From positions 1 to 64,000 of the forward strand of contig DATIPS010000014.1 in the NCBI GenBank assembly GCA_035471805.1: a stretch of 64,000 nt of DNA. The letters run 5' to 3'. Shown here one piece after another: positions 1 to 64,000 of the stretch (position 1 is its first letter; every line of letters begins with the position of its first letter). A program made the position numbers and the translations under genes. The notes under the pieces are model-generated. The model worked only from the letters and a program-made list of their open reading frames with translations, did no database searches and was not told the DNA's origin. Source of the DNA: Acidimicrobiia bacterium (lineage in GTDB: Bacteria; Actinomycetota; Acidimicrobiia; Spongiisociales; JAHEDJ01).

Positions 1-117
1 GTCTTTGAGGCCTCGCTACAGACAGAGGGCGCAGTTGGTGACCCTCCACCGAATGACCGGTCGTGGTGGCAGCGCCTTGTCAAGTTCCTCAGGGAAATCG
101 ACCTTGAGGAAAGGTGA
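1..117 (+). CDS. C-terminal end of an unidentified protein (partial)
   Basis: An open frame enters from the left edge and ends at TGA 115-117, giving 38 residues that finish in a basic, amphipathic stretch (WWQRLVKFLREIDLEER). The family is not recognisable from so short a tail. It reads toward the cytochrome gene but is separated from it by about 260 bp containing no gene I can support. The only feature seen in that gap is a 12-bp palindrome, CTGAGGCCTCAG, at 155-166. Codon use is compatible with real coding, but the call rests only on an open frame without interruption. Confidence 0.45.
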   Translation, partial: VFEASLQTEGAVGDPPPNDRSWWQRLVKFLREIDLEER

Positions 118-381
118 CAGTGACCCAGATGGGCCCGTTTCGTGTGACCTCGGGCTGAGGCCTCAGCGTTCTTGAGGTCCGTCTTTGCAGTCTTCCGTTC
201 GCCCTGCGGGATTGCGGAACACGACGAAGGGAAACACCGCCTCGAGCACTGGAGATTCCCATGTCGTGAGGGGGTAGTTCTCCGGTTTCCGACAAAGAGT
301 CGAAAGGCCCTAAGCAGCTTTCGTGCTGATAGTCCAGAATCAAGGTTGTATTCAAATAAGCGATGCGCAGGGGAGATGACT

Positions 382-1404
382 ATGCGCCGAAGATATGGGT
401 TCGTCATTCTGGCGATGATGCTGATTCTGGCAGCGTGTACCGGCGAAGTCGGTGACACCGGTCCGGCGGGTCCGGCGGGTGCGGCGGGTCCGGCTGGTCC
501 GGCTGGTCCGGCTGGTCCGGCCGGCGCAGATGCGTCCGCCATGGCCGCAGGGGATCTGTCCTGCACCGATTGTCACAACGACTCTTCGCTGATCACCGGG
601 AAGAAGACGGCCTGGGAGGCAACGCTTCATGGTTCGGGCGGAGCCTATGTTCGTGGGGCTAGTGCCAGTTGTGCGGGCTGCCACTCGGGTGGCGGTTTCA
701 GCGCGAGGATTGCCGCAGGGCAACACCCCGGCGAGCTTGAGGCCGGCGATCCCAATCCGACCCGCCAGGATTGCCGCACTTGCCACCAGATCCATACGAC
801 CTACTCGGGCGCCGACTGGGCGTTGGAGACCACCGATCCATTCGATTTCTACGCCTTTGAAGGCGTGACCTACGATGGAGGCGAGGGCAACTTGTGTGCC
901 CAGTGTCACCAGCCTCGACGCGGCATCGCCGACGCTGTGGACGGAATGATCGAGGTCACGAGCACTCACTGGGGCCCCCACCACGGTGGACAAGGCTCGA
1001 TGCTGCTCGGCATTGCCGGTGCAGGCGTAGAAGGCCGCCCGGCCTCTCACTACACGATGGTTGCCGACACATGCGTGACCTGCCATCTCGGCGAAGGTGC
1101 GGATCACAGCTTTGAGCCGGACGTTGCCGCCTGTGCGGAGTGCCACGGTGAGATCGAGGACTTCGACTTCAGCGGCCTGCAGACCGAGGTCCAGGCGATG
1201 CTGGATGAGCTCGAAGAGGCTCTGGTTGCCAAGGGCTGGCTCGACGAAGAGGGTCATCCGATGGTGCAGAATGTCCCCGAGGCTGAAGCTGCTGCGCTGT
1301 GGAACTGGATCTACATCGCCCATGAAGACGGCAGTCTCGGTGTTCACAATCCGGCATACACAAAGGCGTTGCTCGAGGCCGGCCTCGCAGCACTCGGCGG
1401 GTAG
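382..1404 (+). CDS. Collagen-like six-haem c-type cytochrome lipoprotein
   Basis: This 340-residue exported protein has a lipoprotein signal (basic MRRR, hydrophobic core, lipobox L-A-A-C with Cys19). Eight Gly-X-Y triplets, mostly GPA, follow at residues 27-50. The rest carries six CxxCH haem c sites near residues 61, 97, 132, 172, 231 and 251 (CTDCH, CAGCH, CRTCH, CAQCH, CVTCH, CAECH) and extra His that could be distal ligands. Expected role: membrane-tethered extracytoplasmic electron carrier; partner and substrate are unknown. ATG 382 is preferred over ATG 376 because GGGGAG at 370-375 is correctly spaced only for 382. No transport or haem-ligation genes are adjacent, and a strong terminator follows, so it looks monocistronic. 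The cytochrome call is firm; the physiological role is open. Confidence 0.85.
   Translation: MRRRYGFVILAMMLILAACTGEVGDTGPAGPAGAAGPAGPAGPAGPAGADASAMAAGDLSCTDCHNDSSLITGKKTAWEATLHGSGGAYVRGASASCAGCHSGGGFSARIAAGQHPGELEAGDPNPTRQDCRTCHQIHTTYSGADWALETTDPFDFYAFEGVTYDGGEGNLCAQCHQPRRGIADAVDGMIEVTSTHWGPHHGGQGSMLLGIAGAGVEGRPASHYTMVADTCVTCHLGEGADHSFEPDVAACAECHGEIEDFDFSGLQTEVQAMLDELEEALVAKGWLDEEGHPMVQNVPEAEAAALWNWIYIAHEDGSLGVHNPAYTKALLEAGLAALGG
460..531 (+). repeat. Tandem 9-bp repeat encoding collagen-like Gly-Pro-Ala triplets
   Basis: Eight consecutive 9-bp units of the type GGTCCGGCN encode GPA GPA GAA GPA GPA GPA GPA GAD directly after the lipidated Cys of the cytochrome. The near-identity at DNA level suggests expansion by slippage. 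As protein it may act as a stiff spacer lifting the haem domain off the membrane (inference). Confidence 0.85.
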
Positions 1405-1432
1405 ATACCACCCGACAATCGCTAGTAATACA

Positions 1433-1462
1433 AAGCGGGGCTGCCGTACGGCAGCCCCGCTT
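1433..1462 (+). terminator. Perfect 30-bp palindromic terminator after the cytochrome gene
   Basis: AAGCGGGGCTGCCG, then TA, then CGGCAGCCCCGCTT form a perfect GC-rich inverted repeat 28 bp past the cytochrome stop. The adjacent nitroreductase converges from the other side, so the hairpin may stop transcription both ways. There is no long T run. Confidence 0.8.
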
Positions 1463-1527
1463 CTATGCCTCGGATCTCTCTAGTGCTTTGTGCGAAGTTG
1501 CACGTCGCACGTGTCTTCAGTCAGAGT

Positions 1528-2055
1528 TCACGAGAACCGTTCGTATCTGACCAGATCCTCGAGCGACTTCCGGCCGGCCATCGCCGAGGCGGTCCGCCCA
1601 GCCCGTTCGGCGGGTTCGTCCGGGTAACCGAGCGCAACAACATACCGGCATCCGTGATCGCCCGGTATGCCCAGCGCCTCTCGAGCACAGTCCTCTCTGT
1701 GCAAAGTGATCGGACAGGATCCGACTCCAATCGCCGCAGCGGCGAGCATTATGTTCTGAGACACCCTTCCCATGTCCCATTCGTAACCTTCCGGGAGACG
1801 GACCGGTGCAATCACGAGAGGAGCATTTCGAATGGGAACTGTGAAATCGCCGCATTCGGCCAGTCGATCGAGTTGTGCTCGCTCGCGCACCACGACGAAC
1901 GACCAAGATTGGCGGTTCTTTGAACTGCCGGTCCAACGTGCCGCCTCCAGGATGCGGGTGAGGTCGTTTTCGGTCACCGGTTTCGCCAGGAAGCGTCTGA
2001 CGGTTCTGAGTTTGAGTACGGACTCGTAGGTCTCTTCTGAAGTGTTGAGCATCAT
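1528..2055 (-). CDS. Nitroreductase family protein
   Basis: A 175-residue FMN-dependent nitroreductase-fold protein. The N-terminal R-T-V-R-R-F motif (binds FMN phosphate in this family), the SSKNRQSW segment, the helix N-I-M-L-A-A-A-A-I-G-V-G-S and the C-terminal G-Y-P-D-E-P block are the usual landmarks. Such enzymes transfer hydride from NAD(P)H to nitro compounds, quinones or enones; the substrate cannot be told here. Two consecutive ATG codons (2055 and 2052) are possible starts and neither has a clear ribosome site. The gene lies downstream of the reverse-strand hydroxyacyl-CoA dehydrogenase, but a REP-like hairpin sits between them. Confidence 0.85.
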   Translation of the reverse strand: MMLNTSEETYESVLKLRTVRRFLAKPVTENDLTRILEAARWTGSSKNRQSWSFVVVRERAQLDRLAECGDFTVPIRNAPLVIAPVRLPEGYEWDMGRVSQNIMLAAAAIGVGSCPITLHREDCAREALGIPGDHGCRYVVALGYPDEPAERAGRTASAMAGRKSLEDLVRYERFS

Positions 2056-2089
2056 ACGTCGAGCCTAGCTAGCCCCTTTTCCACCAATG

Positions 2090-2139
2090 TTTCTCAGCAA
2101 TGCTGGACCCGGTTTTACGTACTCAGCATTGCTGAGAAA
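2090..2139. repeat. REP-like inverted repeat, copy 1
   Basis: Arms TTTCTCAGCAATGCTG (2090-2105) and CAGCATTGCTGAGAAA (2124-2139) are perfect reverse complements around an 18-nt loop. The tail GAGAAAACGG is shared with the copies behind leuS at 8388-8496. It sits 15 bp beyond the stop codon of the hydroxyacyl-CoA dehydrogenase. Confidence 0.8.
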
Positions 2140-2153
2140 ACGGAGGCGGAGCG

Positions 2154-3011
2154 CTACTGGTACTCGTAGAAGCCCCGGCCGCTCTTTCGGCCCAGTAGAC
2201 CCGCCTCGACCATTCTGACCAGAAGGGGAGGTGGGGCGTATTGGGGCAGCTTGAACTCGTCGTAGAGCACGTCGGCGACTGCCTTGCAGGTATCGAGGCC
2301 GACGAAATCAGCGAGGGTCAGCGGTCCCATGGGATGGTTGGCTCCAAGGCGCATGCCGGTGTCGATGTCATCCGCCGTCGCCACCCCATTCTCATACAGA
2401 CGTATTGCCTCGAGCATGTAGGGCACGAGCAGCATGTTCACGATGAATCCGGCCCGATCCTTGGCATGGATGACCGTCTTCCCCAGCTGGTCGGAGGCGA
2501 ATCCCTCGGCCCGAGCTTCCACCGCCGGCGACGAAAGGACCGTGCTGATCAATTCGACCAGCCCCATTACGGGTACGGGGTTGAAGAAGTGCAGTCCGAC
2601 GACCGAATCCGGACGGCTCGTCGCTCTGGCCAGGCGGGTGATGGGGATGGAGGACGTGTTTGAGGCCAGGATGACGTCTTCGTCTTCGAGTATGCCGTCG
2701 AGGGTCTTGAATATCTCGAGCTTCAGGGTTTCGCTTTCCGTGATCGCCTCGACTACCAGTTGCCGGTCGGCCAGATCGGCGAGGTCCGTGGTGTAGGTGA
2801 TGCGTTCGAGGATTTCGTCACGTGCCCCGGCCTCGAGTTTGCCCTTGTCAACGGCCCGCCCGGTCGACTGTTCGATCTTCGACCGAGCCAGCGACACCGT
2901 CGCTTCGTCGACTTCTCTGATCGTGACATCTAGGCCCGCCTTGGCAGACACTTCGGCGATTCCGGACCCCATGAGTCCTCCGCCGACGATTCCGATGCGA
3001 TGGATGGTCAT
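2154..3011 (-). CDS. hbd: 3-hydroxybutyryl-CoA dehydrogenase
   Basis: A 285-residue cytoplasmic NAD(P)-dependent dehydrogenase that interconverts 3-hydroxyacyl-CoA and 3-oxoacyl-CoA in short-chain fatty-acid or butanoate metabolism. The Rossmann motif GIVGGGLMGSGIA is at the N terminus, followed by the SNTSS segment, the family landmark HFFNPVPVM with its catalytic His, and the C-terminal dehydrogenase domain with RLGANHPMGPLTLADFVGLD. Length matches the stand-alone (not fused) family. The start at 3011 (MTIHRIGIVGGG) is chosen because AGGAGG lies about 7 bp upstream; the frame stays open further upstream but without family similarity. The 296 bp between this start and the serpin hold no gene I can support and presumably the two divergent promoters. 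Confidence 0.93.
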   Translation of the reverse strand: MTIHRIGIVGGGLMGSGIAEVSAKAGLDVTIREVDEATVSLARSKIEQSTGRAVDKGKLEAGARDEILERITYTTDLADLADRQLVVEAITESETLKLEIFKTLDGILEDEDVILASNTSSIPITRLARATSRPDSVVGLHFFNPVPVMGLVELISTVLSSPAVEARAEGFASDQLGKTVIHAKDRAGFIVNMLLVPYMLEAIRLYENGVATADDIDTGMRLGANHPMGPLTLADFVGLDTCKAVADVLYDEFKLPQYAPPPLLVRMVEAGLLGRKSGRGFYEYQ

Positions 3012-3307
3012 GTGGCGCCTCCTGTCTCGCTGGCCCAATACTCCCACGAAGCTAGTCCCGTTGGCAGGGGAAAACGGATGGATGGGATGGGCTAATGGGT
3101 TCCTGTTCGGTAGCGGCACAGTAGCTCGAACAAGGTATGGGCCGTCTGCTCGATCGCAGCGACCGGAATGCGTCCGTCGGCGGCACAGGAGGACGCCTGG
3201 AACGCGTAGGCGGGTGGGAGCATCATCGTTCCTCTCCCTCAGCCTGGAACCGTTTGGGTTGTGCAGGCGTCATAATCATGTGTAGAGACTCGATAAGGAG
3301 GCGTGCA

Positions 3308-4624
3308 GTGCGTCTCATCAGGTTGCTCGCTGTTCTTTCCCTGTTGGCCTCCGCCTGCGCGGGCGCCGATTCATCGTCGTCGACCGCATCGACCGCGTCG
3401 ACCGTGCCCGGCGACTCCCCGGTGGCGGGGATGCTCGTTGCCTCAGACGTGGAACGTGATGATCCGCTTGCTCCGGCCTCCGATGTCGAGCTGGTGGTGG
3501 CCGGCCTTCGGTCGTTTGCAGCAGAGCTGTACACCGAGCTGGTCGGCGACGGCAACATGGTCTTCTCGCCTGTGAGCGTGTACACGGCGCTGGCGATGAC
3601 CTACGCGGGCGCGGCAGGGACTACCGCCGACGAGATGGCGGCGCTCCTGGGCGACGGCCTTTCCTTCGAAGCCTTCCATTCCGCGATGAATGCATTCGAT
3701 CAGGTGCTCGCCACACGGAATCATGAGGCGAATGCGTCGGAAGGAGCGGTCGAGATAGCCGTCGCCAACAGCCTGTGGGGACAGCAGGGAATGGCCTTTG
3801 AGGCCCCGTTCCTGGATCTACTCGCCCGCGACTACGGATCGGGGATGCGCATCGTCGACTTTATCGATCCCTCTGCCCGTGAGGAGGGGCGCCGGGCCAT
3901 CAACGACTGGGTGGCTGGTGAGACGAATGATCGTATCGAGGAGCTGATTCAACAAGGGGTGCTCGACGATATGGTGAGGCTCGTCCTGGTGAACGCGGTC
4001 TACCTGGACGCCGCCTGGCAGAGTCCGTTCGAGCCGGCGGCTACCACTGACGATCCGTTCCTGCTCCTCGATGGTTCTGAAACCTCTGTTGAAACGATGC
4101 ACCAGCGAGTTACGGTGCCCTACGGCGTGGGTGAGGGATGGCAGGCCGTCCGAATCCCTTATGCAGGCAACGAGCTGGGGATGCTTGTGGTTCTACCCGA
4201 CATAGGTAGCTACGAGCAGGTCGAAGACTCATTGAGCCTCGGACTCCTCGATACCGTGTCCGGTGCACTGTCGTTGGAACCGGTAATGCTCTCGCTTCCG
4301 AAGTGGGAGATAAGGACTCAGGTCGGGCTGGTTCCTCCTTTGCGGGCTCTGGGACTGAGCGAAGCTACCAGTGGGGCCGCAGACTTCAGCGGGATGACAG
4401 GTGAAGGGCATCTGTTCATCAGTGAGGTCGTTCACGAAGCGTGGATTTCTGCCGACGAAGCGGGGACCGAAGCAGCAGCCGCAACCGCCGCGATCATGAG
4501 CCTCACCGCCTTGCCATTGGATCCGATCCCCTTCACAGTCGACCGACCATTCATCTTCGCGCTCGAGGACATCGAGACCGGTTCGATACTCTTCATGGGG
4601 CGGGTGGTGGATCCTGGGTCCTGA
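3308..4624 (+). CDS. Serpin family serine-protease inhibitor, lipoprotein
   Basis: A 438-residue serpin. The GTG start at 3308 is set by AAGGAGG at 3295-3301 and yields a lipoprotein signal (VRLIRLLAVLSLLASAC). A Ser/Thr-rich linker follows, then the full serpin fold: FSPVSVYTALAMTYAGAAG, the NAVYLDAAW strand, and near the C terminus the hinge D-E-A-G-T-E-A-A-A-A-T followed by DRPFIFALEDIETGSILFMGRV. The small-residue hinge is the mark of inhibitory serpins, which trap a protease covalently. Counting from the hinge puts P1-P1' near Leu-Thr-Ala, hinting at a protease of small or hydrophobic preference (inference). It would be displayed on the outer face of the membrane. The gene appears to stand alone. 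Confidence 0.92.
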   Translation: MRLIRLLAVLSLLASACAGADSSSSTASTASTVPGDSPVAGMLVASDVERDDPLAPASDVELVVAGLRSFAAELYTELVGDGNMVFSPVSVYTALAMTYAGAAGTTADEMAALLGDGLSFEAFHSAMNAFDQVLATRNHEANASEGAVEIAVANSLWGQQGMAFEAPFLDLLARDYGSGMRIVDFIDPSAREEGRRAINDWVAGETNDRIEELIQQGVLDDMVRLVLVNAVYLDAAWQSPFEPAATTDDPFLLLDGSETSVETMHQRVTVPYGVGEGWQAVRIPYAGNELGMLVVLPDIGSYEQVEDSLSLGLLDTVSGALSLEPVMLSLPKWEIRTQVGLVPPLRALGLSEATSGAADFSGMTGEGHLFISEVVHEAWISADEAGTEAAAATAAIMSLTALPLDPIPFTVDRPFIFALEDIETGSILFMGRVVDPGS

Positions 4625-4687
4625 TGAGGCCTCTCCTCCCGAGCTCGGTGTCTGTCAACTCAGCGCGGCGAGTACCCTCTGGTCTTG

Positions 4688-5554
4688 ATGTCTCTTTATT
4701 CCTATTCGCCACCTGAGAAACTCGACTCCCCGGTTCTCATCGCCTCGCTTCGAGGATGGGTGGATGCTGCAGGTGTCGGTTCTGCGGCCGCTGAGCACCT
4801 TTCCGGCCACGGACCGGTCGTCGCGGAGTTCGACGGCGATCAGCTCTTCGACTACAGGTCGAGCAGGCCGGTAGTGGATTTCATCGACGGGCATCTACGC
4901 AAACTCGAATGGCCGGAACTGGTCGTGCAGTACAGGCGAATCGGTGGTCGCGACCTGCTGATCCTGCGCGGTACCGAACCGGATTTGCGGTGGCGGGCAT
5001 TCTCCTCCGCAGTGTCGGCCCTTGCCGCCAGCGCGGGCGTGTCGGAGTTCATAGCCATCGGGTCGGTTCCGGCCCCGGTTCCGCACACGATCGCTACCCC
5101 CCTGATGATGACTTCGCCGGATTCTGACTTGCTCGTCGACGACACACGAACACCTGAGGGTCTCCTGCGAGTCCCGGGGGCGGCGCTCACGGTGCTGTCC
5201 CATCGGCTCTCCTCCGATGGAATACCGGCGCGAGGCTACTGGGCCCAGGTTCCACAGTATGTCAACGGCCCGTTCTATCAGGGAGTGATTGTGCTGTTGG
5301 AGCGGATTGCCGATCGTCTTGGAATCGCCATCCCGCTCGACACCTTGCCCGAGGAAGCCCTCCAACAACGTGAACACTTAGATGGGATTGTGTCGAGCCG
5401 GCCCGAGATCCAGAAGGTCGTCGAGAAACTCGAAGAGATCGCCGAACAGGGTGACGAGATACCGACGGCCGACGAGATCGGTTCACAGGTCGAGCAGTTC
5501 CTCCGCGAAGCTTCCGACGATGGAGGCGACCCCTTCAGGTCCGAAGGACCTTAG
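4688..5554 (+). CDS. PAC2 family protein
   Basis: A 288-residue cytoplasmic protein of the PAC2 (proteasome-assembly-chaperone-like) family common in actinobacteria. Visible features are the N-terminal P-V-L-I-A-S-L-R-G-W-V-D-A-A-G segment, the central FIAIGSVPAPVPHT strand-loop and the Y-V-N-G-P-F-Y-Q-G block, plus a charged helical C terminus. The exact function of bacterial members is not settled. ATG 4688 follows directly on an in-frame TTG; no strong ribosome site is seen. It ends 68 bp before leuS and may share its transcript. No proteasome genes are in the window. Confidence 0.82.
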   Translation: MSLYSYSPPEKLDSPVLIASLRGWVDAAGVGSAAAEHLSGHGPVVAEFDGDQLFDYRSSRPVVDFIDGHLRKLEWPELVVQYRRIGGRDLLILRGTEPDLRWRAFSSAVSALAASAGVSEFIAIGSVPAPVPHTIATPLMMTSPDSDLLVDDTRTPEGLLRVPGAALTVLSHRLSSDGIPARGYWAQVPQYVNGPFYQGVIVLLERIADRLGIAIPLDTLPEEALQQREHLDGIVSSRPEIQKVVEKLEEIAEQGDEIPTADEIGSQVEQFLREASDDGGDPFRSEGP

Positions 5555-5622
5555 GTCACTTCTATTCCGACCGGATCCGGGTCCAGGGTTGGTACGCTGG
5601 CGCCCATCCCAGGAGCAAGGTA

Positions 5623-6564
5623 ATGGCTGCGTACGACCACAGCACGATCGAGAAGAAGTGGCAGGACCGGTGGGAGGCCGAGGGCCTCTACCGTTCGAGG
5701 GTGGACTGGGCGAGGCCCAAGCACTACGCCGTGACCATGCTTCCCTACCCATCCGGCGACCTGCACATCGGCCACTGGTATGCGATGACGCCCTCCGACG
5801 CCCGGGCGCGCATGATGCGGATGAAGGGATACAACGTGTTGTTCCCGATGGGGTTCGACGCGTTCGGCCTTCCGGCTGAGAACGCCGCCGTCCAGCGCAA
5901 TGTGCACCCCGCCAAGTGGACCTACGAGAACATCCGGCGCATGAGAGCCCAGCTGCGCTCGATGGGCGCGATGTTTGACTGGGAGCGGGAAGCCGTGAGC
6001 TGCGAACCCTCCTACTACCGGTGGACCGAGTGGTTCTTCAAGGAGATGTTCGAACACGGCATCGCCTATCGCGGTGAAGCGATGGTGAACTGGTCGCCGA
6101 CCCTCCAGACTGTTCTCGCCAACGAGCAGGTCATAGACGGGCGCGACGAACGCACCGGCCAGCCGGTCGTCCAGAAGCTGATGGAGCAATGGTTCTTCGC
6201 CATCACTAAATACGCGGACGAGTTGCTGTCGTTCGACGGAATCGACTGGCCGGATGCCATCAAAGCGATGCAGCGCAACTGGATAGGTCGGTCCGAGGGT
6301 GCAGAGGTGATCTTCCGCACTGAGGCAGGTGACGAAATCGTCGTTTTCACCACTCGACCCGACACGCTGTGGGGAGCAACCTTCATGGTCTTGGCACCCG
6401 AACACCCGCTGGTTGATTCGCTGGCGACGGCGGATCGACGTGAGCTAGTCGATGCCTACCGCGTGGCGTCTGCCGGCCGGTCCGAGTTGGAGCGGATGGA
6501 GGAAACCAAGGAGAAGACCGGTGTCTTCACGGGCGGATTCGCGATAAACCCCGTGAACGGCTAG
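5623..6564 (+). CDS. leuS: Leucyl-tRNA synthetase, N-terminal part (ends at in-frame TAG)
   Basis: LeuRS charges tRNA-Leu with leucine. This 313-residue piece contains the catalytic-domain N terminus with the HIGH signature (PSGDLHIGHWYAM) and the first part of the CP1 editing domain. It stops at TAG 6562-6564 inside NPVNG-stop-RIPVW, where LeuRS normally continues with Glu. The rest of the protein follows in the same frame with no gap or shift, so this is one gene with a single interrupting codon. The start has AGGAG about 7 bp upstream. Either the gene carries a point mutation (GAG to TAG fits one base change), or the stop is read through, or it is a sequence error. A product ending here would lack the KMSKS loop and tRNA-binding domains and should be inactive. 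Confidence 0.88.
   Translation: MAAYDHSTIEKKWQDRWEAEGLYRSRVDWARPKHYAVTMLPYPSGDLHIGHWYAMTPSDARARMMRMKGYNVLFPMGFDAFGLPAENAAVQRNVHPAKWTYENIRRMRAQLRSMGAMFDWEREAVSCEPSYYRWTEWFFKEMFEHGIAYRGEAMVNWSPTLQTVLANEQVIDGRDERTGQPVVQKLMEQWFFAITKYADELLSFDGIDWPDAIKAMQRNWIGRSEGAEVIFRTEAGDEIVVFTTRPDTLWGATFMVLAPEHPLVDSLATADRRELVDAYRVASAGRSELERMEETKEKTGVFTGGFAINPVNG
6562..6564 (+). other. leuS: In-frame amber codon interrupting leuS
   Basis: Codon 314 of the leuS frame is TAG, flanked by GTGAACGGC and CGCATCCCC. Other genes here (for example those ending at 1404, 5554, 8954 and 17776) use TAG as their real stop, so wholesale amber reassignment is unlikely. No selenocysteine-like or pyrrolysine-type context was recognised. 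Confidence 0.9.
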
Positions 6565-6573
6565 CGCATCCCC

Positions 6574-8376
6574 GTGTGGATAGCCGACTATGTGCTGCTC
6601 TCCTACGGCACAGGCGCCATCATGGCCGTCCCGGCCCACGATCAGCGTGACTTCGAGTTCGCCCGCCAGTTCGAACTGCCGATCATCCCGGTCATTCATC
6701 CACACGGGCGAGAGCCATTGGTGGAGTCTGAGATGGAGGAATCCTTTGTAGGCCCCGGTGTGATGGTCAATAGCGGACCGATCAACGGCGTCGAGACGAC
6801 GCTTGCCAAGGGCCGCGCCAACCCGTCGGTGGCCGCCGCCATCGACTGGCTCGAGGAGTCCGGCGCCGGGTCGGAGGCCGTCAACTACCGGTTGCGGGAC
6901 TGGTTGATCTCGCGGCAGCGCTACTGGGGATCGCCCATTCCGATGTTGCACCGTGCAGATGGGCGGCTCGAACCGGTCGCCGACGCCGACCTACCGGTGG
7001 TCCTGCCGGAGGATGTGGCATTCGAGGGCCGCAGTCCACTGGTCACCAATGCCGAGTTCCTGAATGCGGTCGATTCGGAGGGTGTGCCTGCCCGACGAGA
7101 GACGGACACGATGGATACGTTCATGTGCTCGTCCTGGTACTGGTTCCGGTACCTCTCACCGTCGTTTGAGTCGGCCCCGTTCGATCCGGAAGAGGCGGCT
7201 TACTGGCTGCCGGTCGACGTCTATACCGGCGGGGCCGAGCACGCGGTCATGCATCTGCTGTATTCCCGTTTCTTCGTCAAAGCGATGCGTGACATGGGCG
7301 TGTTCGGTGATGCCGAGTTGGAGATGGGCGCCCATGGGCGGGATTCAGCCGGTCTGTTCGATGAGCCGTTCCTGGTGTTGCGTAACCAGGGCCAGATTCT
7401 CGGTGAGGAGCGATCGGGTGATCGCCTCGTGATCGAAGGCGTCCACGAGGCTGAACTGGTTGTCGCCTCTTCGGTCCGGGTGGATCCGGCCGCGACTCCG
7501 GACTCCGGTCTCGTCGTCGGAGAACTGATCCGGCGCACCGAGAACGCACTGCAGGTTCAGACCGAATCCGGCCTCGTGGCCGTCAAGGTTCCCGAGGGTG
7601 CAACAGTTGATATTCCTTCTATCCCGGGGACGAATGATGTGACCCAGTTGAAGCATCATCTCGACATCGAGCGTATGTCGAAATCCAAAGGAAACACGGT
7701 CAACCCGGATGAACTGGTTGCAGAGTACGGCGCAGACACCGTGCGGACTCACCTGATGTTCGCCTTCGAGTGGCAGAAGGGCGGGCCGTGGGACAGTCGG
7801 GGGATAGTGGGGTCGAGTCGCTTCATTGAGGATGTCTGGAAGATCGGTGTAGCCGAGTATCGCCCGGGCGAAGTATCGGCTGAGGCGTCAGCGTCTCTGA
7901 GGCGGCGGGTGCATCAGACGATCGCAAAGGTCGATGCGGACATGTTCGACTTCAAGTGGAACACAGCGGTGGCAGCGCTGATGACCCTGCGCAACGAAAT
8001 GCAGGACGCATTGCGGGCGGGTCGGGTATCCGTTGGGGTCTGGACTGAGGCGACGGAAACCATGCTGAAGCTGCTCGCGCCGATTGCTCCGCACGTCACT
8101 GAGGAGTTGTGGCGCTTGCGGGGCAACGCGGACTCGGTTCATGTTCAACCGTGGCCGGAAGGCGACGCGGACGTCGCCCGTGAGGAAACCGTGACGATGG
8201 TGATCCAGGTCAACGGAAAAGTACGGGATCGAGCGGAGGTCGATGCGGACATTACGGCCGAAGAGGCCGAGGAGGTAGCGCTCGCCTCAGCGAAGATCGA
8301 GGAATGGATCGCCGGAAAGACGGTTCGCAAAGTGATTGCCCGGCCGCCGAAACTGATAAACATCGTCGCCGGCTGA
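6574..8376 (+). CDS. leuS: Leucyl-tRNA synthetase, C-terminal part (same frame as the N-terminal part)
   Basis: The remaining 600 residues of LeuRS: the rest of the CP1 editing domain (GTGAIMAVPAHDQRDFEFA), the catalytic second half with WYWFRYLSP and YTGGAEHAVMHLLYSRFF, the KMSKS-type loop RMSKSKGN, the anticodon-binding helical domain and the C-terminal domain. The first in-frame start is GTG 6574, only 9 bp after the amber, with no Shine-Dalgarno, so independent translation looks weak; read-through would resume at 6565. All motifs are intact, which argues against an old pseudogene. The break lies inside CP1 and does not match the natural alpha/beta split known from Aquifex LeuRS. Two REP-like hairpins follow the stop. 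Confidence 0.88.
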   Translation: MWIADYVLLSYGTGAIMAVPAHDQRDFEFARQFELPIIPVIHPHGREPLVESEMEESFVGPGVMVNSGPINGVETTLAKGRANPSVAAAIDWLEESGAGSEAVNYRLRDWLISRQRYWGSPIPMLHRADGRLEPVADADLPVVLPEDVAFEGRSPLVTNAEFLNAVDSEGVPARRETDTMDTFMCSSWYWFRYLSPSFESAPFDPEEAAYWLPVDVYTGGAEHAVMHLLYSRFFVKAMRDMGVFGDAELEMGAHGRDSAGLFDEPFLVLRNQGQILGEERSGDRLVIEGVHEAELVVASSVRVDPAATPDSGLVVGELIRRTENALQVQTESGLVAVKVPEGATVDIPSIPGTNDVTQLKHHLDIERMSKSKGNTVNPDELVAEYGADTVRTHLMFAFEWQKGGPWDSRGIVGSSRFIEDVWKIGVAEYRPGEVSAEASASLRRRVHQTIAKVDADMFDFKWNTAVAALMTLRNEMQDALRAGRVSVGVWTEATETMLKLLAPIAPHVTEELWRLRGNADSVHVQPWPEGDADVAREETVTMVIQVNGKVRDRAEVDADITAEEAEEVALASAKIEEWIAGKTVRKVIARPPKLINIVAG

Positions 8377-8387
8377 TCCGGCAGAGC

Positions 8388-8436
8388 TTTCTCGGCAATA
8401 CTGTTGCGCGTGGAGGATGACAGTATTGCTGGGAAA
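8388..8436. repeat. REP-like hairpin, copy 2
   Basis: Left arm TTTCTCGGCAATACTGT (8388-8404), a 15-nt loop, right arm ACAGTATTGCTGGGAAA (8420-8436). All 17 positions pair in RNA if two G-U wobbles are allowed. It lies 11 bp past the leuS stop and is repeated almost exactly 60 bp later. Confidence 0.8.
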
Positions 8437-8447
8437 CGGGTCGTCTC

Positions 8448-8496
8448 TTTTTCGGCAATACTGTTGCGCGTGGAGGATGACAGTATTGCTGAGAAA
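8448..8496. repeat. REP-like hairpin, copy 3 (tandem with copy 2)
   Basis: Left arm TTTTTCGGCAATACTGT (8448-8464), the identical 15-nt loop, right arm ACAGTATTGCTGAGAAA (8480-8496). The changes relative to copy 2 keep pairing through G-U wobbles. The right end GCTGAGAAAACGG is identical to the right end of copy 1 at 2131-2143. Confidence 0.8.
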
Positions 8497-8516
8497 ACGG
8501 ATCTAGGAGCTTGGTC

Positions 8517-8954
8517 GTGAAGCACGTCTATCAATCACCCGATCTCAAGTCGCGCGCTCTTTGGGCGGGCGGTTTTGTGGTCTTGGTGATTGTCGGGTTC
8601 TCCATATTCACCCCCACGCTCGGGCGGAGGGTGGGGCTCTGGGTAGTTGCGGTGGCGGTGATCGCCTATTTCCGGCTCATGGCGAGTTCACGTGTTGAGG
8701 TCGACGGATCCGATGTCACGGTTATCAACTATGCCCGGCGCCGTCGGGTCCGCCGCGAAGACATCATCGAATGCGGTATGGACACCCGCCCGCTGGTCGG
8801 ACCGGTGGGTCGACTGCGGATGCGGGACGGATCGTCGATCTATCTGTACGGGCTGCAACCGCGACGCGAAGCAGGCGACGACACGTTGCGGAGTGATGAG
8901 TTGGCGGCGCTCGCACTGTCGATCGGTTCCGGCGGTCCCATGAGACCTTCCTAG
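8517..8954 (+). CDS. Membrane protein with bacterial PH-like domain
   Basis: A 145-residue protein. Two hydrophobic helices (about residues 14-33 and 41-60) are followed by a cytoplasmic domain with the pattern VEVDGSDVTVINYARRRRVRREDI, typical of short actinobacterial bacterial-PH-domain membrane proteins. Function is unknown. The GTG start at 8517 is chosen because AGGAG at 8505-8509 is well spaced; a TTG at 8511 is in frame but too close. It reads toward lgt, 46 bp away, and the two may be cotranscribed. Confidence 0.65.
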   Translation: MKHVYQSPDLKSRALWAGGFVVLVIVGFSIFTPTLGRRVGLWVVAVAVIAYFRLMASSRVEVDGSDVTVINYARRRRVRREDIIECGMDTRPLVGPVGRLRMRDGSSIYLYGLQPRREAGDDTLRSDELAALALSIGSGGPMRPS

Positions 8955-9000
8955 GCCTGATGGTTCCGCGTAAAGGCCGGCTTGTGCCACCATTGCTCCT

Positions 9001-9807
9001 GTGATTCTCGCATCCATACCTTCGCCGCCGGTCAACGTTATCGAGGTGGGCCCGCTCGACATCCACTTCTACGGGATTCTGATCGGGATAGGCGTCGTCA
9101 TCGCGATGATCATCACCGAACGTCGCTATCTGAGGTTCGGAGGGCACCCGAAGGACGTGGAGAAGGCTGCCTTCTGGGCTGTGGTCATAGGCTTTCTCGG
9201 TGCCCGACTGGCCTACGTGAGCACTCACCTCACCCGTTTCGAGGGCCGCTGGCTGCATATCTTTGCCATTTGGGAAGGCGGCCTTGCACTGTTCGGCGGC
9301 CTTACCGGTGGAGCCGTCGCCGCCATCTGGGTGATGCGACGCCGGAACGGCGATTTCCCAGCCTTTGCAGACGCCGTCGCCATCGGGCTACCGGCTGCTC
9401 AAGCGGTCGGGCGGTGGGGCAACTACTTCAACCAGGAGTTGTTCGGCATGCCCACCGACCTCCCCTGGGGGCTCGAGATCGCCCGTCGCTATCGTCCGGC
9501 CGAGTACATCGAGTTCGAAACATTCCACCCGACCTTCCTCTACGAATCTCTCTGGAATCTGGGAGTCATCGCTCTTCTGCTGACCGTCGAGCGCCGGTTC
9601 AAACTGAGGCGTGGCTCGATTCTGCTCGTCTACTTCATCATGTACGGTACGGGCCGTTTCCTACTGGAGTTGATTCGGACGGACACAACTTTCCGATTCC
9701 TCGGGTTGAGTCGCAACGGATGGGTCAGCCTCGCCGTGGTGATCGGCGGCGCCGTCGGCCTGTGGTTGCGCAATCGAACCGGAGAACAGGAACCCTCGAC
9801 CGTCTGA
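9001..9807 (+). CDS. lgt: Prolipoprotein diacylglyceryl transferase
   Basis: A 268-residue integral membrane enzyme that transfers diacylglyceryl from phosphatidylglycerol to the lipobox Cys of prolipoproteins, the first step of lipoprotein maturation. The signature GRWGNYFNQELFG and the HPTFLYES block are present, with several membrane helices and the essential H-F-Y-G-I-L-I-G segment near the N terminus. GTG 9001 is the first plausible start. The window encodes at least five lipoproteins that would need it: the cytochrome, the serpin, two ABC binding proteins and the SecD-P1 protein. Confidence 0.95.
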   Translation: MILASIPSPPVNVIEVGPLDIHFYGILIGIGVVIAMIITERRYLRFGGHPKDVEKAAFWAVVIGFLGARLAYVSTHLTRFEGRWLHIFAIWEGGLALFGGLTGGAVAAIWVMRRRNGDFPAFADAVAIGLPAAQAVGRWGNYFNQELFGMPTDLPWGLEIARRYRPAEYIEFETFHPTFLYESLWNLGVIALLLTVERRFKLRRGSILLVYFIMYGTGRFLLELIRTDTTFRFLGLSRNGWVSLAVVIGGAVGLWLRNRTGEQEPSTV

Positions 9808-9842
9808 CCGGGCTGCCGCCGCTTGGATATCGCCGTGCCGTA

Positions 9843-10646
9843 TTACTCGATCACGATCCCGGCGAGCTCTTCTTCCGGTTCCGGGTATCTCATACCCAGG
9901 CTCTTGAGGGTGTCCACGATGATGGTCGAGATCGCCAGGTTCCGGTACCACTTGCGATCGGCCGGGATCACGTACCAGGGCGCCCACTCGGTTGAGGTGC
10001 GAGTGATGGCCTCCTCATAGGCCGCGATGTAGGAATCCCACAGCTTTCGTTCGGCCAGGTCACCCTTTGCAAACTTCCAGGTCTTGGTTGGTTCATCGAG
10101 GCGGGCCTGGAGGCGCTGCTTCTGCTCTTCTTTGGATATATGGAGGAAGAACTTGAGGATTGTGGTTCCTTCGTCGGCCAGGAGTTCCTCAAACGCATTG
10201 ATGTGGTCGTAGCGCCGTCGCCATCTGTGCTCCGGTACCAGATCATGGACACGCACCACGAGAACATCCTCGTAATGGGATCGATTGAATATCGTGATCT
10301 CGCCTGAAGCGGGAGTGTTGCCGTGTACTCGCCACAGGTAGTCGTGAGCCAGCTCCTTCTCCGTCGGTTTCTTGAAACCGGCCACCTTGACGCCTTGCGG
10401 GTTGGTGCCGTCGAACACGTGGCGAATCGTTCCATCCTTTCCGCCGGTGTCCATGGCCTGGAGAACGACGAGGACCTTGTGCTTGCCTTCCGCGTAGAGC
10501 AGCTCCTGCAACTGTTCGAGTTCCGAGTTCAGGATCTTCATGGCCGCCTTTCCGGCGGTCTTGTCTCCGGCGAAGCCCCGGAGATCCTTGGTGTTCCGCG
10601 CCATGATTTGCGCGTCGCTACCGGGTTCGACTCGATATCGGTGCAT
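9843..10646 (-). CDS. ppk2: Polyphosphate kinase 2 family (polyphosphate:nucleotide phosphotransferase)
   Basis: A 267-residue cytoplasmic PPK2-family enzyme that moves phosphate between polyphosphate and nucleotides. It has the Walker A-like QAMDTGGKDGTIRH, the Walker B-region segment around NRSHYEDVLVVRVHDL, the lid residues DEPTKTWKF, and the hallmark TSTEWAPWYVIPADRKWYR. Length fits a one-domain PPK2. Whether it favours AMP, ADP or GDP (class I to III) cannot be read with confidence. The start at 10646 (MHRYRVEPG) is set by GAGGAG upstream. The gene converges on lgt and diverges from comEA; the 126 bp to comEA presumably hold both promoters. Confidence 0.9.
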   Translation of the reverse strand: MHRYRVEPGSDAQIMARNTKDLRGFAGDKTAGKAAMKILNSELEQLQELLYAEGKHKVLVVLQAMDTGGKDGTIRHVFDGTNPQGVKVAGFKKPTEKELAHDYLWRVHGNTPASGEITIFNRSHYEDVLVVRVHDLVPEHRWRRRYDHINAFEELLADEGTTILKFFLHISKEEQKQRLQARLDEPTKTWKFAKGDLAERKLWDSYIAAYEEAITRTSTEWAPWYVIPADRKWYRNLAISTIIVDTLKSLGMRYPEPEEELAGIVIE

Positions 10647-10772
10647 TTCAGATCTCCTCTTCGCGCGAGCTCTTGGAACCCTAGTGACCGGTCTCAGACC
10701 TCTTCCGCCGGATGGCGGATCGTGATAGACGTATGGATGGCGTGAGACGGGAGGGCGACGCGGAGGAGACGC

Positions 10773-11327
10773 GTGCAACCCCAGCATCTGGTCGCCGGTG
10801 GCGTAGCCCTGTTGATAGCCATCGCGTCGGGGGTGTGGTTCGGGGGGAGACCGGCGCAACCGGTACCCGTAGTAGTCGACCGCACGTCCGATTCCGGCAC
10901 GACGCCGACTGTTGATCGACTGACCGTGCACGTTTCGGGGGCCGTCGTATCCCCGGGGCTCGTCGAGTTGAGCGAAGGTGCGCGCGGTGCAGACGCTCTG
11001 GCGGCGGCCGGCGGGGCGTTGCCCTCGGCGGACCTCAGCGCCATGAATCTGGCTGCTCCCGTCGTCGACGGCACACTGATGATCGTGCCGCGTCGCAACG
11101 ATGATGCGCCGCCGGCCGCGCAGAGTGGAGACGGTCGGATCAGAGTCAACTACGCGTCGGCCGATGAGATCGCTTCCCTGCCCGGCATCGGCCCCGTGCT
11201 GGCCCGGCGCATAGCGGATTACCGGGATGACAACGGACCGTTCGTCGTCGTCGAGGATCTCCTCGACGTGCCCGGGATCGGCGAGGGCAAGCTGGCCGCC
11301 ATACGGGACTCGGTGTCCATTCCGTGA
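10773..11327 (+). CDS. comEA: ComEA-like competence DNA-binding protein
   Basis: A 184-residue protein with one N-terminal membrane anchor (about residues 5-24), a SLBB-type domain (RLTVHVSGAVVSPGLVEL) and a C-terminal helix-hairpin-helix DNA-binding domain (INYAS-type VNYASADEIASLPGIGPVLARRI, and VPGIGEGKL). ComEA binds incoming double-stranded DNA at the outer face and hands it to the ComEC channel. The GTG start has GGAGG at 10762-10766. The stop overlaps the GTG of comEC by four bases (GTGA), indicating translational coupling. Confidence 0.92.
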   Translation: MQPQHLVAGGVALLIAIASGVWFGGRPAQPVPVVVDRTSDSGTTPTVDRLTVHVSGAVVSPGLVELSEGARGADALAAAGGALPSADLSAMNLAAPVVDGTLMIVPRRNDDAPPAAQSGDGRIRVNYASADEIASLPGIGPVLARRIADYRDDNGPFVVVEDLLDVPGIGEGKLAAIRDSVSIP

Positions 11328-13459
11328 ACCTGCCGGATGAAGTGGGCAAGTGGACCCTCGGTGCGGCGGCGGCCGTCTGGTTGGGTGCCTGGTCGGGACG
11401 TTCCGCCGGAGTCACGGCAATGGTGCTCTGGCTGGCGGCAAACTTCGTATTGCTGGCCTGGGGAAGGCACCGGATGGTTCTGCTCGCTGCCTTCGTGTTG
11501 GCGGGTTCGCTGTCCGGTTTGCTGTCTTCGCAACGAGATCAGGCGATTGTCGAGAGTCTGGTGATCGATGGATACGTCGAGGTACACGGAACCGCGGTTG
11601 ACGACCCGCGCCCGGGACGGACTGGTTTCTGGTTTCTCATCGAGCCCGGCCATCTGGAGACCCGCCACCGGGAATACCGATGGACCGGGCCGCGCTTGCT
11701 GGTCGGTTCAGAAGAGCCGCTCAGCATCATGGCCGGAGATCTGGTGTCGGTGACCGGCCGACTCTCGTCGGGGTCCGGCACGGCCAGAGGCGATGTGTTC
11801 GCGGGGCGAATCGACGCCCGCCGGGTCGAACGGATCTCGGAAGCGACCGGGTTCTTTCGCGCGGCGAACCTGATCAGATCGAGAGTTCAGGAGCAGCTGG
11901 CCGGCAACGCGGACCGGCCTGCTGCCGCGCTGGTTTCCGGGTTCCTGATAGGCGACATACGGGAGCTGCCCCGACCAGACGGCGAGGCTCTCCGCCGGGC
12001 CGGGCTTTCCCACTACGTGGCAGTTTCGGGGAGCAACGTCGCCCTGTTTCTCGCCCTCTGGTGGGTGGTCGTCGGGCCCCTCGGATTCGGGCCGCGTCGA
12101 CGGGCGTTCCTCGGGCTGATCGGCCTGGTCCTGTTCGTGATGGTGACGAGGTGGGAACCGTCGGTATTGCGGGCGGCGGCAATGGCCGGCCTCGTCCTGG
12201 TGATTCGAGCCTTCGGATTGTCGATCGGGCCGTGGGCGGCTCTGGGCGGCGGAGTTGGCGGCCTGCTGCTGGTGTCGGGAGAACTCGTGTCGGACGTCGG
12301 GTTCCAGTTGTCGGTTGCCGCCACTGCCGGTGTCATTGCCGGCACTGGTTTTCGACCCTTGCGTCGTTTTCCAATAGTGGGGGCGACGCTGGCCGCCACA
12401 GTTTCCGCTCAGCTGGCGGTGGCTCCGCTGCTGCTGATCCACTTCGGAACCCTGCCGCTGCTGTCGCCTATCACGAACTTGCTTGCCGGGCCGCTGGTAG
12501 TCGCGGCGACGAGCCTGGGCGGCATTGGGGTGCTCATGGGCCTACCGGTCCTCCTCGACTCTGCGACCGCCATAGCTGGGATCGTGCTCGACATCGCCCG
12601 GTCTGCCGCGCCCTGGCCGCAGATCGGCTGGTTCGGCTACTCGGGCGTCATGCTGGCGGCCGTGCTGGCCAAGGTGTCGGGTTTGCGCCGGATCATGAGC
12701 CTGGCCGCCGCGGCCTGGGCGTTCATCACCATCGGCCTCGCTCCCGTCCCGGTCACGCTCCCGGCCGTCGTGTTCCTCGACGTCGGTCAGGGCGATTCGT
12801 CGCTGTTCCTGGGTGACCGTGGAGCCGTGGTGCTCGTTGACGGAGGACCCGATCCGGGGATTCTGATCGAGCGCCTTCGCCACTATGGGGTCGATCACAT
12901 CGACCTCCTGATTGCTTCGCATCAACATCATGATCATGTCGCCGGATTGATCGGCGCACTGGAATCGTTTCCGGTAGGCCTCGTCTGGCACTCCGGCCAA
13001 TCGAGTCCGGAGTCCGAAATGCAGGCCTTGCTCGACCTGGCCGCCCGGATCGGAGTCCCGGCCGAGGTAGTCCGCCCGGGATGGACGGCAACAATCGGTC
13101 GGTTTCATCTCGAAGTGCTGGGTCCCAAACGCCGATACGCTTCCCCCAACGATCAATCGGTCGTGCTCCTGGTCGAGGCGGGTGGGCGATCGATCCTCAT
13201 GCCGGGAGATGTCGAGATATTCGCACAGAGGGATCTGGGCCCGATCTCGGCAGATCTGCTCAAGGTTCCGCATCAGGGGGCCGCCACCAGCGATCCCGGG
13301 TGGCTCCGGTCGACCGGGGCGGACCTGGCAATCATCCCGGTCGGGCCCAACGATTACGGCCATCCGTCGGCGGAGGTTGTCCGGCTACTCGAGGAGATGG
13401 GCGCCGATGTGCGCCGGACGGATCATGAAGGAGATATCGTCGTCTCAGTCGGCGAATGA
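11324..13459 (+). CDS. comEC: ComEC/Rec2 DNA-uptake channel with metallo-beta-lactamase domain
   Basis: A 711-residue polytopic membrane protein forming the transformation channel. Two N-terminal helices and an OB-like external region (about residues 70-170) precede the competence domain with many helices (Y-V-A-V-S-G-S-N-V motif). From about residue 480 there is a metallo-beta-lactamase-type nuclease domain with DVGQGDSSLF, the zinc motif SHQHHDHVAG, and KVPHQGA. All three parts are present, so it should be functional. GTG 11324 overlaps comEA. The 3' end overlaps the convergent GGDEF-like gene by 15 bp. With comEA this implies natural competence, though pilus genes are not in the window. 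Confidence 0.93.
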   Translation: MNLPDEVGKWTLGAAAAVWLGAWSGRSAGVTAMVLWLAANFVLLAWGRHRMVLLAAFVLAGSLSGLLSSQRDQAIVESLVIDGYVEVHGTAVDDPRPGRTGFWFLIEPGHLETRHREYRWTGPRLLVGSEEPLSIMAGDLVSVTGRLSSGSGTARGDVFAGRIDARRVERISEATGFFRAANLIRSRVQEQLAGNADRPAAALVSGFLIGDIRELPRPDGEALRRAGLSHYVAVSGSNVALFLALWWVVVGPLGFGPRRRAFLGLIGLVLFVMVTRWEPSVLRAAAMAGLVLVIRAFGLSIGPWAALGGGVGGLLLVSGELVSDVGFQLSVAATAGVIAGTGFRPLRRFPIVGATLAATVSAQLAVAPLLLIHFGTLPLLSPITNLLAGPLVVAATSLGGIGVLMGLPVLLDSATAIAGIVLDIARSAAPWPQIGWFGYSGVMLAAVLAKVSGLRRIMSLAAAAWAFITIGLAPVPVTLPAVVFLDVGQGDSSLFLGDRGAVVLVDGGPDPGILIERLRHYGVDHIDLLIASHQHHDHVAGLIGALESFPVGLVWHSGQSSPESEMQALLDLAARIGVPAEVVRPGWTATIGRFHLEVLGPKRRYASPNDQSVVLLVEAGGRSILMPGDVEIFAQRDLGPISADLLKVPHQGAATSDPGWLRSTGADLAIIPVGPNDYGHPSAEVVRLLEEMGADVRRTDHEGDIVVSVGE

Positions 13460-14314
13460 TCCGGCGGTCTCTGGGAACTCGTTCAGCGCGATCGTGCGAA
13501 ACCGGGCCGTCACCCGATCCACTCCCGTCGGGTCGTCGGGAAACGAGACGACCATCGTCGAGATTGCGGCCGGGTCCAAGCCCATTCCGTGTTCGGCCGC
13601 AAGGGCGACGACCTGCTCGCTCAGCTTGCCTGCGAAGATGCGGGCCCCCTGCGCGGAAGTCTCCGGTAGGACGAACGCCAGCACCTCTTTGTCCCCGTCG
13701 CTCGCATGGGCGGCGTGGTCGACGGCTCTGACGCTGCGCTGCACGCGGTCGCCGAGGTCGGTCAGGTAGTTGCGTTTGGTACGTCGATTCAAAGAGACGG
13801 GAGAGGGGAGATCGGCGGTGACGAGCGAGAAGACTTTCTCATATCGATTGGCTCGGGACTTCTCCAGTTCGACCTTCTCGACCAGGCTGCGGGAGTTGAA
13901 CAGCCCGGTCGCGTCATCGACCTGGTCGTAGAGGTCGAGTTTCGTGATCGAGTCGCGCAGTTGCTCCGTCGCCCACCCGCCGATCATGCCGAACGCCATG
14001 TACCCGGCACCTCGGGCGAGGATCAGGCCGAGGAGTTCGCTCCAGCCGACCAGGTCGATGGCGGGGGAGCGGATCCAGATGTAGGCCGCAGTCGCGGCAG
14101 CCCCGAGCGCCGCTCCGCCGCGAACTCCCCAAAACAGGAACCCGACGAATACCGGTAGGAAGAACATCGTTGCAGACACTTCGGCCGGATCAACCCGGCG
14201 GACGTACATGATCAAGGCCACGACGGCCAATGCGACCAGGCCGACGAGCAGTACGAGAGCGCGAGCCTGGGGGTAACTGACGGATCGGGTTTGGTTGGGG
14301 GAGGCGTCGGCCAT
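13445..14314 (-). CDS. Membrane protein with degenerate GGDEF domain
   Basis: A 289-residue protein. Four or five membrane helices (about residues 18-125) are followed by a domain that starts like GGDEF diguanylate cyclases (DDATGLFNSRSL and RANRYEKVFSLVTADL). The catalytic GG[D/E]EF position reads S-D-G-D-K-E-V-L and the substrate-binding segments are poor. It therefore probably does not make c-di-GMP and may be a sensor or a nucleotide-binding relic (inference). It interrupts the otherwise conserved comEC-holA order on the opposite strand and overlaps the comEC end by 15 bp. The ATG at 14314 has no strong ribosome site. Confidence 0.7.
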   Translation of the reverse strand: MADASPNQTRSVSYPQARALVLLVGLVALAVVALIMYVRRVDPAEVSATMFFLPVFVGFLFWGVRGGAALGAAATAAYIWIRSPAIDLVGWSELLGLILARGAGYMAFGMIGGWATEQLRDSITKLDLYDQVDDATGLFNSRSLVEKVELEKSRANRYEKVFSLVTADLPSPVSLNRRTKRNYLTDLGDRVQRSVRAVDHAAHASDGDKEVLAFVLPETSAQGARIFAGKLSEQVVALAAEHGMGLDPAAISTMVVSFPDDPTGVDRVTARFRTIALNEFPETAGSFAD

Positions 14315-14391
14315 GGACGCATGCTAAACGCTCGTAGGGGAGGCATTCGGCGATCTTTGACTTTGAGGTCTCCGGCGGGAACACTGGTGGA

Positions 14392-14847
14392 ATGCCGTCC
14401 ATCCTCAAGTCGCGTGTGGCGCTGGCCACGCTCATCGGCGTGTTCCTCATTCCGATCATGACTTCGTCGTTGCGCGGGCTGACTCACGTTCTCACCTGCG
14501 AGGGTCAGGTGGAAACCCCTTTCTCGGTCGTGATCGAGAGTGGATTCGACCCGATGGTGCTGAGCGCGCAACAACTCGTTGCGGGAGAAGACGACTCCAT
14601 CTGCGGCGGCATCAGCGTCGACTTCCGGGCGCGGGCCGCCGAAGGAAACCGGATTGCCCTGACGCTGGCCGTCGTCAACGAAACAGCCGACCCCTGGCGC
14701 GGAACGATCGATCTCGAACTCGGTCGGGTGAGGGTTCCGATCTCCATTGGCCGGGTGGCGGCAGGTACCGAAGAGACCGAGACGGTCGTCTTGAATCTCG
14801 ATGAGGGGGAGAGTGAGATCGCCGGGTCCTTGCTCGTAGGGCCTTGA
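14392..14847 (+). CDS. Membrane-anchored exported protein of unknown function
   Basis: This 151-residue protein is not recognised. One hydrophobic N-terminal segment (about residues 9-28) looks like a signal anchor. The rest is a predicted beta-rich extracytoplasmic domain with two Cys (about residues 36 and 70) that could form a disulfide. The stop codon overlaps a TTG start of the next gene (TTGA at 14844-14847), so it is likely translated together with the dihydropteroate-synthase-like protein, though no functional link is evident. Confidence 0.6.
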   Translation: MPSILKSRVALATLIGVFLIPIMTSSLRGLTHVLTCEGQVETPFSVVIESGFDPMVLSAQQLVAGEDDSICGGISVDFRARAAEGNRIALTLAVVNETADPWRGTIDLELGRVRVPISIGRVAAGTEETETVVLNLDEGESEIAGSLLVGP

Positions 14848-15662
14848 CGGGGTCTCCCGCATCCACGCTTCGGGTCGGGACGCGCATCCTCGACTTCTCC
14901 GGCGGGCGAGTCCATCTCATGGGTGTCTTGAATCTGTCGCCGGAGTCGAAGAACACACAAACGGTCGCCGGGAATGCCGGCGAGGCGATGCGGATTGCGG
15001 AGAATCACCGGCGGCACGGCGCCACCATCATCGATGTGGGCGCGCAATCCTCCCACTTCGATAACGTGGAACTGAGTCCGGAGGAGGAACTCGAGCGGCT
15101 CGCCGAGACGGTCCGGCGCCTCGTCGACGAAGGATTCATCGTATCCGTCGACACGTGGAAGCCGGCAGTCGCGGCGGGGGTCATCGAACTCGGCGCGACG
15201 ATCGTGAATGACACAGGCGGCTTGCAGAACCCTGCGATGGTCGATGCCGTGGCGCGAAGCGAAGTGGCGGCGGTGGTCATGTTCATAGAGGGGGACACGC
15301 CGCTCTCGGTGGAGGAGATAGATCTCGGGGGGTCCATCGTGGCCGGGGTTGCAGATCGACTCGGTGCCAGATTGCGCCATCTGGCCGCAACCGGCATCAC
15401 CGATGTAATCGTCGATCCCGGCATCGGGATCTCTTATCGCGGAGATCGGGCCCGATACACCGAGCACCAGATAGATGTCATCAGACGGTTGGGGGACTTG
15501 CGAGCGCTCGGGCAACCGGTGCTGGTTCCCGTGCCGCGCAAGGCCGAGCTTGCGCCTACTCTTGCCCTGGCCACTCTTGCTCTCGAGTACGGCGCGGACA
15601 TCCTGCGGGTGCACGATGTCTCTGCGGTGGCGGAAGTCGCTCGAATGATGGGAAGATTGTGA
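14844..15662 (+). CDS. Dihydropteroate synthase-like pterin-binding protein (divergent)
   Basis: A 272-residue TIM-barrel protein of the pterin-binding family. Barrel strands match dihydropteroate synthase (MGVLNLSPES, TIIDVGAQSS, VSVDTWKP, VNDTGGL, VDPGIGIS, RVHDV), but hallmark residues differ: T-P-D-S is S-P-E-S, the ESTRPGA loop is AQSSHFD, and the S-R-K loop is VPRKAEL. It may therefore not be the true FolP; mycobacterial FolP2 is a known precedent for a paralogue lacking this activity. The TTG start at 14844 overlaps the previous stop. It is followed with a one-base overlap by an SDR reductase, so the two probably act together, perhaps in pterin or cofactor chemistry (inference). Confidence 0.75.
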   Translation: MTGSPASTLRVGTRILDFSGGRVHLMGVLNLSPESKNTQTVAGNAGEAMRIAENHRRHGATIIDVGAQSSHFDNVELSPEEELERLAETVRRLVDEGFIVSVDTWKPAVAAGVIELGATIVNDTGGLQNPAMVDAVARSEVAAVVMFIEGDTPLSVEEIDLGGSIVAGVADRLGARLRHLAATGITDVIVDPGIGISYRGDRARYTEHQIDVIRRLGDLRALGQPVLVPVPRKAELAPTLALATLALEYGADILRVHDVSAVAEVARMMGRL

Positions 15663-16375
15663 TGAGTCGTCGTGTATTGGTGACGGGATCAGCCCGGGGA
15701 CTCGGCCGGCACCTGGCGGTCGCCCTGGGATCCGATGGGTTCGAGGTCGTCGTTCACTACCGGGCGAGCCGGGATGGCGCGGAGGAGACGGCACGCCTCG
15801 TCACCAAGGCCGGGGGAGCCGCCGAACTCGTCTCCGCCGATCTCACGGATGCCGGTTCGGTCGACGAGATGGCAGCCGCGCTGAAACGGTCTGGCGGCCT
15901 CGACGTTCTCATCAACAACGTCGGTGGATTCATCATCCGCCACACGGACGATCTCACGCCCGAAGATTGGGACAGAGTCCTGGCCGCCACCGCCAGTGCC
16001 ACCTTCTACACGACCAGGGCGCTGTTGCCGCTCCTCCGAGATGGGCAGCATGCCCGGATCGTCAACATCGCCGACTCGGGAGCCGACAATCTGCGTGCCT
16101 CTCCCAAGTCACTTCCGTACTACGTCGGCAAGACCGGAGTTCTGATCATGACGAAGACTTTTGCGGTCACCGAGGCATCGCGCGGGGTAACGGTGAACGC
16201 CGTCATGCCGGGTGTGCTCGAGAACAGCATCACGTTTCCGGCATTGGACAAGATACCGGCCGGCCGGTTGGGAACCCTCGACGACATCGCCGGAGCGGTC
16301 CGCTATCTGGTATCTCCGGCGGCCGATTACGTGACCGGTTCCTATCTGCAGGTCGGCGGTGGGTGGAATCTCTGA
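15662..16375 (+). CDS. SDR family oxidoreductase
   Basis: A 237-residue classical short-chain dehydrogenase/reductase: cofactor motif TGSARGLG near the N terminus, NNVGG, an active-site Tyr-x3-Lys (YYVGK) and the end VTGSYLQVGGGWNL. It resembles FabG-type and pteridine-reductase-type enzymes; the substrate is not decidable from sequence. The start is ATG 15662, sharing one base with the stop of the pterin-binding protein; a GTG at 15659 is also possible. Position directly after the dihydropteroate-synthase-like gene suggests a pterin substrate (inference). holA begins one base after the stop. Confidence 0.85.
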   Translation: MSRRVLVTGSARGLGRHLAVALGSDGFEVVVHYRASRDGAEETARLVTKAGGAAELVSADLTDAGSVDEMAAALKRSGGLDVLINNVGGFIIRHTDDLTPEDWDRVLAATASATFYTTRALLPLLRDGQHARIVNIADSGADNLRASPKSLPYYVGKTGVLIMTKTFAVTEASRGVTVNAVMPGVLENSITFPALDKIPAGRLGTLDDIAGAVRYLVSPAADYVTGSYLQVGGGWNL

Positions 16376-16376
16376 C

Positions 16377-17384
16377 ATGAACATGATCTGGCACGTCTAC
16401 GGTCCACGCGATGCAGGGCCCGGAGAGCGGCAGCAGATGCTGAGCCGGGCGCAGGCGATCTTCGATCAGCTGGGGGTCCAGGCTGCCGACGTCGTTCGTG
16501 TCGACGTTCCCGGGCGCGGGGCTTCTGCCGAGAATGCCGATCGCGAAGGAATCGTGAGAGCTGAAGTCGACCCGGCGCTACCCGCGCTTCAATCCGGTTC
16601 GCTCTTTGGAGGCCGTCAGGGTCTCATGGTCGTGGACGGCCACCAGTTGCTCAAGGGAGAGGCAGACATCATCGCCGAGTTGCTGGCTGCTGCCGACCGT
16701 GAAACGGTGGTGGTCGTCGTTTCCTCCGGAGCACTTCCCTCCACGTTGGCAAAGGCTCTGAAGGCCGGCGAGACGATCAAGATCGAGAAGCTGAGGGAGA
16801 AGGACGCCGCCGCCTGGCTTGCCAACGAGATTCGCGATCGGAAGATGAAGATGCCGACGGAAGCCCGCGAGGCGTTGCTCCAACGGTTTGGCAGCAACGT
16901 TGCCGCGATGGGCCAGGCTCTCGACCAGCTGGCCGGTGGGGCGGCGATCAGCCGCGAAACGATTCTCGTGCGCTTTCAAAATCGTCCCGACGAACCGATG
17001 TGGCACCTCGCCGACGCGATCAGCGCCGGGAAGGTCGGCGAAGCACTTCGCCGCCTTGCCGACTTCCTCACTCACGGACATCCGCTCCAGTTGCTCGGTT
17101 ATCTCGAAGACGATCTCAAGAGGCGATCGCTGGCCTCGGCCGCCGCGACCATCGACGAGTACGCCGAGCAGGTCGGCGGCAGGCCCGGAGACTGGCGGGT
17201 GAAGCGCGATTGGACGAGAAGATCGCGAGTGTCGGATTCCGAGCTGCGGGCGGCCCTGTCCGCTCTGCTGAAGGCTGACGGTCTGCTCAAGTCGGCGCCG
17301 GAGGAAACTCATCGCTTGACGATGGAACGTTTGACGGTGGCCATGTGCCGGCTATACGGTGGCCGACCGGTTCAGGTCGGCTGA
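16377..17384 (+). CDS. holA: DNA polymerase III delta subunit
   Basis: A 335-residue clamp-loader subunit that opens the sliding clamp at the replication fork. The N-terminal region carries the family pattern SGSLFGGRQGLMVVDG, the middle VVVVSSGALPSTLAKAL, and the C-terminal collar domain has DEPMWHLADAISAGKVGEALRRL. Start ATG 16377 lies one base after the SDR stop; MIWHVYG begins the conserved part. The order comEC, holA, rpsT, lepA is widely conserved; here a GGDEF-like gene, an unknown protein, the pterin-binding protein and the SDR have been inserted between comEC and holA. Confidence 0.9.
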   Translation: MNMIWHVYGPRDAGPGERQQMLSRAQAIFDQLGVQAADVVRVDVPGRGASAENADREGIVRAEVDPALPALQSGSLFGGRQGLMVVDGHQLLKGEADIIAELLAAADRETVVVVVSSGALPSTLAKALKAGETIKIEKLREKDAAAWLANEIRDRKMKMPTEAREALLQRFGSNVAAMGQALDQLAGGAAISRETILVRFQNRPDEPMWHLADAISAGKVGEALRRLADFLTHGHPLQLLGYLEDDLKRRSLASAAATIDEYAEQVGGRPGDWRVKRDWTRRSRVSDSELRAALSALLKADGLLKSAPEETHRLTMERLTVAMCRLYGGRPVQVG

Positions 17385-17420
17385 ATCTCTGCGGTTGTGG
17401 CGGGGGTGTGGCCGTCGATC

Positions 17421-17450
17421 TTGCCCCGCCACCTCGTGCACTGCTACGAT
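17421..17450 (+). promoter_or_regulatory. Candidate sigma70-type promoter for rpsT
   Basis: TTGCCC (17421-17426) and TACGAT (17445-17450) are separated by 18 bp and lie about 57 bp upstream of the rpsT start. A GC-rich stretch with dyad symmetry (GCGCGG...GCGCGCC) follows in the leader. Pattern match only. Confidence 0.4.
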
Positions 17451-17506
17451 TCGCTACCCGCGCGGCTTCCGGCGCGCCCTGTTTCCATCAGAGGTTTCGA
17501 TTTCGT

Positions 17507-17776
17507 ATGGCCAATATCAAGTCACAGATAAAGCGCAATCGTCAGAACGAGACGCGCCACTTCCGCAACAAGGGTTTTCGCTCCGAGTTGAAGACCCGTG
17601 TCAAGAACGCTCTGGCTGCTGCCGAAGCCGGTGACGGCGACCGCGCACAGGAACTCTCCCGCCAAGCTCAGAAGCGGATAGACATGGCTGTGACCAAGGG
17701 TGTGCTCCACCGCAACACGGCCGCCAGGCGCAAGGCCAAGCTCGTTCGGGACGTCAACCAATTGCTTGGTTCGTAG
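17507..17776 (+). CDS. rpsT: 30S ribosomal protein S20
   Basis: This 89-residue, strongly basic helical protein binds 16S rRNA in the small subunit. MANIKSQIKRNRQNETRHFRNKG is the classical S20 N terminus, and HRNTAARRKAKL is the conserved C-terminal block. The true start at 17507 is clear by homology although the frame is open further upstream. The gene is monocistronic or at most loosely coupled to lepA, which starts 155 bp later. Confidence 0.97.
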   Translation: MANIKSQIKRNRQNETRHFRNKGFRSELKTRVKNALAAAEAGDGDRAQELSRQAQKRIDMAVTKGVLHRNTAARRKAKLVRDVNQLLGS

Positions 17777-17861
17777 TCAGCATCAGTGCGTTTCGACCGT
17801 TCGGTCACCAGCTCTAGGTTCAAGGTAATAGGTTCACCTGTGACGTACCCGACTTCCGCGA

Positions 17862-17890
17862 ACCCAGAACTCGGAACTCAAAACCCAAGA
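17862..17890. repeat. Degenerate AACTC/AACCC heptamer repeat upstream of lepA
   Basis: ACCCAGAACTCGGAACTCAA and the following AACCCAAGA are imperfect repeats of a GAACTCA/AACCCA-type heptamer. The same word family recurs at 45170-45300 upstream of glyS. It ends about 42 bp before the lepA start. Confidence 0.5.
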
Positions 17891-17931
17891 CCGTCTCTGA
17901 GTGCAGTGACGTCCGGCCTTCGACCGCCGTC

Positions 17932-19734
17932 ATGACCTCTCCCGCCATTCGCAATTTCAGCATCATCGCCCACATCGACCACGGGAAGTCGACTCTGGCG
18001 GATCGCATGTTGGAGCGCGCCGGCGCGGTCTCTGCACGTGAAATGCGGGCCCAGGTGCTCGACACAATGGATCTCGAACGCGAACGCGGCATCACCATCA
18101 AGGCGCAGGCAGTTCGCCTCGAGCACAAGGCGCCCGGCGGGGAGCGATTCGTACTCAACCTGATCGACACGCCGGGTCATGTCGACTTCAGCTATGAGGT
18201 GTCGCGGTCGCTCGCTGCCTGCGAGGGAGCAGTACTGCTGGTCGATGCCGCTCAGGGAGTGGAAGCACAGACGCTCGCCAACGCCTACCTGGCGATCGAA
18301 GCCGGCCTGGAGGTCATTCCGGTCATCAACAAGATCGACCTGCCTGCTGCCGATCCCGAGAGAGTCTCCGAAGAAATCGCCTCGATCCTCGGCGTCGACC
18401 CGGACGAGGTGATTCGTGTCTCCGCCAAGACCGGCCAGGGTATCGATGATCTGCTCAACCGGATCGTACGGGACGTACCTCCCCCTACCACCGACGGGGG
18501 AGACCTGCGCGCCCTCGTGTTCGACTCGTATTACGACTCCTATCGAGGCGTCGTGTGCTACGTCCGCGTGGTGGACGGAACCATGGCCCCCGGCGACTCG
18601 CTGCTCTTCTCGGCGACCGCAGAACGCCACACTGCGTCGGAGGTCGGAGTTCTGACGCCGGTGGCGGTGCCGGTCGCCAGGCTCGGACCCGGTGAGGTCG
18701 GGTATCTCATCACCGGCGTGAAGGAAATCGATCGAATCCGAGTCGGGGACACGATCAGCCATCCCGGTTCGGCCCGGGTCCAGCCGCTTCCGGGCTATGC
18801 AGAGCCCCGACCGATGGTCTACTCGGGCTTGTTTCCTTCGGACGGCGAGGATTTCGAGAGACTGCGCGAAGCCCTCGAGAAACTGCGCCTCAACGATGCC
18901 TCACTCGTGTTCGAGCCGGAGACCTCCCGTGCCCTGGGCTTTGGTTTCCGGTGCGGTTTTCTGGGACTGCTTCACATGGAGATCGTCCGGGAGCGTCTCG
19001 AGCGTGAATACAACCTCGATCTCGTTGCCACTGCCCCGTCGGTCGCCTACCACGTAACCACCACCGACGGTGCCAGCTTCGAGATCCGATCGCCCCAAGA
19101 CCTGCCCGATCGGGGGCGAATCCAGTTTCTCGAAGAGCCCTACGTGCGTGCGATGATCATTGCGCCGTCCGAGTACACCGGAACGATCATGGAGCTCGTT
19201 CAGGCGCGGCGCGGCACCATGGACCACATGCAGTATCTGTCGCCGGAACGGGTTGAGCTGATCTACAACCTTCCTCTTGCCGAGGTCGTATTCGACTTCT
19301 TCGACCAACTGAAGTCCCGGACGCGCGGATACGCTTCGCTCGACTACGAACCGGGCGCATACAAGGCATCAGACCTGGTGAAGGTCGACGTCTTGCTCAA
19401 CGGACAATCGGTGGACGCCTTCTCCGCGATAACTCACCAGGACAAGGCCTATCAATATGGAAAGCAGATGGTCGAACGTTTGCGCCGCCTCATTCCACGT
19501 CAGCTCTTCGACGTCCCGATCCAGGCTGCGATCGGAAGCCGGGTCATTGCCCGTGAGACGGTCAAGGCCCGGAGAAAGGACGTCATCGCCAAGTGCTACG
19601 GCGGTGACGTGAGCCGCAAGAGGAAACTTCTGGAGCGTCAGAAGGAGGGCAAGCGGCGCATGAAGATGGTCGGCTCGGTCGAGGTGCCGCAGGAAGCCTT
19701 CATATCGGCGCTGCGGATCGACTCCGACACGTGA
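17932..19734 (+). CDS. lepA: Elongation factor 4 (back-translocating GTPase)
   Basis: A 600-residue ribosome-binding GTPase. Its G domain has the P-loop AHIDHGKST, switch region [20 protein letters not shown] and NKIDLP. Domains II, III and V follow, and the LepA-specific C-terminal domain (around [26 protein letters not shown]) distinguishes it from EF-G. It acts on stalled or mis-translocated ribosomes. Full length. The TGA stop overlaps the start of hemW. Confidence 0.97.
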
Positions 19735-20888
19735 TGCAGCCCGACGGCGTCGAGCTCGCCGACTCGGCAGCTGCCTGGTCGGGTGCCTACGTTCATGTTC
19801 CTTTCTGTGCGCGGGTCTGCCCCTATTGCGACTTCAACGTCGTTGCCGGCCGCGACGACCTCCAGCACCGATACGAATCGGCTGTCCTGGCGGAGATAGA
19901 AGGCGAACCTGCCTGGCGGCCTCTCGACTCCGTGGCTTTCGGAGGCGGCACCCCGAGCCGGCTTCCTGGTCGATCGCTTTCTGCCATCGTTCTCGCGATG
20001 CGGCAGCGGTTCGGCCTCGTCGAAGGTGCAGAAGTGAGCCTCGAAGCGAATCCTGAGGACTGGTCGGAGCCCCTGGCGGAGTCGTTGATTGCCGGCGGAT
20101 TCAATCGGGTGTCGTTCGGAGCTCAGTCGTTCGACCCCGGCGTTCTGGCGGACCTCGGCCGGCTTCACGATCCGGCCGACATCGAGAACGGTGTGAACGG
20201 TGCGAGACGGGCCGGATTCAGATCGATCAGTCTCGACCTCATGTTCGGCACTCCGGGAGAGTCGATGGAGTCTTGGCTGGGATCGGTGGAACGAGCCCTC
20301 GCGCTCGAGCCGGATCATCTCTCGCTGTACGCCCTGACGGTGGAGCGGGGTACGGCTCTGAGCAGGGCCATCAGGGACGGCGCTCCTGCTCCGGACGAGG
20401 ACGATCAAGCCGACAAGTACGAAACCGCGCAGGAGTTGCTGGCGGCCGCCGGGTTCATTCGGTACGAGGTGAGCAACTTCGCTCGTCCCGGTCATGCCTG
20501 CCTGTACAACCTGCTCACTTGGGCACAAGGCGAATACCTGGCATTCGGTCCGGGTGCCCACGGACATCGCGCAGCGTCCCGATACAGGAACATTCACAGG
20601 CTGGATGCCTATCTGGACGCGGTCGAAGCCGGGATTCGTCCGGAGCAGGGGAGAGATCACCCCGGCTCCTGGGAGAGGGAACAGGAACGGTTGATGCTCG
20701 GTCTCCGCCGGACCGCCGGCGCCGTGGCCGGGTGTGCCGGCGAAGCTCTTCTGGAGAGTGAGTGGGGTCGCCGCCTTGTCGGCGCCGGAGTTCTGGGTTC
20801 GTTCGGCGGCCGGATCGTCGTTGAGAAACCGTTGCTCGGCAACGACGTCGCAAGAGCGGTCTTAGCACTCGCACCCATCGACTGCTAA
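19734..20888 (+). CDS. hemW: Radical SAM family haem chaperone HemW
   Basis: A 384-residue protein with the HemW-type radical SAM cysteine motif CARVCPYCDF (Cys-x3-Cys-x2-Cys), the SAM-binding FGGGTPS, and the C-terminal HemW domain. HemW inserts haem into target proteins and is often mis-annotated as coproporphyrinogen oxidase HemN. The ATG at 19734 is preferred over GTG 19731; both overlap the lepA stop. Its last codons form the right half of a CIRCE operator for hrcA, which constrains the C terminus. A haem chaperone is relevant in a genome that makes a six-haem cytochrome. Confidence 0.9.
   Translation: MQPDGVELADSAAAWSGAYVHVPFCARVCPYCDFNVVAGRDDLQHRYESAVLAEIEGEPAWRPLDSVAFGGGTPSRLPGRSLSAIVLAMRQRFGLVEGAEVSLEANPEDWSEPLAESLIAGGFNRVSFGAQSFDPGVLADLGRLHDPADIENGVNGARRAGFRSISLDLMFGTPGESMESWLGSVERALALEPDHLSLYALTVERGTALSRAIRDGAPAPDEDDQADKYETAQELLAAAGFIRYEVSNFARPGHACLYNLLTWAQGEYLAFGPGAHGHRAASRYRNIHRLDAYLDAVEAGIRPEQGRDHPGSWEREQERLMLGLRRTAGAVAGCAGEALLESEWGRRLVGAGVLGSFGGRIVVEKPLLGNDVARAVLALAPIDC
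20862..20888 (+). promoter_or_regulatory. CIRCE operator (HrcA binding site) overlapping the hemW stop
   Basis: TTAGCACTC (20862-20870), a 9-bp spacer, then GACTGCTAA (20880-20888) match the CIRCE consensus TTAGCACTC-N9-GAGTGCTAA with one mismatch in the right arm. It ends 9 bp before the hrcA start, so HrcA very likely represses its own gene and the downstream dnaJ. The terminal TAA of the operator is the stop codon of hemW. Confidence 0.88.
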
Positions 20889-20897
20889 CGTGATCTC

Positions 20898-21899
20898 GTG
20901 TTGGACGAGCGAAGATCTGAAGTTCTCAGGGTCCTTGTCGAGGAATACATTTCGTCAGGTGAGCCCGTCAGTTCCCGCGCCATTCTCGAGTGCTCGAAGC
21001 TCGATGTCTCGCCTGCGACGATCCGAAACGACCTGGCCGCGCTGGACCGCGACGGTATGGCAATCCAACCTCATACCAGTGCCGGGCGGGTTCCGACCGG
21101 TCGCGCCTACCGCTATTACGTCGATCATCTGACCCCCCGACGGCTGCGCGCTCCCACCCGCGAGCGGATCAGGGAGTTCTTCTCGTCTGTTCACCAGGAG
21201 TTGGGCCGGCTGCTCAAGTCGACCAGCGAGCTGGTGGCCGATCTCAGCAAGTATCCGGCAATCGTCACCGGTCCCGGCATGGCCGGTGAACACGTGCACA
21301 GCGTCAGCCTCGTACCCCTCGGCGGTCACGCCATTCTCATGGTGCTCGTGAGCGATGCCGGCCGGGTGGGCAAGGAGGTGCTGACCCTGGATGGCCTGGT
21401 TGAGCCGTCGGTTGTCGACGAATCCGAACGCGTACTGGCCGCAATGCTTCACGGCCGCCTTCTGGCCGGGGTTTCGAGCCTGCGTGATGAAATGCCGGGT
21501 GGTCTGGCAGCCGGCATTAGGGAAGTGGTCGAAGCGGGATTGGAGGCGGTTGGCCTATCCGAGAACTCGACTCGCGACGTCTATGTCGGCGGAACCAGCC
21601 AGATGGCCGAACTCTGGGGGGACCTGTCCACGGTTCACCGGGTCCTCGGGATGCTCGAACGGGATGCGCTCGTGATGAGCATCATGGCGTCTGCTCCTCC
21701 CGGAACCGTGATCCAGATCGGCGAGGAGCTTCCGATGAATGAAAAGGTCGACCTTGCGATGGTCTCGACCCCTTACCGGGTTGGGGGAGTTGCGGCGGGA
21801 CGAATCGGTGTACTGGGGCCGATGCGAATGGACTACAGCAGGACCATCTCGATTGTTGAAGAGGTGAGCGACAATCTGGCCGACAGCCTCGGTTCCTGA
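20898..21899 (+). CDS. hrcA: Heat-inducible transcription repressor HrcA
   Basis: A 333-residue repressor of class I heat-shock genes. The N-terminal winged-helix domain ([33 protein letters not shown], then [17 protein letters not shown]) is followed by the HrcA dimerisation and GAF-like domains, ending in [11 protein letters not shown]. It binds CIRCE; one such site lies just upstream. The GTG start at 20898 gives the canonical N terminus. dnaJ starts 2 bp past the stop, the classical hrcA-dnaJ arrangement. No groE or dnaK is in the window. Confidence 0.95.
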
Positions 21900-21901
21900 T
21901 C

Positions 21902-22987
21902 ATGAAAGCCGATTATTACGAGATCCTGGGCGTAGCCCGAGACGCCGGCGCGGATGAGATCAAGAGGGCTTTTCGGAAGCTGGCCCGGGATACGCACCCG
22001 GATGCGAATCCCGATGACCCATCCGCCGAGGCCCGGTTCCGCGAGGTCGCAGAAGCATATGAGGTGTTGTCGGATCCCGAACGACGGCAGCGCTACGATC
22101 GCGGCGACCGGGTCGACATCGGCGACCTCTTCTCGAACCTGGGTGCGTTCGACGATCTGCTCCGCTCGGTATTCGGCGACAGCGGCCTGTTCGGCGGTGT
22201 GAGACGTCAGGATCGTCAGAGGGGCCGCGACGTCCTGGTCCCGGTTGAAGTCGATCTAGCCGAAGCGGCCTTCGGAACCGACTCATCGGTGGCGTTTCAC
22301 GCCGCGGTGACCTGCCAGAACTGTTCGGGAAAGGGTGCAGCTCCCGGTACCACCGCCGACACATGCTCTCAGTGCGGTGGAGCCGGATCAGTCCGCGTTG
22401 CCAGGCGAACCATGTTCGGGTCCATGATGTCGATCGCGCCGTGCGCCCAATGCGGGGGTACAGGTGAGATCATCGTGACCCCGTGCCTCGAGTGCCGCGG
22501 GCGAGGCACGGTGGAGAGCGAACGAACCGCCAACGTTGAGATTCCGCCCGGTGTGTCGGATGGGACGCGTCTTCGAATCTCCGGCCAGGGTGAGGCAGGT
22601 GCGCGCGGCGCGGCCGCTGGTGATCTCTATGTTGAGGTCCGGGTGCGTCCGGACGAACGGTTCCAGCGGGAGGGCATCGATCTTCACCACCCGCTCAAGG
22701 TCGGCCTGGCGCAGGCGGCGCTCGGTTTTGAAGCCGTGGTGCCGTTGCTCGAAGAGGGTGAGACAGATCTGGAGATCCCGCCCGGCACCCAACCGGGCAC
22801 CGTCTTCCGGCTGGCAGGCAAGGGCGTACCGCGCCTGGGGCGGCGCGGGCGCGGGGATCTCCTGGTTCACGTCGATGTCGTCGTGCCCACCGAACTCGAC
22901 GCCGACCAGGAGTCGTCGTTGAGAGCATATGCGGCGGTCGCCGGCGAAGAGGTGTCCAGGGCGAAGCGCAGGCGCAAGGCGCGCTGA
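21902..22987 (+). CDS. dnaJ: Chaperone protein DnaJ
   Basis: A 361-residue type I J-protein that delivers substrates to DnaK and stimulates its ATPase. J domain ([24 protein letters not shown] at about residue 35), a short Gly/Phe region ([13 protein letters not shown]), four zinc-finger CxxCxGxG-type repeats ([32 protein letters not shown]) and the two C-terminal substrate-binding domains are all present. Regulated with hrcA through CIRCE. rsmE follows directly with no gap. Confidence 0.95.
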
Positions 22988-23644
22988 ATGGCTCACGTAC
23001 CTCATCTGCTCCTGCCGGATCCGTGGGGCGAGGATGGGATCGAGCTGAATGCGGCGCAGCGTGACCATCTGGCCAAAGTCTTGCGCCGTTCCCCGGGTGC
23101 AACCGTCTCCTATACAGACGGCGCCGGTCGTCGAGGAGAAGGCACCTGGGAGGGAGATGTTGTTGCGCGGGGCATCGAGGAGATCGCGGCGCGTCCCTCT
23201 CCCGTGCTCTGTCTGGCCGTTGCGCCGCCGCGTTCTCGGGATCGTGCGCGGTTCATCGTCGAGAAACTCGCCGAACTGGGAGTCGATGAGTTGTGCTGGC
23301 TGAAGGCGCGGTTCGGGCAGGACGACCCACCAAGTGCCGAGAAGGCCAGAGCCTGGTCCATCGCCGCCCTCGAGCAGTCGCGCGGGTCGTGGTTGATGGA
23401 CGTGTCGGGACCCGTTTCGCTCGATCAATTGACCGGGGTGCTGGTAGTGACCGATCTCACTGGAAGTGACGCCGTGCCACTTGGAGCATCCCGCTACACG
23501 GTACTGGTTGGACCCGAGGGTGGTTTCCACGAAAGTGAGATTCCCGAGCATGCGGCCAGGCTCCAGCTATCTGATCGGGTGCTGCGAACCGAGACTGCTG
23601 CCATCGTGAGTGCAGCACTGATCCTAAAGGGACTAGACCGTTGA
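22988..23644 (+). CDS. rsmE: 16S rRNA (uracil(1498)-N(3))-methyltransferase
   Basis: A 218-residue SPOUT-class RNA methyltransferase that methylates U1498 of 16S rRNA. An N-terminal PUA-like domain precedes the knotted domain with VGPEGGFHESEI and the final L-R-x-E-T-A motif (VLRTETAAIVSAAL). It is somewhat shorter than the usual length of about 240. The start codon directly abuts the dnaJ stop, as is common for dnaJ-rsmE pairs. Confidence 0.92.
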   Translation: MAHVPHLLLPDPWGEDGIELNAAQRDHLAKVLRRSPGATVSYTDGAGRRGEGTWEGDVVARGIEEIAARPSPVLCLAVAPPRSRDRARFIVEKLAELGVDELCWLKARFGQDDPPSAEKARAWSIAALEQSRGSWLMDVSGPVSLDQLTGVLVVTDLTGSDAVPLGASRYTVLVGPEGGFHESEIPEHAARLQLSDRVLRTETAAIVSAALILKGLDR

Positions 23645-23725
23645 GGACGGCGATTCTCACCCTTAGTGACCCTTTCCGCGCAGTGCCTTGTCTGGTAGAG
23701 TTCCTTGTGGGAGGAGGGTCCGTTA

Positions 23726-24205
23726 ATGAGCGAAACGCCGTACAACGAAGCTGTCGGTCGGCGCTTGCGGTCGATCCGCAAGCAAAAGGGACTGTCTCTG
23801 CAAGACGTGGAGGCCAACTCGGAGCTTGAGTTCAAGGCGTCCGTACTCGGAGCGTACGAACGTGGCGAGCGGAGTCTGTCGCTGCCCAGGATGCAACGCC
23901 TGGCATCGTTCTACGGGGTACCGGTGGATCAGTTGCTGCCTCGTGATGATCTCTCGGCGCAAGCATCCAATCACGGTATCCCGACCGGCGGGGTGAGTAT
24001 CGACCTGAACCGGCTCGAGCGCGACGAAACCACCGATGTGGTGGAACGGTTCATGCGGGCCATTCAAATCATGCGACAAGACTTCAACGGTCGCGTGCTG
24101 ACGATTCGGTCGAGCGACCTGCGGCTCCTGGCCGGTCTACTCCATCAATCGGAAGAGTCTGTTGTGGACGTCCTGACGACGCTTGGGGTCGAAGGGACCG
24201 CCTAA
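23726..24205 (+). CDS. bldD: BldD-like transcriptional regulator with c-di-GMP-binding signature
   Basis: A 159-residue DNA-binding protein. The N-terminal HTH_3 domain (about residues 7-70: LRSIRKQKGLSLQDVE, GAYERGERSLSLPRMQRLA, FYGVPVDQLLP) matches actinobacterial BldD. The C-terminal domain holds R117-x-D119-x8-R128-x2-D131, the RxD-x8-RxxD motif by which BldD binds c-di-GMP oligomers. In Streptomyces BldD with c-di-GMP represses developmental genes; the regulon here is unknown. ATG 23726 is set by GGAGGAGG at 23710-23717. It stands alone after rsmE, probably with its own promoter in the 80-bp gap. Confidence 0.88.
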   Translation: MSETPYNEAVGRRLRSIRKQKGLSLQDVEANSELEFKASVLGAYERGERSLSLPRMQRLASFYGVPVDQLLPRDDLSAQASNHGIPTGGVSIDLNRLERDETTDVVERFMRAIQIMRQDFNGRVLTIRSSDLRLLAGLLHQSEESVVDVLTTLGVEGTA

Positions 24206-24265
24206 CTTGCGGCGCAGTGGCCGTCACTTCTGCGCTTCTCTCTCTCCGCTTCGTATGGAGCGATG

Positions 24266-24598
24266 ATGCGCGATTGTGTCTTCTGCAAGATCGTCGCCGG
24301 CGAGATCCCCTCGTCAAAGGTTGCCGAGACAGATCGGATCTATGCGTTTCGCGACATCGAACCTCACGCTCCGACGCACGTCCTGCTGGTTCCCAAGGAA
24401 CACGTCCTCGACTCGGTAGCGGACCTGGGCGCAGACGACGCGGACTGGCTGGCTGAACTCATGGTCCTGGCTGCAGAGGTCGCCCGGGAAGAGGGTCTCG
24501 AGGATGGATGGCGAATAGTCACCAACGTCGGGCCGGCTGCCGGACAGACTGTGTTTCACGTCCACTTCCATCTCATGGGTGGTTGGTCCGACCGATAA
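24266..24598 (+). CDS. HIT family (HINT-type) nucleotide-binding protein
   Basis: A 110-residue histidine-triad hydrolase of the HINT branch: CVFCKIVAGEIPSSKV at the N terminus and the catalytic triad HVHFHLMGG near the C terminus. These enzymes hydrolyse nucleoside phosphoramidates and aminoacyl-AMP. ATG 24266 is preferred over ATG 24263 because GGAG at 24257-24260 fits better. The downstream 100 bp contain no gene; the liv operon starts there. Confidence 0.92.
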   Translation: MRDCVFCKIVAGEIPSSKVAETDRIYAFRDIEPHAPTHVLLVPKEHVLDSVADLGADDADWLAELMVLAAEVAREEGLEDGWRIVTNVGPAAGQTVFHVHFHLMGGWSDR

Positions 24599-24700
24599 CC
24601 GCCGTCGACCGTCCGACGCTGCACTCGAACCTTTCCTCCGCTTCAGACGACGCGGTAGCACCCCTGTTGATAGGGTTCCTCTAGAGCTCGGAGATCAACC

Positions 24701-25534
24701 ATGTCGCGGGCATATAGATTCAACCTGAACGGCAGCAAGCTCGAACCGGGCTCATTGCAGCTCGAAGCACAGGGCGTCTCTCTCTCGTTCGGCGGTGTCC
24801 AGGCGCTGCGCGACGTGGATCTGAATGTGCGGCAGGGGTCCATACACGCGGTCATCGGGCCCAACGGTGCCGGCAAGACGAGCCTTCTCAATTGCATCAG
24901 TGGCTTGTACAGGCCGCAAGAGGGTGAGATCCGGTTGCACGACGGTGTCGAGCTTCGGAACCTGATCTCCGTCCGACCGAGCACCATCGCCGGATGGGGG
25001 GTAGCCAGGACCTTCCAGAACATCGAGTTGTTCCGGCATATGACCGTCCTTGAGAATCTAATGCTGGGTCGGCATGTTCACATGAAGAACCGCCTGCTGC
25101 CCGCGCTCTGGTACTACGGGTCGGCCCGCCGCCAGGAGATTGCCCATCGTGAGGTCGTCGAAGAGGTGATTGACCTCATGGAGATTCAGGCTTTCCGTAA
25201 ACAGCCGGTCGGCGCGCTTGCCTACGGGATCCAGAAACGAGTCGAGATGGGCCGTGCGCTTTGCATGCAACCCTCGCTGCTTCTGCTCGATGAGCCCATG
25301 GCGGGAATGAATGCTGAGGAGAAAGAGGATATGGCCCGGTTCGTCCTCGACGTGAACCAATTGGCCGGAGTGACGGTGGTGCTGATCGAGCATGACATGG
25401 GAGTGGTGATGGACGTGTCGGACATGGTCAGTGTTCTCGACTTCGGGGAGCTGGTCACTTCGGGCAGCCCGGAGGTTGTGTCGGCGGACCGGCGCGTGAT
25501 CGAAGCGTACTTGGGCGAGGAGCACACGGTTTGA
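24701..25534 (+). CDS. livG: Branched-chain amino acid-type ABC transporter ATP-binding protein
   Basis: A 277-residue cytoplasmic ATPase subunit of the LivG type: Walker A GPNGAGKTS, the LivG-specific ARTFQNIELF Q-loop region, signature LAYGIQKRVEMGRAL, Walker B LLLLDEPMAGMN and switch His (IEHDM). It pairs with livF to power the livHM permease. First gene of a seven-gene block; its stop overlaps the TTG start of the acyl-CoA synthetase gene (TTGA), an unusual tight coupling of a transporter to a ligase. Confidence 0.92.
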   Translation: MSRAYRFNLNGSKLEPGSLQLEAQGVSLSFGGVQALRDVDLNVRQGSIHAVIGPNGAGKTSLLNCISGLYRPQEGEIRLHDGVELRNLISVRPSTIAGWGVARTFQNIELFRHMTVLENLMLGRHVHMKNRLLPALWYYGSARRQEIAHREVVEEVIDLMEIQAFRKQPVGALAYGIQKRVEMGRALCMQPSLLLLDEPMAGMNAEEKEDMARFVLDVNQLAGVTVVLIEHDMGVVMDVSDMVSVLDFGELVTSGSPEVVSADRRVIEAYLGEEHTV

Positions 25535-27519
25535 CGACTGCCGCGACCGTGCCGCTGCCGGCAGAGGCCGGCACCACCACCACATTTCCGAAGCTGCTAC
25601 GTGAGCTGGCCGTCGGGGAGACCCGAGATGAGATTGCGCTCCAGGAGAAGCGCTACGGGATCTGGCAGTCGATCGCCTGGTCCGAGTACTACGAGCGGGT
25701 TTGCGCGTTTGCCCACGGCCTTGCATCCCTCGGTGCCGGTGAGCGAGAGATCATCGGTGTGCTTGGAGACAACCGACCCGAGTGGCTGATCTCGGAGCTT
25801 GCCGCCCAGGCGCTCGGTGGCGCCACGGTGGGGATCTACCCGACCTCGATCGGCGAGGAGGTGGTGCACATCCTCAACCACGCCCGTGTGCGCTTTGTCG
25901 TTGCCGAGGACCAGGAACAGGTGGACAAGCTCATTGAACTGGAAGACGAACTAGAGACTCTGGAGAGGGTCATCTTCTACGATCCACGCGGCCTCGAACT
26001 CTACGAGCACGAGAAACTCATGGAGTTCACCGACGTTGAGGAAGCCGGCAGGGAGTTCGCCGGAAGTCGGCCCGGCTGGCTCGATCGGAGGATCGATGAA
26101 GGTCGCAGCGGCGACGTGGCGATTCTCTCGACGACTTCGGGGACCACCGGCCAACCGAAGCTGTCGATGCTCACGCATCACAATCTCCTTTCGATGGGCC
26201 GGAGTCTCATGGAGGTGGACCCGATTCAACGCACGGATCGGTTTGTCAGCTTCCTGCCTCTCGCCTGGATCGGCGAGCAGATGATGGCGATTGCCTGCGG
26301 TCTCCAAGCCGGCTTCCCGATCAGCTTTCCCGAGGAGGCGGCGACGGTTCAGGCCGACATGCGCGAGATAGGACCCGACGTCATGTTCAGTCCGCCGCGC
26401 ATCTGGGAGAGCATGCTCTCTTCCGTGCAGGTGCGGATTTCGGAAGCCGGCTGGCTGAAGCGCCGGGCATTCGCATGGGGCTTCGAGGTCGGTGAGAAGG
26501 CGTCGGAGATGATCGTTCAGGGGCGGCCACTCCCGCCGCAGTTGCGTTTGCGGCTGCGGTTCGCCGAGTGGGTCGCCCTGCGACCTGTGCGCGATCAACT
26601 CGGTCTCACGCGGATTCAGCGGGCGTATACCGGTGGTGCCCCGCTCGGCCCCGATGTGTTTCGATTCTTCCATTCGATCGGCGTCAACCTGAAACAGATC
26701 TACGGCCAGACCGAAATATGCGGAATAGCGGTTGTGCATCGAGACAGCGACATCGCCTTCCACACCGTTGGGACACCGATCCCGGGCACCGAAATGAAAC
26801 TCGGCGACGACGGAGAGATACTGCTGAGATCACCTGCGGTCTTCACCGGTTATTACCGAAATCAGACGGCGACCGCGGAAGCTCTGGACGGCGACGGCTG
26901 GCTGCACACCGGAGATGCAGGCTTGATCGAGAACAGCGGTCATCTGGTCGTGATCGACCGTGCGAAGGATGTGATGCATCTCCCGGACGGCACCGCTTTC
27001 TCGCCGGCATTCATAGAGAACAAACTCAAGTTCAGTCAGTTTGTCGAAGAAGCCGTCACATTCGGTGGCGAGGAGCCGTACGTGGCCGCAATCCTGACGA
27101 TCGACGGCCAGACCGTCGGCTCCTGGGCCGAACAGGAACACCTCGGCTATACGACCTATACGGATCTGGCGCAGATGGACGAGGTCTATGCGCTGGTCGC
27201 CGAAGACGTCCATCAGGCGAATCTGGATCTGCCCGAGTCGGCGCGGATACGCAGATTCCTGTTGCTCCACAAACAGTTCGACCCGGATGACGAGGAGATC
27301 ACCCGGACTCGAAAGGTGAGAAGGCGGACCATTCGCGAGCGATACGGACGGTTGATCGAAGCGCTCTACACGGACGGTCAGGATGAGGTGACGATCACAT
27401 CGACGATCACCTACCAGGACGGTTCAACCGTCGACCGGGAGGTGCGCTTGAAGATCCTCTCCATGGATGAGTTCGTTCCAAGCGGAAAACGGCGCCGATA
27501 TGCGTGGAGCCGCCGATGA
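25531..27519 (+). CDS. Long-chain acyl-CoA synthetase-type AMP-forming ligase
   Basis: A 662-residue adenylate-forming ligase. The P-loop-like STTSGTTGQPKLSML, the acyl-adenylate motif YGQTEICG, and the WLHTGDAG segment are seen, with a long middle region typical of the FACL/FadD15-like group. Such enzymes activate carboxylic acids to acyl-CoA via acyl-AMP. The conserved C-terminal region after the hinge has no obvious G-K-x-x-R lysine motif, so I cannot assign the late catalytic Lys by eye. The TTG start overlaps the livG stop and the TGA overlaps the livH ATG, so translation is coupled both ways. Location inside a liv transporter suggests it activates the imported acid (inference). Confidence 0.85.
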   Translation: MTTAATVPLPAEAGTTTTFPKLLRELAVGETRDEIALQEKRYGIWQSIAWSEYYERVCAFAHGLASLGAGEREIIGVLGDNRPEWLISELAAQALGGATVGIYPTSIGEEVVHILNHARVRFVVAEDQEQVDKLIELEDELETLERVIFYDPRGLELYEHEKLMEFTDVEEAGREFAGSRPGWLDRRIDEGRSGDVAILSTTSGTTGQPKLSMLTHHNLLSMGRSLMEVDPIQRTDRFVSFLPLAWIGEQMMAIACGLQAGFPISFPEEAATVQADMREIGPDVMFSPPRIWESMLSSVQVRISEAGWLKRRAFAWGFEVGEKASEMIVQGRPLPPQLRLRLRFAEWVALRPVRDQLGLTRIQRAYTGGAPLGPDVFRFFHSIGVNLKQIYGQTEICGIAVVHRDSDIAFHTVGTPIPGTEMKLGDDGEILLRSPAVFTGYYRNQTATAEALDGDGWLHTGDAGLIENSGHLVVIDRAKDVMHLPDGTAFSPAFIENKLKFSQFVEEAVTFGGEEPYVAAILTIDGQTVGSWAEQEHLGYTTYTDLAQMDEVYALVAEDVHQANLDLPESARIRRFLLLHKQFDPDDEEITRTRKVRRRTIRERYGRLIEALYTDGQDEVTITSTITYQDGSTVDREVRLKILSMDEFVPSGKRRRYAWSRR

Positions 27520-28385
27520 GTAACTTCATCCAGCTGACTCTGACCGGTCTTGCCAACGGAGCAATCCTGGCGGTGGCTGCGCTCGGGTTCGTTCTGATCT
27601 ACAAAGCGACGGGCGTGATCAACTTTGCGCAGGGCGAGTTCCTCCTGATCGGCGGATATGTCATCTGGGCCTTCACGGTCGCAGGCCTGCACTGGAGCAT
27701 CGCGATACTCCTTGCGCTCCTCGTCGCCGTGGCGATGGGAATGCTGATCGAACGTCTCGTGCTTCGTCCGATGGTCGGAGAGAGTGCGATTTCGGTCATC
27801 ATGGTCACCGTCGGCTTGGCCGCGGTGCTCGGCGCCCTGGTTCAGGGTATCTGGGGAACCACCCAGGAGTCTTTGGATATCCTGCCGGCCTCGTCGATCG
27901 CTCTCCCCAGCGGTGGGGCTCTGCCCGTCAATCGACTGTGGGCCATCGGGATCGCGGCGGTGGCTCTCACGATCTTCACGGTGTTCTTCAGGAAGTCCCA
28001 TTACGGAGTGGCGATGCGGGCGGTCGCAGACGATCAACAGGCCGCCATGGTCATGGGGATCAGCGTTCGTCGGGTCTTTGCGATGTCCTGGGCTCTGGCG
28101 GCGGTCAGTGCCGTCATCGGGGGCCTGCTGATTGCAAGCCTGATCGGGAGATCCAGCGAAATCGCCGTTTTCGGCCTCATCGTGTTCCCGGTGGTGATCG
28201 TCGGTGGACTCGACTCCATTCTCGGCGCTCTCGTGGGAGGTCTCATCGTCGGTTTGTTGAGTCAGTACACCGCCGGGTATTTCGATCCGGCCCTCAGGAC
28301 GGTCGTGCCGTACGTGATCCTCGTGCTGGTGCTGCTCGTCAAACCCTACGGCCTGTTCGGCGAAGAGCGGATCGAGAGGGTCTGA
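27516..28385 (+). CDS. livH: Branched-chain amino acid-type ABC transporter permease LivH
   Basis: A 289-residue integral membrane permease with about eight hydrophobic helices. The LivH landmarks G-x-x-L-I-Y-K-A-T-G-V-I-N-F-A-Q-G-E near the N terminus and the coupling-loop region YGVAMRAVADDQQAAMVMGI are present. The start is ATG 27516, overlapping the ligase stop (ATGA). It forms the pore with LivM; livM starts 3 bp later. Confidence 0.92.
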   Translation: MSNFIQLTLTGLANGAILAVAALGFVLIYKATGVINFAQGEFLLIGGYVIWAFTVAGLHWSIAILLALLVAVAMGMLIERLVLRPMVGESAISVIMVTVGLAAVLGALVQGIWGTTQESLDILPASSIALPSGGALPVNRLWAIGIAAVALTIFTVFFRKSHYGVAMRAVADDQQAAMVMGISVRRVFAMSWALAAVSAVIGGLLIASLIGRSSEIAVFGLIVFPVVIVGGLDSILGALVGGLIVGLLSQYTAGYFDPALRTVVPYVILVLVLLVKPYGLFGEERIERV

Positions 28386-28388
28386 ACT

Positions 28389-29438
28389 ATGGCCACTTCC
28401 ACCGGTATCTACCACACCACCTACCGCCGGGAGATGCGCCTTCGTCATACGAAGGCGGAGTACGCGCGCCTGGCATTGCTCGCAATCGCTCTCGTGGCTG
28501 CTCCGTTCGTGCTGTCGCCTTTCTGGCTGGCAACGGTGAACGCAATAGGTATCGCCGCCATCGGCGCCATCGGTATCAACATCCTGACGGGATTCACCGG
28601 GCTGATCAGCCTCGCCCAGGGTGCCTTCCTCGCCGTTGGTGCCTACACAACTGCGATTCTCGTGGAAAGGGTCGGACTGCCGACGCCTCTCGGAATTCTG
28701 GCGGCGGTGGTGGTGGCGGCTGCGGTCGGCGCCGTGACGGGACTGCCTGCCGCCAGGCTGAAGGGTCTCTACCTCGCAATCGCAACGCTGGCCGCGCAGC
28801 AAATCATCTCGTATCTGATCCGCACCTGGGACGTTCTGACCGGCGGGGTCGACTCCCTCGTCGTTCCCAAGCCTCGTATCGGGGGCTACGTCGTCAAGGG
28901 CGACTTCGTCTGGTACTGGATCATCTTGGTGTTCGCCATCATTGCTGCGCTGGCCGCCACGAATCTCTTTCGAATCGGGCTGGGGAGGGCGTTCGTGGCG
29001 ATCCGCGACCAGGACATCGCCGCCGAGGTCATTGGTGTCTCTGTGACGAAGTACAAGCTGGCGGCTTTCGCGATTTCCTCCGGGTTCGTCGGCCTGGCAG
29101 GTGCTCTGTTGGCTCACTACCGGGGCATCGTGACGTGGGAGAGGTTCACTCTCGACGTCTCGATTCTCTACCTGGCGATGGTCATCGTCGGCGGTTTGGG
29201 CAGCGTTTCGGGTTCCATCTATGGGGCTGCGTTCATGATCGGGCTCAGGGCCGGAATCTCCCAGCTCGGACAGGCTATGCGAGACGTGGTGCCCTCCCTC
29301 GCCAGTCAGGTTCCGGCAATCCAGAGGGGGGTGTTCGGTCTTGTGATCATTCTCTTCCTGATCTTCGAGCCGCGCGGTCTTGCTCGAATCTGGGAGCGAA
29401 TGCGCGACTACGTCCGGCTGTGGCCCTTCAGGTATTAG
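28389..29438 (+). CDS. livM: Branched-chain amino acid-type ABC transporter permease LivM
   Basis: A 349-residue permease with a roughly 30-residue cytoplasmic N-terminal extension, then multiple helices. GLISLAQGAFLAVGAY and FVAIRDQDIAAEVIGVSV (coupling loop) are the family landmarks. It is the partner of LivH. A 36-bp gap with a strong GAGGAGG ribosome site leads into the binding-protein gene. Confidence 0.92.
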   Translation: MATSTGIYHTTYRREMRLRHTKAEYARLALLAIALVAAPFVLSPFWLATVNAIGIAAIGAIGINILTGFTGLISLAQGAFLAVGAYTTAILVERVGLPTPLGILAAVVVAAAVGAVTGLPAARLKGLYLAIATLAAQQIISYLIRTWDVLTGGVDSLVVPKPRIGGYVVKGDFVWYWIILVFAIIAALAATNLFRIGLGRAFVAIRDQDIAAEVIGVSVTKYKLAAFAISSGFVGLAGALLAHYRGIVTWERFTLDVSILYLAMVIVGGLGSVSGSIYGAAFMIGLRAGISQLGQAMRDVVPSLASQVPAIQRGVFGLVIILFLIFEPRGLARIWERMRDYVRLWPFRY

Positions 29439-29474
29439 GCGCGAAAGAGGCAAACGACAAGAGGAGGAACGGAA

Positions 29475-30656
29475 ATGACCAGACGCAAGACAATCCTTGC
29501 TCTGTTGCTGGCGCTGATGCTGATCGCATCCGCGTGCGGTGGGGACGGCGGCGGTGAGGCAACCGGTGATCCGATCGTGATCGGGGCGATCTTCGATCTG
29601 TCGGGTCCGACCGCCGACGTCGGCACGCCCTATTCGGAAGGGGTGCTTGCCTACATCGACTGGCTCAACGGCGAGGGGGGCATCGACGGCCGCCCGATCG
29701 AAGTCAAGCACCAGGACTACCAGTACGATGTGGCTCAGGCCGAGACCCTCTATTCGCAATTCGTTTCTGAGGGGGCTGTTGCGTTCATGGGGTGGGGTAC
29801 GGGGGACACCGAAGCTCTCCGCACCCGTGTGACAGACGATGAGATCCCATTCATGTCGGCTTCGTATTCCGAGGCGCTCACCAACCCGGCGGAAACCCCC
29901 TACAACTTCGTGGTCGGTACCAGCTACTCCGACCAGATGCGGGTTGCGCTCAAGTGGATCGACGACAATTTCGACGGGCACGCCGAAATCTCAGTGTTCC
30001 ATCACGACAGCCCATTCGGGACTTCTCCGGTCGCCGACGGTGAGAGCTATATCTCAGACGAGGGCTACGACATGGGATATGCCGCCTATCCGATGCCTGG
30101 TGGTGTGACCGATTACATCGCCGAGCTGAGTCAGGCACAGAGCCAGGGTGTCACCCATGTAATCGTGCAGAACGTCTCGAGCCCTGCTGCAACTCTCGCC
30201 AAGAACATCGCCGAGCAAGGCCTCGACGTGACCATGATCTGTTTGAACTGGTGTGCGGATGAGGGGTTCGTGAACCTGGCAGGCGCCGCCGCCGAGGGCG
30301 TTCACGGCGTTCTCCCGTTCGGCTCGCCGTCCTCGGGAGGTTCGGGCTTCGATATCGCGGACGAGTGGCTCGTTGACAACGGGAGCAGCCTCGATGCGAA
30401 GGGCCTGCACTTCACGCAGGGCTGGTGGTCGATGGCTGCGATGGCGGAAGCAATCAAGGAAGTCGTCGATAGCGGGGACGATGTGACCGGTCCCAACATA
30501 AAGGCTGCCCTCGAGTCGATCAGTGGATTCGACACAGGAGGAGTCACGGTCGATATCGGGTTCTCCGAAGACAGCCACAAGGGCATGCCCGGTGCAAGCG
30601 TCTTCCAGGTCGAAGACGGCATCTGGACGAAGGTAGCCGACGAGTTGAAGCCGTAG
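29475..30656 (+). CDS. livK: Lipoprotein substrate-binding protein of the liv-type transporter
   Basis: A 393-residue periplasmic-binding-fold protein of the Leu/Ile/Val-receptor type. The lipoprotein signal MTRRKTILALLLALMLIASAC ends at Cys21, then an acidic Gly-rich linker, then PIVIGAIFDLSGPTADVG as the first strand. The remainder is a full type I binding protein. Ligand specificity cannot be deduced; nearby ligases favour carboxylic acids such as aromatic or fatty acids over amino acids (inference). GAGGAGG upstream of ATG 29475 suggests high translation, as usual for receptors. Confidence 0.9.
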   Translation: MTRRKTILALLLALMLIASACGGDGGGEATGDPIVIGAIFDLSGPTADVGTPYSEGVLAYIDWLNGEGGIDGRPIEVKHQDYQYDVAQAETLYSQFVSEGAVAFMGWGTGDTEALRTRVTDDEIPFMSASYSEALTNPAETPYNFVVGTSYSDQMRVALKWIDDNFDGHAEISVFHHDSPFGTSPVADGESYISDEGYDMGYAAYPMPGGVTDYIAELSQAQSQGVTHVIVQNVSSPAATLAKNIAEQGLDVTMICLNWCADEGFVNLAGAAAEGVHGVLPFGSPSSGGSGFDIADEWLVDNGSSLDAKGLHFTQGWWSMAAMAEAIKEVVDSGDDVTGPNIKAALESISGFDTGGVTVDIGFSEDSHKGMPGASVFQVEDGIWTKVADELKP

Positions 30657-30664
30657 GAGATCGT

Positions 30665-31519
30665 TTGGCAGACAAGCAAGAGTCCGCGGAGGTTGGGGCG
30701 GCGACGACCGCCCCAACCTCCGACGTCGTCCTCGACTTGAACAACGTCGAGGTCATCTACAACGAGGTGATCCTCGTCTTGCGCGGGTTCTCGCTCAGCG
30801 TCCGCCAGGGCCAGATTGTGGCGCTTCTCGGATCGAACGGCGCCGGCAAGACCACGACTTTGAAGGCCATCAGTGGGCTGCTTCCTTCCGAGGACGGTGA
30901 GATCTCCGACGGTGAGATCACCTTCGATCAGACCGACATAAAGAACCTGGACCCGGCAAGAGTCGTACGGCTCGGGATCTCACTCGTCATGGAAGGCCGT
31001 CGTGTGTTCGAGCATCTCACCGTGAACGAGAATCTGATAGCCGGCGCCTACACCAGATGGGGTGACGGGGCGGTGGATGACGACATGGAACTCGTCTACT
31101 CCTACTTCCCGCGGCTGGCAGAGCGAACGAACCAGACTGCCGGCTATCTGTCCGGCGGCGAGCAGCAGATGCTTGCCATGGGACGGGCGCTGATGCAGCG
31201 ACCGAAATTGCTGATGCTCGACGAGCCGTCACTGGGTTTGGCGCCCCTGCTCGTGGCAGAGATCTTCGGGATAGTGCAAAGACTCAATCAGGAACTGGGA
31301 ACGACGGTCCTGTTGGTTGAGCAGAATGCTCGCCGGGCGCTGGAGATCTCTGATCAGGGCTACATCATGGAAAGCGGTCGCATCGTTCTCGAAGGTCCGG
31401 CCAAAGATCTGGCCGAGAATCCCGATGTTCAAGAGTTCTACCTGGGTATCGGCGAGAGCGGCGAGCGCAAGTCGTACCGGGACGTGAAGCACTACAAACG
31501 CAGGAAGCGCTGGTTGTAG
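30665..31519 (+). CDS. livF: Branched-chain amino acid-type ABC transporter ATP-binding protein LivF
   Basis: A 284-residue ATPase: Walker A GSNGAGKTT, the LivF pattern LVMEGRRVFEHLTVNENL, signature YLSGGEQQMLAMGRAL, Walker B KLLMLDEPSLGLAP, and LLVEQNARRAL. The C-terminal tail (after about residue 255) is strongly basic and longer than in typical LivF, perhaps contacting membrane or nucleic acid. The TTG start at 30665 gives MADKQE and is preceded by TAGGAGA. The second ATPase of the complex. Confidence 0.92.
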   Translation: MADKQESAEVGAATTAPTSDVVLDLNNVEVIYNEVILVLRGFSLSVRQGQIVALLGSNGAGKTTTLKAISGLLPSEDGEISDGEITFDQTDIKNLDPARVVRLGISLVMEGRRVFEHLTVNENLIAGAYTRWGDGAVDDDMELVYSYFPRLAERTNQTAGYLSGGEQQMLAMGRALMQRPKLLMLDEPSLGLAPLLVAEIFGIVQRLNQELGTTVLLVEQNARRALEISDQGYIMESGRIVLEGPAKDLAENPDVQEFYLGIGESGERKSYRDVKHYKRRKRWL

Positions 31520-31527
31520 GTGATCGG

Positions 31528-32730
31528 ATGAAACCAACCGAGTACGGTCGGAGCTTTGATCAACGGGTTGCGGACCTCGTAGTCGCCGCGGCGGCGGTGC
31601 CGGGCTTCGCGGCTCGTCTCGAGGCAGCGGGCTTGCCCCAGGAAGAACTCGTTTCAGTCGCCGCGCTGGATCGTTTGCCCGTTCTCAGTAAGGATCGATT
31701 GCTGGACCTTCAGGCCGCCGAACCGCCGTTCGGGGGTCTGCTTGCGGCAGGAGTCCAACCTCGCCGTGTTTTCCAGTCGCCCGGACCGCTCTACGAACCG
31801 GAAATCACCATCAGCGATCACTGGCGATGGGCATCCGGATTGCGCGCAGCCGGTTTCGATTCGGCCGACATAGTGATGGTGTGTTTCGGATATCACCTGT
31901 CCCCGGCAGGAGCGATGTTCGAGGAGGGGGCCAGGGCGGTCGGCTGCACAGTCCTGGCTGGGGGTATCGGCAACATGGACCTGCAAGTGCAGGCAGCCGC
32001 CGATCTCGGAGTGACTGCATTCATCGGCCTGCCGAGCTACCTGAACGCGTTGCTCGACAAGGCCGACGAGATGGGACGCCGCCTCGGCTTGGAGAAGGCT
32101 TTCGTGACCGCGGAGCCTCTGCCCGCTTCGCTGCGCGCCCGGCTCGAAGCCCGCCTCGGTGTCGTCCGGCAGGGCTACGGCACGGCCGAGGCAGGGAATC
32201 TCGGGTTCGAGTGCAGCGCGGTGGACGGTTTTCACGTGCCGGATGATGCACTGGTCCAGGTGACCGACCTCTCGACCGGCGAGGCACTCTGGGACGGGAG
32301 TGAAGGTGAGGTGGTCGTCACCTTGCTTCACCCGGAGTACCCCCTCGTCAGATTCGGAACCGGCGATCTTTCGGCATTCATCATCGCCGACTGCTCGTGC
32401 GGTACTCCGACGCCGCGTCTCAAAGGATGGCTCGGACGGGTCGGGGATGCTGTCAAAGTGAGGGGAATGTTCTTGCACCCTCGCCAGGCTGCTCGGGCTC
32501 TCGAAGGGGTGCCCGGCGTCGGCTCTTTCCGGTTCATCGTCGACCGGGTCGACCATCGTGACTCTCTCAGCTGCGAGGTCGTGGCCGCCGGCTCCGCGGC
32601 GGGAAGTGATCTCGCTGCCCGGGTCTCGGAGCACATCCGGTCTGCGTTACGGTTCAATGTCGTTGTCGAACTGGTGGAGCAGATCGATGAGGGAACACCG
32701 GTGATCGAAGACCGGCGCATCTGGGAATAG
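31528..32730 (+). CDS. Phenylacetate-CoA ligase-like (PaaK family) protein
   Basis: A 400-residue adenylate-forming enzyme of the PaaK type, shorter than true phenylacetate-CoA ligase (about 430). Family features are the LPVLSKDRL opening, QGYGTAEAGNLGFEC at the acyl-adenylate site, RFGTGDLSAF, and the C-terminal RVGDAVKVRGMFLHPRQ. The usual Ser/Thr/Gly-rich ATP loop is replaced by VFQSPGPLYEPE, seen in subgroups often encoded with liv transporters. It starts 8 bp after livF and closes the uptake operon, so it probably activates an imported aromatic or aryl-acetic acid (inference). Confidence 0.82.
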   Translation: MKPTEYGRSFDQRVADLVVAAAAVPGFAARLEAAGLPQEELVSVAALDRLPVLSKDRLLDLQAAEPPFGGLLAAGVQPRRVFQSPGPLYEPEITISDHWRWASGLRAAGFDSADIVMVCFGYHLSPAGAMFEEGARAVGCTVLAGGIGNMDLQVQAAADLGVTAFIGLPSYLNALLDKADEMGRRLGLEKAFVTAEPLPASLRARLEARLGVVRQGYGTAEAGNLGFECSAVDGFHVPDDALVQVTDLSTGEALWDGSEGEVVVTLLHPEYPLVRFGTGDLSAFIIADCSCGTPTPRLKGWLGRVGDAVKVRGMFLHPRQAARALEGVPGVGSFRFIVDRVDHRDSLSCEVVAAGSAAGSDLAARVSEHIRSALRFNVVVELVEQIDEGTPVIEDRRIWE

Positions 32731-32760
32731 GGGCTCGCCGCGACATTTCACCTTTTCCCT

Positions 32761-32789
32761 TTCGAGATGGGCTCCGGATTCCCTATACT
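32761..32789 (+). promoter_or_regulatory. Candidate promoter for the phoH operon
   Basis: TATACT at 32784-32789 is a near-consensus -10 box; the weak -35 TTCGAG lies 17 bp upstream at 32761-32766. The site is 39 bp upstream of the phoH start codon. Confidence 0.45.
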
Positions 32790-32827
32790 GCGGGTTCCCC
32801 GTATGCATACCTCCTGTAGAGGAATCA

Positions 32828-33808
32828 TTGCTATCTAGCGCATCCACTTCCGAGTTACGTTTGCGCGTTCCCAGCAACCATCTGATGCTGGATCTCCTGG
32901 GAGAGCAGGATCAGTTTCTGCGACGCGTCGAATCGGCCTTTCCGGAGGTCAAGATCGTCGCGCGCGGAAACGAGTTCCACGTGAGCGGTCCCGAGCAGCA
33001 AGCCGCCAACGCCCATACGGTCCTTTCCGAGCTGTTGCTGGTCGTGCAGGAGGATCAGCGGCTGGACGGGGAGCAGGTCGATCGAGTTGTGCAAATGGTC
33101 CGCGATGAGGTTCCCAGTCCCTCGGGTGTCTTCTCGTCCGGCATCCCGGTCGGCGGCGGGAGGGTTATTCGCCCCAAGACCCTCGGGCAGCGCAAATACA
33201 TCGATGCCATCCACGATTCGACCGTCGTTTTTGGCATCGGACCGGCCGGTACCGGTAAGACCTATCTGGCGATGGCCACCGCAGTCGAAGCGCTGCGATC
33301 GGGAGCGTCCCGACGCATCCTTCTTACCCGGCCCGCCGTGGAAGCCGGCGAGCGTCTTGGGTTCTTGCCCGGTGATCTGTCGGCAAAGATCGATCCGTAT
33401 CTGAGACCCCTCTACGATGCTCTCTACGACATGCTCGGCGCCGATGAGACTGCCAGGCTCATGGAACACGGAACCATTGAGATCGCCCCACTCGCCTACA
33501 TGCGCGGTCGGACCCTCAACGACGCTTATGTGATCCTCGACGAAGCGCAGAACACGTCGCCCGAGCAAATGAAGATGTTTCTGACCCGTTTGGGGTTCAA
33601 TTCGAAGATGGTGATCACAGGCGATGTCACCCAGATCGATCTTCCTTCCGGGAGAGGGTCGGGCCTCAAACTGGTGCGCGGGATTTTGCGCGGTATTCCG
33701 GGAATTTCCTTCGTGGACCTAACGGCCCGCGATGTCGTTCGAGCGAAGATAGTCGCCGACATTGTCGAGGCGTACGGCCGCTACGACGAGAACGGCAGCG
33801 ACGTATGA
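32828..33808 (+). CDS. phoH: PhoH-like ATPase (YbeZ/PhoH family)
   Basis: A 326-residue P-loop ATPase. An N-terminal KH-like region is followed by the PhoH domain with Walker A GIGPAGTGKTYLAMA, the RPAVEAGERLGFLPGDL block, Walker B VILDEAQNTSPEQMKMFLTR and the sensor TGDVTQIDLP. It works with the endonuclease YbeY in rRNA processing or quality control; ybeY is two genes downstream. The TTG start at 32828 has AGAGGA upstream. The stop overlaps the start of the pgpH gene by four bases. Confidence 0.93.
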   Translation: MLSSASTSELRLRVPSNHLMLDLLGEQDQFLRRVESAFPEVKIVARGNEFHVSGPEQQAANAHTVLSELLLVVQEDQRLDGEQVDRVVQMVRDEVPSPSGVFSSGIPVGGGRVIRPKTLGQRKYIDAIHDSTVVFGIGPAGTGKTYLAMATAVEALRSGASRRILLTRPAVEAGERLGFLPGDLSAKIDPYLRPLYDALYDMLGADETARLMEHGTIEIAPLAYMRGRTLNDAYVILDEAQNTSPEQMKMFLTRLGFNSKMVITGDVTQIDLPSGRGSGLKLVRGILRGIPGISFVDLTARDVVRAKIVADIVEAYGRYDENGSDV

Positions 33809-36462
33809 AGTTCCTGGGGCACCGGGTTGGACTGGGCCGCGCCGCATTGCTCGTGGTCACCGTATTGATCGCGTTCGGTCTGTTGGCCCTTGGTCAAGAA
33901 ACCAGCGAATTCAATCTGATCATCAACGGTGTGTCGCCGAAGACCTTCCAGGTCGACCCGGAGGGTGAGGAGATCTCGGTGGAGGATCCGGAACTGACCG
34001 GCGCTGCTCGTGCCGCAGCTTCCGCATCGGTGGAGGCGGTGACCAGTGTCAGCCCCGAGACCAACCAACTGGTTCTGGCGGATATTCAACAGGTGTTCGA
34101 CACCGTCCGGGAAGGAGTTTTCCTTCCCGAGGAGGAGCTGACAACGACGACCACGCTGCCGGTACCCGAGATCACCACCACTACGACGACTACTACCACC
34201 GTGCCGACAGACACAACGGTGCCGTCCGATGACTCGACCACCACCACTCTGCCACCCGAGCCGGCCACAACCACCGTTTCGGGAGTGCTGTTCATCGATG
34301 CCGACAACCTCGGCGTCGACGCCAACGGCGTGTACGACCCGGAAGAGGGCGATCTGCCGCTCGCGTCTGTGACCGTCAGCATCACCGACAGCACGGGTGA
34401 GGTTTTCCAGGTCAATACCGACTCGTTGGGCGCCTTCGAACTCAGCGGGGTTCTGGTCGGAACGATCTATCCGCGCTTCGACCCAACCGACGTTCCCGAT
34501 CACTTCCTGTTGTCCACCGAACCGTGGCCTTCGGAGGTGACGGCCCAGGAGGGAACGCCGGTCGCACTCGATTCCGTTGGCTTTGCGCCGCAGCTCACGA
34601 CGCTGGACACACAACGCGCCGTTCTCGGCGAACTGACCCTGCTCGACACGGAGACGATCGAGACTCTGATCAGGCTCGCCACGGACGACGTCATGCGTGT
34701 CCAGGCCGGTCGTTCTTCCCACCTCGATGCAGTGGAAGCGGCGGCTGTTGATCGGGCCAATGAGCTGCTTGCTTCAGGTTTGGATGCCGAACAGGTCACG
34801 ACCGCGAAGAGGCAACTGCGCGATGCTCCGCCTCTTGTCCGGCTGGACGGAGAAATCAACGACCAGGCGGGCGAGGCGGCGGCCGCCGTGGTCAGCGAGT
34901 ATCTGACTGCCAACGTGCAGTTCGACCTGGCCGCCACGGAGACGGCCCGGGTTGAGGCGGCCGACGCCGTCGGGCCGGTGATGGTCACGTATATACCCGG
35001 TGAGGTCATCGTGGACAAGAACGAAGTCCTCACGGCCGCAGATTTCAATGCCATCAGCGCCGCGGGTCTGAATGATCCGTCGACCTTCGAGTATTACCAG
35101 TTGGCGGCCGTCGTTGCCCTGACGGTCATCGTTGTGTCCATCTACCTTGCGCGTTTCCGGCCCGCTTTCTGGGGAGCCGGGCGGAGGGTTGCCCTCTTCG
35201 GGATACTGATCGTGCTTGCTGCGGCGGGGGCGCGAGGAGCGGTTGCGATGGCGTCGGCGTTCGACGTCCTCGATGGTCTGGCCGGCTATGCGGTGCCTGC
35301 CGCAGCCCTCGGGTTCATGGCGGCGATCCTCTTTGATCCGAGAATCGGCGTGCTCCTTGCTCTGGTGACTTCGGTGCTGACCGCACTCGCCACGGGTGAC
35401 AGCGGATTCGCCGTGTTCGCCCTCATCTCTGCCATGGCGCCGATTCTCTTCGTTTCTTCGATCTCCACACGCGGGGATCTGCGGCGCGCCATCCTCTATT
35501 CTTCGGTCGCGGTCGCGGTCGTGGCCGCCATCGTGTCATGGTTCTTCCACAGTCCGGGCGCGGACAACCCCGCTTCCATCGTGGCCCAGGCGACGACCGT
35601 CGCGTTCGTGACGACGATCGGCACCAGTCTCGTGGCTCTGGCGGCGCTGTCGTTCTTTGAAGTGATGTTCGACATCACGACAACGCTGCGTTTGCTGGAC
35701 GTGATCGACCGCAACCACCCGGCTCTTCAGCTGCTGCAGGAGAAGGCCTGGGGCTCTTTCAATCATTCGCTGATGGTCGGAACGCTCGTAGACAAGGCGG
35801 CCCGGTCGATCGGTGCCAACAGGCTGCTGGCTCTGGCAGCCGCCTACTACCACGACCTCGGGAAGACGGAGAGTCCCACTCACTTCATCGAGAACCAGTT
35901 CGGGATTTCGAACCCTCACGACCTTCTTCCACCCGAGGAGTCGGCCGAACTGATTCGCAATCATGTTCTCCAGGGTGTTCAACTGGCCAAGCAATACCGG
36001 ATTCCCAGCGAGGTAGCCGAGGGTATCGTCTCGCACCACGGTGACGGCATAATGCAGTTCTTCTATCAGAAGGCGCTGGACCAGTACGGTGCGGAGAACG
36101 TGGACGTCGAAACGTACCGGCATGCAGGTCACAAGCCGCGCGCCAGGGAAATGGCGATTCTGATGATGGCCGACGCGCTCGAAGGGGCATGCCGGGCTAT
36201 CTTCCAGGATGAGGATCCGTCGCCGGAGAGTATTCGGGAAGTCTGTGATCGCATCGTCGGGGAGAAGGTCGCAGACGGACAGCTGGATGAGAGCGAGCTC
36301 ACCATGGGCGATCTGGCGAACGTCAAGGAGGCTTTCGTCGACGCTCTGATCGGGCATTATCACCAGCGGATCCCGTATCCGAACTTCCCGGGTACCGCCC
36401 AGAGGCCTGTGGAGACTGAGGATGGAAGCGTGGATGCTCTCGCCGGTGAGGATCTGCCATGA
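33805..36462 (+). CDS. pgpH: PgpH-type c-di-AMP phosphodiesterase (7TM-HD) with inserted surface domain
   Basis: An 885-residue membrane protein. Helix 1 (about residues 11-30), an extracytoplasmic 7TMR-HDED region, seven further helices (about 430-620), and a cytoplasmic HD phosphohydrolase domain with FNHSLMVGT, YYHDLGKTE, HVLQGVQLA and SHHGDG. This class hydrolyses the second messenger c-di-AMP. Unusually, the outer region is split by a Thr/Pro-rich linker (about 113-157) and a beta-sandwich-like segment (about 158-240; VSGVLFIDADNLGVDANGVY) resembling SdrD-B/Cna-B repeats of surface proteins. The core family is usually 700-750 residues, so the insertion explains the extra length. Start and stop overlap phoH and ybeY, a conserved operon. 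Confidence 0.92.
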   Translation: MKFLGHRVGLGRAALLVVTVLIAFGLLALGQETSEFNLIINGVSPKTFQVDPEGEEISVEDPELTGAARAAASASVEAVTSVSPETNQLVLADIQQVFDTVREGVFLPEEELTTTTTLPVPEITTTTTTTTTVPTDTTVPSDDSTTTTLPPEPATTTVSGVLFIDADNLGVDANGVYDPEEGDLPLASVTVSITDSTGEVFQVNTDSLGAFELSGVLVGTIYPRFDPTDVPDHFLLSTEPWPSEVTAQEGTPVALDSVGFAPQLTTLDTQRAVLGELTLLDTETIETLIRLATDDVMRVQAGRSSHLDAVEAAAVDRANELLASGLDAEQVTTAKRQLRDAPPLVRLDGEINDQAGEAAAAVVSEYLTANVQFDLAATETARVEAADAVGPVMVTYIPGEVIVDKNEVLTAADFNAISAAGLNDPSTFEYYQLAAVVALTVIVVSIYLARFRPAFWGAGRRVALFGILIVLAAAGARGAVAMASAFDVLDGLAGYAVPAAALGFMAAILFDPRIGVLLALVTSVLTALATGDSGFAVFALISAMAPILFVSSISTRGDLRRAILYSSVAVAVVAAIVSWFFHSPGADNPASIVAQATTVAFVTTIGTSLVALAALSFFEVMFDITTTLRLLDVIDRNHPALQLLQEKAWGSFNHSLMVGTLVDKAARSIGANRLLALAAAYYHDLGKTESPTHFIENQFGISNPHDLLPPEESAELIRNHVLQGVQLAKQYRIPSEVAEGIVSHHGDGIMQFFYQKALDQYGAENVDVETYRHAGHKPRAREMAILMMADALEGACRAIFQDEDPSPESIREVCDRIVGEKVADGQLDESELTMGDLANVKEAFVDALIGHYHQRIPYPNFPGTAQRPVETEDGSVDALAGEDLP
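34138..34275 (+). repeat. Thr-rich low-complexity tract inside pgpH
   Basis: ACN-rich sequence encodes runs of Thr (one of nine in a row) broken by Pro, Val and acidic residues. It joins the first part of the extracytoplasmic domain of PgpH to the inserted SdrD-B-like segment. It resembles the glycosylated wall-spanning linkers of surface proteins. Confidence 0.85.
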
Positions 36463-36923
36463 ATGTGTTCTTCGCGGACGAACAGGACGAACCGCTGCCT
36501 GCCGATGATCTCCGACATCTCGCCGAGGTCGTCATGGAGGCCGAGGGTCTCGCGCCGGATACCGAGGTCACGGTGCTGGCGGTCGCCGAGGAGCAGATGG
36601 CCGACTACAACGAACGCTTCATGTCACGGGAAGGCCCCACCGACGTCCTCGCTTTTCCGATCGAGCAGCTCGTACCCGGTCACGTTCCCGCACCCCCCGT
36701 CAACGGTCCGCCGCTGAATCTCGGTGATGTGGTCGTCGCTCCGGCATACATCAAGAGACAGGCTGCCGAACGGCGGGTGGCATATGAGGATGAACTGGCG
36801 TTGATGGTCACGCACGGCATCCTGCATCTGCTCGGCTACGACCACACGGAAGAGGCCGCCGCCGATGCGATGGAGGCGCGCGAGGCGCAGCTGCTGCAGA
36901 TGGTGGGTCGAACCCGGCCATGA
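36459..36923 (+). CDS. ybeY: Endoribonuclease YbeY (rRNA maturation factor)
   Basis: A 154-residue metal-dependent RNase that matures the 16S rRNA 3' end and takes part in ribosome quality control. The zinc-binding motif H-G-I-L-H-L-L-G-Y-D-H (HxxxHxxxxxH) is intact, and SREGPTDVLAFPIE is the usual upstream block. ATG 36459 overlaps the pgpH stop (ATGA) and its own stop overlaps the corC start (ATGA): tight translational coupling. Confidence 0.95.
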   Translation: MNVFFADEQDEPLPADDLRHLAEVVMEAEGLAPDTEVTVLAVAEEQMADYNERFMSREGPTDVLAFPIEQLVPGHVPAPPVNGPPLNLGDVVVAPAYIKRQAAERRVAYEDELALMVTHGILHLLGYDHTEEAAADAMEAREAQLLQMVGRTRP

Positions 36924-38095
36924 TCACCTTCGCGTTGGCCGTTTCGTTTCTCCTGCTGCTGGTAGCGGCCGCTTTGCGGGCCGCGGGAGCTTCCCTGGTT
37001 TCGACTCCAAGGGCCGATGCTCTTCACGACGCGGCCGAAGGTGATCTCCGTGCCTCGACGGTTGCCGAGCTGCTCGACGACCGCAGTCGGATTCAGCCGG
37101 CCATCGGCATGGTCCACTCGGCCACTCTGGTCGCTGCGGTCCTTCCGGCTGCGTGGGCGATGTCCGACAGCGTCGCCGGGTGGTCGTTTGCACTGGTGCT
37201 GACCGGACTCGGCATAGCCGTGATCCTCGTTGGCGACGTGCTGCCTCGCTCGTTCGGACGGCACAATCCGCGAGTTCTCGCCTACCGGCTCGCTCCGCTC
37301 CTGAAATGGGCCGTGGCCGTAGGCGGACGGGCTTCTGATTTCCTCCTCGAGGAAGAAGAAGACACGGAGGAGGTGATCGAGCAGGATGCTCAGGATCGCG
37401 AGGAGATCGAACTGATCAGCAGCGTTCTCGATTTCTCCGACACCATCGTTCGCGAAGTGATGGTGCCCAGAACCGACATGGTCACGATTCGCGAGAACGA
37501 CGTGAGCGATCTGGCGGTCGATGTTGTCGTCGAGCACGGATACTCCCGTCTCCCGGTGACGGGCGAGGGGTTCGACGACATCCGGGGAATCGTCTATGCC
37601 AAAGATCTGCTGCGATTCCTCGATGAAGGATCCATGCCCAGTCTGGTCTCCCAACTGATGAGACCCGCATATTTCGTTCCCGAGACCAAAAGGGTCTCGG
37701 ATCTCCTACGCGACATGCAGTCGGGCAAGGTGCACATCGCCGTCGTCGTCGATGAGTTCGGTGGTACGGCGGGAATCGTGACTATCGAAGATCTGATCGA
37801 GGAACTGGTCGGGGAGATCGTCGACGAGCACGATACCGAGGAGTCGATGGTCGAAGTCGCCGCCGACGGAAGCCTCCTGGTGGATGCCCGCCTGGCGGTA
37901 GAGGCTCTGAGTGAGTTGGTCGGTGTGCACCTCCCAGATGAGGAATGGGACACGGTTGGAGGCCTGGTGCTCGGCCTTGCCGGACGTGTGCCCCGTGAAT
38001 CTGAGACGTTTGAGGTGGAGGGCGTCCTTCTCACGGCGACACGAGTTCAGGGCAGGCGGGTCGCGCAAGTCAACGTCACTCCTCCGTCGTCATGA
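36920..38095 (+). CDS. CNNM/CorC-HlyC family membrane protein with CBS domains
   Basis: A 391-residue protein. An N-terminal DUF21-type membrane part (helices near 2-22, 65-83, 88-108), a strongly acidic linker (LLEEEEDTEEVIEQDAQDREE), two CBS domains (REVMVPRTDMVTI; MRPAYFVPETKRVSDLL) and the C-terminal transporter-associated domain. It is usually linked to Mg2+ or Co2+ efflux; the old hemolysin name is historical. It lies between ybeY and era as in many genomes. Confidence 0.88.
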   Translation: MITFALAVSFLLLLVAAALRAAGASLVSTPRADALHDAAEGDLRASTVAELLDDRSRIQPAIGMVHSATLVAAVLPAAWAMSDSVAGWSFALVLTGLGIAVILVGDVLPRSFGRHNPRVLAYRLAPLLKWAVAVGGRASDFLLEEEEDTEEVIEQDAQDREEIELISSVLDFSDTIVREVMVPRTDMVTIRENDVSDLAVDVVVEHGYSRLPVTGEGFDDIRGIVYAKDLLRFLDEGSMPSLVSQLMRPAYFVPETKRVSDLLRDMQSGKVHIAVVVDEFGGTAGIVTIEDLIEELVGEIVDEHDTEESMVEVAADGSLLVDARLAVEALSELVGVHLPDEEWDTVGGLVLGLAGRVPRESETFEVEGVLLTATRVQGRRVAQVNVTPPSS

Positions 38096-38991
38096 CCCGC
38101 TCGGGGTTCGTCGCCGTTGTCGGAAGACCGAACGTCGGCAAATCGACTCTGGTCAACGCACTGGTCGGGAGCAAAGTTGCGATCACGTCCAAACGGCCCC
38201 AGACGACCCGTAATCGGATCCGCGGGGTCGTCACCCGCCGGAATGCCGCGGGTGAGCCCGAATCGCAGGTCGTGCTCGTAGACACTCCCGGGTTACACAA
38301 GCCGAAAACGGCGCTCGGAGAGCGACTGAACGCCCTGGTGTACGGAACGCTCGCCGAATCGGACGTCAACCTCTTCCTGCTGGATGCCATGCAGCCGGTG
38401 GGGCCGGGAGACCGGCTGATCGCCGAACGTCTCGGCGCGGCCGGTACTCCGGTGGTGGTCGTGGTCAACAAGATAGACATCGCGCCCAAGCCGGCCGTGG
38501 CTGAGCGACTGATTGAAGCTGCCGCCTGGGACTTCGACGCGTACGTGCCTGCCAGTGCTCTCGAGAAGGAAGCCCTCGAACCGGTCATGGATGAGCTGAT
38601 CGCCCGCCTGCCCGAGGGCCCGCTTTTCTTCCCGTCGGACGCGGTGTCGGATCAGCCCGAACACCAGCTCGTCGGAGAAATCGTCCGTGAGAAGTTCCTC
38701 GATCGTTTGCGGGAGGAGCTGCCTCACAGCCTGACCGTGGTCGTCCGCGAGATGGAGGAGCGCGAGTCGGGCACTCTCTACGTCGACGCGGTTGCGATCG
38801 TCGAGCGCTCATCCCAGAAGGGGATCATCATCGGCAAGGGCGGTGAGATGCTGCGCACGGCGGGCTCTGAGGCTCGCGCCGAACTGGAGACAATCTTCGG
38901 TACGAAAGTCTTTCTCGATCTCCGCGTGAGAGTCGAGAAGGACTGGCAGCAGCAGCCGGAGTTGCTGGACCGGCTCGGGTTCCCCGGATAG
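38092..38991 (+). CDS. era: GTPase Era
   Basis: A 299-residue GTPase for 30S assembly. G1 GRPNVGKST, switch-region PQTTRNRIRGV, G3 DTPGLHKPK, G4 NKID, and the C-terminal KH domain with IIIGKGGEMLRTAGSEAR and the LDLRVRVEKDW end. It binds the 3' end of 16S rRNA, in line with the neighbouring rRNA-processing genes phoH and ybeY. ATG 38092 overlaps the corC stop. Confidence 0.96.
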   Translation: MTRSGFVAVVGRPNVGKSTLVNALVGSKVAITSKRPQTTRNRIRGVVTRRNAAGEPESQVVLVDTPGLHKPKTALGERLNALVYGTLAESDVNLFLLDAMQPVGPGDRLIAERLGAAGTPVVVVVNKIDIAPKPAVAERLIEAAAWDFDAYVPASALEKEALEPVMDELIARLPEGPLFFPSDAVSDQPEHQLVGEIVREKFLDRLREELPHSLTVVVREMEERESGTLYVDAVAIVERSSQKGIIIGKGGEMLRTAGSEARAELETIFGTKVFLDLRVRVEKDWQQQPELLDRLGFPG

Positions 38992-38995
38992 GCCG

Positions 38996-39283
38996 TCAGA
39001 CGTCGCCGGCCAGTTCCTCGATCGCCTTTGCAAGGTTCGTGTCCTTGGCGGTCAAACCACCTTCGTCGTGGGTCGACAACCTGATCGTTACCCGGTTCCA
39101 GCGGATGTCTATGTCCGGATGGTGGAAGGCTTCCTCCGCCGACCGCGCGACCCTGCTCACAAACCCGATCGATTGGACGAAATCAGAGAACTCGAATGTG
39201 CGCGAGAGGTTCTCACCGTCGATGGTCCAGGCGGGATGGCCGGCGAGAAACTCGGATCGCTCAGGTTCTTGAAGGATTCCCAT
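38996..39283 (-). CDS. phhB: 4a-hydroxytetrahydrobiopterin dehydratase (pterin carbinolamine dehydratase)
   Basis: A 95-residue protein of the PCD/DCoH family: RTFEFSDFVQSIGFVSRVA, the catalytic stretch EEAFHHPDIDIRWNRVTIRL and the end GLTAKDTNLAKAIEEL. It recycles 4a-hydroxy-pterin cofactors after aromatic amino-acid hydroxylation; many bacteria carry it without a hydroxylase, where its job is unclear. The start is ATG 39283 (an in-frame TTG lies directly before it). It converges on era and diverges from the DinB-like gene, with a hairpin in the 64-bp gap. Confidence 0.9.
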   Translation of the reverse strand: MGILQEPERSEFLAGHPAWTIDGENLSRTFEFSDFVQSIGFVSRVARSAEEAFHHPDIDIRWNRVTIRLSTHDEGGLTAKDTNLAKAIEELAGDV

Positions 39284-39298
39284 CAACCAAGTCTCGCA

Positions 39299-39332
39299 CG
39301 TCCGGCGTTTTGTGAGTCGAAGACGCCGGACG
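39299..39332. promoter_or_regulatory. Hairpin in the phhB/DinB divergent promoter region
   Basis: CGTCCGGCGTTTT (39299-39311) and AAGACGCCGGACG (39320-39332) pair over 13 positions (one T-G wobble) around an 8-nt loop. TATCCT follows at 39336-39341, 6 bp before the ATG of the DinB-like gene, so that gene may be transcribed leaderless. The palindrome could be an operator for both genes. Confidence 0.45.
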
Positions 39333-39347
39333 CCCTATCCTCCACGC

Positions 39348-39842
39348 ATGCCCGACCTGAACGCCCCGGAGAAGGAGACGCTCTCTCGTTACCTGGATAC
39401 CTACCGTGACATCATCGTTCACAAGGTGCTCGGAGTCGACAGGGAGTCGGCCGTCCGCCCGATGGTCCCTTCGGGGACGTCGCTGCTCGGCATTGTCAAG
39501 CACATGGCCTACGTCGAACGGTGGTGGTTCCAATCGGTCGTTGGTCGGCGTGTGGTCGCGTTTCCGTGGTCCGACACCGATCCGGATGCGGACTGGCGTA
39601 TCGAGGATGGAGAATCGGTCGACTCCGTCGTCGAGCTGTATCGGCGTGAGTGCGCCGAGAGCCGGGCAGTTGTGAATGGATTGGGTTCGCTCGAAGACGT
39701 GTTCCCCACCGGAGATTCCTACATCTCTGCCCGCCGGGTCCTCGTCCATATGCTCGAGGAGACTGCCCGGCACGCCGGCCACGCGGACATCCTTCGTGAG
39801 CTGATAGACGGTTCGACCGGTTGGGGTCCCGACGGGGCCTAG
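39348..39842 (+). CDS. DinB family protein (DUF664-like)
   Basis: A 164-residue helical-bundle protein of the DinB/YfiT superfamily. Metal-ligand-type His appear as HKVLG early, VKHMAYVERWW in the middle and H-M-L-E-E-T-A-R-H-A-G-H-A-D at the C terminus. Members include thiol-dependent transferases acting with mycothiol or bacillithiol; the substrate is unknown. It is not DNA polymerase IV, which shares the name. The start is ATG 39348. The 3' end overlaps the convergent sulfatase-like gene by four bases. Confidence 0.82.
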   Translation: MPDLNAPEKETLSRYLDTYRDIIVHKVLGVDRESAVRPMVPSGTSLLGIVKHMAYVERWWFQSVVGRRVVAFPWSDTDPDADWRIEDGESVDSVVELYRRECAESRAVVNGLGSLEDVFPTGDSYISARRVLVHMLEETARHAGHADILRELIDGSTGWGPDGA

Positions 39843-41980
39843 GAGTCCGAGTCCAATAGGCGGCTGAGTACCCGCTTCGCCGCATCCTCGACGAGGAAGA
39901 ACTCAACCTGGTTGTAACCCTCGCGGAACTCTGTGTGCGGCAGCATCGCCGAGAAGCTTCTGCTTCCGTCCTCTCCGCTGAATGTTCGGGTGACCGCGAC
40001 CACGTGGTTGTTCATCACAACTGCCAGGTAGACGTCCGTGCCGCTCGAGTCGGATGAGCGAAAGGTGCCGGTGACGCGTGCCGGCAGAATCGCGGAAGCG
40101 GGATCGACGTCTACGTATCGCTCCGGGTGATCCATCTCGATCGAGTCCGCCGTGGCTGTATCGGTGACCTCGGCCGACGACATCCCGAGCAGGTGCTCGT
40201 ATCCGGCCGGGGCGAAACCGGCCGGCCCCTTGTCGTGAAACCAGGCGGCCTTCTCTCCGGCAAGCTCGAGAATCTCGAGGCCGGCTGCATCGAACATAAC
40301 CGGGCCCTTGGTGCCCACGACCTCCGTGGCGGTGCGCTCCGGGCGTTCGTCGGCGAAGAGGGAGAAGCCGGTGGTCTGCCACGGGATGGTAAAGCCCAGT
40401 ATGTCGGCGATCGTGGGCAGTACGTCGGTCGTCTCGGCGCGGTAGTCGTCGACCGTTCCGCCGGATTCATACGGTCGTTTGATGAAGAGCGGAACGGCCG
40501 CGACGTCGGCCAGGGTCTCGCCGGTCACGACGCGGCGGTGTTCGACTTCGGGGCGGATCGTGATTCCATGGTCGGCCAGGACGATGATCAGCGAAGGGTC
40601 GTACAGGTCGGCGGCGTCGAGACGATCGAGGATGTTGCCGAGGAGCCCGTCGACCAACTGCACCTGAAGAAGGTGGCGCTGGTAGGCCTGTGCCACCAGG
40701 AAGGCGTCGCCCGTCCAGCCCGTGGTGGCGCTCCCCGGAATAGGACTGCCCGCCGGATACTCCTGCCCCGTCGGCAGGTAGCGCCACGGGATGTGGGGGA
40801 GGAGAAAGTGTCCGAAGTACAGCGGCGGTTGTCCTCCCGCCGGGGTTATCGATTCGATGAAAGCCGACACCGGTTTGCGACGATCCTCGCTGTCGAGGTC
40901 TCGGAACTGTTCGATGATGTCGAAACCGTGTTCGTCCGAGGTGTCCGGCGAGGCTGCCGCCGTGTTGCGGAAATCGCCCCACGACTCGTCGATGGAGGGC
41001 AGTCTTCCCGTCAGGTCTCGTGGGATCAGCAGATGTCCGAGAATCACCGTGACATCACTCACCATGGTCTTCCACCGGTTCGCGAACGGCTCGGTCTGCC
41101 GAAGTCTGTTCTGGCATGCGTAATCCGGACATAAACCGGTGACGGCCTCGAGGACGTGCAGGTCGTAGCCGTCGCTGAGCACCGTGAACAGGTTGTTGGG
41201 ATAGCTGCTGGCAAACGGCAATCTCCCCGTTGAACCGGCGCTCCCGGTGAGAATGGCCGGAACGGAGTCTTCAGTTTGCTGACGAACCGTCACCGCATTG
41301 CGGAACCAGGTGCCGTCGCCGGCCAGCCGCGCGAAGTTCGGGTATACGTCCTCCTCCAGGTTTCCCGAGCCGTCCATGAGGGAAACCGTCGGGAACTCGT
41401 CGAAGATCACCAGAACCACCGGGGCAGGATTCGCCGGGTCGACGGCACCCGGCCTGCTCAGCGACTGTGACTGGATGACGGCGGTGGATGTCGGCGATGC
41501 GAACAGGAACACCAGGACGAAGACGATGGGTGCGGGTGTCGCATATTTGACAAGCAGTCGAACGTTCTCGAACCGTCTGTAGGCAAGCGCGAACGAGGCG
41601 CCGGCGGCGGCACCGGCTGCGAGGATCAGCTTGCCGTCGAGGTCGCGCGCCGGTGTTCGCGCGGCGATGGTCACGACCAGAGACCCGAACAAGACGCCGA
41701 GTGTCGCGAGGTGCGCGGTTCGAGCCAGTCGCTCGTTCCAACGGGCCGGCAGCTCAACGGCGAGGCCGAGCAGCGCAGGGCCGATCACGCCTGTGACGAG
41801 TGCCAGGAGCACGGCGTCGATGGGAGGCGCCGCCCTGGCGAGAAAGAAGACCGCATTGCGACCGAGGAGATCGAGGATCGGCTGTGAAAACGCAAACGAC
41901 GACAGTACGAAGACGGACAGTACCCGGGTCCGTGGCGACGAGCCCGAGACGATGGGCGGGGCGAGCGTCCTGTCAGTCAC
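39839..41980 (-). CDS. Membrane-anchored sulfatase/alkaline-phosphatase superfamily protein
   Basis: A 713-residue protein. About five N-terminal helices (up to about residue 170), then a large extracytoplasmic hydrolase domain: VVLVIFDEFPTVSLM (metal Asp), YPNFARLAGDGTWFRNAVT, QTEDSVPAILTG (nucleophile region) and LIIVLADHGITI (metal Asp-His). This resembles LtaS-like and phosphoglycerol- or sulfate-transferring enzymes. The substrate is probably a cell-envelope glycan or lipid (inference). The GTG start at 41980 overlaps the upstream methyltransferase gene by 8 bp, the last gene of a three-gene reverse-strand cassette. Confidence 0.82.
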   Translation of the reverse strand: MTDRTLAPPIVSGSSPRTRVLSVFVLSSFAFSQPILDLLGRNAVFFLARAAPPIDAVLLALVTGVIGPALLGLAVELPARWNERLARTAHLATLGVLFGSLVVTIAARTPARDLDGKLILAAGAAAGASFALAYRRFENVRLLVKYATPAPIVFVLVFLFASPTSTAVIQSQSLSRPGAVDPANPAPVVLVIFDEFPTVSLMDGSGNLEEDVYPNFARLAGDGTWFRNAVTVRQQTEDSVPAILTGSAGSTGRLPFASSYPNNLFTVLSDGYDLHVLEAVTGLCPDYACQNRLRQTEPFANRWKTMVSDVTVILGHLLIPRDLTGRLPSIDESWGDFRNTAAASPDTSDEHGFDIIEQFRDLDSEDRRKPVSAFIESITPAGGQPPLYFGHFLLPHIPWRYLPTGQEYPAGSPIPGSATTGWTGDAFLVAQAYQRHLLQVQLVDGLLGNILDRLDAADLYDPSLIIVLADHGITIRPEVEHRRVVTGETLADVAAVPLFIKRPYESGGTVDDYRAETTDVLPTIADILGFTIPWQTTGFSLFADERPERTATEVVGTKGPVMFDAAGLEILELAGEKAAWFHDKGPAGFAPAGYEHLLGMSSAEVTDTATADSIEMDHPERYVDVDPASAILPARVTGTFRSSDSSGTDVYLAVVMNNHVVAVTRTFSGEDGSRSFSAMLPHTEFREGYNQVEFFLVEDAAKRVLSRLLDSDS

Positions 41981-43379
41981 GTGGGCGTAGTGAGAAGAGG
42001 CGTCGTTGGCTATCGGCCACCGGCTCCTCCAGTTCGATCTCGAAGAACCGGGATACTTGTCTCCGAAACGCCTCTTCCGTGTAGTCGCGGTGCACGTCGT
42101 CGGCCCGTTTGTTCGCGACCAGCCTTGCGGTCAGGGGATCCTCGAGCGGCACGAACTCGATGATGATCCGGCTGCCCAGCTCGGCGAGCCACTCGACCAC
42201 TTCCCGGACCGGGATGTTCCCCCCGATCACCATGTGGTGGATGATTGCGTACAGAATCACGAGCTCCGGCTTCCCTCGATGCTCGAAGGGCGTTCGTTCG
42301 CTTTGGCGCCACCCGGTGGCAGGTGATGGATCGGTGACGTCCAGTACCAGCGGGAGAATCTTTCGGGACTCTTCGCTCACCAGTTTCCGGTAGAGCGCAT
42401 CGACGACGGCTTCGTCGGCGTCGGCCGCGACGACGTATGCCCCCCGACCGGCGGCCAGCCTCGAGAAGTGCCCGTCGTTCGCCCCGAGGTCCCAGACAAG
42501 GGACGGGTTCCCGAGGGTGCGGACGAGGAAGTCGGCTTTCTGGTCGCGGCTGGCCTGCACGTGCGCCTGGTCCGGGTAGTCCATCCAGGCCGACGTTCGG
42601 CGCGCCGGTGACAGGCCGGCGACCGTCTTGCGAAGGCCGCCGATGTTGTTCTCGATCAACTCCTTGCGGAAACCCGCTTCCCGCATTACCTCCCGGACGT
42701 TCTGTTCGGAGTTCTGATACCGGCGTTCGGCTCTGGCCTGAAGGACAGTGTGGAGCATGACTCCCCGGCGGAGGAGGTCCCGGCTGCCGAGCATTCCCCT
42801 GAACTCCGTCGCGGCGATGCCGTCGAGCCGGCCCCGCAACCAGGGTGCGAACGGTAGGTCCTTGTAGGCCTGCATCATCAACGGAAACAGGAACATCCGG
42901 CAGAACTGTCGATAACCGGTCCACGCCTCTCCCTGCTTGAGCGGTTCGAAGGATCCGATGTCGATGAACGTCGGCTGGGTGCCTCGCCACTGGACGTTGT
43001 AGGGGGTCGCATCCTTGAGTATGAAGTCTTCCGGGAGTCCCGCGGCCAGGATGTCGAGCGTCAGCAGGGCGGCGTCCTTGAGCATCGAGAACGGCCATTC
43101 ATAGGGATAGGAGATGAACGGTATGGCCTGGTGCTCGAGAGCACCTGCCCATGCGGACCCCGCGAGGTCCGTCTCTTCCAGTGGGATCTTCCGGCTGGCG
43201 ATCACCTTCTCCGCTGCCGTCAGGTCTGCGAAGAAGCGCGTGGAAGACAGCGCCTCCCATGTTGACATAGCCGGTTCGTCGAGCGTCCTGATCACCCGGC
43301 CTCCGTCGATGATTACGTGGCCCGACGGATCACGGAACGACCCCGAATCGCGACGGCCACCGGAAGTGTTCTCCGCCAT
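41973..43379 (-). CDS. Class I SAM-dependent methyltransferase with extended N-terminal domain
   Basis: A 468-residue protein from ATG 43379 (an in-frame GTG at 43415 would add 12 residues and overlap the preceding gene). The C-terminal half is a Rossmann methyltransferase with motif I LVWDLGANDGHFSRLAA and acidic AADADE after it. The N-terminal half has an unassigned domain with FILKDATPYNVQWRG and PTFIDIGSFEPL, which looks like a D-x5-N...D pattern of kinase-like folds but may be coincidental. The substrate is unknown. It sits between a tiny membrane protein and the sulfatase-like protein, with overlapping reading frames on the sulfatase side. Confidence 0.8.
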   Translation of the reverse strand: MAENTSGGRRDSGSFRDPSGHVIIDGGRVIRTLDEPAMSTWEALSSTRFFADLTAAEKVIASRKIPLEETDLAGSAWAGALEHQAIPFISYPYEWPFSMLKDAALLTLDILAAGLPEDFILKDATPYNVQWRGTQPTFIDIGSFEPLKQGEAWTGYRQFCRMFLFPLMMQAYKDLPFAPWLRGRLDGIAATEFRGMLGSRDLLRRGVMLHTVLQARAERRYQNSEQNVREVMREAGFRKELIENNIGGLRKTVAGLSPARRTSAWMDYPDQAHVQASRDQKADFLVRTLGNPSLVWDLGANDGHFSRLAAGRGAYVVAADADEAVVDALYRKLVSEESRKILPLVLDVTDPSPATGWRQSERTPFEHRGKPELVILYAIIHHMVIGGNIPVREVVEWLAELGSRIIIEFVPLEDPLTARLVANKRADDVHRDYTEEAFRRQVSRFFEIELEEPVADSQRRLFSLRPRD

Positions 43380-43386
43380 GGGCGTG

Positions 43387-43587
43387 CTATTCGTCGTGGG
43401 CGGGGGTGGAGTCACCTTGAGCCGCCGGTTCGCCGGCGGCTTCTTCCCCCGGCCGCCGGCCCTGGAATATGCGGCGCCTTCCTGCCCTCAGGAGCACCGC
43501 CAGCCCCGCGAATCCGCCGAGGACGGCCTGCAGGATCAGGCTGCCGGTTCCTGGGTCCAGATAGGCGGTAATCGCTTTGAATTCCAT
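43387..43587 (-). CDS. Small single-helix membrane protein
   Basis: A 66-residue protein starting MEFKAITAYLDPGTGSL. One hydrophobic helix (about residues 17-34) follows the conserved-looking Y-L-D-P-G-T-G-S motif, then a basic RAGRRRIFQGRR stretch and a polar tail. Small proteins with the Y-L-D-P-G-T-G-S start are familiar to me next to envelope-modification genes, but no function is known. AGGAG 5 bp upstream of ATG 43587 supports the start. First gene of the cassette with the methyltransferase (7 bp away) and sulfatase-like genes. Confidence 0.72.
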   Translation of the reverse strand: MEFKAITAYLDPGTGSLILQAVLGGFAGLAVLLRAGRRRIFQGRRPGEEAAGEPAAQGDSTPAHDE

Positions 43588-43719
43588 ACGCTCCTGGCGT
43601 TTCGTAGACGTGCTGTGGAGTTTACCGTTGACCGGGAGCGTCACGATCAGAACATGAGCCTTCAGTCGGTGATCCGTTCCGGCTCTCGAAGCTCCCGGCA
43701 CCCTGTACCCTGCAATCCG

Positions 43720-44436
43720 ATGGCTATCCGGCATGATCAGGGCATTGTCTTGCGCAGCTACCCGTTCGGGGAGTCCGACCGCGTGGTCATCATTCTGTCT
43801 CCGAATCATGGGAAGTTGCGCACGGTCGCCAAGGGCGTTCGCAAGACCAAGAGCCGGTTTGGGGGCAGGTTGGAGCCGCTGACTCATGTCGATCTCGTGT
43901 TGTACGAAGGTCGCAATCTCGACACGGTCACGCAAGTCTCGGTGATCGAGGCCTTCCCGCATGTGAGGACCGATCTGGAGCGGGTTGGAATTGCGGGCGC
44001 AATGTTGAATGCCGTCGACGCGGTTGCACAGGAGAACGAGTCTGCGCATCGTCTCTTCTTGCTGCTGCACCGGGGCTTGCGAGTGTTGGACTCGGGTCCG
44101 GCCGATCCCGGACTCTTGACCGGGTTCTATCTGAAGCTCGCGGCTCTCGTAGGTATAGCGCCCTCGCTGGGTGGTTGTGCCAGTTGCGGTGGCGATATCG
44201 ATGTTGAGCGTTTCAGTTTTCCAGCCGGGGGAGTGGTGTGCAGCCGCTGCGCGACGGCCGACGCCGTGAAGCTGCGTCCCGGTCTGATCGACTACCTGGC
44301 GAGTCTGGCCGGCAGCGAACTGGCATCCCTGCCGGCGAGCGGAGGCATGGCGGCCGACGGTCAGGGGCTCGCCCGCCGTTTCCTCGAGTATCACCTCGAG
44401 CGGAAGTTCACTGTCGCGGAGGTGCCCGGTGGCTGA
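43720..44436 (+). CDS. recO: DNA repair protein RecO
   Basis: A 238-residue recombination mediator that loads RecA onto SSB-coated DNA. An OB-fold N terminus (GIVLRSYPFGESDRVVIILS, KLRTVAKGVRKTKSRFGG) is followed by a helical domain with a zinc finger (CASCG...CSRC). The start at 43720 is the conserved MAIRHDQG; the open frame extends far upstream but only as antisense to the methyltransferase gene. It overlaps uppS by 8 bp. About 130 bp upstream separate it from the divergent small-protein gene. Confidence 0.93.
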   Translation: MAIRHDQGIVLRSYPFGESDRVVIILSPNHGKLRTVAKGVRKTKSRFGGRLEPLTHVDLVLYEGRNLDTVTQVSVIEAFPHVRTDLERVGIAGAMLNAVDAVAQENESAHRLFLLLHRGLRVLDSGPADPGLLTGFYLKLAALVGIAPSLGGCASCGGDIDVERFSFPAGGVVCSRCATADAVKLRPGLIDYLASLAGSELASLPASGGMAADGQGLARRFLEYHLERKFTVAEVPGG

Positions 44437-45166
44437 ACTAGACACGTCGCGGTTGGATTACGCGCGCATACCCCGCCACGTCGGTGTGATCATGGACGGC
44501 AACGGCCGGTGGGCCAACCAGCGCGGACTCGAACGCACGGCTGGACACGCTGCCGGGGAGGCGGCTCTCTACGAAACCGCCCTCGGCGCCCTGGATATCG
44601 GACTGGAGTGGTTGACCGTCTTCACGTTCTCGACCGAGAACTGGTCGCGCTCCGCCGAAGAAGTCCGGTTTCTCATGCTATTCAACGAGGATCTGCTCGG
44701 TCGCCGCCGGGATGACCTCCACCAACGAGGGGTACGGATGCTGTTCGCAGGTGACCTCGACGATCCTCGCATACCGCAGAGCAACAAGGACAACATGCGG
44801 GACGCCATGGAACTCACTGCGTCCAACGACCGGCTGAATCTGGTCTTCGCCTTCAACTACGGCGGTCGTTCTGAGCTGGCGCGAGCTGCGGCAGCGATCG
44901 CCAGGAGGAGTGTCGCCGGAGAGCTCGATCCGGACGCGGTCAACGCGGAGGTCTTTGCGTCGCACCTGGCGGTGCCGGATATGCCCGACGCCGATCTGAT
45001 CATCAGGACGTCCGGGGAACAGAGGATCAGCAACTTCCTGCTGTGGCAATCCGCATACGCCGAGTACGTTTTTCCGGAAATCCTGTGGCCCGACTTCCGG
45101 CGACAGGATCTGGTCGACTGCATCGTCGAGTATCAGGCGCGGCAACGCAGATTCGGAAGGGCCTAG
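44429..45166 (+). CDS. uppS: Isoprenyl transferase (undecaprenyl diphosphate synthase type)
   Basis: A 245-residue cis-prenyltransferase that makes the long polyprenyl diphosphate carrier for cell-wall synthesis. VGVIMDGNGRWA (catalytic Asp and phosphate loop), TVFTFSTENWSRS, FNYGGRSE, DLIIRTSGEQRISNFLLWQ and FPEILWPDF are all present. The GTG start at 44429 overlaps recO. Product chain length cannot be read from the sequence. Confidence 0.95.
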   Translation: MAELDTSRLDYARIPRHVGVIMDGNGRWANQRGLERTAGHAAGEAALYETALGALDIGLEWLTVFTFSTENWSRSAEEVRFLMLFNEDLLGRRRDDLHQRGVRMLFAGDLDDPRIPQSNKDNMRDAMELTASNDRLNLVFAFNYGGRSELARAAAAIARRSVAGELDPDAVNAEVFASHLAVPDMPDADLIIRTSGEQRISNFLLWQSAYAEYVFPEILWPDFRRQDLVDCIVEYQARQRRFGRA

Positions 45167-45169
45167 CCC

Positions 45170-45300
45170 TTCCAAGTTCCAGGTTTTGGGTTTTGGGTCC
45201 TACGTTCTGGTCGGCCGGTCACGTGACAGGCCTCGCAGACTCAGAACTCAGAACGCAGAACTCAGAACTCAGTTCGCAGTTCGTAGTACGCAGAACCTGG
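45170..45300. repeat. Degenerate AGAACTC/TTTGGG heptamer array upstream of glyS
   Basis: Left part: CCAAGTTCCAGGTTTTGGG and TTTTGGGTCC. Right part (45237-45300): ACTCAGAACTCAGAACGCAG, AACTCAGAACTCAG and further GCAGTTCG/GCAGAACC words. The left part is roughly the reverse complement of the right-hand word type, and CCAGGTT / AACCTGG at the two ends are inverted. A GTCACGTGAC palindrome sits between. Related words occur upstream of lepA at 17862-17890. No coding potential. Confidence 0.7.
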
Positions 45301-45354
45301 ATCAGTCATCGCGGCCTATCATTCCCGGGCTAGACAACAGGAAGCCCTCTCTTC

Positions 45355-46662
45355 ATGACCATCACCCTCGATACGATCACCAACCTCTCGAAGCGACGCG
45401 GGTTTGTCTTTCCGTCTTCTGAGATCTACGGCGGTCTGCGGTCGGCCTACGACTACGGCCCGCTCGGCGTGCAACTGCTGCGCAACGTCAAGGAGCAGTG
45501 GTGGCGGTCGATGGTGCAGCTTCGCGGCGACGTGGTCGGTATCGACTCTGCCGTTCTGCAGGCTCGCCAGGTGTGGCAGGCGTCCGGCCATGAGGCGGTC
45601 TTCACCGATCCGATGGTGGAGTGCAAGAACTGCCACACGCGGCATCGGGTCGACAAACTCGTCGACCCCGACCTGTGTCCGAGTTGTGGCCAGCGTGGGC
45701 AGTTCACCGAAGCGCGTGACTTCAATCTCATGTTCAGAACCAACATGGGTCCGGTGGAGAGCGACGAGAACAGGGTCTACCTACGGCCGGAAACGGCGCA
45801 GGGGATCTTCATCAACTACGAAAACGTTCGGCAGACCCAACGCTTGAAGCTTCCTTTCGGTGTTGCGCAGGTCGGCAAGTCGTTCCGCAATGAGATAACT
45901 CCGGGACAGTTCGTCTTTCGGACCCGTGAGTTCGAACAGATGGAGATGGAGTACTTCTGCCGTCCGGAAGAAGCAGGGCGGTGGTTCGAGTACTGGATCG
46001 AAGAGCGATCTGCCTGGTATCGGAATCTCGGAATGAACGAGAACAACCTGCGCATTCGCAAGCACGACGATGACGAGTTGTCCCATTACTCGGCAGGCAC
46101 CGTCGATGTCGAATACCGCTTCCCCTGGGGTTGGGACGAACTCGAAGGGATTGCCAACCGTACTGACTTCGATCTGCGCCAACACGCCGAGCACAGCGGG
46201 CAGGACCTGCGCTATTACGACCAGGAAGCCGACGAGCGTTTCTTCCCCTATGTGATCGAGCCGGCCGCAGGAGCAACCAGGACGACTTTTGCCTTCCTGA
46301 TCGACGCCTACCACGAGGAAGAGGTGCGTGGCGAGAAGCGTGTCGTGCTGCGACTGGACCACCGTCTGGCTCCATACCAGCTGGCGGTCCTGCCGCTGTC
46401 GAAGAAGCCCGAACTGATTGAAGGGTCGGAGAAGGTGGCAGCCCTGCTGCGGCCTTCCTACAACCTTGAGGTCGATGTCACCCAGGCAATCGGCCGCCGC
46501 TACCGGCGTCAAGATGAGATAGGGACCCCCTACTGCATAACGTACGACTTCGATTCGCTCGAAGATTCGGCCGTGACCGTGCGCGATCGGGACTCGATGG
46601 AGCAGGATCGTGTGGCGATCGACGCCCTCGAGGAGTATCTGAAGGCGAAACTCCCGTCGTAG
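45355..46662 (+). CDS. glyS: Glycyl-tRNA synthetase (single-chain, alpha2 type)
   Basis: A 435-residue class II synthetase charging tRNA-Gly. Motif 1 region [18 protein letters not shown], a zinc-binding insertion (CKNCH...CPSCG), motif 2 around [23 protein letters not shown], and the C-terminal anticodon-binding domain ([16 protein letters not shown]). This is the eukaryote/archaea-like homodimeric form used by actinobacteria rather than the alpha2beta2 GlyQ-GlyS type. The start is ATG 45355; the unusual repeat-rich leader of 188 bp precedes it. No T-box recognised. Confidence 0.95.
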
Positions 46663-46746
46663 GCACAGCGAGCCGGCCGACTGGTCCGCTTCGGCGGTTT
46701 CGTCGATTCACAGTCGTATTCCCGCCTTGAGTAGGGTATGTGGTGG

Positions 46747-46760
46747 GAGTCGGACGACTC
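46747..46760. promoter_or_regulatory. Palindrome in front of the sugar ABC operon, possible operator
   Basis: GAGTCG-GA-CGACTC is a perfect 6-2-6 inverted repeat located 25 bp upstream of the binding-protein start and just before its AAGGAGG ribosome site. A repressor site is plausible by position only. Confidence 0.3.
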
Positions 46761-46785
46761 TCACAAGAAGGAGGAACAAATCTCC

Positions 46786-48126
46786 ATGAGAAAAGCAAGA
46801 TGGCTGGCTCTGTCCATTGCCATGCTGCTTGTCCTGGCCGCGTGTGGCGGGGATGAGGCAGACGGCGGGGACGGGGATACGGCGACCACCGTCGCCGAAG
46901 ACAAGCCGGTAGTCAACGTATTCGGTGCCTTTTCCGGCGTCGAAGCTGCGGAAGTCCAGAAGATCATCGACTCTGAGATCAATGCCGTGAAAGGCTACGA
47001 CGCGATCTACGAAGGGTCCGATAGCTTCGAAGAGCAGATCAAGATTCGTGTCGACGGCGGAAACCCGCCGGACATCGCCCTCTATCCGCAGCCGGGTGCA
47101 CTTGTGCAGCAGGCTGAAGCCGGCAACCTCGTCGCGCTCGAGGATCTCGGCTTCGACATGGCGGAGTTGGAATCGACATTCGGCAAGTATCTGCTCTCCC
47201 TCGGAGAGGTGAACGGCAAGCACTACGGTTTGCCGACCAACACGAACCTGAAGAGTCTGATCTGGTATCCGCTGCCTGAGTTCACGGACGCAGGCTACGA
47301 AGTGCCGACCACCTGGGATGAACTGATCGCGTTGAGCGACCAGATCGTTGCCGACGGCGGTACGCCATGGTGCATCGGCACCGGCAGCGATGCCGCGACC
47401 GGTTGGACTGCGACGGACTGGATGGAAGACATCATGCTCCGGACGGCCGGATCTGATGCCTACGACAAATGGGTGACGCACGAGCTGCCCTTCAACAGTC
47501 CCGAGGTCAAGCGTGCCGCGGAACTGTTGGGCCAGATCGCGTTCACCGAGGGCTATGCGCTCGGTGGGGCAGCTTCGATACCGGATATCGACTTCCGCGA
47601 TGCTCCCGATCCCATGTTCAACAATCCACCCAGCTGCTTCATGCATCGGCAAGCTTCGTTCATCACCCAGTTCTTCAACGCTCCGGGTGACGAAGAAGGT
47701 GCTTCCGGTCTGGAAGCCGGCGTCGACTACGGCGTCTTCGCGTTCCCAGACATCGATCCCGGTGTAAAGGGAGCCCTGGGCGCAGGTGAGTTGGCGGCGA
47801 TCTTCGTCGACCGTCCCGAGGTGCGCGAGTTCCTGGTCGATTTCACGTCGACTGAGGTCCAGTGCGCGCAGGGAGGGAGTGCGGCAGGCCGAATCTCGCC
47901 GAACACCAGTGTTGGCGCGGACTGCTATCGCGACGACATCCTCGCCACCGCGGCTGAGGCAATCGTTGCGGCACTGGCCACCGAGGGGTTCCGGTTCGAT
48001 GCGTCGGACCTGATGCCCTCCGAGGTCGGATCCGGACAGTTCTGGACCGGCATGAACGAGTACATGCGTGGTGGTCCCGATACCCTTGATGGGGTGTTGA
48101 CCGACATCGACAACGCCTGGCCGTAA
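46786..48126 (+). CDS. Sugar ABC transporter substrate-binding lipoprotein (alpha-glucoside type)
   Basis: A 446-residue binding protein. The lipoprotein signal MRKARWLALSIAMLLVLAAC is followed by an Asp/Gly-rich linker and a cluster-B (MalE-like) fold: GNPPDIALYPQPGAL, YGLPTNTNLKSLIWYP, PTTWDELIALSD. Several Cys in the mature part could form disulfides. It is close to AglE/ThuE-type proteins; the ligand is probably a di- or oligosaccharide (inference). AAGGAGG sets ATG 46786. A strong terminator separates it from the permease genes, so it should be made in excess over them. Confidence 0.88.
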   Translation: MRKARWLALSIAMLLVLAACGGDEADGGDGDTATTVAEDKPVVNVFGAFSGVEAAEVQKIIDSEINAVKGYDAIYEGSDSFEEQIKIRVDGGNPPDIALYPQPGALVQQAEAGNLVALEDLGFDMAELESTFGKYLLSLGEVNGKHYGLPTNTNLKSLIWYPLPEFTDAGYEVPTTWDELIALSDQIVADGGTPWCIGTGSDAATGWTATDWMEDIMLRTAGSDAYDKWVTHELPFNSPEVKRAAELLGQIAFTEGYALGGAASIPDIDFRDAPDPMFNNPPSCFMHRQASFITQFFNAPGDEEGASGLEAGVDYGVFAFPDIDPGVKGALGAGELAAIFVDRPEVREFLVDFTSTEVQCAQGGSAAGRISPNTSVGADCYRDDILATAAEAIVAALATEGFRFDASDLMPSEVGSGQFWTGMNEYMRGGPDTLDGVLTDIDNAWP

Positions 48127-48152
48127 GCCGGTATCGCATAACGACAAACACC

Positions 48153-48180
48153 CGAAGGGCGGCCGCTTGGCCGCCCTTCG
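48153..48180 (+). terminator. Intrinsic terminator/attenuator between binding protein and permease genes
   Basis: CGAAGGGCGGCC, loop GCTT, GGCCGCCCTTCG: a perfect 12-bp GC-rich stem beginning 26 bp after the binding-protein stop. Partial read-through would feed the permease genes. Confidence 0.8.
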
Positions 48181-48227
48181 TCGTGTAGTGTCTTGTGGGT
48201 CGTTCATCGGGAGAATGCGAATATCAG

Positions 48228-49382
48228 ATGGAAGGTCAAGGCGGAGACCTGGATTTGATGACGGGGGGAAAACCGGCAGATGCGGACCGATTGGGCCGCT
48301 CCTCAGGGATTCTCATCTTCCTCTACCGCATCGTCGCTTCCCTTGCCGTTCCCGTGATTTCTTTCGCCGTCATGTGGGTGACTTTCACCTGGCTGCGTGA
48401 CTCTGACGCCAGTCGCTCCCTGCAGGTCCTAGTTGCCATCGTTGTCGGAGTCGGTGGAGTCTTCGCGTTGTTCTGGGGCATGGACTTCGCCATCAATCAA
48501 CTGCCGGCGAAGTTGCGGGAGCACGTCCGGCCCTTCGTGTTCGTTGGTCCCGCTCTGGTGATCTTGAGCGTCTTTCTCGTCTACCCGCTCATCAACACTT
48601 TCATCATCAGTTTCAAAGACAAGGCTCAAGATGCCTGGGTGGGACTCGAGAACTACGGGTTCGTCTTCACCGACGAGGCGATGCTCCGCTCGATTCGCAA
48701 CACCGTCATTTGGATAATCGTTGTTCCTTTGTTCTCCGTTGGAATCGGCCTGGCCTTTGCGACGCTGGCCGACCGACTGCGGCGCGGGGAGGCGTTTGCC
48801 AAGTCTCTGATCTTCCTACCGATGGCCATCTCGTTTGTGGGTGCGTCCATCGTTTGGAGGTTCATCTACAGCTTCCGTCCGGAAGGTTTCGGCGAGCAGA
48901 TCGGTCTCCTCAACGGAATCCTGATTCAGCTTGGAGGCGACCCCAAAGCATGGTTGTCGTGGGAACCATGGAACAACCTCTTCCTGATGGTCATCATGAT
49001 CTGGCTTCAGACCGGGTTCGCAATGGTGATTCTCTCTGCGGCAATCAAGGCGGTTCCCGATGATCTCCTGGAGGCGGCTCGGATCGACGGAGCGACCGAA
49101 CTGCAGATCTTCTGGAAGATCATCGTTCCCTCCATCATGTCCTCGGTGGTGGTCGTGTCCACGACGATGGTCATCAGCGTGCTCAAGATCTTCGACATCG
49201 TCTGGGTCATGACCGGGGGTGAGACCGGAACGGAGGTAATCGCCGAACGCATGGTGCGCTGGTTCTTCCGCAACGACCACGACGGCAGGGGGGCGGCGAT
49301 CGCGGTCGTGCTGTTCATCGCAATCATTCCGATCATGCTCTTGAATGTCCGAAGATTCCGTGCAGAGGAGGCGATCCGATGA
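48228..49382 (+). CDS. Sugar ABC transporter permease (MalF/AglF type)
   Basis: A 384-residue permease from ATG 48228; GTG 48195 and ATG 48258 are alternatives, none with a perfect ribosome site. Eight hydrophobic helices, two extra ones at the N terminus before the usual six, and the EAA coupling loop DDLLEAARIDGATELQIFWKIIVPSI. It pairs with the next permease. The stop overlaps the second permease start (ATGA). Confidence 0.88.
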   Translation: MEGQGGDLDLMTGGKPADADRLGRSSGILIFLYRIVASLAVPVISFAVMWVTFTWLRDSDASRSLQVLVAIVVGVGGVFALFWGMDFAINQLPAKLREHVRPFVFVGPALVILSVFLVYPLINTFIISFKDKAQDAWVGLENYGFVFTDEAMLRSIRNTVIWIIVVPLFSVGIGLAFATLADRLRRGEAFAKSLIFLPMAISFVGASIVWRFIYSFRPEGFGEQIGLLNGILIQLGGDPKAWLSWEPWNNLFLMVIMIWLQTGFAMVILSAAIKAVPDDLLEAARIDGATELQIFWKIIVPSIMSSVVVVSTTMVISVLKIFDIVWVMTGGETGTEVIAERMVRWFFRNDHDGRGAAIAVVLFIAIIPIMLLNVRRFRAEEAIR

Positions 49383-50320
49383 CTGCCCCGACGCTGGATC
49401 GAAGCAGTAGCACCGAGAAACATCGGCAGAGCTTGATTGCGCGGATCTTCGATAGATGGCCGGTGAAGCTGGGCCTACTGATCATCGTGATTCTGTGGAT
49501 CATCCCGACGTTGGGCCTGCTCATAAGCTCGTTCCGGGTTCCGAACCTCGTCTCGACCAGTGGCTGGTGGACTGTATTCGGGAAGCTGTTCGAAACTGCA
49601 CAGTGGACATTCGAGAACTATCAGAATGTCCTGTCCTCCGAGGGATTCGGAAACGCCTTCCTGAACAGTCTGGCGGTCACGATTCCGGCGACTGTCATTC
49701 CGATCGTGATCGCGGCCTTTGCCGCGTATGCATTCTCGTGGATGGACTTCAAAGGGCGGCAGTGGATGTTCGTAGCCGTTGTCGGGCTATTGGTGGTGCC
49801 GCTGCAGATGGCGCTCATTCCGATCCTTCGCCTGTACAGCTCCGGCGGGTTCATCGGCGACTTTCAGTTCTTCCCTGATCTGAACCTGAACGGAACCTAC
49901 ATGGCGGTGTGGCTGGCACACACCGGATTCGGGTTGCCGTTGGCCGTGTATTTGTTGCGCAACTACATAGGCGGATTGCCTTCCTCCACGATCGAGTCGG
50001 CGCATATCGACGGCGCGAGTCACTTCACGATCTTCTGGCGTCTGGTCGTTCCCCTGTCCGTTCCGGCGCTGGCGTCGTTTGCGATCTTCCAGTTTCTCTG
50101 GGTCTGGAACGACTTCCTGGTGGCGCTCGTCTTCCTTGGTGGTACACCCGATGTGAGGGTGTTGACCCAGGCTTTGGCAGAGTTGAACGGAACGCGCGGA
50201 GAGGCCTGGCATCTGCTGACTGCCGGGGCGTTCATCACCATGGTGCTGCCGTTGACGGTGTTCTTCGGGCTGCAGCGCTACTTCGTGCGTGGCCTCACCG
50301 CTGGATCGGTGAAAGGCTGA
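49379..50320 (+). CDS. Sugar ABC transporter permease (MalG/AglG type)
   Basis: A 313-residue permease with six helices and the EAA loop STIESAHIDGASHFTIFWRLVVPLS. It forms the channel together with the preceding permease. No ATP-binding subunit follows, so the complex probably uses a shared MsmK/UgpC-type ATPase encoded elsewhere, as in many actinobacteria (inference). Confidence 0.9.
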   Translation: MTAPTLDRSSSTEKHRQSLIARIFDRWPVKLGLLIIVILWIIPTLGLLISSFRVPNLVSTSGWWTVFGKLFETAQWTFENYQNVLSSEGFGNAFLNSLAVTIPATVIPIVIAAFAAYAFSWMDFKGRQWMFVAVVGLLVVPLQMALIPILRLYSSGGFIGDFQFFPDLNLNGTYMAVWLAHTGFGLPLAVYLLRNYIGGLPSSTIESAHIDGASHFTIFWRLVVPLSVPALASFAIFQFLWVWNDFLVALVFLGGTPDVRVLTQALAELNGTRGEAWHLLTAGAFITMVLPLTVFFGLQRYFVRGLTAGSVKG

Positions 50321-50348
50321 TTCGACGCGACGCTAGCCTCGGTGGATC

Positions 50349-50876
50349 ATGACGATCCCCACTGAAGCCGAAATAAGCACCCGGCGGCGATGGCTGGCCA
50401 TCGCGGTGGCCACAATTCCATTGCTCTTCAGCTACGTCTCGATTGCGGCCGCGTTCACGACGGACGACGAAGGTGATTCTCTGGTGGGCGCCGGTGGTGC
50501 GGCGCTCGGATTCGGTCTCGTTCCGTTTGTCTTTCTGTTGCTGGCTTTCGTATCCGTGCACAAATCGGCGAGCATGGCTGTCCTGAAGGCAATGGGCCTC
50601 TTCCTGCTGTTTGCCTTTCCCATCGGCGTCCTTGCCCCGGCCCTCGGGGCTACTGCCGGATTCGCCGCCGGCGGCGCGATGGCCTTGCGTCCGTCGGAGA
50701 TGACGCAAATGAAGGCCCGGTATATCGCCACCGGGCTCGCCGTCGTATACGTCCTGTTCCTTCTTCTGTATATCCCGTCGGCCGGGGTGATGGCCGGAGC
50801 GATGACACCGCTCATGGCGATCGGGTTCGCTGATGAATACTCGATCTGGATGGCCACTCGATCGAGTCGGCCGTGA
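50349..50876 (+). CDS. Polytopic membrane protein of unknown function
   Basis: A 175-residue protein with four or five hydrophobic helices (about residues 16-35, 46-68, 76-110, 123-145, 145-160) and short loops. Not recognised. It begins 28 bp after the sugar permease gene and may be on the same transcript, but nothing in the sequence ties it to sugar uptake. The neighbouring VIT-family gene converges on it. Confidence 0.6.
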   Translation: MTIPTEAEISTRRRWLAIAVATIPLLFSYVSIAAAFTTDDEGDSLVGAGGAALGFGLVPFVFLLLAFVSVHKSASMAVLKAMGLFLLFAFPIGVLAPALGATAGFAAGGAMALRPSEMTQMKARYIATGLAVVYVLFLLLYIPSAGVMAGAMTPLMAIGFADEYSIWMATRSSRP

Positions 50877-50888
50877 GCGTCGCCGGAC

Positions 50889-51620
50889 TCATCCGTTCAC
50901 GATGTTGTCAAAGCCGACGCCGATCCAATAGGCCAGGCCGCCGCCGGCGCCTGCGATAAGGAGATTCTCCACGGCCGCGCGCAACGGTTTGCCGCGCGTT
51001 GCCCATGTCTTGATAGCCCCCACGATCAACAACCCGGTCACCGAGCCGATCCCCGCCGCCACCAGACCTGGCCCGGGGGTGTTGACGATGGCAAACGGAA
51101 TGACCGAGGGAGCCGCGCCGAGCAGGAACAGGCCGCCGGACATTCCGGCGGCCGCATATGCCGACCGTCGTTCCTCTTCGATGACTCCGAACTCGAGCGC
51201 CGTCATCACCCTGAGAAGGGACTCATCGTCACCGTTGAAGTGCTGCACCACCTGTTCACGCAGGTCGCCGTCGATTCCGATGCCGTCCAACAGATCACGC
51301 AGTTCATGTAGTTCGTCATCGCGGAAGTCCCGTATGTGCTCACGCTCGAGTTCGATCTCACCTTGGAACACCTCATCCTGGGACTTGGTCGCCATGTATT
51401 CGCCGGCCGCCATGCTCACCGCACCGGCAATTGCCCCGGCGACGGCGGTGAGGAGGATATTGCGAGTCGCCATGCCGCCGCCGACGACACCGGCGACGAG
51501 CAGGAACATCGAGACGAGTCCGTCGTTGACGCCGAGGATGATGTCTCGCCAGTACTGGCGGTGCTTTCCCAGATGCTCGGTGAAGGCTGGGCGATGCCGG
51601 TATTCGTGGTCGATGTCCAT
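50889..51620 (-). CDS. VIT1/CCC1 family transporter (iron/manganese type)
   Basis: A 243-residue membrane protein. HRQYWRDIILGVNDGLVSMFLLVAGVVG is the VIT family signature for helix 1, GAVSMAAGEYMATKSQDEV marks helix 2 and the cytosolic metal-binding region, rich in Glu (EIELEREHIRDFRDDELHELRD), and three more helices follow. Family members move Fe2+ or Mn2+ out of the cytosol. No regulatory site was recognised. The glycosyltransferase gene ends 14 bp upstream, so these two reverse genes may be cotranscribed. Confidence 0.88.
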   Translation of the reverse strand: MDIDHEYRHRPAFTEHLGKHRQYWRDIILGVNDGLVSMFLLVAGVVGGGMATRNILLTAVAGAIAGAVSMAAGEYMATKSQDEVFQGEIELEREHIRDFRDDELHELRDLLDGIGIDGDLREQVVQHFNGDDESLLRVMTALEFGVIEEERRSAYAAAGMSGGLFLLGAAPSVIPFAIVNTPGPGLVAAGIGSVTGLLIVGAIKTWATRGKPLRAAVENLLIAGAGGGLAYWIGVGFDNIVNG

Positions 51621-51634
51621 GGCAGGAGTGTACG

Positions 51635-53104
51635 TCAGTACTCAGACAGTTCGCGAAGCCTATCCGCCCGGATATCGGGTGACCGGTCTGTGAAGTAGGC
51701 ATGGATCGGGAGGAGATCGCGGCCGCCTGCTGCGGCTGCCTGCTCGATGGCCCGGACGTATCCAACGGCCGTTCGGTCCCATGTATAGCGATCGAGCACT
51801 CGTCTCCTTCCGGCCGCGGCGAGAGTTTCCCATTCTGACCCGAGGGCCCGCTCGAGGCCTCTCGCGATATCGACCGGATCGGTCGGGTCGATCAGGACAC
51901 CGTATTCCCCGTCCCCGTCCAGGAGACTCTCAGAAGGGCCACCATTGCGAGTGGCGACCACAGCCAGGCCTGCCGCGGCGGCTTCGAGGGGGGCGAGGCC
52001 GAATGGTTCGTACAGGGCAGTCAGCGCAAAGACCGATCGCCGCCGGGCGAAGTGCCGGTAGGCGGAGGACAAGCCGTGCTGGCCCTGTATTCCGAAACCT
52101 GCAACCTTCCCGCTCAGGCCTGTGTCGATGACGGTGCGGCGCAGATCGCGCAGCACGCTCAGCTCCATCTCACCCGCCCCGGCATCAGATCGCAGGGGGT
52201 CGTCCAGCGCCCCGGTTATGAAGACGAGATTGGCTGTTTCCTGAAGATGTGTGCTGGCGGCAAAGGCCTCAACCAGCACCACCGGATTCTTCTTCGGGTC
52301 CAGCCGGCTAGAGGCGACGACGGCCGGCAGCGAGGTGCGCCCCGGATCGAGATCTCTCGCCAACCTGGCTTCCACCAGCCTGCGCGTCTCGGTTTCTCCC
52401 GCATGACTCACATCGGCCCCGAAGATGTCGAGAGCGACGCCGGGCGGAACGATCGAGAATCGATCGTCGTCGTCGGTTTCAACCGCACCCGTGTAGGCCG
52501 GGTGGCCGTACTGTTCGAACCGCTCCTGTGCCGTGCTGGTGATGATGGCACCAGCATGATTCATAGCGATCCGTTCCGCCTCGATCCTGCGGGCGAAACG
52601 GTAGCGAGCGTCGAGAGCATCGACGGTGGACCCTGCTGCCAGCAGCTTGTCGAACTTCTGAGCCCCAAGGCTGTGGCCTGTGAACGTATACGGAATTCCG
52701 GCCAGGTTCCGGAGGAGTGCGGCGGCAAGTCCGCCGTCGCCGTAGTGGCCGGTAGCCGCGTCGGGCATGCTGCCTTCGGCACGGTAATGGGCGATCATGC
52801 CGGGGACCCAGTCTCGACCGAGATACGGCCAGAGGTCTTCCTTGCGCAGGAATCTGCCGTCGTCGCCGCAGTCGATCCTCAAGATGCGCACTCCACCCGG
52901 ATAGGCGTCGGCTATCGCAGAGAACTCGGGCCAGTCGGGGTCATCGATCCGGCGTGTAACGATGTCAACCCGGTGGCCGAGTGCGGCAAGGGCGAGAGCC
53001 ACGTTTTTCACGTATACGAGCTGGCCTCCGAAGTCCGGGTGCTCCGTCCAGTAAGAGTCGGCCGGATCGAAGTTTCCCTGGGGGTTGAGGAACGCTAGAT
53101 GCAT
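51635..53104 (-). CDS. GT4 glycosyltransferase of the sucrose-phosphate synthase type
   Basis: A 489-residue GT-B retaining glycosyltransferase. N-terminal DFGGQLVYVKNVALALAALGHRVD matches the G-G-Q-x-V-Y sugar-nucleotide loop of sucrose-phosphate and mannosylfructose-phosphate synthases; the C-terminal half has SRLDPKKNP and the E-x7-E-type segment EPFGLAPLEAAAAGLAVVAT. Expected role: making a sucrose-like or mannosylfructose-like compatible solute from a nucleotide sugar and a sugar phosphate (inference). No sugar-phosphate phosphatase partner is adjacent. It is divergent from dnaG with a 56-bp gap. Confidence 0.82.
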   Translation of the reverse strand: MHLAFLNPQGNFDPADSYWTEHPDFGGQLVYVKNVALALAALGHRVDIVTRRIDDPDWPEFSAIADAYPGGVRILRIDCGDDGRFLRKEDLWPYLGRDWVPGMIAHYRAEGSMPDAATGHYGDGGLAAALLRNLAGIPYTFTGHSLGAQKFDKLLAAGSTVDALDARYRFARRIEAERIAMNHAGAIITSTAQERFEQYGHPAYTGAVETDDDDRFSIVPPGVALDIFGADVSHAGETETRRLVEARLARDLDPGRTSLPAVVASSRLDPKKNPVVLVEAFAASTHLQETANLVFITGALDDPLRSDAGAGEMELSVLRDLRRTVIDTGLSGKVAGFGIQGQHGLSSAYRHFARRRSVFALTALYEPFGLAPLEAAAAGLAVVATRNGGPSESLLDGDGEYGVLIDPTDPVDIARGLERALGSEWETLAAAGRRRVLDRYTWDRTAVGYVRAIEQAAAAGGRDLLPIHAYFTDRSPDIRADRLRELSEY

Positions 53105-53160
53105 TGGTTGATGCTAGGCACAGAGAACCACTCATCCCGCCGCTCTACACTCGACTCGCG

Positions 53161-54936
53161 ATGGCATTCATGCGCGAAGACATCGAGAGGGTCCGCTCTT
53201 CGACGAGCATCGTCGATCTGGTGGATTCGGTGACGACCGTCCGCAAGCGCGGGCGGGCGGTGAAAGCTATCTGCCCGTTCCATCAGGAGAAGACCCCTTC
53301 GATGTCGATCGATGTCGCCCGAGGGCTCTACCACTGCTTCGGGTGCGGTGTCGGCGGCGATGTCTTCAAGTTCGTGCAGGAAACCCAGGCTTTGGATTTC
53401 TCCGAAGCGGTCGAGTTCCTCGCTGCTCGGGCCGGTATCACCCTGCGCATAGATCACAAAGCGGCACAGCGGCGCGGCGAGCGGCAGGCCCTCATCGAGG
53501 CAGTTGACAAGGCCGTGGATTTCTATAGAGATCGTCTCAAGAACTCGCCGGACGCAGCATCGGCGAGGAGGTACCTGCGCAGTCGCGGCTACGACACAGA
53601 CGTGGTTGACCGTTTCGGCCTCGGTTACTCGCCTGCCGAAGGTTGGGACCAGGCCGTTCAGTACCTCAAGGGCAAGGGCGTCACGGAGAAGGCGATGCTG
53701 GATTCCGGGCTGGCGGCCCGAAATCAGCGGGGACGACTGCGCGATTGGTTCCGCGGCCGGATCATGTTTCCCATCTACGACATCGGCGGTTCACCCGTCG
53801 GGTTCGGGGCGAGATTGCTGGAGGGCGAAGGACCCAAGTATCTGAACTCTCCGGAGACCCGCATCTATCGCAAGGCGCAACTGCTCTACGGTCTCAACTG
53901 GGCCAAGGCACCGATCACCCGTTCGGGGTACTCCCTCGTCGTCGAGGGATACACCGACGTCATCGGACTGCACCTCGCAGACCTGCCGGTAGCCGTAGCC
54001 ACCTGTGGAACGGCGCTGGGTGAGGATCATTTCGACCTTCTGCGAAGATTCTCCGATCGCATCGTGCTTGCCTTCGACGCGGATGAGGCCGGCGTCGGAG
54101 CAGCACTACGGGGTGATGAGCTGTCCACTCCCGCAGACCTCGATCTCGATGTTCGTGTGGCGCTGATGCCTGAGGGCGCAGATCCGGCCGACCTCGTGCA
54201 GTCCGATCGCCTCGACGAGCTGCGCAAGGCCGTCGATTCTTCGCGGCCGCTGTTGGAGTTCCGCATCGACCGCGAGGTGGAGCGGCACAATGTGGAGGAG
54301 GCCGAAGGCAGGGCAAGGGCGGTTCGTGCTGCGGCGCGGCTGATTGCACGCCAGTCCGATGAGATCGTCCGGTCTGAATACTCTCGCCGTGTGTCGCGCG
54401 CGACCGGCGTCGACCTGGCCGCCGTGCAGAGAGCCGTGCAGCAAGCGTTCCGAGAAACAGACGGCCGGTCGGAGTCCCGCGCCGCAATCCGACAGCCGCC
54501 GGCGGTGCGTCCTCGCTCGGCCCTGTCGGGTCCGGAGTTGGCCGAACGTGAGTTGCTGCGGCTGATGCTTGCGAACGACGGCCGGTTGCCGGCCGAGGAG
54601 CTCGACGTCGATCTCTTCACCCTTTCCGAGCACCGCGCCTACTTCGAGGCTCTGCATCCGCTGATGACGTCGACCCCGCCGGGGAAGGTGATCGACCTCA
54701 ACGCCCTCCCGGACGGATTCGCCGAACAGCTCAGCGCGGTGGTCCTCGACGATCTTCCGCTCGACAACGATCCGGCCGCGCTGGTGCGTCGTCTGGAACG
54801 TTGGCGGACGGAGAGACGCATCGGGGTGATACGACATCAGGTGGAATCGGAGGCGCCCGGATCAGAAGCCCATTCAAATCTGTTGCGCCAGTTGATAGCT
54901 TTGGAACGACGCAAACGAGAACTGGACTCCGAATAG
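53161..54936 (+). CDS. dnaG: DNA primase
   Basis: A 591-residue primase that lays RNA primers for replication. N-terminal zinc finger [32 protein letters not shown], the RNA polymerase domain with [13 protein letters not shown] and a TOPRIM core ([20 protein letters not shown]), and a C-terminal helicase-binding region. ATG 53161 is used (MREDIER at 53170 is an alternative). The TAG stop overlaps the GTG of rpoD by one base, a replication/transcription operon lacking rpsU. Confidence 0.94.
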
Positions 54937-56078
54937 TGGAACAAGTCGTAGAGAGAGTCATCGCCGAGTTGGCCAAACGCGGCCAGCAGCGCGGATTCCT
55001 GACCATGGCTGAGGTGCAGCAGGAGCTCGAGGAGGCCGAGGCACCGGTCGACGCCTTCGAAGCAGTCGTCGACCGGCTGCGCAACGGCGATGTCCGCATC
55101 CGGGAAGACGGTCCGCAGGTGTCGGATACGACTCTGGGGGATGAGGAGCGTATCTCGCTGTCCGACCCCGTTCGGATGTACCTTCAGGAGATCGGACGCT
55201 ACCGCCTGCTCACCACACAGGAAGAGGTCGAACTGGCCATGCGGGTCGAGGCCGGCAACCGGGCGAGAGAACAGCTGGCCGACCCGGAAGCCGGCAACGA
55301 CGACTTGAGCCTCGAGGACCGGGCGATATTGGACCGTGAGGTCCGGCAGGGGGCCCGTGCACAGAGACAGTTGGTCGAGTCGAACCTGCGGCTCGTCGTC
55401 TCCATTGCCAAGAAGTATGTCGGTCGCGGGATGGCGCTTCTCGATTTGATCCAGGAAGGAAACCTCGGATTGATGCGGGCGGTCGAGAAGTTCGACTACC
55501 GCAAAGGATTCAAGTTCTCCACCTATGCCACATGGTGGATCCGTCAGGCGGTCACCCGCTCGCTTGCCGACCAGGCCAGAACCATCCGGGTGCCCGTCCA
55601 CATGGTGGAGACGATCAACAAACTGGCCCAGATCCAGAGGACCTTGCTCCAGGAGCTGGGCAGGGAACCCACCATCGAGGAGATCGCTTTCGAGCTCGAA
55701 GTCGCACCGGACAGAGTGACGGAACTCCGCCAGATTGCTCAGGACCCCGTATCGCTGGAGACTCCGCTCGGCGAGGAAGAGGATTCGACGCTGGGGGATT
55801 TCGTGGAGGATACCGAGGCCGTTGTGCCGGTGGAAGCCGCAGCATTCAAACTCCTTCAGGAGTACATGGGGAGGGCGCTGGAAGACCTCAATGAGCGGGA
55901 GCGGACGGTGCTGGTCATGCGATACGGACTCGACGAAGGAGCACCCAGGACGCTCGAAGAGGTCGGCGGCCATTTCGAGGTGACGCGGGAGCGAATCAGG
56001 CAGCTCGAAACCAAAGCACTTGCCAAACTGCGGCATCCGGCGCGGTCGAAGCGCCTGGAGGGTTTCCTGGACGAGTAG
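54936..56078 (+). CDS. rpoD: Primary RNA polymerase sigma factor
   Basis: A 380-residue sigma70: a short region 1.1-like N terminus, region 1.2 ([22 protein letters not shown]), regions 2.1-2.4 ([54 protein letters not shown]), region 3 ([16 protein letters not shown]) and region 4 ([25 protein letters not shown]). Sequence and operon position fit the housekeeping SigA/HrdB. GTG 54936 is inside the dnaG stop; the frame is open farther upstream but only as an overlap with dnaG. Confidence 0.95.
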
Positions 56079-56128
56079 ACCGCAGTACCTCTCGTGCAGC
56101 TGCGGAGGGTTACCTGTGGGGGAGGGAA

Positions 56129-56374
56129 CTACCGGTTGGAGCGCTCCCGGATCGTTTCGGCTGCGGTTGCCAAACCCTCGCTCATGACTTGCTTGGCCCT
56201 GGCCGCGCCCAGGTCGGCGACCGCCGCCCCCTTTTCCAAGAACTGCTGGGCAACGTCGGTCGCGGCGATGCGTCCGGCAACGGAGACGATCTGCTCATAC
56301 CTTTCGCGCCCGGCTTTCGCGCCGAAGACGTATCCGACCCCAAAACCGATAATCAATCCGGCCTTCAACTTCAC
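56129..56374 (-). CDS. Small YtxH-like membrane protein
   Basis: An 81-residue protein. One N-terminal helix with glycine motif (KAGLIIGFGVGYVFGAKAGRERY) followed by an amphipathic alpha-helical tail, the YtxH-type layout. Function is unknown, usually stress-linked. The GTG start at 56374 is decided by GGAGG six bases upstream; the frame is open a little further without a ribosome site. It converges on rpoD and diverges from tRNA-Asn. Confidence 0.7.
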   Translation of the reverse strand: MKLKAGLIIGFGVGYVFGAKAGRERYEQIVSVAGRIAATDVAQQFLEKGAAVADLGAARAKQVMSEGLATAAETIRERSNR

Positions 56375-56433
56375 GTCCAACCTCCGAGGGAATCGAACCA
56401 TTGTGGCATACGGTGGTATTCTTCCGGCCGCCT

Positions 56434-56506
56434 TCCGGGGTAGCTCAATTGGCAGAGCGCCGGACTGTTAATCCGTAGGTTGTGGGTTCAAGTCCCACCC
56501 CCGGAG
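56434..56506 (+). tRNA. tRNA-Asn (GTT)
   Basis: A 73-nt cloverleaf: acceptor TCCGGGG/CCCCGGA, D arm AGCTCAATTGGCAGAGC, anticodon loop CTGTTAA (anticodon GTT), T arm GTGGG TTCAAGT CCCAC, discriminator G. CCA is not encoded. Its 3' half is duplicated at 58221-58257. Confidence 0.96.
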
Positions 56507-56552
56507 CGAAGGTGAATCCCCTGTATTTGCAGGGGATTTCGCTCATTTCGGG
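56470..56552 (+). repeat. 83-bp direct repeat, left copy (inside intact tRNA-Asn)
   Basis: From the anticodon loop of tRNA-Asn through its 3' end and downstream hairpin. It is identical to 58221-58303 except C at 56530 versus A at 58281. The spacing is 1751 bp. Typical layout of an attachment site at a tRNA gene. Confidence 0.93.
56515..56538 (+). terminator. Terminator of tRNA-Asn
   Basis: AATCCCCTG, loop TATTTG, CAGGGGATT: a 9-bp perfect stem 9 bp after the tRNA. The duplicated version at 58266-58289 has lost the closing G-C pair. Confidence 0.75.
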
Positions 56553-56679
56553 TTTTCTGGCCGGGACGGACAGGACACCAATCTGCGGCAACTTCCCTCT
56601 CGTCAGCCGCGATGGACTTCATTGGGAATCGTCTGTCCGGTCTGGCCGGTGTCCAGGGGGTGGGGGAGGTGGCTGGTGA

Positions 56680-57516
56680 CTAGTCGAGGGTCGAGACCGT
56701 GAGAACTTCGAAAGCGACGGGCAGTGCCCCATAGCGCAGCTTGACGGACAGGTCCTCGGCTTCCTGCTGGGACGACACGGTGATGACCGCCACCCCACCG
56801 GTGATACCTTCGTCGGACGTCACCCACGGCGCTGACAGGATCACTCCGTCGAGGACTATGGCAATGCGGCGGCGAGGATCAACGTACAAGTCGTATTGGG
56901 CAGACTCCCTCGTCATCGCCTCGAAGGCCCCGGCACCGGCGGAATCGAACGTGAGTTGGATAACCCACTGGTCGGCGGTCGAGTCGAACAGCGGTGTCGC
57001 CTCCGATATCTGAGCGCCCGTCAGTGAGGTCGCACCTACCAGAAGGACTTCGTCGACCACCCCGTTTCCCGCATGGGACGCCAGCCAAGCAGACGTCGAC
57101 GGGTGGTCTGTCATGGTCAATCCCGTGTCAGGATCAACCCTCTCAACGCCACCGGACTCCTCCTCACTTCCTGTGGGGTCCCGTTGATCAAGTACTGGCC
57201 GAAGGGACAGCAGGCCGGGCACGGCAATCAAGTCGACTGCTCTCTGGTGATCAACCTCACCCGTCAGGCTCACCGTGAGATTTCGTTCACCCGACCATTC
57301 GATTTCGGCTTCCGTGACTCCCGGCATCGACTCGACCCTCGTCTTGATGATTCCGATTGCCTCATCGAGTGACTCCGCAGGGGTGCCTTCCGGGGCCACA
57401 AGTTGAATCGAAACCCCAGCCCCGTCTATTCGAGCACTCGGCTCGGTTGAACCGCTACCGCCACAAGCCCCAACCCACAAGGACGCCCCCAGTATCAAGC
57501 AGACCGGACGTCTCAT
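56680..57516 (-). CDS. Stand-alone SecD P1-head-domain lipoprotein
   Basis: A 278-residue lipoprotein. The signal MRRPVCLILGASLWVGAC has its lipobox at V-G-A-C. The mature part reproduces the large periplasmic P1 domain of the protein-export factor SecD: base segment GVSIQLVAPEGTPAESLDEAIGIIKTRVE, then the head with LTGAQISEATPLFDS, VIQLTFDSAGAGAFEAMTRE, IAIVLDGVILSAPWV and ITGGVAVITVSSQQEAEDL, ending at the point (LRYGALPVAFEV) where SecD would enter its next helix. There are no transmembrane helices, so it cannot act as SecD itself. The start at 57516 is supported by GGAGG. It lies inside the tRNA-Asn mini-island. The function of such isolated P1 proteins is unknown. Confidence 0.85.
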   Translation of the reverse strand: MRRPVCLILGASLWVGACGGSGSTEPSARIDGAGVSIQLVAPEGTPAESLDEAIGIIKTRVESMPGVTEAEIEWSGERNLTVSLTGEVDHQRAVDLIAVPGLLSLRPVLDQRDPTGSEEESGGVERVDPDTGLTMTDHPSTSAWLASHAGNGVVDEVLLVGATSLTGAQISEATPLFDSTADQWVIQLTFDSAGAGAFEAMTRESAQYDLYVDPRRRIAIVLDGVILSAPWVTSDEGITGGVAVITVSSQQEAEDLSVKLRYGALPVAFEVLTVSTLD

Positions 57517-57565
57517 ACGGACCTCCACTCGTATGACAAGCCGTGTGCCGGGTCGCCCCATCAGG

Positions 57566-57598
57566 ATGCCTCTATCCCTTTGAACGGACTAGAGGCAT
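57566..57598. promoter_or_regulatory. Inverted repeat upstream of the SecD-P1 gene
   Basis: ATGCCTCTA (57566-57574) and TAGAGGCAT (57590-57598) are perfect reverse complements around 15 bp, located 50 bp upstream of the lipoprotein start. It may be an operator, or a terminator for the small upstream gene. The remaining bases from 57599 to 57811 show nothing I can assign. Confidence 0.45.
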
Positions 57599-57811
57599 AC
57601 GACCCTCAACCTCCTCGACGACCCCTAGCAGCCACCCCGCTGAGTTCGCTCGGTCGCCACACCTGAAGGGCAGCTCCACCGTCGAAACCAGCCTGGGGAT
57701 TTCTGTTCGCTGGGTACCGCCCCGGTTATGCAGTACGAGCACCCCATCGGATGAATGACGGCTGGAAGGCCGGCACCCGGTTGTCGATAACCCCCACCCC
57801 GAGCAAGATGG

Positions 57812-58000
57812 CTACACAGCCTGGTCGGTAGGTGTTGAGGTCTCGGACGGTTCGCGGGTTCCAACCGAAACCCGAATAGGGAAGGCAATGGGTTGGTCAA
57901 AGCCGACCAACGACTGTGTTCGGTCGGCGGTCTTGTCGCTAATGGCTAGGAAGACGAAGGAGAGTGCGTATACAACGAGTATTCCAAATACGATTGTCAT
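57812..58000 (-). CDS. Small membrane protein of unknown function
   Basis: A 62-residue protein starting MTIVFGILVVYALSFVFLAI, one N-terminal helix, then a polar tail rich in Ser, Thr and Pro. AGGGG five bases before the ATG supports the start. Not recognised. It is upstream of the SecD-P1 gene on the same strand, about 300 bp away, and inside the mini-island. The 220 bp between it and the right repeat contain only short dyads (for example TGCCCG...CGGGCA at about 58091-58114). Confidence 0.5.
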   Translation of the reverse strand: MTIVFGILVVYALSFVFLAISDKTADRTQSLVGFDQPIAFPIRVSVGTREPSETSTPTDQAV

Positions 58001-58220
58001 CAGAACCCCTATCGGTGCAGCCCCCTCTCAGATTCAAGGGTTGGGCCTTAGGGGCGCCGCTGGGGGAGGTTAAGTCGGCGATAAGGCCACCTGCCCGTTT
58101 GCTCGACGGCGGGCACTGGCCCGACCTGGAGACGATCCGGGGCGGATGAGTGGCTCCGATGGCAGCGCGCTGGCAGCCGAGCCGCATAACGCCAGTTCAC
58201 AGCACCGACGGCGGATAGGC

Positions 58221-58303
58221 AATCCGTAGGTTGTGGGTTCAAGTCCCACCCCCGGAGCGAAGGTGAATCCCCTGTATTTGAAGGGGATTTCGCTCATTTC
58301 GGG
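58221..58303 (+). repeat. 83-bp direct repeat, right copy (truncated tRNA-Asn 3' half)
   Basis: It starts in the anticodon loop and carries the variable and T arms, acceptor 3' strand and downstream hairpin of tRNA-Asn, but no 5' half. It is not a functional tRNA. One mismatch to the left copy. Confidence 0.93.
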
Positions 58304-58451
58304 GGTATGTCGGTGATGCTCCCAGCGGCCTCGCCGCACGGTACATCTCCGTGCCGATCGAGGAACCGGCCGGGCTGGAGACGGGCCTTCAGCACGAACT
58401 TGGGCGACCCGCGGGCCGTACGAGGTTCCCGACTCTTGTTAGGTTTGCCGC

Positions 58452-59111
58452 ATGAAAGACCCCAGCTGGACCGCCGTCGATTACTACCTCGAGAGCCACC
58501 TGACCTCCCACGACGGGGACGCAGCCGCGGTGTTGGCGGCCCAGAGGGCCGCCGGGTTTCCGGACATCGCCGTCAGCGCCACCCAGGGCAAGCTGCTCGC
58601 GGTCCTCGCCCGTTCCGTCGGCGCGCGCAGGGTGCTGGAGTTCGGGACCCTCGGCGGCTATTCGACGCTGTGGCTGGCCCGGGCTCTCCCGGAGACAGGC
58701 GTCGTCGTATCTCTTGAGATGTCGCCCGCGCACGCAGCGGTAGCGCAGGCGAGCCTCGACACGGCCGGGGTCGGCGACCGGGTGGAGATACGGGTGGGTC
58801 CGGCGCTCGATAGCCTTCCGGGCCTGGCGGATGAGGATCCCTTCGACCTGGTCTTCATCGACGCTGACAAGGAGAACGGGGTCGCCTACTTCGAGGCCGC
58901 TGTGGGTCGAACGAGGCCCGGGGGTCTCATCATCGTCGACAACGTCGTACGAGAGGGACTGGTGGCTGACGAAGCGTCGACCGATAGCCGCGTCCAGGGC
59001 TCCCGCAGGGTCATCGAGTTTGCGGCCCACGATCCCCGGGTCGAGGCGACCGTCATTCAGACCGTCGGCAGGAAGAAGCACGACGGGATCCTCATCGCCG
59101 TCGTCCTCTGA
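58452..59111 (+). CDS. Class I SAM-dependent O-methyltransferase
   Basis: A 219-residue enzyme of the metal-dependent catechol/caffeoyl-CoA O-methyltransferase family: SATQGKLLAVLARSVGARRVLEFGTLGGYSTLWLARALP (SAM motif I), VVSLEMSPAHAAVAQ, FDLVFIDADKENGVAYFEAA (metal Asp) and LIIVDNVVREG. It methylates a catechol-like or polyketide hydroxyl; the actual substrate is unknown. It is the first gene after the mini-island and reads toward the ole cluster, but is separated from it by about 430 bp. Confidence 0.9.
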   Translation: MKDPSWTAVDYYLESHLTSHDGDAAAVLAAQRAAGFPDIAVSATQGKLLAVLARSVGARRVLEFGTLGGYSTLWLARALPETGVVVSLEMSPAHAAVAQASLDTAGVGDRVEIRVGPALDSLPGLADEDPFDLVFIDADKENGVAYFEAAVGRTRPGGLIIVDNVVREGLVADEASTDSRVQGSRRVIEFAAHDPRVEATVIQTVGRKKHDGILIAVVL

Positions 59112-59205
59112 TGGGAACGTGATTGGGGGCCATGGATGTGCCGAAGTGGCACACCCTGGGCACTCGGCGGTTCGGAACGGTCTCATCCCGGTAACCTGCT
59201 CCTTT

Positions 59206-59418
59206 ATGAAAAGGGCAGCCGGCTGGACATTGATCGGAATCGCCGCCTGGTTCGGCCTCGGCGTCCTGTTCGCGGCAGGGTCCATTGTTTCCGGCAACAC
59301 CGGTCGGCCCGGAACCGAGGTGTCGACCGGGACTGCGCTTCTCGCTGCTGCGACTCTCGCGGTCTTCGCATGGACCTTGATCAGAGTCGGACTGCGCCTT
59401 CTCAAATCCGATGAGTGA
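59206..59418 (+). CDS. Small two-helix membrane protein
   Basis: A 70-residue protein from ATG 59206 with two hydrophobic helices (about residues 5-25 and 42-62) and a short basic C terminus. It has no recognised family and only a weak ribosome site. It is kept because a clean start, two well-formed helices and a gap between flanking genes make it plausible. The 130 bp that follow hold no gene and probably the oleA promoter. Confidence 0.45.
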   Translation: MKRAAGWTLIGIAAWFGLGVLFAAGSIVSGNTGRPGTEVSTGTALLAAATLAVFAWTLIRVGLRLLKSDE

Positions 59419-59548
59419 CCGCCGGACGGCGGTGAGACTCGGGCAATCACAGGTGGGCTCGTCGGGCGATGGCTGAGTTCGGTTCCCTATTCCACAATCC
59501 ATCAGTTTCCTGCGAGAATCATCCGCAGTTCACCCGCGAAGGATTCCG

Positions 59549-60568
59549 ATGCCCGGCAACGCCACTTTCGATCTGACCGACACCGCCATAGTTTCCGTCG
59601 CGCATGTTGACGCACCTGAAGTGGTCCCATCGTCCCGCTTCGACGAGATTCTGGCCGAGACCTATGAACGCGTCGGCGCCCAACCGGGTCTACTGGAGAC
59701 GCTCGCCGGCATTCGAGAGCGGCGCTGGTGGCCTGAAGGTCATCTCTACACGGATGCGGCGGCCGCAGCCGGGGCCAAGGCCATCGAAGCCGCCGGGATC
59801 CGCGTCGACGAAATCGGTCTCCTCATCGACACCTCGGTTTGTCGCGATCGACTCGAACCGTCGTCGTCGGTAACGGTTCACAACGCTCTGGACCTGCCGA
59901 GCTCGTGCCTCAGTTTCGACCTGTCCAATGCGTGTCTCGGCTTCGTCAACGCCCTGCAGCTGGCCGGGAACATGATCGACAGCGGCCAGATCGACTACGC
60001 CCTGATCGTCGACGGTGAGGGAAGCCGTGCCGTCCAGGAACGGACACTGGAGAGGCTTGCCGGCGCCGAAGCGACATTGGCCGACCTGTTCGCAGAATTC
60101 GCCACGTTGACGCTCGGGTCTGGAGGTGCTGCCGCGGTGATCGGGCGGCACTCCCAGAACCCCGGCAGTCACAAGATCGTCGGTGGGATCGCCAGGGCCG
60201 ATACCGCCTACCACAGTCTTTGCGTTGGCGACCTCGACGGGATGCGCACAGACACGAGCGCTCTGCTGGATGCCGGTCTGCAAGTCTCCAAACTGGCCTG
60301 GGGTGATGCTGCAGAGCGGGACTGGCTCGACCTCGACCGCTACATCCTGCATCAGATTTCACAGGTGCACACGACGATGCTGTGCGAAGCGCTCGGGATC
60401 GATCTCGGCAAGGTCCCGCTGACCTTCCCCTTCCTCGGCAACGTCGGCCCTGCGTCGATCCCCATCACGCTTTCCCTCGAAGCCGACTCACTTCGCGCAG
60501 GAGAGCGGGTGCTGTTGATGGGGATCGGGTCCGGAATCAATGCATCGGCGATCGAACTGATCTGGTGA
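59549..60568 (+). CDS. oleA: OleA, acyl-CoA head-to-head Claisen condensing enzyme
   Basis: A 339-residue thiolase-fold enzyme, KAS III-like. Catalytic Cys129 (SNACLGF), His268 (LHQISQVHT) and Asn298 (GNVGPAS) form the family triad, and the OleA-type Glu in C-R-D-R-L-E-P is present. OleA joins two fatty acyl-CoAs to a 2-alkyl-3-ketoacid, the first step of long-chain olefin synthesis. AAGGA lies 6 bp upstream of ATG 59549. The stop overlaps the GTG of the fused oleBC, so the cluster is translationally coupled. Confidence 0.92.
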   Translation: MPGNATFDLTDTAIVSVAHVDAPEVVPSSRFDEILAETYERVGAQPGLLETLAGIRERRWWPEGHLYTDAAAAAGAKAIEAAGIRVDEIGLLIDTSVCRDRLEPSSSVTVHNALDLPSSCLSFDLSNACLGFVNALQLAGNMIDSGQIDYALIVDGEGSRAVQERTLERLAGAEATLADLFAEFATLTLGSGGAAAVIGRHSQNPGSHKIVGGIARADTAYHSLCVGDLDGMRTDTSALLDAGLQVSKLAWGDAAERDWLDLDRYILHQISQVHTTMLCEALGIDLGKVPLTFPFLGNVGPASIPITLSLEADSLRAGERVLLMGIGSGINASAIELIW

Positions 60569-63132
60569 CGAGCGGTCCGACCGCGCCGGCAGAACTGCCT
60601 CCCCCCGGCCTCGTCGGCCTCGATCCGAAGTGGTCGCGCCTGGTGGCAGCAGCCGACTCATCAGGCGTGTCTCGAACCTGGCACCTTCTCGACAATCAGG
60701 TCGAGGACCCTGCGGCGACGCTGCTTTGCGTTCACGGCAACCCCACCTGGTCTTACCTGTGGCGTGACGTCGTCGCTCAGGCACCGCCGGGCGTGCGGGT
60801 GATCGCAGTCGATCAACTCGACATGGGTTTCTCGGAACGGACGGGGACAGTTCGCCGCCTGGAACAACGGATCGAGGACCTCTGCGCCCTCACCGATGAA
60901 CTCGGAGTGCAAGGACCGGTGATAACAGTTGCACATGACTGGGGAGGTCCCATCTCGCTCGGATGGGCCCTGCGTCACCGCAGCCGGGCGGCCGGGGTCG
61001 TTCTCATGAACACCGCGGTTCACCAGCCGGCCGAGTCGCTGGCTCCTCGATTGATACGAATGGTGCGAGCGCGGTGGCTTCTTCGGCTGGCCTGCGTGGC
61101 AACACCCCTGTTTCTGCGCGGGGCCTTGATGCTGGCCCGCCCGCGTCTTCCCCGATCCATCCGTCTGGCCTATCAGGCGCCCTACCGGGGCGCTGGTCGC
61201 CGGTCGGCGATCGGAGGGTTCGTCCAGGACATTCCGCTGAGTGAGTCCCATCCGAGCAGGCGATCCCTCGACGCGGTAGCCTCCGGACTCGACCTGCTGG
61301 GCGATGTGCCGGCCCTCCTGTTGTGGGGAGCTTCCGACCCCGTCTTCTCGGATCGACACCTTTCCGATCTGGCTTCCCGGCTTCCGAACTGCGAGATCCA
61401 CCGGTTCGGGGACGCAGGCCACATGATCACGGAGGACAAGGACGTAGCTGCCGCCGTGTACTCCTGGGTCGAGCAACTGAAGGATTCCCAACGGCCTCCG
61501 GCATCGACGACGGTTGAACTGGAACCGCTCTGGTCCGGGATCGATCGGCGTGCTGATGATGACGCACCCGCCTTGGTCGACTTCGAGGGTGGAGCGCCCG
61601 CCTCGATGTCGTTTAGCGAGCTTGCCGTCGACACCAAACGCGTCGCGGCAGGTCTCGCCGATCTCGGCGTGGCGAAGGGGGATCGTGTCGCGCTGATGGT
61701 GCCGCCGGGCATCGACCTGGCGGTCTGCGTTTACGCCTGCTGGCGAATCGGAGCGGTCGTAGTGGTCGCCGATGCCGGGCTTGGTGCTCGAGGTATGAGC
61801 CGGGCACTGGCGAGTGCCGAACCGGCCTATCTCATAGGGGTTCCCAGGGCGATTGCAGCCGCCAGGGCCCTGCGGTGGCCCGGCGTTCGCATCTCTACGA
61901 CGGAGATGGCGGCGCCCAGGAAACGTTTGTTGGGTGTGCTCGCCAGCATCGAGGGTCTGCGGAGCCGCGGTGAGGATCTGCCCGAACCGCCGGAACCGTC
62001 CGACTCCGATATGGCCGGTATCGGGTTCACCTCCGGTGCTACCGGACCCGCCAAAGGTGTCGCCTATCGACACAATCAGCTGCAGGCGCAACGAGACTCG
62101 CTCGTCGACCTCTACGGCATCACCGGCCAAGATCGTCTGGTTGCCGCTTTCGGTCCGTTCGCACTGTTCGGTCCGTCGATGGGCATCACATCGGTCGTTC
62201 CCGAAATGGAAGTGACCTCGCCCGGAAGTCTCACCGCTCCGGCGCTTGCCAAGTCGGTCCAGGCTGTCTCCGCCAACCTCGTGTTCGCTTCGCCGGCTGC
62301 ATTGCGCAACGTCGTTGCGACCGCCGCCGACATGACTCCCGATGAGGCGGAGGCGTTGCAGGGGGTGCGTTTGCTGATGTCGGCCGGAGCCCCGGTTCCT
62401 GCGGAGACATTGCGGGCGGCCGGGATGCTGATGCCGAATGCGGAGGCTCACACGCCGTACGGGATGACCGAGGTTCTTCCGGTGGCGGACATCACCCTTG
62501 CCGGAATCGAGGAGGCCGGTTCCGGTGACGGCGTCTGCGTGGGGTTGCCCGTTCCGGGTGTCGAGGTGGCGATCAGCCCGCTCGACCCCGACGGCCTGGC
62601 CACCGGCCCGCTGACGAGCCAGAGCGGGGTCGTCGGAGAGGTCTGTATCCGAGCTGCTCACATGCGGGATGGATACGACAAGCTCTGGATCACCGAAGAC
62701 GCTGCATCTCAGCCCGTCGGATGGCATCGGAGCGGCGACGTCGGTCATCTCGATGAGCTGGGCCGCTTGTGGATCGGGGGCAGGATGGGCCACATAGTGA
62801 CGACGGCCTCGGGGCCGGTTACGCCGGTCGGGATCGAACACTCAGTCGGCGGGCTTGCCGACGTAGTCCAGGCAGCAGCCGTCGGAGTCGGTCCGGCCGG
62901 CACACAGCAGGTGGTTTTAGTCGTGGTGCCCCGCACGCGCACCCGTCGTCCCGGTCTCGCCGGTGAGGACCTCGCCGACCGGGTCCGTGCTCGAGTCGAC
63001 ACGGATGTGGCGGCCGTCCTCACCGTGCCTTCACTGCCGGTGGACAAGCGCCACAACTCGAAGATCGACCGCACTCGGATCTCCCGGTGGGCGGAGGGCG
63101 TCCTGTCCGGCGAGCGGATGAGCGGGATATGA
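60565..63132 (+). CDS. oleBC: OleBC fusion: beta-lactone decarboxylase plus beta-lactone synthetase
   Basis: An 855-residue two-domain enzyme. OleB part (about 1-310): alpha/beta-hydrolase with HGNPTWSYLWRDV, nucleophile Asp125 in AHDWGG, and His about 286 (GHMITED). OleC part (about 330-855): AMP-forming-like domain with FTSGATGPAKGVAYR, PYGMTEVLPV and RSGDVGHLDELGRLW. OleC turns the 2-alkyl-3-hydroxyacid into a beta-lactone; OleB removes CO2 to give the cis-olefin. Fused OleBC is the form known from actinobacteria such as Micrococcus. GTG 60565 overlaps oleA; the TGA overlaps oleD. Confidence 0.93.
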   Translation: MTSGPTAPAELPPPGLVGLDPKWSRLVAAADSSGVSRTWHLLDNQVEDPAATLLCVHGNPTWSYLWRDVVAQAPPGVRVIAVDQLDMGFSERTGTVRRLEQRIEDLCALTDELGVQGPVITVAHDWGGPISLGWALRHRSRAAGVVLMNTAVHQPAESLAPRLIRMVRARWLLRLACVATPLFLRGALMLARPRLPRSIRLAYQAPYRGAGRRSAIGGFVQDIPLSESHPSRRSLDAVASGLDLLGDVPALLLWGASDPVFSDRHLSDLASRLPNCEIHRFGDAGHMITEDKDVAAAVYSWVEQLKDSQRPPASTTVELEPLWSGIDRRADDDAPALVDFEGGAPASMSFSELAVDTKRVAAGLADLGVAKGDRVALMVPPGIDLAVCVYACWRIGAVVVVADAGLGARGMSRALASAEPAYLIGVPRAIAAARALRWPGVRISTTEMAAPRKRLLGVLASIEGLRSRGEDLPEPPEPSDSDMAGIGFTSGATGPAKGVAYRHNQLQAQRDSLVDLYGITGQDRLVAAFGPFALFGPSMGITSVVPEMEVTSPGSLTAPALAKSVQAVSANLVFASPAALRNVVATAADMTPDEAEALQGVRLLMSAGAPVPAETLRAAGMLMPNAEAHTPYGMTEVLPVADITLAGIEEAGSGDGVCVGLPVPGVEVAISPLDPDGLATGPLTSQSGVVGEVCIRAAHMRDGYDKLWITEDAASQPVGWHRSGDVGHLDELGRLWIGGRMGHIVTTASGPVTPVGIEHSVGGLADVVQAAAVGVGPAGTQQVVLVVVPRTRTRRPGLAGEDLADRVRARVDTDVAAVLTVPSLPVDKRHNSKIDRTRISRWAEGVLSGERMSGI

Positions 63133-64000
63133 AGGTCCTCGTCACCGGTGCCACGAGCCTCGTAGGCCGGTCGCTCGTCGGATTGCTGCAGGGTCGGGGT
63201 GATGAAGTGACGGTCTTTCAGCGCCGGCCGAGTGGTATCGGCGTGACAGAACGCCTTGGTGACGTTTCGGATCCGAGAGCGGTTGGCGAGGCGGTTGCCG
63301 GGTCCGACGCCGTCGTTCATCTCGCCGCACGGGCCGGCGTTACCGGGCGGTGGGAACAGTTCGAACAGGCCAACGTCGTTGGCACCCGCTGCGTCGTGGA
63401 TGCCGCCCGTGCTGCCGGAGTCACTCGATTCGTGCACGTTTCGTCCCCGTCGGTGGCGCATACCGGCCGGTCTCTTATCGGCGCAGGAGCAGATGCTGCC
63501 GAGCCCGACAGGGTCATAGGTCACTACGCCAGAAGCAAAGCCCAGGCAGAGCTGATAGCCCTCGCGGCGGACGCGCCCGGGATGGCCGTCACGGCCATCC
63601 GCCCTCATCTCATCTGGGGCCCGGGTGATACCCAGTTGGTGGCGAGGATCGTCGCAAGGGCGAAAGCCGGCCGCCTTGCCATCGTGGGCACGGGTGCCGC
63701 GCTGATCGACACCACCTATGTCGACAACGCAGCCGACGCCCTGGTGGCAGCGCTCGACAGAGCCCCACAGATCGCCGGTCGGGCCCTGGTCGTCACCAAC
63801 GGGCAGCCGCGGCCCGTGCGAGAGTTGTTGAACCGGATCGTCCTCGCCGCCGGTCTGGAACCGCCGCAGGTCACGGTGCCCTACCCGGTGGCGCGGGCGG
63901 GCGGGTTGGTCGTGGAGAAGATCTGGGAGCGTCGGGATAGGCCGGACGATCCGCCGTTGACCAGCTTTCTCGTCGAGCAACTCGGGACTGCGCACTGGTT
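63129..64000 (+). CDS. oleD: OleD, 2-alkyl-3-oxoalkanoate reductase (partial, runs off the right edge)
   Basis: At least 290 residues of an extended SDR: cofactor motif VTGATSLVGRSLVG, VVHLAARAG, the active-site stretch with Tyr-x3-Lys (HYARSKAQAE) and IRPHLIWGPGD. OleD reduces the 2-alkyl-3-ketoacid from OleA to the 3-hydroxyacid used by OleC. ATG 63129 overlaps the oleBC stop (ATGA). No stop occurs before base 64000. Order oleA-oleBC-oleD completes the known four-activity pathway. Confidence 0.92.
   Translation, partial: MKVLVTGATSLVGRSLVGLLQGRGDEVTVFQRRPSGIGVTERLGDVSDPRAVGEAVAGSDAVVHLAARAGVTGRWEQFEQANVVGTRCVVDAARAAGVTRFVHVSSPSVAHTGRSLIGAGADAAEPDRVIGHYARSKAQAELIALAADAPGMAVTAIRPHLIWGPGDTQLVARIVARAKAGRLAIVGTGAALIDTTYVDNAADALVAALDRAPQIAGRALVVTNGQPRPVRELLNRIVLAAGLEPPQVTVPYPVARAGGLVVEKIWERRDRPDDPPLTSFLVEQLGTAHW

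Follow-up and report, generated by a model that had tools for sequence, protein, structure and literature searches.

Several described systems come close to the segment considered here. Cis-mobilizable elements (CIMEs) are decayed ICEs or IMEs that retain attL and attR (PMC5704250), Dehalococcoides has ssrA islands without an integration module (PMC3146451), and tycheposons are cargo islands with a tyrosine recombinase, 4–200 kb in length (as described in PMC10872708). Islander rejects islands that are <2 kb or devoid of an integrase (PMC4383910), and a search of the literature on integrase-lacking tRNA islands returned no match.

The present locus lies within a window of 64,000 nucleotides (positions 1 to 64,000 of contig DATIPS010000014.1, assembly GCA_035471805.1) from an Acidimicrobiia bacterium whose genome, referred to here as G000, is a draft of 70 contigs that was analyzed from the assembly. 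There is good reason to think that a 1751-bp segment of the window, the Asn islet, is a CIME-like remnant of a tyrosine-integrase element that inserted in the anticodon loop of a tRNA-Asn gene and has since lost its recombination genes. Like a CIME, the islet is bounded by two att-type repeats at a specific target, the 3′ end of a tRNA, and contains no integration or transfer genes by ORF analysis and Pfam; it differs in being much smaller than usual islands, and its descent from an ICE or IME and any mobilization in cis or accretion are putative. No relic of an ICE or IME ancestor lies inside it; pieces of larger islands do recur in a sibling islet at tRNA-Thr. The Dehalococcoides ssrA islands are similar in being strain-variable cargo islets bracketed by repeats of an RNA-gene 3′ end, at a site where islands with an integrase insert as well, but they involve a serine recombinase and the T-loop site of tmRNA rather than a tRNA anticodon-loop site. 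Islander-type islands share the intact tDNA with a downstream 3′ fragment in the same orientation, as well as the anticodon subsite; however, Islander requires an integrase and a length of at least 2 kb, and such islets would be missed because both filters reject them. The islet also resembles a tycheposon as a cargo island at a tRNA gene, but it carries no tyrosine recombinase and falls below the 4–200 kb range.

The earlier note on this DNA had reported 83-bp direct repeats with one mismatch, the left one inside an intact tRNA-Asn and the right one a 3′ fragment, both beginning in the anticodon loop, and these observations were borne out by repeat search, blastn and ARAGORN (Table 1). The repeats are identical at 82 of 83 positions at a spacing of 1751 bp (98.8% over 83 bp, E=6e-37 by blastn, far beyond chance), and the repeated block starts one base 3′ of the anticodon (56467–56469 by ARAGORN), extending through the last two loop bases, the 3′ stem, the T arm, the acceptor end and a further 45 bp that include a terminator-like hairpin. 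The tRNA itself is the only Rfam match above gathering score, with a sub-threshold tRNA match over the right repeat at 58194–58249. The sole mismatch, C at 56530 versus A at 58281, falls within the right hairpin (folding energy −17.2 kcal/mol, against −20.5 kcal/mol for its left counterpart). A tRNA-Asn fragment in the congeneric genome G003 has the C of the left copy, which makes the A private to the right copy, and the right copy is therefore the one that drifted. A weaker likeness (7/12 positions) extends the right repeat back to 58209 and keeps the CGGA/TCCG pairing of the anticodon stem around a different loop, and it is possible that CGGA opposite TCCG marks a candidate core half-site of the recombinase. 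Because the two repeats are nearly identical, integration may have been fairly recent, although gene conversion could also have kept them so. The GC content of the islet differs little from that of its flanks.

Table 1. Features of the tRNA-Asn locus, in window coordinates.
Feature	Position	Strand	Evidence or remark
Intact tRNA-Asn(GTT)	56434..56507	+	Integration target, putatively regenerated; ARAGORN; Rfam RF00005, 71.6 bits
Left 83-bp repeat (attL-like)	56470..56552	+	tRNA-Asn 3′ half and downstream hairpin; repeat search, blastn
Terminator-like hairpin after tRNA-Asn	56511..56543	+	Fold; slightly broken duplicate at 58262-58294
Imperfect palindrome, 100 bp	56554..56654	n/a	Sequence comparison, fold
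Cargo gene, predicted lipoprotein, SecD P1 domain, 293 aa	56680..57561	-	Pfam
Noncoding stretch	57598..57748	n/a	Short pieces common to other genus loci, G001:C29 and G001:C48; sequence comparison
ORF of 62 aa, one apparent membrane span	57812..58000	-	Coding status uncertain
Inner right end	58161..58234	n/a	74% identical to G001:C29:3069-3142
Imperfect 5′ extension of right repeat	58209..58220	+	Repeat search
Right 83-bp repeat (attR-like)	58221..58303	+	Displaced tRNA-Asn 3′ fragment and hairpin; repeat search, blastn
O-methyltransferase gene	58452..59111	+	Just beyond right repeat; Pfam, homology search, GC
Conserved right flank: 70-aa membrane protein and OleA-like ketosynthase	59165..60568	+	Directly after tRNA fragment in G003

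This anatomy is what would be expected if a tyrosine integrase had inserted an element into tRNA-Asn at its anticodon loop. The incoming element would have carried a tRNA 3′ half and terminator of its own, which rebuilt the gene and became the left copy, while the chromosomal 3′ part would have been pushed rightward to become the right copy. Integrase, replication or transfer genes would subsequently have been lost by deletion or by content exchange among islands at tRNA sites, so that little more than attL, attR and about one cargo gene was left; some ability to excise might remain. The absence of an integrase claimed in the earlier note holds for the whole contig, as PF00589 hits in a profile search of this genome fell only on other contigs, and no mobile-element gene is left within the islet.

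Elements that do carry an integrase use the same site in five other genomes of the order. An integrase frame lies 14–119 bp 3′ of tRNA-Asn, facing the tRNA, in G015, G017, G019 and G021, and in G029 such a frame starts ~0.16 kb downstream and points away; in G007 a 47-bp fragment follows the tRNA-Asn after 7.58 kb in which PF00589 gave no hit. These occurrences establish that tRNA-Asn is used for integration. Over the parts available, the Asn integrases of G015 and G021 match integrases at tRNA-Lys in G021 and G028 with 89–96% identity, and one integrase family thus serves both tRNAs. A third, T-arm-only tRNA-Asn-like fragment lies inside the G007 islet (C61 1382–1419) and perhaps marks the boundary of a tandem element.

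The genus set consisted of five genomes, two of them <90% complete, and among the genus genomes compared an empty tRNA-Asn site was not found. In G003, the 3′ end of tRNA-Asn is exactly where contig C24 stops; on contig C70, a 3′ fragment of tRNA-Asn (466–543, from the anticodon stem) is followed by DNA equal to the window from 59165 onward. In G002, 10.7 kb of unrelated genes separate tRNA-Asn from OleA and a second tRNA fragment was not found; the same interval measures 7.5 kb in JANTHO010000028.1, an Acidimicrobiia MAG. About nine G003 tRNAs lie <50 bp from a contig end, the contig mostly stopping on the tRNA 3′ side, as would be expected if assemblies break at tRNA-site islands or where strains are mixed, and contig C29 of G000 also ends one base past a tRNA. 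At the start of G002:C25, tRNA-Met-like 3′ fragments at 9–51 and 8531–8597, ~8.5 kb apart, enclose metabolic genes on a contig without a PF00589 hit. Both this locus and G001:C29 begin within a tRNA at a contig end, and as tRNA-bracketed islands they are suggestive only.

Displaced 3′ fragments were also sought near the Rfam-found tRNAs of G000 itself, as far as ~17 kb downstream or the contig end, a reach that larger islands may escape. At tRNA-Thr(TGT) on C58 a fragment of 65 bp (88%) lies ~1.25 kb downstream, at tRNA-Leu(GAG) on C19 a weak fragment of 45 bp (84%) lies 6.1 kb downstream, and for tRNA-Val(GAC) on C10, which has a C-terminal piece of an integrase beside it, a fragment of 78 bp (86%) was found on C68. 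The profile search gave no PF00589 hit inside the Thr or Leu intervals, and the contig of the Thr islet has no integrase. The Thr site is empty in G003, where a single tRNA-Thr runs straight into the right flank. Stretches of the Thr islet recur in G003, 73 bp (82%) at the right end of the Asn element there and up to 236 bp (83%) in the tRNA-Ala region, and a tRNA-Thr fragment in G002:C85 matches the islet's right end. The tRNA-Val island seems to extend from C10 into C68: the inner ends of the two contigs share sequence from ~C68:470, and the Val fragment occupies C68:13420–13494. Positions 1–470 of C68 form a different junction, with the start of a cyclase-like gene and a 100-bp palindrome.

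A CCAGGTCA-like pair spaced exactly 30 bp apart occurs in four island right ends (G003-Asn, G000-Thr, G002-Thr and G028-Lys), which count as about two independent cases because three of the four ends are related sequences; such pairs are plausible as putative arm sites of a recombinase. The other six right ends examined have no such pair, and that of the Asn islet, which is among the six and resembles only G001:C29, has only CCAGTTCA at another spacing; with the 30-bp-spaced pair absent, the islet was not assigned to this integrase family.

That the segment is an element integrated at a tRNA, as the earlier note proposed, is thus well supported by the use of this site in relatives, by the five genomes with an integrase by tRNA-Asn and by the Thr sibling with its empty counterpart in G003. 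Its description as unusually small is apt when judged by Islander's lower limit of 2 kb; but the genome also has the Thr islet of ~1.25 kb, and smallness has therefore arisen here more than once. Very small integrase-free islets can therefore be recognized from partial duplications of a tRNA and checked against an empty site in a relative, and with at least two in one genome, counts of remnants of this sort may be too low.

The cargo was described in the same note as two envelope-associated genes, of which one is convincing and the other shows little sign of coding; the islet carries one solid gene, encoding a probable lipoprotein of the SecD P1 domain. The protein (whose start may instead be the ATG at 57516) bears a lipobox-like signal, LWVGAC, and both the P1 head and the P1 N-terminal domains (SecDF_P1_head 4e-23, SecD_1st 3e-8), and its nearest solved structures are those of SecDF (3aqo, 3aqp). 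It stops after P1 and has no C-terminal transmembrane channel part; the frames of relatives run to ~460–840 aa. In 59 genomes it is the sole stand-alone P1 form found, all other matches lying in long SecD-type frames except for one that a contig end truncates. Its P1 region shares 54% identity with the SecD of its own host and 48–53% with the SecD of four genus relatives, and its long branch falls within the genus clade (FastTree; clade support 1.0, inner placement weak). A scan of genome contigs found no close relative of it. It has the appearance of an export-motor periplasmic domain that was copied and turned into a lipoprotein, an unusual cargo and a candidate export modulator; that it modulates Sec export is a guess. 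The islet genes gave no match in PADLOC.

The second proposed gene, an ORF of 62 aa, lies within a 341-bp segment (57747–58087) that is 80% identical to G001:C54, and the differences in the ORF are spread over the codon positions as 7, 10 and 13, which is little coding signal. The palindrome near the left repeat has copies upstream of cyclase-like genes in two genomes, with 90% identity on G000:C68 and 76% on G001:C54.

The earlier note had left decay and mobilization in trans side by side. Decay is favored because the Thr islet holds scraps of larger islands and because no integrase lies beside any tRNA-Asn copy in the assembly. It is unlikely, in our judgment, that the islet is instead a minimal cargo element that is still mobile, never had an integrase of its own and is moved by the integrases of other elements, even though the near identity of attL and attR and a SecD-like reading frame that stayed intact despite much divergence would both fit such a history. 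An agent for it could exist, since this genome has homologues of the integrase family found at tRNA-Asn in relatives, one at tRNA-Ala (35–37% identical to those of G019, G028 and G015) and part of one at tRNA-Val, a C-terminal piece 84% identical to the Ala integrase. However, the islet sequence is single in the genome, no other genus locus was found to have its interior as one unit, viral contigs gave no match to the exact 38-bp att sequence, and this genome has no integrase by another tRNA-Asn copy. A bolder version, in which cargo-only islets of ~1.2–1.8 kb would form a standing class moved between tRNA genes in trans by shared integrases, one of them with a lipid-anchored SecD P1 acting on host export, strikes us as improbable.

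Loss of genes from one integrated element must also be weighed against a mosaic, in which repeated exchange between tRNA-site islands would have brought in the present contents after the original integration. The islet does have short segments of 75–90% identity in common with C68, G001:C54, G001:C29 and G001:C48, which are islands or cyclase-associated loci, and G001:C54 has the small-ORF segment beside a palindrome copy without the SecD gene; yet stretches this short may be no more than common regulatory or remnant sequence, and a direct donor was not found, so that we give this history little credence. The fragmented draft state of the genome might raise the concern that the tRNA 3′ end was duplicated illegitimately, or by the assembly, with no site-specific recombinase involved. 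This is very improbable indeed, given that the repeat begins at the classic integrase position, that the right copy has a private mismatch, that G003, an independent genome, also has part of a tRNA-Asn next to this right flank, and that tRNA-Thr presents the same anatomy with an empty site. A CIME-like remnant is the reading that we retain, with several points against it: the lack of an empty tRNA-Asn site among the genus genomes compared, of any mobile-element gene within the islet and of the 30-bp-spaced pair at its right end, a GC content close to that of the flanks, and the draft state of the genome.

The variable region extends beyond the bracketing 83-bp repeats. The O-methyltransferase gene that follows the right repeat lies in DNA of higher GC than its surroundings (0.70 at 58500–58999), has no close relative in four genus genomes and is absent from the G003 junction, and it is either a second insertion or was lost in G003. 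It is not called a defense gene here, as its PADLOC match to mad2 (6e-16) covers only 126 of 492 profile positions and probably reflects a shared methyltransferase fold.
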